Position numbers and translations under genes: made by a program
Notes under the pieces: model-generated
What the model saw: only the letters and a program-made list of their open reading frames with translations
Databases searched by the model: none
Told to the model about the DNA's origin: nothing
Shown here: piece after piece, positions 1-35,375 of the stretch
Layout: the number at the start of each line of letters is the position of its first letter
Numbering within the stretch: position 1 is the stretch's first letter
From: Bacteroidota bacterium
GTDB lineage: Bacteria > Bacteroidota > Bacteroidia > B-17B0 > Aurantibacillaceae
Direction of reading: 5' to 3'
Length of the DNA: 35,375 nt
Assembly: GCA_013697245.1 (NCBI GenBank)
Contig: JACCXH010000064.1
Span: 1 to 35,375 of the forward strand

Positions 1-116
1 TAATAAGGTTGGTGCAACAGCACGTCTTTACTTTTATTAAAAATGCTTTATATAAATTTAAAATAACCCTGCTAAATATATTTTATCCGAAAATATTTGT
101 TGGACTTATTGAGTGA
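1..116. other. AT-rich left edge, no gene recognised
   Basis: I see no recognisable gene here. The frame that continues into the S24-domain ORF is open from base 3 but ends at a TGA at 114-116, and its translation does not resemble the part of a DUF2075 helicase expected at this point. The breakpoint between unrelated sequence and helicase-like sequence therefore lies near 114-117. No terminal inverted repeat or transposase fragment is visible. Confidence 0.5.
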
Positions 117-143
117 ACCCTAATTAACATTTACAAAACAATA

Positions 144-722
144 ATGTACCGTGGCATTAGGGGTACTTTTATTTACGCATGCGATAAAGATCTTCGTGAT
201 TATTTAAAAAAACATGTTTCAACTTATAAAAAAGAAATTCCTTTCAGAATACTGAGATTCGATGAAGTGAAACCATATGTAAATTCAGTTCCTTTAGTTG
301 ATATCTCTGCCGCAGCAGGAAATTTCAGTAATTTACAAAAACATTCAGAATTTGAATGGATTGAATTGCCTTTTGGTGTCACGGCTAAAAAAGGTTATTT
401 TGTTTGTAAAGTTGAAGGTGAATCTATGAATAAAAGAATACCAAACGGTTCATACTGTTTATTTCAACAAGATGAAGGAGGGAGTAGAAATAGTAAAATT
501 GTTTTAGTTGAACATACAAAGTTTCAAGAATCAGAATTTGGCTCCCGCTACACAGTCAAAGAATATCGAAGTCATAAAAGTGTTGAAACCGATCAATGGA
601 GCCATAAAGCAATAACTTTAAAACCATTATCGACTGATTCTGCATACCAAAGTATTGAATTATCGGAAAGTGAATTAGAGAGTTTAAAAGTAATCGGCAT
701 TTTCGAAAAGGTTTTGGTATAA
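144..722 (+). CDS. LexA/S24-type peptidase domain protein, probable 3' remnant of a DUF2075 helicase gene
   Basis: Residues about 80-192 match the S24/LexA autoprotease domain. EGESM carries a candidate nucleophile Ser94 and YTVKEY carries the general-base Lys139. An Ala58-Gly59 pair in an AAAG context lies 35 residues before Ser94, close to the spacing in LexA between its cleaved Ala-Gly and its serine. Residues 1-25 (YRGIRGTFIYACDKDLRDYL) resemble the C-terminal motif of DUF2075/Schlafen-like helicases (xLxTRGMKGCYVYxxDxxL). The likeness continues in frame upstream of the ATG (INIYKTI) to a TGA at 114-116. The ORF therefore looks like the tail of a longer helicase-S24 protein whose front is lost or lies beyond a nonsense codon. 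It may still make a 192-residue protein from the ATG at 144. It converges on the CDF transporter gene. The S24 assignment is fairly sure; the remnant reading is inference. Confidence 0.65.
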   Translation: MYRGIRGTFIYACDKDLRDYLKKHVSTYKKEIPFRILRFDEVKPYVNSVPLVDISAAAGNFSNLQKHSEFEWIELPFGVTAKKGYFVCKVEGESMNKRIPNGSYCLFQQDEGGSRNSKIVLVEHTKFQESEFGSRYTVKEYRSHKSVETDQWSHKAITLKPLSTDSAYQSIELSESELESLKVIGIFEKVLV

Positions 723-727
723 TTAAA

Positions 728-967
728 TTGAGGATCTGTAAAGATTATAAAAAAAATTATATTTATTTAACCGATGAGTCACGAACTAACAATAATACCA
801 TCCAATCTAGTCGCAAATTGATTAAAGAAACCAAAAAAATTAGAAACCTTCTTAAGCCTGCTTCTAAAGAGAAAGATAACGAAGCGCCAAAAAAGATCAC
901 TCGTTCGGCTCCACATGAACTAAAACATCTGCTATCTGTGGCATTTTACTTCGCAGATAATCTTTAA
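728..967 (+). CDS. Doubtful small ORF, 79 residues
   Basis: This lysine-rich ORF would start at TTG 728, five bases after the preceding stop. Its last 70 bases lie antisense to the conserved C-terminal end of the CDF transporter gene. I recognise no domain, signal peptide or family. The stretch between the two flanking genes (723-896) otherwise holds only AT-rich sequence without a clear terminator. It is most likely not a gene, although it could be a further remnant of the disrupted locus to its left. Confidence 0.15.
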   Translation: MRICKDYKKNYIYLTDESRTNNNTIQSSRKLIKETKKIRNLLKPASKEKDNEAPKKITRSAPHELKHLLSVAFYFADNL

Positions 968-1766
968 GCGCGTGAGCGATCGAGTGCCCCTCACTAACTG
1001 TTATTTTGGCGTCTACGATCACATGAAGGTCAACATGGTATTTCATACCGGTTTTCCTTACATAACATTTTTCGGTATCCACTACCCCTTCTACATTTTT
1101 AGATTCTTTTCTTATCTCCTCCACTAAGTTATCATACAAATGCTCATCCATAATTTCGCCTAGTGCAGGCCTGAAAATAAGGTAACTGTTATATAAAATA
1201 ATTCCCGATGCCAATAAAGCCGCCCAATCATCAGCGGTCTCATACCCTTTGCCAAAATATAAAGCAATTGAAATGCCTATAAAAGCTGCCAGCGAAGTAA
1301 TGGCATCGCTTCTGTGGTGCCAGGCATCGGCTTTTAAAGAAGAAGAGTTTGTTTCTTGTCCTTTCTTTTTAACTATCCGGTAAAACACTTCTTTGATAAT
1401 AATAATTAGCCCTAAAACAATTAGCGTGTATGGTTTTGGCAATTCGTGTGGCGTTCGTATGTTTTGAATACTTGTGTAAGCAATAATGATGGCCGATATT
1501 ATTAAAAAGCCAACTACTAAAAAGGTGATCAAAGGCTCAGCCCTACCATGGCCATAAGGATGATTCTTATCTTTTGGCCTGGTAGAATATTTTATTCCAA
1601 ACAAAACAATAATGGAAGAAAAAATATCGGAGGTAGATTCTATTGCATCGGCAATTAAAGCATAAGAATTTCCAAAGTACCCTGTAAAGCCTTTTAATAA
1701 AGCGAGAAATGAATTTCCAACAATACTGAAATAAGTTGCTTTAATAGCTTTATCTTCTGCGCTCAT
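897..1766 (-). CDS. Cation diffusion facilitator (CDF) family metal transporter
   Basis: This inner-membrane antiporter of the CDF family exports divalent metal (Zn, Fe or Mn) in exchange for protons. About six membrane segments span residues 10-210. The metal site is visible as Asp40/Glu43/Asp47 in TM2 (ADAIESTSD) and His150/Asp154 in TM5 (HHRSD). HPYGHGR between TM2 and TM3 is a family hallmark. The C-terminal cytoplasmic domain (residues 212-289) ends in the typical HVEP. The length of 289 residues is normal, close to FieF/YiiP. It is the last gene of a minus-strand run, 17 bases after the glycosyltransferase gene. Which metal it moves cannot be told from the sequence; Glu43 in place of the His of zinc-specific members argues against simple zinc specificity. 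Confidence 0.93.
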   Translation of the reverse strand: MSAEDKAIKATYFSIVGNSFLALLKGFTGYFGNSYALIADAIESTSDIFSSIIVLFGIKYSTRPKDKNHPYGHGRAEPLITFLVVGFLIISAIIIAYTSIQNIRTPHELPKPYTLIVLGLIIIIKEVFYRIVKKKGQETNSSSLKADAWHHRSDAITSLAAFIGISIALYFGKGYETADDWAALLASGIILYNSYLIFRPALGEIMDEHLYDNLVEEIRKESKNVEGVVDTEKCYVRKTGMKYHVDLHVIVDAKITVSEGHSIAHALKDYLRSKMPQIADVLVHVEPNE

Positions 1767-1783
1767 TTTCTAAATTATTTATG

Positions 1784-3760
1784 CTATTCCCAAAAATTCC
1801 ATTTTTGAGGCCAGTAATCAATTGTATTCAGTTCAAAACCTGTCAGACTGAATGTTTCTTTTGCACTGTTCCAAATAAAAGCGGTACACTTTGCTTTGTC
1901 TTTTATTTTTTTATAATCCGTACCGCAATAACTGGATGTAAATATAGTAATAGTTGAATCTTTTTTGATCACAAAATCACCAACTGGGTTTGCATTAAAA
2001 GAATACATCTTGCTTTGAATGGTATCGTTCATAGATATACATGCAGATACTTTGTTTTTTGTACTATTTAATTTAAGGCCCGCTTTAAATAAAATTACCT
2101 GGCCTTCTTTAGATGTGATCTTATTTAGCGCTACAATAGCGTCAAAAGGGTATTCATTCGCGCTATCAACTGGTAGACTGAAAGAAGTTTTACCCATAAC
2201 CATGGCAGATCTCTCTTTGAATTGTAGATCTTTTTTATCAAAAAGGTTGGCTGTATAAATAATACTTTCGCCCTCCACTACTTTAGCTGCATCTTCTTTT
2301 TTGTTTGAATACAATTTATAGTTTATGCCCTGAGTTTGTGTGTTTTCAATTAAATAAGGATAATACTCCATTGCAACTGCCTGTTGCAATGGATAAGAAG
2401 AAGCCAGCACCAAATAATCAGCTTTAAGAGAAGCGACAAATTCAGAAAAATATTTTAAAGAAATAGTTATCGAGTCGGCAGAGCTTTTACAATCAAACTT
2501 GCTGTTATATTTTTTAAAATAAATCCCTTTCATCACCTCATCACAATCTACAAAAATCGGATATACATTTTCGTCACCATAGTTCTTTTTAAGTTCAACT
2601 GTTCTTTCAAACTGGTATTCAAAAACGGTTCTTACACATTGGTGATAATAGTCTTTTTTATAATAGGATTTAAAGATCAAAGTGCCTGCAATGATAGCCA
2701 ACACAGCATTAAAAGCCATTTTATTTTTAAGGTCCAATAACGAACTTATTAAAACAACCATGGCCACACCCGAAAACAACATAACCGAATTTTGAAAGAT
2801 AGGCGCATTAAAAACAGAATATAAGTAAACTACAAAGTAATTCACCAAAAAAATAATTAATAAGTAGGCTTGCTTTTTATTGAAGTTTATTTTTTTATTC
2901 AACACAAAACACGCAACAATTAAAACTAAAAAAATCAAATAAGTTTTCCCAGTCCCAAACAGGATCGTTAAAAAATCAAGTACAGAAGTAATTTCGGGTT
3001 TTGCTAACCAACCTCCCTGCTCGTAACCAATACCGCCAATGCTAAGCTGGTAAAATGTTACCGGCAAATGTGGCAAGTAAGCAAGTATTACGCAGCTTAA
3101 GGTAATTGCGTAAGCCTTAAAATTAGTTTTGTTTAAAAATAAAAGACCCGAAGCATAAACCGTAAAAGCAAACAGCCCGTTTATATGCTGGTTAAGCGCT
3201 GACAGCAAGGCAAACATGCCAAGAAAAAAATAATTACTTTTTTTATAGTTATGTAAAAAAAAGATTTCGAAAAAATAATACAATAAGGCTATGCTAAAAA
3301 ATACGCCGGAAATGTACATTCTGGCAATTGGCGCATAAAAAACAAATACCAACGAAAAACTAAAAATAACAGCCGCTACATTTGCTACTTGTTTAGAAAA
3401 ATTCTTAAGACAAAAAAAGTAAGTATATATCACCGCGCCAAAACTGCATAGCAAAAAAGGCAGTTTTATGATCCAGTTCGTATAGCCAAAAAATTGCGAA
3501 ATGTAATAAATAAGTACTTGCACCAAAGCCGGGTGCGCGTCTATTTTTACACCTTTTTCAATAAGCTCTCCAAAAGAATTAAAGTGGGTCCTATCGATCC
3601 CGCTTAATTCATCTAACGTAAACTGGTAGTTAAATAATGGCATTAAGCGAAGAATTATACAAGCTAATAAAACAAAAGCAAAAACGATATGTTCTTTTAT
3701 AAATTTAATTACCATTTGCTTTAAAAAATAAAAGCTGAGTTTTATATTCTCAGCTTTCAA
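1784..3760 (-). CDS. GT-C fold membrane glycosyltransferase (family 39/ArnT-like)
   Basis: The protein has 658 residues. About ten or more hydrophobic segments fill residues 15-370, followed by a soluble C-terminal domain of some 280 residues. After the first membrane segment comes a TLDELSG motif (Asp50-Glu51) and then DAHPAL (Asp74, His76). This is the acidic loop arrangement of GT-C transferases such as PMT and ArnT, which use polyprenyl-phosphate sugars on the outer face of the inner membrane. The acceptor is unknown; glycan or lipid A decoration are possibilities. It sits 21 bases after ilvE and 17 bases before the CDF gene, so it is probably co-transcribed, without an evident functional link. 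The fold assignment is good; the specific reaction is not known. Confidence 0.75.
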   Translation of the reverse strand: MKAENIKLSFYFLKQMVIKFIKEHIVFAFVLLACIILRLMPLFNYQFTLDELSGIDRTHFNSFGELIEKGVKIDAHPALVQVLIYYISQFFGYTNWIIKLPFLLCSFGAVIYTYFFCLKNFSKQVANVAAVIFSFSLVFVFYAPIARMYISGVFFSIALLYYFFEIFFLHNYKKSNYFFLGMFALLSALNQHINGLFAFTVYASGLLFLNKTNFKAYAITLSCVILAYLPHLPVTFYQLSIGGIGYEQGGWLAKPEITSVLDFLTILFGTGKTYLIFLVLIVACFVLNKKINFNKKQAYLLIIFLVNYFVVYLYSVFNAPIFQNSVMLFSGVAMVVLISSLLDLKNKMAFNAVLAIIAGTLIFKSYYKKDYYHQCVRTVFEYQFERTVELKKNYGDENVYPIFVDCDEVMKGIYFKKYNSKFDCKSSADSITISLKYFSEFVASLKADYLVLASSYPLQQAVAMEYYPYLIENTQTQGINYKLYSNKKEDAAKVVEGESIIYTANLFDKKDLQFKERSAMVMGKTSFSLPVDSANEYPFDAIVALNKITSKEGQVILFKAGLKLNSTKNKVSACISMNDTIQSKMYSFNANPVGDFVIKKDSTITIFTSSYCGTDYKKIKDKAKCTAFIWNSAKETFSLTGFELNTIDYWPQKWNFWE

Positions 3761-3781
3761 ATTTAATAAAATTTAATTTCT

Positions 3782-4846
3782 TTATACTTTCAGCATCCAG
3801 CCCAATTCATCTTTCATTTTGCCTTTGCGTATCAACCTTAAGGTTTCGTCAACTTTAGTAGAGAATTTTCTTTCTTCTACCGGCGGTAAAACAAAATCTT
3901 TTCCTTCAAAACCAATTCCAATAATTTGCGCAATGGTAGCTGCTGTACCGCAACCAAAGGCTTCTTTTAATTCTCCTTTTTCGTATGCTTCCGCAACTTC
4001 TTTTAAACTCACTTTTCTTTCTTCTACTTTCATGCCCCAGTGTTTTGCCAATGCAATTACACTGTCGCGCGTAATACCTGCAAGTATAGTATCACTCAAT
4101 GCGGGTGTTAATAATGTATCGCCAATTACAAACATTAAGTTCATTGTTCCACTTTCTTCAACAAAATGATGCGTGGCGCTATCTGTCCAGATCACTTGCT
4201 GATAACCTTTTTGCTGTGCTAATTTGGTTGGATACAAACTTCTTCCGTAGTTACCCGCAGCCTTCACAAAACCAACACCGCCATGTACCGATCTGAAATA
4301 ATCCGTTTCAACAATCACTTTTATAGGATCGCTATAATATTTACCCGCAGGGCATGTTATAATAATAAATTTATAAGTCTCGCTTGCTTTTACGCCAATG
4401 GCTTCGTCTGTAGCAATTAAGAACGGGCGAATGTATAAACTGCCGGTATCGCCTGTTGGCACCCATGCAGCATCCAATCTTAATAGTTCCAACAATCCGT
4501 TCATAAATAACTCTTCAGGAACTTCAGGCATGCACATGCGAACTGCACTACGATTTAAACGCTTATAATTTTCAAGTGGGCGAAATAAAGACACGTCTCC
4601 ATTATCATTTTTATAAGCTTTCATGCCTTCAAAAATAGCCTGGCCATAATGCAGGGCGCTCATCGCATAACTCAATGGCACATCGCCATATGGGCATATG
4701 GTAGCGTTTTGCCATTTACCATCGGCATATTCAGCAACGAACATGTGATCGCTAAAACATTTGCCAAAGGGTACATTATTTACATCGTAATCTGTAACCC
4801 TACTTTTCGCAATTTTATTAATGCGAATATCCGCTGTGCTTATCAT
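3782..4846 (-). CDS. ilvE: Branched-chain amino acid aminotransferase
   Basis: This PLP enzyme (fold type IV) transfers amino groups between glutamate and the keto acids of leucine, isoleucine and valine. Lys195 in GFVKAAGNYGRS is the expected Schiff-base lysine. EESGTMN and TDTILAGITRDSVI-like stretches in the C-terminal half are the phosphate-binding and substrate motifs of class IV aminotransferases. The 354-residue length and the long N-terminal part point to the BCAT-II subgroup. The ATG at 4846 gives a normal N terminus. It leads a three-gene run with the glycosyltransferase and CDF genes. The 134-base gap upstream holds a nested hairpin and weak TAnnTTTG-like boxes, so it probably has its own promoter. 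Confidence 0.95.
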   Translation of the reverse strand: MISTADIRINKIAKSRVTDYDVNNVPFGKCFSDHMFVAEYADGKWQNATICPYGDVPLSYAMSALHYGQAIFEGMKAYKNDNGDVSLFRPLENYKRLNRSAVRMCMPEVPEELFMNGLLELLRLDAAWVPTGDTGSLYIRPFLIATDEAIGVKASETYKFIIITCPAGKYYSDPIKVIVETDYFRSVHGGVGFVKAAGNYGRSLYPTKLAQQKGYQQVIWTDSATHHFVEESGTMNLMFVIGDTLLTPALSDTILAGITRDSVIALAKHWGMKVEERKVSLKEVAEAYEKGELKEAFGCGTAATIAQIIGIGFEGKDFVLPPVEERKFSTKVDETLRLIRKGKMKDELGWMLKV

Positions 4847-4932
4847 AAAATAGAATGTTGTTTAACAAATAACTATAAAATTTTTGAATTTGCAAATATT
4901 TTCATCAATAAATTAAGGGGTTTTGGTCGATA

Positions 4933-4975
4933 TTTTGAGCAGTAATAGTCTTTATTCCTCAATAAAGGCTCAAAA
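4933..4975 (-). terminator. Nested hairpin after lpxH
   Basis: Two stems are nested. The outer pair is TTTTGAGC (4933-4940) with GCTCAAAA (4968-4975). Inside it, CTTTATT (4950-4956) pairs with AATAAAG (4961-4967) around a four-base loop. It lies six bases beyond the lpxH stop and ahead of ilvE. There is no strong U-tract, so it may be a weak terminator or an RNA-stabilising 3' end. Confidence 0.45.
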
Positions 4976-4980
4976 CGCAG

Positions 4981-5730
4981 CTATTTTTCGAATTTCTCGA
5001 GGCTAAGTTTGGTGCCGTCAAACACGGCATAGGTCCTGTAATTGATCCATTCTCCAAGGTTAATGTATTTGGCTTTTCCATCAACATCCAAATCTAAAGG
5101 CAAATGACGGTGACCAAAAATAAAAAAATCTACTTGGTGATCTTTCAAATATTCGCGGGAAAAGAGAAATAACCATTCATTCTCATTTCCTAAAAATTTT
5201 TCATCAGAATCGCCGGTTGTAATTCTACTTCTTTTACTTGTAAAACGCGCAAACCAAAACGAAAAATTTGGATGTATACGCGAGTATAACCAATGACATA
5301 ATTTACTTGTAAAAACGATCTTCAATAATTTATATCCTTTATCACCCGGCCCTATTCCATCGCCATGGCCAATGTAAAATGTTTTATTATTATATATTTT
5401 TGTAATGGGTTGATGATGAACAGTAACATTTAATTCTTTTATAAAATAATCCTGCATCCATAGATCATGGTTGCCGGTAAAAAAAACAACTTTTATTCCT
5501 GAATCTGTCAACTCGGCGATCTTGCCCAAGAACCTTGTAAATCCTTTCGGCACAGTATATTTATGCTCGAACCAAAAATCAAAAAGATCGCCAACCAAAT
5601 AAATTTCTTCAGCATCTGCTTTAATATGGTCTAGCCAACGGCAAACACTTTTCTCGCGTTCCAAACTACTTTGTAAAGTTGGAACGCCTAAATGAAAATC
5701 GGAAGCAAAATATATTTTTTTATTACTCAC
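4981..5730 (-). CDS. lpxH: UDP-2,3-diacylglucosamine diphosphatase (LpxH-type)
   Basis: This peripheral inner-membrane metallophosphoesterase of lipid A synthesis splits UDP-2,3-diacylglucosamine to lipid X and UMP. All calcineurin-type motifs are present: SDFHLG (Asp11, His13), GDLFDFW (Asp48), GNHDLW (Asn87, His88), GHGD (His122) and GHRH (His207, His209). The 249-residue length is usual. The only start compatible with the first beta strand (IYFASDFHLG) is GTG at 5730. It directly follows the TAA of the M1 peptidase gene in the same reading frame, so translation is probably coupled to that gene. It is the last gene of the gatB-TlpA-M1-lpxH run. Confidence 0.93.
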   Translation of the reverse strand: MSNKKIYFASDFHLGVPTLQSSLEREKSVCRWLDHIKADAEEIYLVGDLFDFWFEHKYTVPKGFTRFLGKIAELTDSGIKVVFFTGNHDLWMQDYFIKELNVTVHHQPITKIYNNKTFYIGHGDGIGPGDKGYKLLKIVFTSKLCHWLYSRIHPNFSFWFARFTSKRSRITTGDSDEKFLGNENEWLFLFSREYLKDHQVDFFIFGHRHLPLDLDVDGKAKYINLGEWINYRTYAVFDGTKLSLEKFEK

Positions 5731-8700
5731 TTAAAAAAGATTGTCTTTTATTATATTTTTCGGAACTAATTTATGAATATTAATTGTAAAACGAACAGTA
5801 TTAATACCTCTTACATTATTTAATTCTAAAGTTTTTTTAATATCACTGTTGTATAAAAATGGAATATAAACATCAACTATATCTTTTACGATAGGTATAT
5901 TTATACCAAGGTCCCATAAAAAAGGGTCTGTGTTCAAAGCTCTTCCATCACAAAAAGCAATATCTACAAATATTTTAATTGGCAAAATAAAAATAGTTGG
6001 CGATTTTAAATTAGCCGATACCAGCCATTCAGGTGATTGGCCTAGAGGTGTCCATACTTTTAATGCACCGTCCACATCGGCAAACTGGCTAAAACCAAAG
6101 CCGCTATATTCGTTACGGGCAATAAAATTACTCTCAAATAAATAATCCTGGTAGCCGCTGTAGCCGCTTGACCTAAAAGCATAGTAACTACGTTCAGCAT
6201 ACGAACCGGCGAGAAAAGTACCGGCAAATAACCTTACATCAATAAATTGTTTTTTGGATAAAGTAATTTGATAATTTAGTGTAGCCGAAATTTTTGCCAT
6301 GCTTGCACTATGCTGCAAATTTACATTTAGAACAAAAGGATTTATAATTCTTTTATTATTTAAATTATAATTTAATTGGTTTACAAAAGAGTACGTATTT
6401 TTTTTAACCGGTGCGCTGCTTATAAATGTATTGAACGACGTATTTAAACTATCTGTAAATAAATTATTGTTGGTGTAGGATATATATTGGTGAATGGGGC
6501 TCGTCGCATTTTTCTTTTTAAACTCAAACTGCAGGTAAGGCGAGAATTTATAAAAATTAAAAACCAGGTTTTTATAATTGGTACCATTTGCCTGGTTATT
6601 TAGTTCTGTATTATAATAATCGTAAGCGAATGATTTTGCCTTTGTGCCAAAAGTAATTTGTTGAAAGATCTTTTTTGGATAAAAATTAATGTTAAATTCG
6701 GCAAAACCAACGGGGTTTTTGGTTTTAAAAGCATACATGGGTGTTATTGCAAATTCGAACCGGCGTTGATACAAACCATAATTGTGAATGGATGCGCCTG
6801 CCATAAAACCATTATAATAATTTGCGCCAACAAGCGGCAAATAATTAATCTGAATTTTAGTAGGATTTTCATATTTGGTTAAAAAATTAAATTGCAGCGG
6901 TTTTCTTTTTTTGAAAAAACCTTTTGCGCGAATATAATTATTTCTGCGATTAATATCCGGCATTCTATCCATTCCATCTATTTTAAAATATTCCACATCT
7001 GCCGGTGGAAACTCAATAGTTTTCTCGCCTTCAAAGCCATTGTACCAAATAAGGCCTACCGATTTTTTATCTTTAAAGCCATAAATATTCAACGGCGTTG
7101 CAACACCTGTTTTATTTTTTATTTTTATTTGAAAACTTCCGTCCTTATTTTTTTTAAGGCTTTTTATTTTATAATCGATCTTATCAGTAGTTGAAATTAA
7201 ATTTCCGGCGAACCAATTCAGATCTAATCCACTAAAAAAATTCAAAGTTTTTGCAAGGTCTTTTGGCGAAGGGTGTTTAAATTTAAATTGTTCGTAATAG
7301 AACTTCATGGCTTTATCCAGGTTCTCTTCGCCCATGTAATCTGCCAGGTAATCAAAAATAGCCGAGGTTTTACTATATACAATACTTCCATAATTAAATT
7401 CTGTAAAATCCTGTGAAGGAATATCCAAAGTCTGGTCCGTTCTTGATTTAGCGGCAATAAAATAAGCCATTTCTTTTTCGCGCCAGTACTCAACTTTATT
7501 TACACCAAATAAATTTAAATTCTCGTCAATACCAATAAGATCGGATATTTTTTTCTCGGGATATTTTGCGCGCATGTAACGCATCTCGTAAAACGAATTT
7601 AATCCCTCATCCATGTGGGGATGATCGCGCTCATTGCTTCCTAATATGCCATAGAACCAATTGTGGCCTACTTCATGAGCAATTGTTACATCAAGATCAA
7701 ACTCGTTGCTCATATCACCAATAACGGTAATGTTCGGGTACTCCATGCCGCCACCGGCCATAATAGTTCCGTCAATTGCGGTGACGTGATTGTAGGGATA
7801 ATCACCATTTAAATATGAATAAAAAATGGTTGACTCGTTCACATAAGTGATTGCGTTTTTCCATAGATTAAAATTTTTGTTAGTGAAATAGACCCAGGTA
7901 TCTACTGTTCTTTTATTTCCTGGCAATTCAATTTGATCGTGCAAAACATTAAAACGTTTATCGGCAAACCAGGCAAAATCATGCACCCTGAATTGTTTAA
8001 AGCGAATTGTTTTTGTTTCTTTTGAAGAAGCAGGAAACTCCATGTCTTTGGCACGGTAATCTTGTTTGTCGAGGCGATCTAAAGTTTGTTTTACATTTTC
8101 ATTTAAAAAGTACTCCTCTTCATCCGCTTCTATCCTATCGCCGGTAGCAGATAATAAATAATTTTTTGGCAAAGTTATTTTTACATCAAAACTTCCAAAT
8201 TCGCTATAAAATTCCCCTTGATCTAAATAGGGCATTTGATGCCAGCCTTCATTATCAAACACAGCCGGCTTTGGATACCACTGCGTAATAAAGTAGGCTT
8301 GCTGTGTATGGCCTAATCTCGAAAATTTAGCATCCGGGATCTTTACAAAAAAAGGAGTCGTAATTAAAATTGTATCTAACGATCTTAATGGTTCATTTAA
8401 AATAAGTTTACAGATATCAATATTCTCTTTGTCAAGTTCCCATTGTATTTGTTTGCCGTTTACTTTAAAATTCAAACTATCAACAAAACCTCTTTCTTCG
8501 GGCTTAGAAAAATAAAAGTCTGTTTTTTTGTGTAAAAGTAACTGGGCTGCAAGCGCCGTTGAATGATCTTTATAGGCATTGGGCCATAAATGAAAATAAA
8601 TATAACTTAACGATTGGTTGGAGTTATTGATGTATTGAATTTCTTCTGTGGCACGCAAAGTATGCGTAACATCGTTTAAGTTTACCGCAATTTTATAATT

Positions 8701-8814
8701 TACTTCTTGCTGAAAATAAGGTTGCTGTGAAAATAGATGAGTGCTAATAACAAAAATCGCCACAAGCCATTTGTAGCGATCTAAGACTATTATGTTTGTA
8801 AATTTGCTCAACAA
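5731..8814 (-). CDS. M1 family metallopeptidase with probable C-terminal outer-membrane beta-barrel
   Basis: The zinc site is HEVGHNW (His380, Glu381, His384) with Glu403 exactly 18 residues further on in DEGLNSFYE. GGGMEYP (about 354-360) is the GAMEN-like substrate-binding loop. A signal peptide covers residues about 12-30 and ends in LFSQ. The catalytic part ends near residue 620. Residues about 640-1027 consist of alternating, aromatic-rich strands typical of outer-membrane barrels, so the enzyme may sit on the cell surface or face the periplasm. No ATG lies before the signal peptide. The start must be TTG 8814 or the TTG that follows it; 8814 touches the TAA of the TlpA-like gene, in frame. 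It is predicted to cleave N-terminal amino acids from peptides. The M1 part is certain; the barrel is inference. Confidence 0.88.
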   Translation of the reverse strand: MLSKFTNIIVLDRYKWLVAIFVISTHLFSQQPYFQQEVNYKIAVNLNDVTHTLRATEEIQYINNSNQSLSYIYFHLWPNAYKDHSTALAAQLLLHKKTDFYFSKPEERGFVDSLNFKVNGKQIQWELDKENIDICKLILNEPLRSLDTILITTPFFVKIPDAKFSRLGHTQQAYFITQWYPKPAVFDNEGWHQMPYLDQGEFYSEFGSFDVKITLPKNYLLSATGDRIEADEEEYFLNENVKQTLDRLDKQDYRAKDMEFPASSKETKTIRFKQFRVHDFAWFADKRFNVLHDQIELPGNKRTVDTWVYFTNKNFNLWKNAITYVNESTIFYSYLNGDYPYNHVTAIDGTIMAGGGMEYPNITVIGDMSNEFDLDVTIAHEVGHNWFYGILGSNERDHPHMDEGLNSFYEMRYMRAKYPEKKISDLIGIDENLNLFGVNKVEYWREKEMAYFIAAKSRTDQTLDIPSQDFTEFNYGSIVYSKTSAIFDYLADYMGEENLDKAMKFYYEQFKFKHPSPKDLAKTLNFFSGLDLNWFAGNLISTTDKIDYKIKSLKKNKDGSFQIKIKNKTGVATPLNIYGFKDKKSVGLIWYNGFEGEKTIEFPPADVEYFKIDGMDRMPDINRRNNYIRAKGFFKKRKPLQFNFLTKYENPTKIQINYLPLVGANYYNGFMAGASIHNYGLYQRRFEFAITPMYAFKTKNPVGFAEFNINFYPKKIFQQITFGTKAKSFAYDYYNTELNNQANGTNYKNLVFNFYKFSPYLQFEFKKKNATSPIHQYISYTNNNLFTDSLNTSFNTFISSAPVKKNTYSFVNQLNYNLNNKRIINPFVLNVNLQHSASMAKISATLNYQITLSKKQFIDVRLFAGTFLAGSYAERSYYAFRSSGYSGYQDYLFESNFIARNEYSGFGFSQFADVDGALKVWTPLGQSPEWLVSANLKSPTIFILPIKIFVDIAFCDGRALNTDPFLWDLGINIPIVKDIVDVYIPFLYNSDIKKTLELNNVRGINTVRFTINIHKLVPKNIIKDNLF

Positions 8815-9945
8815 TTATTTTGTTGCTATCGCTTTCTCAATAGCTTTTTCCAACTCAACACCTCTTAAGTTCTTCGCAAGGATCCTTCCTTCTTTATCTA
8901 ATAAAACGGTATAAGGAATTCCTTCTACGGCATATAATTTAGCCGCATAACTATCCCAATATTTAAGGTCGCTTACTTGTGGCCAGGTAATGCCATCCTT
9001 TGCAATAGCCTCTACCCAACGGCTTTTATCCTGATCGAGTGAAACACCGAAGATCTCAAAACCTTTGTCTTTATATTTTGCATAAGCTTTTACCACATTT
9101 GGCATTTCTTTTCTGCATGGGCCGCACCAACTGGCCCAAAAATCTACCAATACAATTTTTCCTCTAAAAGATGATAATGCTAATTCTTTTTCATCGGGTG
9201 TTGGTAAAACAATTTCAGGAGCTGTTTGACCAATAGTTGTTGCCAACATTTTAGTTACTACTTCGTGAAAGATCTTTACGCCTTTATCTTTCGGAAATTT
9301 TTTATTTAAGCCCTCATCTAATTTTTTGTACACGTCCGAATATTTATCCGGCTCCATACCTTGTATTGCAATCATGGAAGCATATTTATCATAATTCTTC
9401 AGGATTTTTTCGCCCATAGCTGCATTGTAAGCATCCATAATACTATTGAATGGTTTTTCGAAAATGCCACTTAATGAATCCATTTTTAAAGAATCCATTT
9501 TAATGGTTTGAACAATTGCCTGGAAAGCCTGATTCAACGAATCCATTTGGATATTCTTTTTCTTGGTGATCTCATTATACTCTACAAACAAAGTAGTTTC
9601 AGGCGAGCCGTCCACTTTATAAGTATTACCAAGATCTTTTATATTGGCGGTAACTTTAATTTTATCATTGCTATCCAAAACCAACATGGCAAAATTTTGT
9701 TGATTTAATTTGATGCGGTAAAAACCAATGTTTGGTGTATAGTTTTTGAACTCAAAATTACCTTTCTCGTCAACCACAGTACTATCAACCGTTACAGGTT
9801 GTGGATTGATCAGTTTTTCCAAATAGATCGTTTCGCCGGTTGAATTGCTTAAAGTGCCTTTCAATTCAAAGTTGCCATTTTTTTTGGTCTCGCCGCAGCC
9901 ACATAATATTGCTACTACTGCAACGGCGCTAATTGTTTTAAACAT
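8815..9945 (-). CDS. Lipoprotein with DUF4369 and TlpA-like thioredoxin domain
   Basis: This is a periplasmic, membrane-anchored thiol-disulfide oxidoreductase. With the ATG at 9945 the protein has 376 residues. A lipoprotein signal (residues 1-17) ends at LCGC, with Cys17 the likely lipidated residue. Residues about 23-125 are a DUF4369 domain, followed by a helical linker. Residues about 235-370 form an AhpC/TSA-TlpA redoxin with active site WCGPC (Cys274, Cys277) and the cis-proline GIPYT. A longer reading from TTG 9960 would overlap gatB. I prefer ATG 9945, four bases after the gatB stop, because its signal peptide is complete. This architecture is common in Bacteroidota, where such proteins reduce disulfides or assist cytochrome maturation; the actual partner is not shown here. 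Confidence 0.92.
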   Translation of the reverse strand: MFKTISAVAVVAILCGCGETKKNGNFELKGTLSNSTGETIYLEKLINPQPVTVDSTVVDEKGNFEFKNYTPNIGFYRIKLNQQNFAMLVLDSNDKIKVTANIKDLGNTYKVDGSPETTLFVEYNEITKKKNIQMDSLNQAFQAIVQTIKMDSLKMDSLSGIFEKPFNSIMDAYNAAMGEKILKNYDKYASMIAIQGMEPDKYSDVYKKLDEGLNKKFPKDKGVKIFHEVVTKMLATTIGQTAPEIVLPTPDEKELALSSFRGKIVLVDFWASWCGPCRKEMPNVVKAYAKYKDKGFEIFGVSLDQDKSRWVEAIAKDGITWPQVSDLKYWDSYAAKLYAVEGIPYTVLLDKEGRILAKNLRGVELEKAIEKAIATK

Positions 9946-9949
9946 AATT

Positions 9950-11401
9950 TTATTTTTCAAGGGTTTCTTTTACTAATTGGTTCAATAATTTTGGATCGGC
10001 TTTGCCTTTACTTAGTTTCATTACTTCGCCAACAAACATTCCTAACAAACCAATTTTTCCATTCTTATATTCTGTTATTTTTTCAGGGAATTTTGAAAGC
10101 GCTGAGTTAATAAGATCTTGCAACTCATTGCTATTACTATTTTGCAAAAGGTCTAATTCTTTAGCAATTTGTTCCGGGGTTTTTTCCTGGTTATTCATTA
10201 AAGCCGGAAAAATATTTTGAGATGCAGCTGCATTACTTACTTTTCCTTCATCTATCAATGAAATTATTTCGGCAATCTTTTTAGGGTCTAATGTAAATTC
10301 GGAAATAGTTAATGCGTTTTCGTTCAAATACGCTTTAATTGGACCCATTACCCAATTGGCAGCACTTTTGTAATTGGTTGTAAATGTTACCAGTTTATTA
10401 TAATAGGCAGCTACCTCTTTAAGATCGATTAACTGTAAAGCATCGTATTCGGTAAGCTTGTAATTTTTTGTATAGGTATTAAAAAGTTCATCGGGCAAAG
10501 TTGGCATGTTGCCTTTTATTTTTTTGATATACTCCTGTGTAACAAAAACCGGTTGAAGATCGGGCTCCGGAAAATAACGGTAATCATTGGCGTTCTCTTT
10601 ACTTCTGAGAGAAAAAGTTAAACCTTTAACAGCGTCAAAGCTTCTTGTTTCGCCTGCAATTAATTCGCCGGCTTCAATTAGATCTATTTGTCTTTTTATT
10701 TCAAAATCGATGGCGCGCTGAACATTTCTGAAGGAGTTCATGTTCTTTACTTCCACTTTTTTTCCAAATTCTTTTGCGCCTTTTAGCATTACAGAAATAT
10801 TTGCATCGCAACGCAGCGATCCTTCTTCCATATTACCATCACAAATATCCAAATACCGAACCAGCTTTCTTACTTCAGTCAAATAAGCGTATGCTTCTTC
10901 ACCACTTCTAAAATCAGGCTCTGTAACAATTTCTAATAAAGGCGTACCGGCCCTGTTAAGATCTATTAATGTTTCAAAAGGATCAATATCATGTAAACTT
11001 TTTCCGGCATCTTCTTCCATGTGAATACGGGTAAGTGCTATTTTTTTTGTTGATCCATCTTTTAATTTGGCAACAATATAACCGCCATTACAAATAGGAG
11101 TTTTATCCTGGGTAATTTGATAACCTTTTGGAAGATCGGCATAAAAATAATTCTTGCGGGCAAATTGATTTTCTTCGCGAATGGTTGCGTTTACCGCTAT
11201 ACCTAATTTAACGGCAAACTCAATTGCTTTTGCATTTACAACCGGCAAAGTGCCCGGGTGACCCAAAGTTACCGCACTCACATTTGTGTTTGGCAATGCA
11301 CCATATTCTGCCACATCACTACTATACATTTTTGTTTTAGTAAGTAGCTGAATATGGCACTCTAAACCAATAACTGTTTCGTATTTATCGTAAACGCTCA
11401 T
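9950..11401 (-). CDS. gatB: Asp-tRNA(Asn)/Glu-tRNA(Gln) amidotransferase subunit B
   Basis: This is the tRNA-binding and kinase subunit of the GatCAB complex, which turns misacylated Glu-tRNA(Gln) and Asp-tRNA(Asn) into the correct amide forms. The N terminus YETVIGLECHIQL and the cradle-domain motifs HPGTLPVVN, ARKNYFYADLPKGYQIT and HMEEDAGKS are diagnostic. The C-terminal YqeY-like helical domain (residues about 330-483) is complete. The start is ATG 11401 (483 residues). An upstream in-frame ATG at 11467 would add 22 residues with no family match and would lie before the promoter. gatA and gatC are not in the window. It is the first gene of a four-gene run. Confidence 0.97.
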   Translation of the reverse strand: MSVYDKYETVIGLECHIQLLTKTKMYSSDVAEYGALPNTNVSAVTLGHPGTLPVVNAKAIEFAVKLGIAVNATIREENQFARKNYFYADLPKGYQITQDKTPICNGGYIVAKLKDGSTKKIALTRIHMEEDAGKSLHDIDPFETLIDLNRAGTPLLEIVTEPDFRSGEEAYAYLTEVRKLVRYLDICDGNMEEGSLRCDANISVMLKGAKEFGKKVEVKNMNSFRNVQRAIDFEIKRQIDLIEAGELIAGETRSFDAVKGLTFSLRSKENANDYRYFPEPDLQPVFVTQEYIKKIKGNMPTLPDELFNTYTKNYKLTEYDALQLIDLKEVAAYYNKLVTFTTNYKSAANWVMGPIKAYLNENALTISEFTLDPKKIAEIISLIDEGKVSNAAASQNIFPALMNNQEKTPEQIAKELDLLQNSNSNELQDLINSALSKFPEKITEYKNGKIGLLGMFVGEVMKLSKGKADPKLLNQLVKETLEK

Positions 11402-11413
11402 AATTTTGCGCTT

Positions 11414-11441
11414 TAAAGATACTATTTTTACCTGTAAACAA
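11414..11441 (-). promoter_or_regulatory. Predicted gatB promoter
   Basis: Read on the minus strand, a TTG (complement of 11439-11441) is followed after 17 bases by TATCTTTA (complement of 11414-11421). This is one mismatch from the Bacteroidota -7 element TAnnTTTG. Transcription would start near 11409, a few bases before ATG 11401. A GC-rich imperfect palindrome, ACCCC...GGGGT (11441-11460), lies directly upstream of the -33 element. Confidence 0.5.
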
Positions 11442-11464
11442 CCCCGATAATTATTGGGGTAAAA

Positions 11465-11500
11465 CAAAAAAGGCGTTCTGTTAAACAGAACGCCTTTTTA
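11465..11500 (-). terminator. Strong Rho-independent terminator of the adhesin gene
   Basis: GGCGTTCTG (11472-11480) pairs with CAGAACGCC (11486-11494) around a five-base loop. A-runs and T-runs lie on both sides, so it can work in either direction. On the minus strand it follows the adhesin stop codon by 20 bases and separates that gene from gatB. Confidence 0.93.
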
Positions 11501-11514
11501 AAAATTAAGGATAA

Positions 11515-14500
11515 TTATTCTTTTATTAATTTACCTTCTTTAATTGCAACTTTAGTAGTTAAAGAAGTAACCTTGTAAGTGTACATTCCATTGGCTAATT
11601 CTTTAATGTTTACAGCACTTTCAGACTTGTTTAAAGTAGTTCTATAAACTAATCTTCCTGAAAGATCCATAACCTCGAATATGTAACTTCCATTACTGTT
11701 CTCAATAACAACATTCACATTTCCACTATTTGGATTTGGATAGATGAACGTATTATTATCAATCACCGTATTCTTAGCTAAACCTGTACAAACAACCACA
11801 AATACTGTAACATTAGAGTTGGTAACACAACCAACACTGTTAGTGGTAGCAACATTATAAACTGTAGAAATTGCAGGAGTAACACTTATAGCAGAAGTAG
11901 TTTGTCCACCAGGTGCCCATGTGTAGTTACCGGCACTTGAAACAGCTGTTAAAGTAGTACTCATACCAGGGCAAAGCGAAAGCGTTGGTGCCGCGGAGAC
12001 AGAAAGTGTAGGTGATGGTTTAACCGTAATACTTACAGTTTTAGTATTAGGACATCCAGGTGTATTTTCACCTATTACAGTATAAGAAGTAGTAACCGAT
12101 GGAGTAACAGAAATAGAACTTGTAGTCGCAGTTGTATTCCAAGTGTAAGTAGTAGCACCCGAAGCTGTTAACGTAACAGGTGTTCCGCTACAAATTGTGG
12201 TTTGCGAAGCAGCTAAAGTAACGTTTGGTGCAGCGCAAGCACTTTGTATCTGTAAACTATCAATTCCAATATCATCGGCACCAAAATCACCCGTAGCTAG
12301 AAATCTTAAAACGCAAGATGATGAGCTAACAGCAGGCAATAAGATCGTTTTCTTGTTCCAAATAGCGTCAACCGTATAAGTAGATTTATAAGTGTAAGTA
12401 GCACCGCCGTTGTTAGAAAAGAAGACTTGTAATGAATCGGATCCGCTTGAATTTTTGTAATAAAAAGAAACCGTATAAGTACTTGATAAATTCATATTTA
12501 CATACAAATCTAAATTACCGGTGTTCGGAGAAAATACATCATAGCTATGGAAATTGGCACAACCTGCTCCGGCTAAAGGAGTAACCGTTCCAAAAGTAGA
12601 AGACCATAAAGCTGTGGCGCCATCATCTTGTCGTCTCCATGATTGGTTTCCGGTTGTTGGATTACTATCCCAGTTTGCTGCAACCGGTACGTTGTGGTTA
12701 TCACAACGGTTTTGCCAAGTATTGTCAAAGTTCTCTAAAAATGGAACAGTAGCATAAACCGGCGCGCCTAAAATTACAACCTGAACCGGAGTTGCAGTAG
12801 TACTGGCAGGACCATTTGTACAAGTAATTACGGCTTTATAAAAAGTAGCAGCGGTAATATTTGTAGCTGTATAGATGGCTGCAGTAGCGCTTGCAATTGC
12901 AGTATAAGGTCCGGCTAATGCCGGAGCCGAAAACCATTGATAGGTTAATCCACCAACCGTATAAGAAGTTGCCAAACTTAAATTAGAAAAGCCACCGGTA
13001 CAAACTTGTGTCGCACTCGCAACAGCAGAGTTAGCAGCGGGAGCACCAGCACAAGGAGTAGCAGGAGTAATAGTAATACAATAATCTTCCGTTTCACCCC
13101 ATGTATATGGCGAACAAGTTCCGGGGCTTACAGATGATTCATCTGCAATTATCCTCATTCTTGTTGTACCTAAAGTTGCATTAGCAGGAATTGTTACAAC
13201 CGTAGTAAATGTAGTACCAACGACTGCAAAAGGACCATATGGAGAAGAATAAACCAATTCACCCGGATCTGCAAACGAACCGTTTTGATTAAAGTCCATA
13301 TAAGCTTCTACAATACCTGAATATGAGTTGCCATTACATTCACCAACTGTCATACTTAACGTATAATTTAAACCGGCTGCAAGGTTAGGTGAAGCAATAA
13401 TACCGGCGTAATTAGAATATAAATTTAAAGTGGAAGTTGGACCGCCTGTCATGCCACAAGTTGAGGAGTTATTTAAAGTACCAATAGATACGTTAAAGAT
13501 CTCATCATCAAAAGTAGAGGTAGCATTAGATGCACAATATGCAGCACACTGACAAGGACTTCCACCAACTAATATTTGAACCGGAGTTGATGTTGTGCTC
13601 GCCGGACCATTTGTACAAGTAATTACGGCGCGATAGAATAAGGATGTAGTTATATTAGTTGCAGAATAAGTACTTAATGTAGCTCCTGTAATGGCAGTAT
13701 AAGGTCCGGCAGCTGCCGGAGCAGTACTCCATTGGTATGTTAAACCACCAACAGTATAAGAAGTAGATAAACTCAAGTTAGAAGATCCGTTAGGGCAAAC
13801 ATTTGTTTGTGTAGCCAAAGCCGAGTTGGCGGCTGGAGCTCCTGCACATGGGGCTGCAGCTCCAATATTAATACAATAATCTTCTGTTTCGCCAGCAAAA
13901 TAAGTTCCGCAAGGAGGCTGAGCAATAGAACTTTCAACTTCAACTATTCTCATACGCGTTATACCCGGAGATGCTGTTGGAGGAATTGTAACTGTAGCAG
14001 TAACAGTTGTTCCAGTAACTGCAAACGGAGTGTATGAAGAAGTATAAACGGTCTCACCCGGATCGGTGAACGAACCGTTATTATTAAAATCCATATAAGC
14101 AGTAACAATACCTGAGTTTCCAAAAGCACCGCACATACCTACAGTAACATTTAATGTATAGGTTGATCCGGCAGTAAGGGTTGGAGCTGCTATTAATCCT
14201 GAATAATTTGAATATTCGTTCAAAATAGAGCCAGGGCCACCTGTTTGACTGCAGTTAGATGTATTATTTAACGTTCCAATAGAAACATTAAAAATCTCAT
14301 CATTAGAAACCGATGTAGCATTTGAAGCGCAATATGCACTACACTGGCAAGGATTACTTGTAACAACAATTTGAACCGGAGTAGAAGTAGTACTGGCAGG
14401 TCCATTTGTACAAGTAATTACAGCACGGTAAAATAAAGTAGTTGTAATATTGGTTAACCCAAAAACACTAGTAGTTGCGCCGGTAATTGCTGTATAAGGG

Positions 14501-16338
14501 CCGGCTGCAGCAGGAGCACTGCTCCATTGATAAGTTAAACCACCAACTGTGTAGGAATTGGCTAATGATAGTGTTTGTGTTCCGTTAGGGCAAACAGTTG
14601 TTAAGCTTGCAATAGCAGAGTTAGCGCCCGGAGTACCGGCACATGGTGCAGCGGCGGCAATAGTTACAATATAATCTTCAGCTTCTCCAGAACCAAAAGA
14701 CGTACAAGCGTCAGGTGGTCCATTTGGATTTCCTGTAGCTCTTGAACGCACACGCATACCTGTTTGACCAAATAATGCAGTAGCTGGAACGGTGAAGGTT
14801 GCCTGAGTTGCATTATTAGCAATAGAGGTAAGACATATTTGTGTATGCTCACTCACGTCAAAAGTTCCACTTTGATTATAATCTATCCATACTGACTCAA
14901 TATTATTAGCCGTGGTATTTACACTTATAGTATAAGTAAGACCAACATTTAATGTTGCAGTAGTAGTTGGGCCCGGAGGAAATTGTGTATAAGTACCATT
15001 AACGGCATTAGAGTTACAAGTTGAGTTATTATTTAATGGTGTTCCAAATATAGTTACGTTAGTGATATTATCTCCTGAGCAACCACTTCCACCTAAGTTT
15101 GTATTGCAATAACAAAGTGTAGCAGGATTATTTGGATTTACAGAAGTAACCGTTGTTGTAACGCTTTGTGCAGAGTTAGTACACGTAATTACTAATTTAT
15201 AAAAAGTTAAAGTAGTTAATGAAGCGGTAGTTAAAACCTGCGTGTTAAACCCAGATCCGGTAGTAACATTTGACCAAGGACCAACGGCAGCCGGTGCCTG
15301 CAACCATTGATAAACAATTCCGGTAAATGAATTAGAACTTGTATTTGAAACAACCGCAGTTGTATTAGGACAAATTGTTTGCGAAGCGCTTACTGAACCT
15401 GCGCTAGGAAAACCAGCACAAGATGTTGGAGGGGTCCAACGATAGATCTGACCGCTTGTTGGGGCTAAACCGGCGCTAAAATTAGCTACCGCACTATTTA
15501 CTGCTCCCGGAGTGGACGCAGCATAAGATGTTGTTACCGAACGGTTGTTAAAATCAGCATTGCTTAAACCTCTTAATCCAACTTCTCCGGCAAAAGCCGT
15601 GATATTATTCGTTCCGCAGTTGCCGTATATAATTTCAACAACATTCGTAGTTTGATATAATTTGATCTGGACATTCATATAATCATCTAAACCTGTAGAA
15701 GTGTTTGACCATCTTCCAACTCTTCTCCATTGAATGGTAAATACCTGATTTGGCGTAACACCCGAAACCTGATAAGAAATAGATCCCTTATTATAAACAG
15801 AGGTGCCGGCTGCGGTGGCATTTGCCGAAATAGTCATATTACCGGCTGAAATGGCTGTAACAGATGCATTTAAAGGAATACCCGTTCCAAACAAAGTATC
15901 ACCTACGCTAAAAGCATTAGCGGCAGGGTAAGTTAAATTAATAACATTGCTTCCACTTGTGGTAGTACAAGTTTGAGCAGGCCCGAGCTGTAGATCTTTT
16001 CCAAAAAAGGAGACCACATCGTTAAATGAACCCGTACTAATTGGCGTATAAGAACTAAAGGGGGTTACTGTTCCCATACAGATCCATCCATTAACATTTA
16101 ATGCTATGGATGAATAAGTTGTATTATTAAAGTTGAAGTTAAAACCAATTGGAATATTGGCAAAAACATTATCGTCAAAGTTACCAACAGCAATAGCTGT
16201 AGTTGTTGGTCCGCTGATCGGGATAGCATTATAGGTTCCTGCCAGCTGTGAAAAGCTATAGGCGGACACCTGAGCATTACTTTTTACACCTGCAAAAAGT
16301 AAAGCTAAGCTTAAGATTGATTTGTAAATTTTTGTCAT
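11515..16338 (-). CDS. Giant T9SS-secreted adhesin with three GEVED and several Ig-like repeats
   Basis: This 1607-residue surface or secreted protein has a Sec signal peptide at residues 1-23 ending SNAQ. An N-terminal domain runs to about residue 305. Ig-like modules then alternate with GEVED domains, whose signatures GEAEDY, GETEDY and GETEDY end near residues 560, 825 and 1088. Residues about 1193-1370 resemble a cleaved-adhesin/MAM-like lectin fold (ENFDNTW...DDIGIDSLQI). Two more Ig-like modules (1370-1520) follow. The type A T9SS sorting domain (about 1526-1607) starts with IYPNPNSG and carries DLSGRLVYRTTL. The middle part is a tandem array with an exact 795-base (265-residue) period. 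It has its own promoter and a strong terminator. A role in attachment or gliding is likely but not shown by the sequence. Confidence 0.9.
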   Translation of the reverse strand: MTKIYKSILSLALLFAGVKSNAQVSAYSFSQLAGTYNAIPISGPTTTAIAVGNFDDNVFANIPIGFNFNFNNTTYSSIALNVNGWICMGTVTPFSSYTPISTGSFNDVVSFFGKDLQLGPAQTCTTTSGSNVINLTYPAANAFSVGDTLFGTGIPLNASVTAISAGNMTISANATAAGTSVYNKGSISYQVSGVTPNQVFTIQWRRVGRWSNTSTGLDDYMNVQIKLYQTTNVVEIIYGNCGTNNITAFAGEVGLRGLSNADFNNRSVTTSYAASTPGAVNSAVANFSAGLAPTSGQIYRWTPPTSCAGFPSAGSVSASQTICPNTTAVVSNTSSNSFTGIVYQWLQAPAAVGPWSNVTTGSGFNTQVLTTASLTTLTFYKLVITCTNSAQSVTTTVTSVNPNNPATLCYCNTNLGGSGCSGDNITNVTIFGTPLNNNSTCNSNAVNGTYTQFPPGPTTTATLNVGLTYTISVNTTANNIESVWIDYNQSGTFDVSEHTQICLTSIANNATQATFTVPATALFGQTGMRVRSRATGNPNGPPDACTSFGSGEAEDYIVTIAAAAPCAGTPGANSAIASLTTVCPNGTQTLSLANSYTVGGLTYQWSSAPAAAGPYTAITGATTSVFGLTNITTTLFYRAVITCTNGPASTTSTPVQIVVTSNPCQCSAYCASNATSVSNDEIFNVSIGTLNNTSNCSQTGGPGSILNEYSNYSGLIAAPTLTAGSTYTLNVTVGMCGAFGNSGIVTAYMDFNNNGSFTDPGETVYTSSYTPFAVTGTTVTATVTIPPTASPGITRMRIVEVESSIAQPPCGTYFAGETEDYCINIGAAAPCAGAPAANSALATQTNVCPNGSSNLSLSTSYTVGGLTYQWSTAPAAAGPYTAITGATLSTYSATNITTSLFYRAVITCTNGPASTTSTPVQILVGGSPCQCAAYCASNATSTFDDEIFNVSIGTLNNSSTCGMTGGPTSTLNLYSNYAGIIASPNLAAGLNYTLSMTVGECNGNSYSGIVEAYMDFNQNGSFADPGELVYSSPYGPFAVVGTTFTTVVTIPANATLGTTRMRIIADESSVSPGTCSPYTWGETEDYCITITPATPCAGAPAANSAVASATQVCTGGFSNLSLATSYTVGGLTYQWFSAPALAGPYTAIASATAAIYTATNITAATFYKAVITCTNGPASTTATPVQVVILGAPVYATVPFLENFDNTWQNRCDNHNVPVAANWDSNPTTGNQSWRRQDDGATALWSSTFGTVTPLAGAGCANFHSYDVFSPNTGNLDLYVNMNLSSTYTVSFYYKNSSGSDSLQVFFSNNGGATYTYKSTYTVDAIWNKKTILLPAVSSSSCVLRFLATGDFGADDIGIDSLQIQSACAAPNVTLAASQTTICSGTPVTLTASGATTYTWNTTATTSSISVTPSVTTSYTVIGENTPGCPNTKTVSITVKPSPTLSVSAAPTLSLCPGMSTTLTAVSSAGNYTWAPGGQTTSAISVTPAISTVYNVATTNSVGCVTNSNVTVFVVVCTGLAKNTVIDNNTFIYPNPNSGNVNVVIENSNGSYIFEVMDLSGRLVYRTTLNKSESAVNIKELANGMYTYKVTSLTTKVAIKEGKLIKE
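12783..15150 (-). repeat. Tandem 795-bp repeats inside the adhesin gene
   Basis: The anchor GAACCGGA recurs at 12783, 13578 and 14373, that is, twice at exactly 795 bases. It is followed each time by near-identical sequence including CATTTGTACAAGTAATTAC. Each unit codes for one Ig-like and one GEVED module (265 residues). The third unit, towards 15150, is more diverged, and a fourth Ig-like trace follows. Confidence 0.9.
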
Positions 16339-16396
16339 TTTTTCTTTGTTTAATAAATATTATAATCAATTCAATAAATAGAAATGTTACATCACG

Positions 16397-16404
16397 CAAA
16401 GATA
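16397..16404 (-). promoter_or_regulatory. Predicted -7 element of the adhesin gene
   Basis: Read on the minus strand this is TATCTTTG, a perfect TAnnTTTG box. It predicts a start near 16392 and a 5' leader of about 55 bases. No TTG lies at the expected distance upstream, so the -33 element is weak or absent. Confidence 0.45.
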
Positions 16405-16486
16405 ACCAATTAATAAACTAATTGTTTAAGAAAGTTAAAGAATTTTTAATAAAAGTTGAACTAATTCTATCTAAATGTTAAAAAAC

Positions 16487-17119
16487 TCATTTTAGAAAAT
16501 AAACAGGGTGGGCTTCGTTATATTTTCTTAAATATCTGAAGATCTGTTCTCTTTGTTTACGCTTACTTAATTCTTTATATTCGGCATAAATTAATTTATC
16601 ACGGCTCAATAATAATTCTGCACCCGACATACTAAACTCAGTAATCATTCCATCATAAAAATTAATTAAAAACTCTCTCACCTCTTGCCTTCTTCCCGAT
16701 CCGTATCCAAACATGGGATCATAAAACCCTACGCCTACTACTTCTACAGTTGCCACTAAATAACACACTGAACCAAATACCGGAACGCGGTAAAAACTTC
16801 CTTTATAATTTATGTAAAGCGTTTTGTTTTGAAAAAAACCCCAGACAATTTTTGATTTTACTTCGCCGCTTTTTTGGCCATCTGTAAAACTAAAGACCTC
16901 TTTATCCAATGCTTTTCCAACAAAATCCAATTGATCTTTATTCCCAGAAGAAACTATTTGGTCTTTTAAGATCCCTTTATTATACCTGAAATCATTATAG
17001 GTGATATAAACAGCATCAGGTATATTTAGATCTGTCGGTATAACAACACTATCATTTTGGCTTAATAAAACACCTTTAAAAAGTGTAATAAATAATAACA
17101 CCAATAATTTAGATCTCAT
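16487..17119 (-). CDS. Secreted protein of unknown function, 210 residues
   Basis: I do not recognise the family. A signal peptide (residues 1-21, ending VLLSQ) predicts export to the periplasm or beyond. The rest is a compact, mixed alpha/beta sequence without Cys pairs or known catalytic motifs. The segment PDAVYITYNDFRYNKGI near residue 35 looks conserved in style. A basic, helical C terminus (KRKQREQIFRYLRKYNEAHPVYF) closes it, with no T9SS sorting domain. It lies 148 bases upstream of the adhesin gene on the same strand. It is divergent from the subtilisin gene across about 50 bases. ATG 17119 is the natural start. Function unknown. Confidence 0.8.
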   Translation of the reverse strand: MRSKLLVLLFITLFKGVLLSQNDSVVIPTDLNIPDAVYITYNDFRYNKGILKDQIVSSGNKDQLDFVGKALDKEVFSFTDGQKSGEVKSKIVWGFFQNKTLYINYKGSFYRVPVFGSVCYLVATVEVVGVGFYDPMFGYGSGRRQEVREFLINFYDGMITEFSMSGAELLLSRDKLIYAEYKELSKRKQREQIFRYLRKYNEAHPVYFLK

Positions 17120-17120
17120 A

Positions 17121-17152
17121 TTGACAAATGTCGGGTTTTTTAATTAATTTTA
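17121..17152 (+). promoter_or_regulatory. Predicted promoter of the subtilisin gene
   Basis: TTG at 17121-17123 is followed after 21 bases by TAATTTTA (17145-17152), one mismatch from TAnnTTTG. Transcription would start near 17157. This excludes the upstream ATG at 17128 and supports ATG 17170. Confidence 0.5.
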
Positions 17153-17169
17153 ATCGAAATAACATTAAA

Positions 17170-19299
17170 ATGAAACTAAAATTTTTATTTGCCTTACTTC
17201 TGATTCAGTTGTTTTTATTCTCTCAAAACAAGAATATGAACAATGCATTAAAAGTAAGACTAGATGCCGGTGCTAATTTTATTCAGCACACCGTTCTGGT
17301 GCAGGGAAATATTTCGAAATTAATGTCTGCACAAAAAGAATTCAACTGTAAATTTAATTATGCTGCAGGTAACATTGCTTCTATTTCGTGCAACCTATCT
17401 GTATTATCAAAACTAATAGAAAATAAAATTATTTCTTACGCCGAATTTATTGAACCCGGAAAACAAACCATGAACGATACCATGGTTGTTAAGAACCGCA
17501 TAAAACCTGTAAAGCTTGGTTCACTGCCACTTACCATGCCCTATGATGGAACTGGAATTGTGGTTGGCATAATTGATTCAGGAACTGATTTTGCTCATCC
17601 TGATTTTAAAGATTCTTTTGGTAATAGCAGGATCAAATTTTTGTGGGACCAGGTACAAGTTACCGGATCAACCATACCTCAGCCTTACAATTATGGTATA
17701 GAATGGACCGACGCACAAATAAACGCCAACCAGTGTACACATAATGATCTTCCGCATTTTGGCCATGGCACACATGTTTGTGGCATTGCAACAGGTAATG
17801 GTTTAGCCAATGGTACGCACGAAGGTGTTGCTTCAAAAGCTGACATTGTAGTAGTTGCGCTTGACTTTAATTCGTCTGGTCCAACAATTGCCGATGCGGT
17901 ACAATATATTTTTAGTAAAGCCACTTTACTTGGTAAGCCTTGCGTTATAAATGCCAGTGTTGGTGGTTATTATGGTAGTCATGATGGAACAGATCTTGAA
18001 GCAAAATTAATTCAGAGCATGATCCAAAATGTTCCAGGCAGAGTAATGGTTGCCGCTGCCGGAAACGCAGGAAATATAAAACATCACGTAAAAACACAAC
18101 CGCCATTAAATGATACAAGTTTTACGTGGATAAAAAATGCAAATGCCAGCTTACAATACTGGTGCTATGCTGATACAAATAATATTAAAAATGTACAAAT
18201 TAGTGTAGGCGCTAACAGGACCAATAATTTTAATTTGGGCAGAATTGGATTTAAACCATATAATTATGGTTTAACATCTGTACAAAGCGATACACTTAAA
18301 TTTAATGGTAATAGAATTGGTATCATAAAAACGTCAGCCAGTATAAACCCCGACGGTGTTTATGAACTTTATATTAATATTATTGCAGATACTTTAAATT
18401 TAAAATGGCGCATCGAAAGTAAAGGGGTTGGCTTACACGATGCCTGGAACTTTGATTTTATTTCAACCGGCTTGCCTTCAGCAGCATTTTATCCATTTAT
18501 TTCGAAATATGTTCTTCCAGACTTCAATAGTACCATTGTTACAAGTTTTCAGTGCCTGGATGATATAACAACAGTTGCCAACTATGTTAATGTAAATATG
18601 TATTACGATGTTACCAATACCCTGCAAAGCTGGGCTGCTTTAAACCCGGGTGAAAATGTAAATACACTGGCGGCAAGCAGTAGTTGGGGCCCAACACGTA
18701 CCAATAAACAAAAGCCGGATATTTCGGCAACTGGTGCGGGCGTTTTTAGCGCTATGGCTTTAGGCATGCAAGCAAATTTACTTGCTAACGCCCCGCAGGT
18801 TGTAGCACAAGGTAGTTTTCACGTTCAGGGTGGCGGCACTTCTGCTGCATCGCCGGTTGTTGCAGGTTTAGCTGCTTTATATTTGCAAAAATATCCTAAC
18901 GCTACAAGCATACAGGTTAAAAATGCTATTACAAATTGTGCTTATCAGGATGCTTATACCGGCTCAGCCTTGCCAAATTACAAATGGGGTTATGGTAAAC
19001 TAGATGGTTTAGCAGCCATGACCTGTATCATCACAAAATTAAATGATAATACCTTGAATAATAATGTTCGTTATTTTCCAAATCCATTTTCGGACAAGGT
19101 CACGTTTAATTTTGAAAGTAATTTATCGGGCAAGATCTTTGTTTATTCGGTGGATGGAAAATTATTATTTGAAGACACTGTTAACGGCGACTCTTATAAA
19201 TTATCCGCTGAGAAATTTAACCAGGCCTGCGGTTTGTTATTTGTAAAAATAATTACAGCAAACGACAATATGGTTTTTAAACTGATCAAGGCAAATTAA
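17170..19299 (+). CDS. Subtilisin-like serine protease (S8) with T9SS sorting domain
   Basis: The protein has 709 residues from ATG 17170. A signal peptide (MKLKFLFALLLIQLFLFSQ) comes first, followed by a short propeptide-like region. The catalytic triad is Asp136 (GIIDSGTDFAHPD), His199 (GHGTHVCGIATG) and Ser558 (GGGTSAASP). The large gap between His and Ser reflects an inserted beta-rich domain (residues about 290-500). The oxyanion Asn is in AAAGNAG. The last 80 residues form a type A T9SS sorting domain (YFPNPFSDKVTF ... FKLIKAN), so it should reach the cell surface or medium. A longer reading from 17128 would spoil the signal peptide and lie inside the predicted promoter. Three bases separate its stop from prmC, so the two are probably co-transcribed although they have no obvious common role. 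Confidence 0.94.
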   Translation: MKLKFLFALLLIQLFLFSQNKNMNNALKVRLDAGANFIQHTVLVQGNISKLMSAQKEFNCKFNYAAGNIASISCNLSVLSKLIENKIISYAEFIEPGKQTMNDTMVVKNRIKPVKLGSLPLTMPYDGTGIVVGIIDSGTDFAHPDFKDSFGNSRIKFLWDQVQVTGSTIPQPYNYGIEWTDAQINANQCTHNDLPHFGHGTHVCGIATGNGLANGTHEGVASKADIVVVALDFNSSGPTIADAVQYIFSKATLLGKPCVINASVGGYYGSHDGTDLEAKLIQSMIQNVPGRVMVAAAGNAGNIKHHVKTQPPLNDTSFTWIKNANASLQYWCYADTNNIKNVQISVGANRTNNFNLGRIGFKPYNYGLTSVQSDTLKFNGNRIGIIKTSASINPDGVYELYINIIADTLNLKWRIESKGVGLHDAWNFDFISTGLPSAAFYPFISKYVLPDFNSTIVTSFQCLDDITTVANYVNVNMYYDVTNTLQSWAALNPGENVNTLAASSSWGPTRTNKQKPDISATGAGVFSAMALGMQANLLANAPQVVAQGSFHVQGGGTSAASPVVAGLAALYLQKYPNATSIQVKNAITNCAYQDAYTGSALPNYKWGYGKLDGLAAMTCIITKLNDNTLNNNVRYFPNPFSDKVTFNFESNLSGKIFVYSVDGKLLFEDTVNGDSYKLSAEKFNQACGLLFVKIITANDNMVFKLIKAN

Positions 19300-19302
19300 A
19301 CC

Positions 19303-20175
19303 ATGCGTATTGCATCGAACTCACTTAAAGACCTTATTTCTTTTTATCATTCAGAATTAAACACTATTTACGATAGCTCTGAAATTGATGCTATTTTACA
19401 CCTGGCGCTTGAACATTACCTGGGCTTTTCAAGAACAGATATATTGACCAAAAAGGAATCCAACATTAATCAAAGTGACCTTTTGAAATTATATTTTTGC
19501 TGCAAAGAATTAAAAACCAATGTCCCCATCCAATACATTTTAAAAGAAGCCTGGTTCTATAATTTAAAATTTTATGTAGATAAAAATGTTTTAATTCCAC
19601 GGCCTGAAACGGAAGAATTAGTAGATCTTATTTTAAAAGAAAACAAAAGTGCTTTATCATTTTTAGATATTGGCACCGGTAGTGGATGCATTCCGGTTTC
19701 GATCAAAAAAAACAATTCAAATAGTATCGTTTATGCTTGCGATATTAGCATTGAAGCCTTAAATGTTGCCAAAAAAAATGCAGCATTAAATAAAACAGAA
19801 ATTATTTTTATGGAAGCGGATATTCTGAACGAAAAAGAAGTACTTAAAAAGATGGCAGGTAGTTTTGATATAATAATTAGTAATCCACCCTATATTAAAG
19901 AAAACGAAAGGGATCTTTTAACCAAACCGGTAATTGATAACGAGCCGCACATGGCCTTATTTGTAAATGGAAAGGATGATATAATTTTTTATAAAAAGAT
20001 CATCGATCTCTGTCAACAAAAATTAAAGGCAAAAGGCAAATTGTATTTTGAGTTGAATCCTTTAACGGCAGAGAATGTTTTGGGGTATGCTAAAGCTAGC
20101 AAACAATTTAAAACAGTTGAATTAATAAAGGACTTAAGCGGGAAAATGCGTTTTTTAAAAGCATTAAAGAATTAA
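19303..20175 (+). CDS. prmC: Release factor glutamine methyltransferase (PrmC/HemK)
   Basis: This SAM-dependent enzyme N5-methylates the glutamine of the GGQ motif in peptide chain release factors. The N-terminal helical RF-binding part (residues 1-85) is followed by RPETE (100-104), the SAM loop LDIGTGSGCIP (121-131) and the catalytic NPPY (194-197). The 290-residue length is normal. It starts three bases after the subtilisin stop. It ends in a four-base convergent overlap with nusB, sharing the palindrome TTAA. Confidence 0.96.
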   Translation: MRIASNSLKDLISFYHSELNTIYDSSEIDAILHLALEHYLGFSRTDILTKKESNINQSDLLKLYFCCKELKTNVPIQYILKEAWFYNLKFYVDKNVLIPRPETEELVDLILKENKSALSFLDIGTGSGCIPVSIKKNNSNSIVYACDISIEALNVAKKNAALNKTEIIFMEADILNEKEVLKKMAGSFDIIISNPPYIKENERDLLTKPVIDNEPHMALFVNGKDDIIFYKKIIDLCQQKLKAKGKLYFELNPLTAENVLGYAKASKQFKTVELIKDLSGKMRFLKALKN

Positions 20176-21110
20176 TTCTCTTTCAATCCCCTACCCGTTT
20201 TAGAAATTTTATTATCGCGTTTTAGTTCTGCAATAATTTTATCAAGCACACCATTCACAAATACTTTACTATTTGGTGTACTATATTCTTTGCTGATATC
20301 AATGTATTCATTCAAAGATGCTTTTACAGGCACGTTTGGAATGTGCATGATCTCTGCTAAAGCCATTTGCATTAATAACATATCCATATTAGCAATACGG
20401 TCTACTTCCCAATTTTGTGTGTGACGTCCTATCAGTTCTTCAAATTGCTGGCGGTAAATGATGGTTTTTTTGAAAAGCTCACTCATAAATTCCATATCGT
20501 CCTTTTCATCTTTTAATAAAGGACTTAATTTAAACTCACCGTTAAAATCTTCAAAATTCCTGATCACAGAATTAAATGCTACAAATGTATCATCGGCCCA
20601 ATGAATGTTTTTTTCCTCAAATAAAGAGATCAACACTTCGTTCTCGCTTAAATGCTCGGTAATTATCGAGATCACAAAATCCCTATCCTCTGAAATACTT
20701 GACGATGCAGATGCCATGTAGGCTTTATACGATTCGCCATTTCTGATCTCTACAAATAATTTACGCACCACATCAAAATCATTTTGCCATGATACCTTTC
20801 TTTTTTCCAATTGTGTTTTCAGTTCTTTATTTTCTGAAATTCCAATTAGCAATGAGTTTTTTACGAATTTTAAATTAGGATCAAGATCGGCTGAATTTGG
20901 CAAACGTTTGTTCTTGTTCTCATCCATCATTACCAACGCTACATGATGAATATCGCTAACCAAATCTAAAATAGAAAGATACAGTTCAAAAATCTTGTCG
21001 AGGCTTTTGAACATTTCTTTTTCGAAATGAGCCATGTCTGCTTTTTCGTGTTGAAAATACGAATACAAAGACTGCATTACTTTTATTCTTAAAAATCTCC
21101 TATTCAACAT
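20172..21110 (-). CDS. nusB: Transcription antitermination factor NusB, long Bacteroidota form
   Basis: NusB binds boxA RNA with NusE and supports antitermination in rRNA operons. The N terminus MLNRRFLRIKVMQSLYSYFQ is the conserved first helix. The classical NusB core is in residues about 190-305, with WEVDRIANMDMLLMQMALAEI and VPVKASLNEYIDISKEYSTPNSKVFVNG-type motifs. At 312 residues it is twice the length of E. coli NusB. The extra 120 or so residues between the first helices and the core are the insertion usual in this phylum. The upstream gap contains the CACTAATT repeats. Confidence 0.93.
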   Translation of the reverse strand: MLNRRFLRIKVMQSLYSYFQHEKADMAHFEKEMFKSLDKIFELYLSILDLVSDIHHVALVMMDENKNKRLPNSADLDPNLKFVKNSLLIGISENKELKTQLEKRKVSWQNDFDVVRKLFVEIRNGESYKAYMASASSSISEDRDFVISIITEHLSENEVLISLFEEKNIHWADDTFVAFNSVIRNFEDFNGEFKLSPLLKDEKDDMEFMSELFKKTIIYRQQFEELIGRHTQNWEVDRIANMDMLLMQMALAEIMHIPNVPVKASLNEYIDISKEYSTPNSKVFVNGVLDKIIAELKRDNKISKTGRGLKEN

Positions 21111-21115
21111 AAAGC

Positions 21116-21227
21116 CACTAATTATAAAATTTAACCCGGACTTTTTTAGCCACTAATTTCTCTAATTTACACTAAGCTGTTCCAATCACTAATTAAAATC
21201 TGCTTAAGCTCATTTATTTCACTAATT
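21116..21227. repeat. CACTAATT repeats at about 35-base spacing
   Basis: The octamer CACTAATT occurs at 21116, 21151, 21187 and 21220, giving intervals of 35, 36 and 33 bases. Related TCTAATTT lies at 21161. It fills the gap between nusB and the leucine dehydrogenase gene, and the last copy overlaps the latter's stop codon. The intervening sequence is not conserved. This resembles the degenerate filler repeats seen between genes in Bacteroidota. Confidence 0.6.
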
Positions 21228-22329
21228 ACAACACAGCGTTGATGCGTGCAATAGCTTCTATACGTTGTTCGCCTAATTTATTTGCAGCCTGATAGGTTAA
21301 GATATTTTCTTTTTTTGCTAGTTGAAACAAATTAAAAGTTGTATCGTAGATCTTTTCTGCATGCGAAAGCGCTCTCTCTCTATTGTAACCTTCCAATTCA
21401 TAAAACACGTTAATGATCCCACCGGCGTTTACAACAAAATCTGGCGCATATAAAATTCCTTTTTTGGCAACCAAAGCGCCATGTACTTTTTCATCCGCTA
21501 ATTGATTATTTGCCGCTCCGCAAATTATTTTGCATTTTAAACAGTTCAAAGTATCATCATTAACAGTTGCACCAAGTGCACACGGTGCATAAATGTCAAT
21601 ATCAAGATCAAACATTTTATCGGCCGCAACAACTTCAGCTTTATATTTTCCCGAAACTGCTTTTAAGCGCTCTTCGCTAATATCGTTAATATAAACTTTT
21701 GCGCCTTCTTTGGTTAAATGATCTACGAGTACTTCGCCAACATGGCCAATACCTTGCACTAAAACTTTTTTTCCGCTGAGGCTATCGTTACCCCAAACTT
21801 CTTTAGCGCTGGCTTTCATACTTACATAAACACCATAAGCAGTAACAGGACTAGGATCGCCGCTACCACCCATATTTTCAGGTAAACCACTTACATAGTC
21901 GGTTTCCATTTTAATAATTTCCATATCGCGGCTGGTCATGGCCACATCTTCGGCAGTAATGTATTTACCACCAAGGCTGTCTACAAATTTTCCAAAGCGA
22001 CGCAGTAAAGCTTCGCTCTTAATGCTTTTTGCATCACCAATGATCACAGCTTTTCCACCACCAAGATTTAAACCGGCAACAGATGATTTATAGGTCATGC
22101 CGCGCGATAAACGCAACACATCGTGCAACGCTTCCATTTCGTTAGCATAATTCCACATGCGTGTGCCGCCCAATGATGGCCCAAGCACCGTATTATGTAT
22201 TGCAATTATGGCTTTTAAGCCGGTTGCGTTATCATTACAAAATAAAATTTGCTCATGATTGTGAAGGCTCATTTGGCCAATAACGGGATCTTTAGATAGA
22301 TCGGAGTTTTTTAAAGTTGTGACTTCCAT
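21226..22329 (-). CDS. Leucine dehydrogenase (Glu/Leu/Phe/Val dehydrogenase family)
   Basis: This NAD-dependent oxidative deaminase converts leucine and other branched-chain amino acids to their keto acids. The glycine-rich substrate loop LGPSLGGTRMW, substrate-binding Lys81 (GMTYKSS) and catalytic Lys93 (LNLGGGKAVI) are all present. The Rossmann motif is VLVQGIGHVGE (about 209-219), and the C-terminal VVNAGGIINVFYE loop is intact. The 367-residue length matches bacterial leucine dehydrogenases rather than the longer glutamate enzymes. ATG 22329 follows a near-consensus promoter. It could cooperate with ilvE (3782-4846) in branched-chain amino acid turnover and supply of fatty acid primers, though the genes are far apart. 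Confidence 0.93.
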   Translation of the reverse strand: MEVTTLKNSDLSKDPVIGQMSLHNHEQILFCNDNATGLKAIIAIHNTVLGPSLGGTRMWNYANEMEALHDVLRLSRGMTYKSSVAGLNLGGGKAVIIGDAKSIKSEALLRRFGKFVDSLGGKYITAEDVAMTSRDMEIIKMETDYVSGLPENMGGSGDPSPVTAYGVYVSMKASAKEVWGNDSLSGKKVLVQGIGHVGEVLVDHLTKEGAKVYINDISEERLKAVSGKYKAEVVAADKMFDLDIDIYAPCALGATVNDDTLNCLKCKIICGAANNQLADEKVHGALVAKKGILYAPDFVVNAGGIINVFYELEGYNRERALSHAEKIYDTTFNLFQLAKKENILTYQAANKLGEQRIEAIARINAVL

Positions 22330-22351
22330 TGTGTTTTTGGTTGAAGTGGGG

Positions 22352-22380
22352 CAAAGTTATGGTATTTTTTGGTATTCCAA
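22352..22380 (-). promoter_or_regulatory. Predicted leucine dehydrogenase promoter
   Basis: On the minus strand TTG (complement of 22378-22380) is followed after 18 bases by TAACTTTG (complement of 22352-22359), a perfect TAnnTTTG box. The predicted leader is about 18 bases. Confidence 0.6.
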
Positions 22381-22400
22381 ACAAAAGAAAACGGTATTTA

Positions 22401-22432
22401 TTGTATTAAGAATAATTTTAAAATTACCTTTG
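22401..22432 (+). promoter_or_regulatory. Predicted ABC exporter promoter, close to the start codon
   Basis: TTG at 22401-22403 is followed after 21 bases by TACCTTTG (22425-22432), a perfect -7 element. Only four bases separate it from GTG 22437, so the transcript would begin at or next to the start codon. It lies back to back with the leucine dehydrogenase promoter. Confidence 0.55.
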
Positions 22433-22436
22433 CACC

Positions 22437-24176
22437 GTGAAACATCTTAAGGCAATTAACTTTTATTTTCTTAAATATAAATGGCATTTTTTATGTGGTA
22501 TTTTGTTTGTTTCATTATCCACCATTTTTAGTACTTATCAGGGTGTTATTATCAGGAATGGTACCAACAAGATCATTGAGGTTTTTAAAACGAATACAAC
22601 CGATGGCTCAGGAGTTTTTGTTACTTACGGTTTAACCATTTTAGGACTTGCGCTTACAAGCGGTTTATTTTTATTTTTAATGCGACAAACCATTATTGTA
22701 ATGAGCCGGCATATTGAATATGATCAAAAGAACGAGATATATGCACATTACCAGGTATTAGATGCCAGCTTTTTTAAACAAAATACAACCGGTGACCTGA
22801 TGAACCGAATCAGCGAAGATGTTGGCAAAGTAAGGATGTATAGCGGCCCTGCAATTATGTACCTGGCCAATACTATTGTTACAACTATTACTGTTCTTAT
22901 ATTTATGTTAAGTGTAAATGTTAAGTTAACGCTTATTGTGTTTTTACCGCTTCCTGTACTTTCTTATCTCATCTATCGTGTGTCGGATATGATCAATAAA
23001 CAAAGCGGACAAGTACAAAAAGAACTTGGCAATTTAACCACTCAGGCGCAGGAAACTTTTAGTGCCATTCGGGTAATTAAAGCCTATGCGAGAGAAACTT
23101 TTTTTGTTGGAAAAATGGAGGAGAAAAATGAAACCTATAAAAGAACAGCTTTAAAATTAGCAACCATCGAGGCATTTTTTGGTCCCGCTATGGTATTAAT
23201 GGTTGGCTTAAGTGTTTTACTTACCGTTTGGTATGGGGGTAAATTAACTATTCAAAATAAAATAGAGCCCGGCAATATTACTGAGTTCATTCTTTATGTT
23301 TTTAGGCTTACCTGGCCTTTTGCTTCGTTAGGTTGGGTAACTTCTTTGGTACAGCGCGCTGCAGCTTCGCAGGAAAGAATAAACGAATTTTTAAATACAA
23401 AACCTTCCATTACAAATTCAAACACCAATACTTATTTTATTAATGGCGAAATAGAGTTTAGGAATGTGGATTTTATTTATCCCGAAAATAATATACAGGC
23501 CTTAAAAAATATTTCATTCAAATTAAAACAAGGTCAAACACTTGGTATTACCGGTAAAGTAGGAAGTGGTAAATCCAGCATCCTTAACTTAATTACCCGC
23601 CAATACGATGTAACAAAAGGAGAAATACTTATAGATCATAAAAACATCAAGCAGCATAATTTACATTTATTAAGAAAAAATATGGGTGTTGTACCCCAGG
23701 AGGTTTTTCTTTTTAGCGATACCATTGCCAACAATATTATTTTTGGCAGCGCCGATAAAAATACCGACAAGTCAAAGATAGAAGATGCTGCTAAACGCGC
23801 CCAGGTGCATGATAATGTTATGACATTTCCGGCCAACTATGAAACGATTGTTGGAGAGCGCGGCGTTACATTAAGCGGTGGGCAAAAGCAGCGTATATCT
23901 ATTGCACGCGCCTTAATAAATCGGCCACAGCTTTTGATCTTTGACGATTGTTTAAGCGCTGTGGATACCGAGACTGAGGAATTAATTTTAAATAATTTAA
24001 CAGAGGAAATGAAAAACAAAACTGCTATCATTGTTAGCCACCGTATTTCGAGTTTAAAAAACGCCGACCTGATTTTGTATTTACAGGCCGGCGAAATAAT
24101 TGAAATGGGAACACATGAAGAGCTTTTGGCATTAAAGAAAAATTATTTTCAATTATACCAAATGCAAAGCAATTAA
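22437..24176 (+). CDS. ABC transporter, fused permease and ATP-binding half (exporter type)
   Basis: Residues 1-310 form the type I exporter membrane domain with six predicted segments. Residues 338-575 form the nucleotide-binding domain: Walker A GKVGSGKS (373-380), Q-loop Gln421, signature LSGGQK (479-484), Walker B LLIFDD (499-504), D-loop SAVD and switch His535. Asp504 stands where the catalytic glutamate is usual, as in the degenerate subunit of heterodimeric exporters (BmrC, TM287). No partner half-transporter gene is nearby. The start is GTG 22437; no earlier start is open in frame and the promoter lies immediately upstream. The substrate (lipid or drug) cannot be told. It ends in a four-base TTAA overlap with the convergent barrel-protein gene. 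Confidence 0.92.
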   Translation: MKHLKAINFYFLKYKWHFLCGILFVSLSTIFSTYQGVIIRNGTNKIIEVFKTNTTDGSGVFVTYGLTILGLALTSGLFLFLMRQTIIVMSRHIEYDQKNEIYAHYQVLDASFFKQNTTGDLMNRISEDVGKVRMYSGPAIMYLANTIVTTITVLIFMLSVNVKLTLIVFLPLPVLSYLIYRVSDMINKQSGQVQKELGNLTTQAQETFSAIRVIKAYARETFFVGKMEEKNETYKRTALKLATIEAFFGPAMVLMVGLSVLLTVWYGGKLTIQNKIEPGNITEFILYVFRLTWPFASLGWVTSLVQRAAASQERINEFLNTKPSITNSNTNTYFINGEIEFRNVDFIYPENNIQALKNISFKLKQGQTLGITGKVGSGKSSILNLITRQYDVTKGEILIDHKNIKQHNLHLLRKNMGVVPQEVFLFSDTIANNIIFGSADKNTDKSKIEDAAKRAQVHDNVMTFPANYETIVGERGVTLSGGQKQRISIARALINRPQLLIFDDCLSAVDTETEELILNNLTEEMKNKTAIIVSHRISSLKNADLILYLQAGEIIEMGTHEELLALKKNYFQLYQMQSN

Positions 24177-24817
24177 GATCTATGAAATTTATAAGCAATT
24201 GTTCCTTGAAACCAAGCATTTTTATAGCGCGGGGTAAAAGATGTACCGTCGCCTCTATTAGTTTGTAAATCCCAAGCGGCTCTGGCTCCTATTGTAATAT
24301 GTTTTATATTCACATCAATTCCGCCAACAACCCCAAAAACATTTTTACGAAGATTATCATTCTTAAATCCCTGCTCTTGTTCGTAGCTATTAGGCGTACT
24401 GGTAAAAACATCTTTTTGAGAAATGAGATAAGAAATTTGTGGACCCGCAAGTAATGTAATAAACTCGCTGGGTTTAAATGCAAGCTGAATGGGAATATCA
24501 AGGTAAGTAGTAGTTCTTGTGAATTGATATTTGTTATTAAGAAATTTACCTTCTGCTTTAAATCCTTTTTGAGAATATAAACACTCAGGTTGAATTCCAA
24601 AATATTTTCCAAAAGGCAATTCCATAAAAAATCCACCTGCAAAACCAACTTTAGCATCAGCTTTAAACTCTTCGCCTTGGCCGTCATACACGTTTGAGTA
24701 ATTAGCTCCGGCTTTTAAACCTATTTGGAATTTTTCGCGATTATCGGTTGTGTTTTGCGCAAGGCTGTTAGTTGTAAATGCTACAAGTAAAACAGCACTA
24801 AAAATAAATTTTTTCAT
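24173..24817 (-). CDS. Outer-membrane beta-barrel protein (porin-like, PF13568 type)
   Basis: The 214-residue protein has a signal peptide (residues 1-20, ending LAQN) and then the typical opening of this family, FQIGLKAGANYSNVY. Alternating strands include GFFMELPFGKYFGIQPECLYSQKG, LDIPIQLAFKP and LLAGPQISYLIS. It ends in FQGTIAYKFHRS. About eight strands are expected, a small OmpA/OmpX-like barrel in the outer membrane. The function of this family is mostly unknown. ATG 24817 is the natural start. Overlapping palindromes lie upstream of a weak -7 element, suggesting control by a dimeric regulator. Confidence 0.9.
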   Translation of the reverse strand: MKKFIFSAVLLVAFTTNSLAQNTTDNREKFQIGLKAGANYSNVYDGQGEEFKADAKVGFAGGFFMELPFGKYFGIQPECLYSQKGFKAEGKFLNNKYQFTRTTTYLDIPIQLAFKPSEFITLLAGPQISYLISQKDVFTSTPNSYEQEQGFKNDNLRKNVFGVVGGIDVNIKHITIGARAAWDLQTNRGDGTSFTPRYKNAWFQGTIAYKFHRS

Positions 24818-24837
24818 TTTAAATAATTTAGGATCAT

Positions 24838-24864
24838 AAAAGTTAGGTTATATATAACTAGTTA
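24838..24864 (-). promoter_or_regulatory. Overlapping palindromes upstream of the barrel-protein gene
   Basis: GTTATATATAAC (24847-24858) and TAACTAGTTA (24855-24864) are both perfect palindromes and overlap by four bases. On the minus strand a TAACTTTT box (complement of 24838-24845) lies just downstream of them. The position between the -33 and -7 regions fits an operator. No TTG at normal spacing is seen. Confidence 0.35.
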
Positions 24865-25066
24865 ATAATCCTGTGCCTGAAACCAAACATTAAAATTTCA
24901 TTCAAATATTTTACGGCACAATCTAAGGTAAGGCAATGATAGAAGACGTTTTAGGCTTATCTGTTCCGTAAACTTAAGTTTAACTTAAAGTTGCTGTTTG
25001 CCCGTATTGAGTAATTTATTCCCTAAAAACGAAATAATATCCCATTTAAAGCTTAAAAATAAACTT

Positions 25067-25074
25067 TATCTTTG
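25067..25074 (+). promoter_or_regulatory. Predicted -7 element of the cupredoxin gene
   Basis: TATCTTTG is a perfect TAnnTTTG box, 20 bases before ATG 25095. No TTG at normal spacing is visible upstream. The rest of the gap from 24865 contains the 12-base palindrome AAACTTAAGTTT (24970-24981) followed by AACTTAAAGTT, and nothing else I can identify. Confidence 0.45.
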
Positions 25075-25094
25075 TAGTATTAACCGTTCAACAA

Positions 25095-25430
25095 ATGAAA
25101 CTAATAATATCCTTACTTCTTCTTTCGATCCTTATTGTTTTTTCTTGCAAGAAAAAAGATTCTGCTCCACAGGGCGAAAACGAGGTTTGGTTCTTATATA
25201 AGCGTTTTAACCCTACTTTGCTTAATATAAAAAAGGGCACTACTATAACCTTTATAAATAAAGATAACGCTAACCATTCTGCTACCGAAGTTAACAAGGC
25301 TTTTGCAAGTGGTAAGGTAAAAACAGGCGATCAATGGCAATTTACCTTTAACGACTCTGCCTCTTATAGTATTTATTGCAGCTATCATCCTGATAATTTA
25401 CAGGAGCAGATCTACATTACCGTTAAATAA
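25095..25430 (+). CDS. Cupredoxin-domain lipoprotein
   Basis: The small type 1 copper-like protein has 111 residues. A lipoprotein signal ends at Cys18 (LIVFSC, followed by KKKD). Residues 29-111 have a plastocyanin-like pattern: an early strand ending in NIKKGTTITFINKD, His61 in NANHSATE, then YSIYCSYHPDNLQ with Cys95 and His98. These three would hold copper. The axial position of a C-X2-H-X4-M loop is taken by Gln103, as in stellacyanins. It probably carries electrons in the periplasm, anchored to a membrane. It stands alone, with its own -7 element, and ends two bases before the convergent purN gene. Copper binding is inference; the fold assignment is good. Confidence 0.82.
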   Translation: MKLIISLLLLSILIVFSCKKKDSAPQGENEVWFLYKRFNPTLLNIKKGTTITFINKDNANHSATEVNKAFASGKVKTGDQWQFTFNDSASYSIYCSYHPDNLQEQIYITVK

Positions 25431-25432
25431 TA

Positions 25433-25996
25433 TTATAGGAATTTTTCGATTGCCTTGGGCAAATGTTCAAACTCTAATGCCTGTATTTTTTTTGAAAGTG
25501 ATTGAGGCGTTTCATCAGGATCGATAACACATTTTGCTTGTAGGATGATTTCTCCTTTATCATATTCTTCGTTCGCAAAATGAATAGTGATGCCGCTTTC
25601 TTTTTCTTTATTTTCGATTACCGCTTTGTGCACATTTAAACCATACATGCCTTTACCCCCATAATTTGGCAATAAAGCGGGATGAAGATTGATGATCTTA
25701 TTTGGAAATGCTTTTATAAATGCTTCGGGGATCTTTATTAAAAAACCTGCTAAAATAATTAGGTCTATCTTCTCTACTTTTAAGAATTCAATAAACTTAT
25801 CAGTATAATTTTCTAAAGCAGCTTTACTGATTATTTGTACGTTTTTTTTGTGTTTCTCGGCGCGTGCAATTATTCCGGCATCATCTTTATTGGTAATAAC
25901 CAGTTTAATTTTTATGCGTGGATCGTTTGCAAAATAATTAAATAAATTCTCAGCATTGGTTCCTTCCCCACTTGCAAATATGGCTGCATTTATCAT
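25433..25996 (-). CDS. purN: Phosphoribosylglycinamide formyltransferase
   Basis: PurN transfers a formyl group from 10-formyl-tetrahydrofolate to GAR in the third step of purine synthesis, in the cytoplasm. The phosphate loop FASGEGTN opens the protein. The catalytic residues are Asn103 and His105 (INLHPALLPNYGGKGMYG) and Asp146 (EEYDKGEII). SGITIHFANEE is the family signature. The 187-residue length is normal. ATG 25996 lies about six bases after a perfect -7 element, so the leader is very short. Confidence 0.96.
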   Translation of the reverse strand: MINAAIFASGEGTNAENLFNYFANDPRIKIKLVITNKDDAGIIARAEKHKKNVQIISKAALENYTDKFIEFLKVEKIDLIILAGFLIKIPEAFIKAFPNKIINLHPALLPNYGGKGMYGLNVHKAVIENKEKESGITIHFANEEYDKGEIILQAKCVIDPDETPQSLSKKIQALEFEHLPKAIEKFL

Positions 25997-26001
25997 TGGC
26001 G

Positions 26002-26009
26002 CAAAATTA
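26002..26009 (-). promoter_or_regulatory. Predicted -7 element of purN
   Basis: On the minus strand this reads TAATTTTG, a perfect TAnnTTTG box. Only five bases lie between it and ATG 25996, predicting a leader of zero to three bases. No TTG at normal spacing is found. Confidence 0.4.
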
Positions 26010-26098
26010 ACAAAGATTTGCGATTTAAGATTTACATTCTCTTGTTACAACAAAAAAATTATCAATAATCCATCTTTATATTCTTATTTTTACACTCT

Positions 26099-26959
26099 AT
26101 GATCTTAAACTATATAAAATGGGACCCATCTCCCGAGATCTTTACAATTCCCGGAATTGATTGGCCTGTGCGCTGGTATGGCTTAATGTGGGCCTTAGCT
26201 TTTATTACCAGTCATTTTTTTATGAATCGTATTTTTAAAGCCGAAAAGCGTTCTGACAAGGCTTTGGACACTTTAACCCTGTATATAATTTTAGGAACAG
26301 TTTTAGGCGCACGCCTTGGCCATTGTTTGTTTTATGGCCCATGGTTCGACGAAACATTACCAAATGGTGTGTTAATTGAAGGATATCTTTCTCATCCCCT
26401 AAATATTTTAAAAGTTTATGAAGGTGGCTTAGCTAGTCATGGCGGTGCTATTGGAATTATAATTGCTATGATATTATATTGCCGTAAAGAAAAAGAAAGC
26501 TGGCTTTGGTTATTTGACCGTTTGGTAGTTGTTGTGCCATTAGCCTCTATGTGCATTCGTTTAGGTAATTTAATTAATAGTGAAATTATTGGAAAAGTTA
26601 CCGATGTGCCCTGGGCTTTTATTTTTGCGCAGGAAGATAATTTACCGCGCCATCCTGCCCAGTTATACGAAGCAATTTTTTGTTTTTTCTTATTTATACT
26701 TATGTATTGGCTTTGGAAAAATAAACGCGATAACGTTGGTCCGGGTTTTATGTTTGGCTTAATGTGTGTTTTACTTTTTACCGAACGCTTTTTTGATGAG
26801 TTTTTAAAAGAGAACCAGGCTGCTTTCGAGAACGATCATCTTTTTAATAACGGGCAACTGCTCAGCATTCCATTTATTATGGTTGGCGGGTTTATGATTT
26901 GGCGCTCATTAAAATTAGTTCCTGGCGCTTACAAAAAAGAAATAGCTCAGCCGGAATAA
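26099..26959 (+). CDS. lgt: Prolipoprotein diacylglyceryl transferase
   Basis: This inner-membrane enzyme attaches diacylglycerol from phosphatidylglycerol to the lipobox cysteine of prolipoproteins. Seven or so membrane segments are visible. Catalytic-region motifs are WYGLMWA (26-32), YEGGLASHGGAIG with His114, the Lgt signature RLGNLINSEIIG (154-165) and RHPAQLYEA (184-192). The 286-residue length is normal. It is divergent from purN. A TATTTTTA box at 26085-26092 may be its -7 element. Several substrates of this enzyme are encoded nearby (the lipoproteins at 8815, 25095 and 27028). Confidence 0.97.
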   Translation: MILNYIKWDPSPEIFTIPGIDWPVRWYGLMWALAFITSHFFMNRIFKAEKRSDKALDTLTLYIILGTVLGARLGHCLFYGPWFDETLPNGVLIEGYLSHPLNILKVYEGGLASHGGAIGIIIAMILYCRKEKESWLWLFDRLVVVVPLASMCIRLGNLINSEIIGKVTDVPWAFIFAQEDNLPRHPAQLYEAIFCFFLFILMYWLWKNKRDNVGPGFMFGLMCVLLFTERFFDEFLKENQAAFENDHLFNNGQLLSIPFIMVGGFMIWRSLKLVPGAYKKEIAQPE

Positions 26960-27027
26960 TAAACTTTCTGCACAATATTTAAAGAACCTTCCCGTTTTTA
27001 AATTAAATCCATAAAATTTAAAACAAA

Positions 27028-27705
27028 ATGAAGAACTTACTTTATTGTATGTTGATATTTACTATTGCCCTAGTGCAAGGTTGTAAAAAGAAAGATGCTG
27101 AACCCGAAGAGGCAATGGCACCAACACCAACAGTAGCGGAACACTTAAACTCAGCAGCATATGTGCAATTAAAGATTGGTAACTATTGGATCTATCAGGA
27201 GATCAATGTAGATTCGCAGGGTAACGAAACGCCGACAATATCTTATGATAGTTGTTACATTGTAAGTGATTCATTAATTCGCGGCTCGAAATTTTTTAAG
27301 CTTAAAAATTTCTCGCCTCTTTTTTCTTATCAGAATCTTTTGCGCGATTCGTCTAATCACATTATTAATTCTCATGGTGAGATAATCTTTTCTGCCAATG
27401 ATTTTACAACAATTTTCGCAAATAATTTTGTTGTTGATCCACAGTCTCCAGCCGATACAATTGAAAAAGCCATTTCCAAAATGACGGATAAAGACCTTTC
27501 TATAATCGTACCTGCAGGAACTTTTACCACATCTAATTTCCAAAAAAAATATAACATTCATCCCAACTGGGCACAAGGCGTTCCTTTAAGATATATGAAT
27601 ACACGATTTGCTAAAAATATAGGAATGATAACGCAAACGCAACCGTTATTTTTATCAATGACTTCCAGTGTAGAAAGAAAGTTAGTGAGATATCATTTGA
27701 ACTAA
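27028..27705 (+). CDS. Lipoprotein of unknown function, 225 residues
   Basis: I do not recognise the function. A lipoprotein signal (MKNLLYCMLIFTIALVQGC) places Cys19 at the membrane, followed by KKKDAEPEEA, a charged linker. The first motif of the mature part, LKIGNYWIYQEINVDSQGNE, is a style often seen in uncharacterised Bacteroidota lipoproteins. The rest is beta-rich with no catalytic motif. It begins 68 bases after lgt on the same strand and may be co-transcribed with it. Its stop codon lies in a hairpin shared with the convergent purA gene. Confidence 0.8.
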   Translation: MKNLLYCMLIFTIALVQGCKKKDAEPEEAMAPTPTVAEHLNSAAYVQLKIGNYWIYQEINVDSQGNETPTISYDSCYIVSDSLIRGSKFFKLKNFSPLFSYQNLLRDSSNHIINSHGEIIFSANDFTTIFANNFVVDPQSPADTIEKAISKMTDKDLSIIVPAGTFTTSNFQKKYNIHPNWAQGVPLRYMNTRFAKNIGMITQTQPLFLSMTSSVERKLVRYHLN

Positions 27706-27726
27706 GCCAATAAAGTTTAGTTCAAA
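27696..27726. terminator. Hairpin between the lipoprotein and purA genes
   Basis: TTTGAACTAA (27696-27705) pairs perfectly with TTAGTTCAAA (27717-27726) around an 11-base loop. The left arm contains the lipoprotein stop codon, and the right arm ends five bases before the purA stop. The stem is AT-rich and lacks a long U-tract, so it may work as a weak bidirectional terminator. Confidence 0.5.
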
Positions 27727-27730
27727 TACC

Positions 27731-28996
27731 TTACATTCTTATTGTCTGCTTCCTATCCGGACCAACAGATACAATAGTAATTTTTGTATCAACCGCTTTC
27801 TCAATAAAACGAACATAGTCCATTAATTCTTTTGGCAGGTCGTTCTTATTTTCAATTGCTGTAAGATCTTTGTTCCAACCTTTTAAAGGTGTTGTAATTG
27901 GCTTAAGATAATTTGGATCGATATTGTAAGGTAAATAATCAATTACCTGTCCGTTATAATTATAATGTGTACAAACTTCAATAGTTTCAAACTCGCTCAA
28001 AATATCCGCCTTCATCATCATTAATTCTGTAACACCATTAACCATAACTGCATATTTTAATGCAGGAATGTCTAACCAACCGGTACGACGAGGTCTTCCT
28101 GTAGTGCTTCCAAATTCGCGTCCTATCTGGCGTATCTTTTCGCCTGTCTCATTTTCAAGTTCCGTTGGAAATGGTCCGCTGCCAACACGTGTGCAATAGG
28201 CTTTAAAAATTCCAATAACATTGCCAATTTTATTTGGTGCAATTCCCAACCCATTACAAGCGCCTGCGCAAATTGTATTGCTGCTTGTAACAAATGGGTA
28301 AGACCCAAAATCAATATCTAATAAACTACCTTGTGCACCTTCTGCTAAAACACGTTTACCCGAAACCATCGCGGTATTTAAATAATGTTCGGTTTCAACA
28401 AATTGTAATTCTTTTAACGATTCAATGGCTTCGAACCAGGTTGGCTCCAACTCAGCTAAATTATATTCAAAATTATAGAATGATAATAATTGTTTATGTT
28501 TTTCAACTAACGTATTATATTTTTCTTTAAACTCATTTGTTTCAATATCACCAATACGTAAACCATTTCTACCTGTCTTGTCCATGTAGGTTGGACCAAT
28601 ACCTTTTAAAGTAGAACCAATTTTATTTTTTCCTTTGGCGGCTTCGCTTGCGGCATCAATTAAACGATGAGTTGGTAAAATTAAATGCGCACGTTTACTG
28701 ATCAATAATTTTGATTTCACATCAACACCTAATTTTGATAAGGCTTCAATTTCTTTTTGAAAAATTACCGGATCTATAACAACCCCATTTCCAACAATGT
28801 TAATGGCCGTTGGGTGAAATATTCCACTTGGAATTGTATGCAACACGTGTTTAATGCCATTAAACTCTAAGGTATGCCCGGCATTTGGCCCACCCTGAAA
28901 ACGGGCAATAATATCATAATCAGGAGTTAAAACATCTACTATTTTACCTTTTCCTTCGTCACCCCATTGTAATCCCAAAAGTACGTCTGCCTTCAT
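27731..28996 (-). CDS. purA: Adenylosuccinate synthetase
   Basis: PurA joins IMP and aspartate with GTP to make adenylosuccinate, the first step from IMP to AMP. The P-loop LQWGDEGKGKIVD contains Asp13, and NAGHTL contains His41, the two catalytic residues. IGPTYMDKTGRNGLR, GSGPFPTEL and STTGRPRRTGW are further signatures. The 421-residue length is normal. ATG 28996 follows a -7 element by about 18 bases. It converges on the lipoprotein gene. Confidence 0.97.
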   Translation of the reverse strand: MKADVLLGLQWGDEGKGKIVDVLTPDYDIIARFQGGPNAGHTLEFNGIKHVLHTIPSGIFHPTAINIVGNGVVIDPVIFQKEIEALSKLGVDVKSKLLISKRAHLILPTHRLIDAASEAAKGKNKIGSTLKGIGPTYMDKTGRNGLRIGDIETNEFKEKYNTLVEKHKQLLSFYNFEYNLAELEPTWFEAIESLKELQFVETEHYLNTAMVSGKRVLAEGAQGSLLDIDFGSYPFVTSSNTICAGACNGLGIAPNKIGNVIGIFKAYCTRVGSGPFPTELENETGEKIRQIGREFGSTTGRPRRTGWLDIPALKYAVMVNGVTELMMMKADILSEFETIEVCTHYNYNGQVIDYLPYNIDPNYLKPITTPLKGWNKDLTAIENKNDLPKELMDYVRFIEKAVDTKITIVSVGPDRKQTIRM

Positions 28997-29014
28997 ATCA
29001 TTTTAATTAAAGGG

Positions 29015-29022
29015 CAAATTTA
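29015..29022 (-). promoter_or_regulatory. Predicted -7 element of purA
   Basis: On the minus strand this reads TAAATTTG, a perfect TAnnTTTG box that predicts a leader of about 14 bases. The TTG nearest upstream is only nine bases away, so the -33 element is not clear. Confidence 0.4.
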
Positions 29023-29185
29023 AATTAAAAGCAAAAGTTTACGGCCTTTTTTAATAACTTTTTAAAAGTAAAGTTATCCTCCGAATACAAGATATTCATA
29101 CAAAGTCTTATCAAATTTTTAGTGCTAAAAAACAAAAAAAGTTTGTATCGGCCCAATCTTTTACAAAAAAGAAATTTGTAAATTT

Positions 29186-29908
29186 ATGGCAATGCAAAAA
29201 ATAACTATAGCCATAGATGGATACAGTAGCTGCGGAAAAAGTACGCTGGCTAAAGCATTGGCCCAAAAATTAGGTTATAATTATATTGATACCGGCGCCA
29301 TGTACCGCGCAGCTACTTTATACGCGCTAGAAAACAAGATCATTGATGAAAACGATAATATCAATATCAAAGCCTTATTAAAAGCATTACCAAAAATAGA
29401 AGTTGAGTTTGAGGTAAATCCAAAAACGCACAACTCTGATATTCTTTTAAATGGCGTTGATGTTGAACGTGATATAAGAACCATGAAAGTAAGCGGCCTT
29501 GTAAGTAAAGTAAGCGCCATAAAAGAAGTTCGCGAAAAAATGGTTGCCTTACAGCGTTTAATGGGCAAAAAGAAGGCTGTTGTAATGGATGGAAGGGATA
29601 TTGGCACACATGTTTTTCCAAAAGCAGAATTAAAGATCTTTATGATTGCCGACCCGGATGTGCGTGCTAAAAGAAGACAAGATGAGTTTAGTAGTAAAGG
29701 ACAATATTTTACGATTGAAGAGGTAGAGATGAGTTTGCTAAAACGTGATATGGCAGATATAAGCAGGGAAGAAAGTCCGCTTACACAAGCTGAAGATGCG
29801 GTAATACTAGATAATAGTGAACTTAGTCGCGAAGAACAATTAGAATTTGTTTTAAAATTAATTGCCGATCTACAATTTATTTCCAGAGAAGAGCAATCGC
29901 ATCACTAA
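29186..29908 (+). CDS. cmk: Cytidylate kinase
   Basis: This cytoplasmic nucleoside monophosphate kinase makes CDP and dCDP from CMP and dCMP with ATP. The P-loop is GYSSCGKST (12-20). YIDTGAMYRA binds the nucleotide, and VVMDGRDIGTHVFP is the CMP-binding signature. The lid region has ADPDVRAKRRQDE. The 240-residue length is usual. The start at 29186 follows a GAAATTTG sequence (29171-29178) that could be a -7 element with one mismatch; a second Met two codons on is an equally possible start. It stands as a single gene. Confidence 0.96.
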   Translation: MAMQKITIAIDGYSSCGKSTLAKALAQKLGYNYIDTGAMYRAATLYALENKIIDENDNINIKALLKALPKIEVEFEVNPKTHNSDILLNGVDVERDIRTMKVSGLVSKVSAIKEVREKMVALQRLMGKKKAVVMDGRDIGTHVFPKAELKIFMIADPDVRAKRRQDEFSSKGQYFTIEEVEMSLLKRDMADISREESPLTQAEDAVILDNSELSREEQLEFVLKLIADLQFISREEQSHH

Positions 29909-30062
29909 AAAATTTAAACACATAGAAACTTAGACTTCATAGTTTCTATACTAATTATAATAGTTAAACATGGTTTTTTCTTCATCTTAATGAACAAACT
30001 CTGTGTTGCTTTCTGCATTCTGCTTAGGATCTATTCTTGGCGTCTAGGTGGTTAAAAAATTA
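29909..30062. repeat. Intergenic filler of the ACCACATAGA / CTATGTGGT repeat type
   Basis: The gap contains no gene. It carries a hairpin (ATAGAAACT 29922-29930 with AGTTTCTAT 29941-29949), words such as CTCTGTGTTG, and at 30043-30060 the element TCTAGGTGGTTAAAAAAT. A near-identical copy of the last lies at 30474-30491. Such degenerate strings are common between genes in Bacteroidota. Confidence 0.5.
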
Positions 30063-30437
30063 TTACAACAAAATTATTTCTTTCAGCAAGAAAAATGTTG
30101 TTACCAAACAAAGGTTGTGTATCAATTGATCAAAACCAATCATCACAAAAAAGAAACGCATATTCTTTTCTTCCCAAAACCTGGATGTTATTTTTGAAGT
30201 AAAAAAATCAACTATAAAATGTAAGACAACATTTATTGTCCACCAATAAAATGCAAATAATATATTACCATATAATGTTGCTAAAACAATAAAAGTGAGA
30301 AGTGAAACAGATGCATAAACGCCTACATGAATGCTTAACCATTTTAAACTTTTGCTTTTACCCGTTGCCATTTTAGAAGATTGAAAAACAAAATCTGCTA
30401 AAAAATGTACAATAAATATTATTAAAAGTATTATCAT
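30063..30437 (-). CDS. DUF3307 family membrane protein
   Basis: The small integral membrane protein has 124 residues. Four hydrophobic segments are visible. The N-terminal motif HFLADFVFQSSKMATGKSKS and the second HFIVDFFTSKITSRFW are the conserved, charged motifs of the DUF3307 family. Its function is unknown; members are widely found as single genes or next to regulatory genes. It follows dapD on the same strand after 59 bases and precedes the filler region. The two genes each end in a copy of the same 18-base element. Confidence 0.8.
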   Translation of the reverse strand: MIILLIIFIVHFLADFVFQSSKMATGKSKSLKWLSIHVGVYASVSLLTFIVLATLYGNILFAFYWWTINVVLHFIVDFFTSKITSRFWEEKNMRFFFVMIGFDQLIHNLCLVTTFFLLKEIILL

Positions 30438-30473
30438 TAAACTTCTAAATTTTCATATTAAAACGTATAGAAA

Positions 30474-30491
30474 TCTATGTGGTTAAAAAAT
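30474..30491 (-). repeat. Second copy of the 18-base 3'-flanking element
   Basis: TCTATGTGGTTAAAAAAT matches 30043-30060 in 17 of 18 positions and has the same orientation. It lies five bases beyond the dapD stop; the first copy lies two bases beyond the DUF3307 gene stop. Confidence 0.6.
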
Positions 30492-30496
30492 CGCCA

Positions 30497-31306
30497 TTAT
30501 ACTGCTACATTATTTTCACGAAGCGCATCGTTCAAAGAAGTTTTAAGATCTGTACTTTCTTTACGTTTGCCAATTATTAAAGCACACGGCACCTGGTAAT
30601 CGCCGGCAGGAAAGGTTTTTGTATAGCTTCCGGGGATAACTACACTTCTTTCTTGCACGTATCCTTTTGTCTCGATAGGTTTATTTCCGGTAACATCAAT
30701 AATTTTTGTAGACATGGTTAAAACAACATTTGCTCCTAAAACCGCTTCTTTACCCACTCTTACGCCTTCTACAACAATGCAACGTGAACCAATAAAACAA
30801 TTATCTTCTATAATAACCGGCGCAGCTTGCACGGGCTCTAACACTCCACCTATACCAACACCTCCGCTTAAGTGAACATTTTTTCCAATTTGCGCGCAAC
30901 TACCCACGGTAGCCCATGTGTCAACCATAGTGCCACTATCCACATAAGCGCCAATATTTACATAACTGGGCATCATAATTACACCGCTCGCTAAAAATGA
31001 GCCATAGCGGGCAACAGCAGGCGGTACAATTCTTACGCCGAGTTGTTCATAATTTGTTTTAAGTGCCATTTTATCGTGAAATTCAAACGGGCCAACCTCT
31101 ATCGTTGCCATTTTTCGGGTAGGAAAATAAAGGATAACCGCTTTTTTAACCCATTCGTTCACCTGCCAGCCGCCATCTTTTAAAGGCTCTGCAACACGCA
31201 GGGTTCCTTTATCCAATAATTCAATTACTTCGTTAATTGCTGTTACAGTTGTTTTTTCTTTTAATAACTCTCTGTTCAGCCATGCGGCTTCTATTATAGT
31301 TTGCAT
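30497..31306 (-). CDS. dapD: Tetrahydrodipicolinate N-succinyltransferase
   Basis: DapD succinylates tetrahydrodipicolinate with succinyl-CoA in the diaminopimelate/lysine pathway, in the cytoplasm. The N-terminal helical domain (residues 1-100) precedes a left-handed beta-helix of hexapeptide repeats: GVIMMPSYVNIGAYVDSGT, then IGKNVHLSGGVGIGGV, then IIEDNCFIGSRCIVVEGVRVG. These match DapD rather than other acyltransferases. The 269-residue length is close to the E. coli enzyme (274). It stands divergent from tRNA-Arg. Confidence 0.96.
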   Translation of the reverse strand: MQTIIEAAWLNRELLKEKTTVTAINEVIELLDKGTLRVAEPLKDGGWQVNEWVKKAVILYFPTRKMATIEVGPFEFHDKMALKTNYEQLGVRIVPPAVARYGSFLASGVIMMPSYVNIGAYVDSGTMVDTWATVGSCAQIGKNVHLSGGVGIGGVLEPVQAAPVIIEDNCFIGSRCIVVEGVRVGKEAVLGANVVLTMSTKIIDVTGNKPIETKGYVQERSVVIPGSYTKTFPAGDYQVPCALIIGKRKESTDLKTSLNDALRENNVAV

Positions 31307-31325
31307 AGGTCTTTAAATAAATCCT

Positions 31326-31356
31326 TTGCAAGGTATTAAAAAAATGCATATTTTTG
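31326..31356 (+). promoter_or_regulatory. Predicted tRNA-Arg promoter
   Basis: TTG (31326-31328) is followed after 20 bases by TATTTTTG (31349-31356), a perfect match to the Bacteroidota consensus. The start would lie near 31360, about ten bases before the tRNA. Confidence 0.65.
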
Positions 31357-31370
31357 CATCTCTAAATTAA

Positions 31371-31444
31371 GGTTATGTAGCTCAACTGGATAGAGCACCT
31401 CACTACGGATGAGGAGGTTTGGGGTTCGACTCCCTACATGACCA
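31371..31444 (+). tRNA. tRNA-Arg (anticodon ACG)
   Basis: The cloverleaf folds by eye. The acceptor GGTTATG pairs with CATGACC (one T-G pair) and the D-arm has GCTC/GAGC. The anticodon stem CCTCA/TGAGG holds the loop CTACGGA, so the anticodon is ACG. The T-arm is TGGGG/CCCTA with loop TTCGACT. The discriminator base is A and CCA is not encoded. The anticodon reads CGN arginine codons after deamination of A34 to inosine by TadA. Confidence 0.95.
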
Positions 31445-31456
31445 CTTTCGAAGATA

Positions 31457-31492
31457 AAAAAAAGCCCTTTCATTTATTTGGAAGGGCTTTTT
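31457..31492. terminator. Bidirectional Rho-independent terminator
   Basis: GCCCTTTC (31464-31471) pairs with GGAAGGGC (31480-31487) around an eight-base loop, with an A-run before and a T-run after. It serves the tRNA on the plus strand and the T9SS type B protein gene on the minus strand. Confidence 0.9.
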
Positions 31493-31532
31493 AATTGAGG
31501 AAAAATTAAAAGCAATTTTTTATATAGCTATA

Positions 31533-33815
31533 CTAATTTAACAGTGTAACGTGGCCAGTTAAAGTTTTAGCAACACCTCTTTGGTTGCCATAAATAAACT
31601 TATAGGAAATTTTATAAATGTAAGTGTCCGATTTACAATCCTGTCCTTTATACTTTCCATCCCAGCCCTGATAAGGATCTGTTGTTTCATGAATCTTCTC
31701 TCCCCACCTGTCAAATATCATCATATTAAACTCATTAAAATTAACTCCTTTAACAGTAAAAATATCATTTAGCCCATCGCTATTTAATGGTGTAAAAGTA
31801 TTTGGAACATAAATAACCGGCACCTCTTTTATCTCTACAATTTTGGTTATTGAATCAACACAATTATTCAAATTTATAACAATAAGCGTAACATTAAAAA
31901 ATCCTATATCATTATATAAATGCGTTGGATTGGTTTGCGAAGTTGTTGCGCCGTCACCAAAACTCCAGGATGAATTAGTATAATTTCCTCCTGATGCGTT
32001 TTGAAAATCAATTTTAGGATTTAGGAGGTCAGCATCGTTTGTTGGCGCATAAATAAAATTGGCTGTGGGCTTTTCGTAAACAGTAATAAAATCATTTTTA
32101 ACTTTTGAATTTACACATCCGCTATCTGATGTAGCAACTAAAGTAATATTATAACTACCGGGATTATTAAAAACAAATGTGGGCGCATTGACATTAGAAT
32201 TATTTCCCTGACCAAAATTCCATTGATAAGAATTGATCTTAGGATTATTACCGGATTGGTTTGTAAACTGAACCAATAGAGGTTGGCAACCTTGTTTAAC
32301 AAGTGCATCAAAATTTACAACCGGCAACTGATTAATATTAATATAAACAGTATCGCTCGATACACAATTATTTTTATCGGTTAGTACGGTAATATACTGG
32401 CCGCTAACTGTTGGTGTTAATACCAATGCTGAAGTATTGTTTGTCAAATTACTGCTTGTTGCACCTGTACTCCAATTTAAAACATAAGGTTTTGTACCGC
32501 CATTATAATTAGAGGTTAATTGTAACGGTTGATTTCTGCAAAACGAAAAATCGTTAGCGGTTAAACTTTGAGTTAATAAAACCGGTTCAAATACCGAAAT
32601 ATTATTTATAGTATCAGAACAGCCCATGCCGTCAGTTGCAATAATGGTATACGTTCCGGCAATTAAATTAGATTTTATTGTATCGGTAGAAATTACAGAA
32701 TTCCAATTATACGAATTTGCATCATACCCAACAGTAGATGAAAATTGAATGACGCCATTATTCTGTCCAAAACATTTTACACTATCAATATTCAATAAAG
32801 TAATACTTAATTGTTTATACTCCCCTAAAGTAAATACACCATAGTTTGTATTCGTAGGAACCGTTTGCTCGTTTAAAACTGAATTATTACTACTTGTAAT
32901 TGGTACCCAACCTGAAGTGGCGTGATACCATGTTTTTAAAAGTGTTTCTGTTATTGAATTAGTGCTGGCTGCGACAGCATTCCATTCATCATCTACATAA
33001 GTTAATTTTTTTATAACAGTGGGTGTTGTTACATAATTGTTAGCATTAATAACCCAAAAACGATCAAGCATTTTTTTTGCGTGTTCTGTACCGCAATTAT
33101 TTATTAAATCTGCCACGCCTGTTGGTAATGGGCGATTATTAATGGCTAAACTTGGTGTTGTAGGATAAGTTGATGCGCTGATACTTCCCACCCCGGCTTG
33201 CGATCCGGCACCAGAAATATTATAAAATACAGGAATGTAAGAAGCCGTATTTGTACCAAATGGAAATTCGTAGTTGCCTGTGTTGTTTCCCAAATTCCAC
33301 TGTATAATTCCGTATCCAGGGGTTGCAGGGGTTTCACTTAAAATATAACCTGTTGTTCTTATAATGGCAGATTGCAAAGCGTTAGTTACAAATAGGGTAT
33401 TGCTGTTCAGATCAAGTGGTCTTGACGTTAAATTTAAAACACCTGTTATTCCTCCAACAAACGTATTTATATTTAAACGTTTAGTGTTACTGCCAAGCAG
33501 TGTTAAATTATTAAAGGTAGTTGATGTTGTTCCGGTAATTAGTTGTAAGGCGCCATTTAATTCAACAAGTCCGGTTGTGGACGTAAGAGCAGATGTTGTT
33601 GAGTTATTTGTCCAATCTCCTGATAATGCAATTGTACCTGAATTATTTATCAACCCGATATTTACGCCATTATCTGTATTGATCACTTCCCCTTGGACAA
33701 ATATTAAACCGCCGCTTTGCACAGCAATTGAACTTCCATTATTAAAAAATTCGTTTTGACACGATAGATCAAACGAAATAATAGCAAGCAATAATATTTT
33801 AAATAAGTTGTTCAT
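31533..33815 (-). CDS. PKD-domain protein with T9SS type B (CHU_C) sorting domain
   Basis: The cell-surface or secreted protein has 760 residues. A signal peptide (residues 1-19, SFDLSC) opens it. The N-terminal half is a beta-rich region with asparagine/threonine-rich strands. A SprB-like repeat (CFGQNNGVIQFSSTVGYDANSYNWNS, then AGTYTIIATDGMGCSDT) lies near 355-410. Two PKD domains follow (about 500-585 and 590-665; SYQWNFGQG and SSWSFGDG). The last 85 residues are the gliding-motility-associated CHU_C domain: PNTFTPLNSDGLNDIF and then MIFDRWGEKIHET. Its length and build fit adhesins of gliding Bacteroidota. It starts 19 bases after the tail-collar gene, so both are probably one transcript. 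Confidence 0.9.
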   Translation of the reverse strand: MNNLFKILLLAIISFDLSCQNEFFNNGSSIAVQSGGLIFVQGEVINTDNGVNIGLINNSGTIALSGDWTNNSTTSALTSTTGLVELNGALQLITGTTSTTFNNLTLLGSNTKRLNINTFVGGITGVLNLTSRPLDLNSNTLFVTNALQSAIIRTTGYILSETPATPGYGIIQWNLGNNTGNYEFPFGTNTASYIPVFYNISGAGSQAGVGSISASTYPTTPSLAINNRPLPTGVADLINNCGTEHAKKMLDRFWVINANNYVTTPTVIKKLTYVDDEWNAVAASTNSITETLLKTWYHATSGWVPITSSNNSVLNEQTVPTNTNYGVFTLGEYKQLSITLLNIDSVKCFGQNNGVIQFSSTVGYDANSYNWNSVISTDTIKSNLIAGTYTIIATDGMGCSDTINNISVFEPVLLTQSLTANDFSFCRNQPLQLTSNYNGGTKPYVLNWSTGATSSNLTNNTSALVLTPTVSGQYITVLTDKNNCVSSDTVYININQLPVVNFDALVKQGCQPLLVQFTNQSGNNPKINSYQWNFGQGNNSNVNAPTFVFNNPGSYNITLVATSDSGCVNSKVKNDFITVYEKPTANFIYAPTNDADLLNPKIDFQNASGGNYTNSSWSFGDGATTSQTNPTHLYNDIGFFNVTLIVINLNNCVDSITKIVEIKEVPVIYVPNTFTPLNSDGLNDIFTVKGVNFNEFNMMIFDRWGEKIHETTDPYQGWDGKYKGQDCKSDTYIYKISYKFIYGNQRGVAKTLTGHVTLLN

Positions 33816-33834
33816 ATAATTGAATACATGTGTT

Positions 33835-35375
33835 TTAATATTTAATACAAGGCATTAAAGCAACGTTTCTTGGTCTTGATGCACTTATCATACCTTGAGC
33901 TGTAGGGCCCGAATAAACCACCCAGTTACCCACCGGCGAAGCGGCATTACCGCGCCCCCAATAAGCATTTGGAATTGATCCAACTGTTGCCGTTGGCCAT
34001 GTATCAGAAAGAGTTGTAGCTGCATTGTCCATCGAAAAATCGGTATCCTGTGCTGCCGCACCACCAGTATCATCATGAACAAGTGGCGATGGGCTTTGCC
34101 ATGTTCCAATCACACGACCGGGATCAGAACCTTTACCATTATCATAACCTCTAATGAATTCACCTCTTAAATCGGGTAAATTAAAAGTTGTAGTGCCATT
34201 ACCCGCGCCATAAGTAATACCAATAGCAGCAAATAATTCAGCGTATGTTGTTCTGTTTACGGCAGCGCCATTACATTCTAAATAACCGTTTGGAGCTGTT
34301 GTGTTTGCAAAGTATTGAACTGTGCCTGCAGGATTATTTGCGCAATCCCATTTGGTGCCATCCCAATAATAAAAGCCTAAAAGATTAGTGTCGTATACCT
34401 GCACGCCAGCCACTGGCGCAACAATCGCTTTTCTTTGTGCGCTTGTCATACGAGGCATTGCAAATCCATTAGCAGTACTTACTACATCTAAATATGCCTG
34501 TGGGGCAGTTGTACCAACTCCAACAAAACCTCCATAGGGGTTAATTGCCAAAACACCTGTAGTTGCAACATTTTCTATTGCAGGCGGCGCACTACCGGCA
34601 GGTGTATAAAATTGGATAACTCCATTCGTATTCGCATCAAATGTAATGTGGGAGTTAGAATTGTTATCGTAAATTCTTAAACTATTGTCAGTATATGGTT
34701 TTATATTATCTGCAAAAATAATTGTAGCAGAGCGCCCAACCCCAAAATTACTTGGTGCAAAAACATTATCAGCTACGTAAGCATCGCCATTTAAAACATC
34801 AAATTTTCCACGAGGTGCATTTGTCCCAACACCTACATATCCATTGCCTTTAGCAGTTAATACCGGAAGGCCGGCTACACCTTGCACACCTGTTGATGCG
34901 TCAAAAATAGTATTGCTGGCTGCGGTTCCCAAAATTTTAACCATTAAACCATCAGCGTTACCTAAAACACTTTGATTATAAAACGACCCAACATAACCAC
35001 TATTATTAAGTCGCCAAAATAAAGAAGCTCCTCCACCGGCACTACTATTAGCCCCTTGACCATCAGAGCCAATCGTATTTACAAAAGCGCCTTGCATATT
35101 ATGAAAGAGTCCGGAATTTTCAAACCTGGCCTGTTCAATATTATTTGTTCTAAAAACCAAGGCAACATTATCTGTAGTGCCCAAAAAATTTGTTGAAGGA
35201 AGTGTGCCTGCATTCCCCAACAAGTTCCAAAATGTACCATTGGTAGGGGTCCAACTTGTACCATTAAATTGTAAAATTTGTCCGGTGGTTGGTGTTATTG
35301 CAGCCACAGGTGTTGTTTGCAAACCAACAACGGTTAATGCCGGGTATGTTCCGCTTACATCATTTGAACCCGGTG
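33835..35375 (-). CDS. Phage tail-collar domain protein (partial, 5' end outside the window)
   Basis: The reading frame stays open to the window edge. Codons before the first possible start (TTG 35322) translate to DVSGTYPALTVVGLQTTPV, a typical repeat of Bacteroidota fibre proteins, so the gene continues beyond 35375. The visible 513 residues contain that repeat, a long serine/asparagine/glycine-rich shaft, and then the tail-collar domain (PF07484 type) in the last 165 residues: GYLECNGAAVNRTTYAELFAAIG, FNLPDLRGEFIRGYDNG, and the ending ASRPRNVALMPCIKY. There is no T9SS sorting domain at the C terminus. No other phage genes are present, so it is probably a chromosomal adhesin or fibre. The function is inference. 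Confidence 0.85.
   Translation of the reverse strand, partial: PGSNDVSGTYPALTVVGLQTTPVAAITPTTGQILQFNGTSWTPTNGTFWNLLGNAGTLPSTNFLGTTDNVALVFRTNNIEQARFENSGLFHNMQGAFVNTIGSDGQGANSSAGGGASLFWRLNNSGYVGSFYNQSVLGNADGLMVKILGTAASNTIFDASTGVQGVAGLPVLTAKGNGYVGVGTNAPRGKFDVLNGDAYVADNVFAPSNFGVGRSATIIFADNIKPYTDNSLRIYDNNSNSHITFDANTNGVIQFYTPAGSAPPAIENVATTGVLAINPYGGFVGVGTTAPQAYLDVVSTANGFAMPRMTSAQRKAIVAPVAGVQVYDTNLLGFYYWDGTKWDCANNPAGTVQYFANTTAPNGYLECNGAAVNRTTYAELFAAIGITYGAGNGTTTFNLPDLRGEFIRGYDNGKGSDPGRVIGTWQSPSPLVHDDTGGAAAQDTDFSMDNAATTLSDTWPTATVGSIPNAYWGRGNAASPVGNWVVYSGPTAQGMISASRPRNVALMPCIKY

Follow-up and report, generated by a model that had tools for sequence, protein, structure and literature searches.

The window considered here is a 35,375-nucleotide stretch that forms the start of contig C32 in a 4.44 Mb, 74-contig genome. 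Near its left end lies an open frame (117–722, + strand; 192 amino acids from the ATG at 144) with a LexA-like peptidase S24 domain, which raises the question of what protein this frame was once part of and what a domain of this type might do there. The window copy is a dead fragment of a family that couples a nuclease-helicase, apparently of restriction type, to a tail like that of LexA. The features concerned are as follows.

1–120, + strand: end of a multicopy mobile element, with the last 37 codons (3–113) of the element frame and its stop TGA (114–116).
121–126, + strand: TAATTA, the native target where the element joins the gene; the same TAATTA is found in the intact genes of the same-genus loci L025 and L026.
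121–722, + strand: what is left, at the 3' end, of a gene with GIY-YIG, SLFN-g3 helicase and S24 domains (roughly 200 codons out of ~745), from blastn and protein alignment to intact homologues.
123–185, + strand: C-terminal end of the helicase domain (INIYKTIMYRGIRGTFIYAC...), from alignment to intact homologues and from PF09848 positions 333–354 (E 0.15) and 331–354, both below the cut-off.
294–698, + strand: peptidase S24 (LexA-like) domain, PF00717 at residues 60–194 of P0001 (31.8 bits vs a cut-off of 23.3); the modelled structure of P0002, a homologue with 87% identity, shows a LexA fold here.
315–320, + strand: predicted Ala-Gly cleavage site (Ala58-Gly59 of the ATG-started frame), invariant in 7/7 aligned proteins; in the fused full-length rows, Ala in 75/75 and Gly in 74/75.
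423–425, + strand: predicted catalytic Ser codon (Ser94), invariant in 7/7 aligned proteins and in 75/75 rows.
558–560, + strand: predicted catalytic Lys codon (Lys139), invariant in 7/7 aligned proteins and in 75/75 rows.

From base 121 onwards, the window aligned with bases 8972–9578 of L025 over 607 nt at 85.7% identity (blastn), the alignment beginning at window base 121 itself, and the encoded tail shared 87% amino acid identity with the C-terminus of a 745-aa frame. An earlier sequence-only reading had proposed that only the tail of a broken helicase gene was left here, and this was borne out: the frame aligned to the last part of the 745-aa frame, and the gene was cut by a mobile element. 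The S24 residues that this reading had named as kept, Ala58-Gly59, Ser94 and Lys139 (A67, G68, S103 and K148 in the 201-aa read-out P0001), were all present, in columns invariant across the seven aligned proteins. The same reading had traced a helicase C-terminus back to a TGA at 114–116. The helicase end was upheld by the alignment to intact homologues; the gene sequence, however, starts at 121 rather than at 117 or the ATG, and the TGA is the stop of the element. Residues 2–23 of P0001 matched the last 22 of the 354 positions of the SLFN-g3/DUF2075 model PF09848 at 11.8 bits, and the assignment of the helicase end is firm because of the alignment to intact homologues, the weak profile match being insufficient by itself. 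Neither P0001 nor P0002 matched an NCBIfam family at E 0.001.

The left border of the remnant is formed by sequence that recurs in this genome. Bases 1–116 of the window matched ten places in its own genome at 100%, the match being 115 bases long in two of these. Every one of the ten is a contig end, that of the window itself among them. The eight element copies compared all read ...GAGTGAACCC, then TANNTA, and then diverged. A 72% copy of the element end was located inside contig C13, where it encodes a related C-terminus downstream of a frame that, by reading of the sequence and not from a tool, may be tyrosine-recombinase-like. The element-related frame P0016 had no Pfam or NCBIfam match, and the element body was not found in the 74-contig assembly. 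As the alignment with L025 starts at 121 and TAATTA is kept in two intact genes of the same genus, TAATTA is the site at which the gene was joined by the mobile element. The idea that the TGA at 114–116 arose by nonsense mutation within the helicase gene was rejected, because the multicopy element end and the C13 copy identify it as the element's own stop.

The rest of the gene, about 542 residues, was not found in the assembly of this genome: the search with the helicase N-terminus was negative, and the only other match to the helicase query was a 62-residue P-loop stretch (38%, E 9.7e-4). The MazG-like gene that accompanies intact copies was not found in the assembly either, with the same search positive in 4/4 comparison genomes. 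The missing half was thus looked for elsewhere in the 74 contigs and not found; the upstream part is absent from the assembly either by deletion or by assembly loss. Between the window tail and L025, dN/dS was 0.09 over 199 codons (Nei-Gojobori, custom script) with no stops, and the break of the gene is therefore recent relative to the divergence of the two. The open frame without internal stop and the low dN/dS to L025 would also suit a functional stand-alone UmuD-like S24 protein of 192 amino acids that had merely lost its helicase. This is highly improbable, given that the low ratio mostly reflects the time before insertion, that the frame starts within the helicase domain and that a check for relatives with an intact 192-aa protein from the same ATG found none among 80 loci.

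Intact versions were found elsewhere. In 100 genomes searched (own included), six others held long fused frames, five with the SLFN-g3 helicase (745, 733, 734, 724 and 745 aa) and one with another enzyme (1154 aa); the eighth match was a 44-aa frame near a contig end. The expectation that an intact version would join a DUF2075 helicase to an S24 domain was thus confirmed by full-length fused proteins in other genomes. In the five SLFN-g3 fusions (~730 aa), Pfam recognised GIY-YIG (PF01541), helicase (PF09848) and S24 (PF00717) domains in a single frame, the third, N-terminal GIY-YIG domain being beyond what the window sequence shows. PF01541 scored 22.6, 27.7, 29.1 and 25.5 bits in four of the five, at or over the cut-off of 22.6, and 15.3 bits in P0006, below it; PF09848 scored 198.5 bits in the intact P0002 against a cut-off of 24. 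The nuclease core domain of bacterial Schlafen tRNase systems was not among the Pfam matches (E 0.1 or better, at most 25 listed per protein) of the five intact homologues. A LexA-type N-terminal winged helix was not present in them, the corresponding part being GIY-YIG and the SLFN-g3 helicase. No description of the GIY-YIG/SLFN-g3/S24 fusion was found among the entries listed from the open-access literature searched, a scope outside which most subscription papers fall.

A scan of 84,980 species genomes yielded 237 relatives, of which the best 80 were kept as loci. Judged by record titles, these were mostly from Bacteroidota; three were labelled as Rhizobium, Alphaproteobacteria and Gammaproteobacteria metagenome bins, for which mis-binning is possible. 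A long frame was held by 75 of the best 80, with 74 aligning to the full-length protein and L102 matching it piece for piece. Of the five short-frame loci, L060, L074 and L093 either reach a contig end or are no more than a few dozen bases away from one, and in L082 and L095 the upstream helicase is in pieces or only its end is found. The conservation alignment comprised 75 rows, namely the 74 loci and P0002 (the same protein as in L036), with L102 left out owing to its uncertain start. Each of the GIY-YIG residues Y40, Y51, R61, H65 and E95 was present in 75/75 rows, as were the Walker A residue K199 and the Walker B residue E293 of the helicase, with Walker B D292 in 74/75. Conservation of the S24 residues was equally high (A610, S646 and K691 in 75/75; G611 in 74/75), a single row having no Gly at the predicted cleavage position. 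The fused gene is also broken in L155 (genome G410), by an in-frame stop, and in L095, where it is in pieces, which indicates that the gene decays repeatedly.

The AlphaFold2 model of P0002, built from a 54-row alignment, had a mean pLDDT of 83.9 and a pTM of 0.72. Values below 50 were confined to residues 1–5 and 608–620; the latter stretch includes the Ala-Gly site and, in this model, might be consistent with a mobile cleavage loop. Residues 595–744 resembled Thermotoga LexA 3k2z (Z 12.7, rmsd 2.4, 120 aligned), and the helicase resembled DSH9 (Z 15.7, rmsd 4.4, 278), UvrD (15.3, 3.9, 302) and SLFN11 (14.1, 5.0, 277). All 50 rows listed by Foldseek were helicases or complexes with them, and the LexA rows came from a second comparison (VIA); a GIY-YIG structure was not found among the fold-match rows listed. 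When the S24 profile was compared with PDB sequences, the only match was again Thermotoga LexA 3k2z (E 4.4e-4), also the best LexA row by fold.

The intact gene is accompanied by a regular partner. A MazG-like gene (PF12643) was located within 1.5 kb upstream of the fused gene in 75/75 loci, and in 63 of these the match ended one base into the start codon of the fused gene (ATGA-type overlap), as seen directly in L025 at 7339–7342. A gap of 618 bp separates the two genes in L041; the gap of 694 in L102 is a product of the chosen start, the two being adjacent there. The nearest PDB relative of the MazG-like protein was dCTP pyrophosphatase 1 (E 4.1e-18), and the human enzyme has a specificity for 5-methyl-dCTP above that for dCTP, according to the available text of PMC4491611. 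MazG-like and NUDIX queries had 0 matches in 36 control stretches of 7 kb. The MazG-like gene was also found beside relatives without S24 (L152, L153 and L154), which suggests that S24 is not essential to the core system. The S24-less protein P0017 scored 20.2 bits with PF01541, below the cut-off of 22.6. A Lactiplantibacillus plasmid carries a pyrophosphohydrolase, a DEAD helicase, MazG and a GIY-YIG helicase with no S24 match, and the 11.6 kb of the Paenibacillus relative L150 contain no match to S24 or to the MazG-like gene. L143 (G159) was rejected as an S24-less form, being a 250-codon fragment with a stop, and was not counted.

The same S24 subtype was found on other enzymes. In the phylum sample, it occurred with any partner in 18/395 genomes at E 1e-10, comprising eight long GIY-type proteins, one interrupted GIY-type (G410), five PLDc-helicase-DUF3427 proteins, two HsdR-like proteins, one copy truncated where its contig stops, and the window. 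The class sample shares genomes with the phylum sample, and the subtype occurred there in 32/395 genomes at the same threshold; 19 of these were GIY-type, as judged from the helicase and the frame length with the GIY-YIG part outside the stretch examined, and the others were ten PLDc-DUF3427 proteins, a frame of 547 aa with helicase and S24, a match that was only partial, and the window. The PLDc-helicase-DUF3427-S24 form was present in 12 genomes across the two samples, with a NUDIX gene immediately upstream in 6/6 tested; the nearest named NCBIfam models for the NUDIX protein include pyrimidine dNTP diphosphatase, all below the cut-off. The HsdR-like proteins (P0009 and P0010) combine HSDR_N, SWI2/SNF2 and T1R_D3-like domains with S24, and P0010 scored 191.4 bits with the NCBIfam model hsdR, which has a cut-off of 284.6 bits. 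These HsdR-like fusions lie at 7039–10584 of L161 and 4025–7567 of L162, each with a ~225-aa frame adjoining upstream that is HNH-like by reading. On a chromid-sized Halomonas plasmid, the helicase and S24 are in separate frames as deposited, with a MazG-like match downstream.

Ala, Gly, Ser and Lys likewise occupy the predicted cleavage and catalytic positions of those S24 copies from PLDc, HsdR-like and Halomonas proteins that were aligned or read. This bears on whether the S24 fold might serve dimerisation or RecA-filament binding without any proteolytic switching. S24 domains do dimerise, and cleavage in this family is a prediction; a purely structural domain, however, would not need these four residues, which are kept in 74–75 of the 75 rows and on the other enzymes as well, and we consider such a role very unlikely.

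A tree of the S24 domain was built from 37 GIY loci (every second of the 74), the window and eight further GIY-type sequences, 11 PLDc, two HsdR, the Halomonas piece and one repressor from the window's own genome. The sequences clustered by partner, with 3 label changes against a shuffled mean of 12.2. The tree was weakly resolved (14/58 inner branches starred, bootstrap not settled) and leaves the number of fusion origins unsettled. The tail query matched one plasmid record (Halomonas) and 0 phage records, and the full-length query matched 38 plasmid records and four phage records, the latter only in the helicase part. Carriage of the fusion by phages was rejected on these grounds. Two distant S24 matches, at 29%, were noted in viral contigs. 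In G018, of the same genus as the window, bases 1726–8740 of L030 hold MazG, an SLFN-g3 helicase with another N-terminus, NUDIX and PLDc-DUF3427-S24 in one locus, possibly a single composite system.

The surroundings of the fused gene were compared with defence families. Flanking genes matched 167 PADLOC families (76 proteins) vs 7 in controls (70 proteins) at E 1e-10, a contrast that counts families, many of them redundant models, and not proteins; the first 25 of the 167 were listed. The test proteins were drawn at random, with those of at least 900 aa left out, from 112 proteins that directly neighbour the fused gene in 56 loci, each at least 12 kb long. The controls came from 36 arbitrary stretches of nine single-contig genomes, five of which carry S24 elsewhere. 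Among the enzymes themselves, PADLOC matches were weak for P0002 (best E 1.8e-9) and P0005 (1.1e-10), and the window protein had no match in PADLOC. The PLDc-DUF3427-S24 protein P0007 matched mREase_IV at E 6.6e-230 over residues 3–970. These data also bear on a housekeeping role, in which the nuclease-helicase would act in DNA repair, S24 would tie it to the damage response and MazG would sanitise damaged dNTPs. Both S24 and dNTP sanitation fit repair, and the fold lists are full of DNA and RNA helicases, UvrD and RecD2 among them. A repair enzyme nevertheless seems quite unlikely in view of the patchy presence of the S24 subtype in both genome samples, the many PADLOC families matched by the neighbours, and the occurrence of the same S24 on HsdR-like and type IV-like enzymes.

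We put the chances at about even that the window remnant and its intact family represent a restriction-type enzyme with an S24 self-cleavage switch. That the intact family may be a modification-dependent restriction enzyme is suggested only by the DUF3427 relatives and by the MazG and NUDIX partners, which by homology could use modified dCTP as a substrate; in the available text of PMC7159879, binding of modified DNA is predicted for DUF3427 on the basis of its relatives in SauUSI, a type IV enzyme. In the mechanism proposed, the helicase would track DNA and the GIY-YIG domain would cut it, while the MazG-like partner would remove modified dCTP from the dNTP pool, by which host DNA would not be mistaken for modified phage DNA. 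Host DNA damage, in the form of a RecA filament or of a stalled or self-targeting complex, would trigger self-cleavage of S24 at the Ala-Gly site, which lies some 45 residues past the helicase; the cut would end or destabilise the activity of the enzyme. The S24 fuse would then play, from within the enzyme, the part that ClpXP plays in the restriction alleviation of HsdR.

The off direction of this switch is preferred, tentatively and with less than even confidence, because the S24-less forms L152, L153 and L154 keep the same partner and because HsdR is removed by proteolysis when host DNA is at risk. HsdR is described as a known target of proteolytic restriction alleviation in the available text of PMC11109961 and PMC12707154. 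According to the former, as available, the SOS response was not needed for plasmid-induced EcoKI alleviation, and the link between RecA and S24 is therefore unsupported by the EcoKI case. Alternatively, S24 could switch the enzyme on: the fused protein would be an inactive pro-enzyme, and self-cleavage at Ala-Gly would set the nuclease-helicase free to degrade DNA once the cell is infected or damaged. The position of the cleavage site between the nuclease-helicase and the S24 core makes either direction possible, and proteases that activate pro-nucleases are established in defence, with trypsin-like or caspase partners in Hachiman, AVAST and Canu (available text of PMC12799240). The existence of S24-less relatives with the same partner gene suggests, however, that the enzyme probably works without release from S24. 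To our knowledge, HsdR and PLDc-DUF3427 enzymes normally carry no S24 domain, which also argues against activation by cleavage, and we regard an on switch as rather unlikely.

With off as the preferred direction, S24 could be a portable self-cleaving fuse added repeatedly to unrelated restriction nuclease-helicases, namely GIY-YIG/SLFN-g3, PLDc/DUF3427, HsdR and probably also an SLFN-g3 helicase whose N-terminus is of a different kind. The GIY-YIG/SLFN-g3 and PLDc/DUF3427 kinds are paired with dNTP pyrophosphohydrolases of two unrelated folds (MazG-like and NUDIX). These enzymes would sense host DNA damage and cut themselves off, with the dNTP pool being cleaned in parallel so that host DNA stays free of modification. 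This generalisation is possible, and we propose it at less than an even chance. The best-known way in which restriction enzymes are restrained on damaged or newly replicated self DNA is the action of ClpXP on HsdR of type I systems, and the S24 family responds to RecA filaments in LexA. If the proposal is true, an enzyme-borne protease would be a second, self-contained way to restrain restriction of the cell's own DNA, and an SOS sensor domain would be linked directly to defence enzymes without transcription.

Several known systems resemble the window family in part. LexA and UmuD share with it the S24 fold, the Ala-Gly site and the Ser-Lys pair, and carry an N-terminal DNA-binding winged helix or a short arm in place of the nuclease-helicase. 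SLFN-g3/DUF2075 helicases with GIY-YIG (PF09848 and PF01541) have the same core enzyme, to which the window family adds a C-terminal S24. In SauUSI and other PLDc-helicase-DUF3427 relatives, a nuclease and a helicase likewise occur with a dNTP-hydrolase partner, although both enzymes belong to families other than those seen in the window family, and an S24 tail is added in P0007. Alleviation of HsdR uses the external ClpXP, whereas in the S24 fusions the protease domain is within the enzyme. In Hachiman, AVAST and Canu, too, a defence nuclease is under the control of a protease, and Hachiman also includes a helicase (available text of PMC12799240); the protease of these systems is trypsin-like or a caspase, acts in trans and is activating, in contrast to the C-terminal S24 in the same frame in the window family. 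Neither S24 nor LexA occurs in the main text of PMC12799240.

Two further frames were noted in the window. A frame of ~80 codons at 725–966 lies downstream of the S24 remnant and runs into the end of an opposite-strand gene (897–1766); as P0008 (725–961), it was rejected as a recognisable gene remnant, having no Pfam match at E 0.01. At the far end, a frame on the − strand (33835–35373) runs off the window, and its C-terminus resembles, by reading, phage tail-collar domains.
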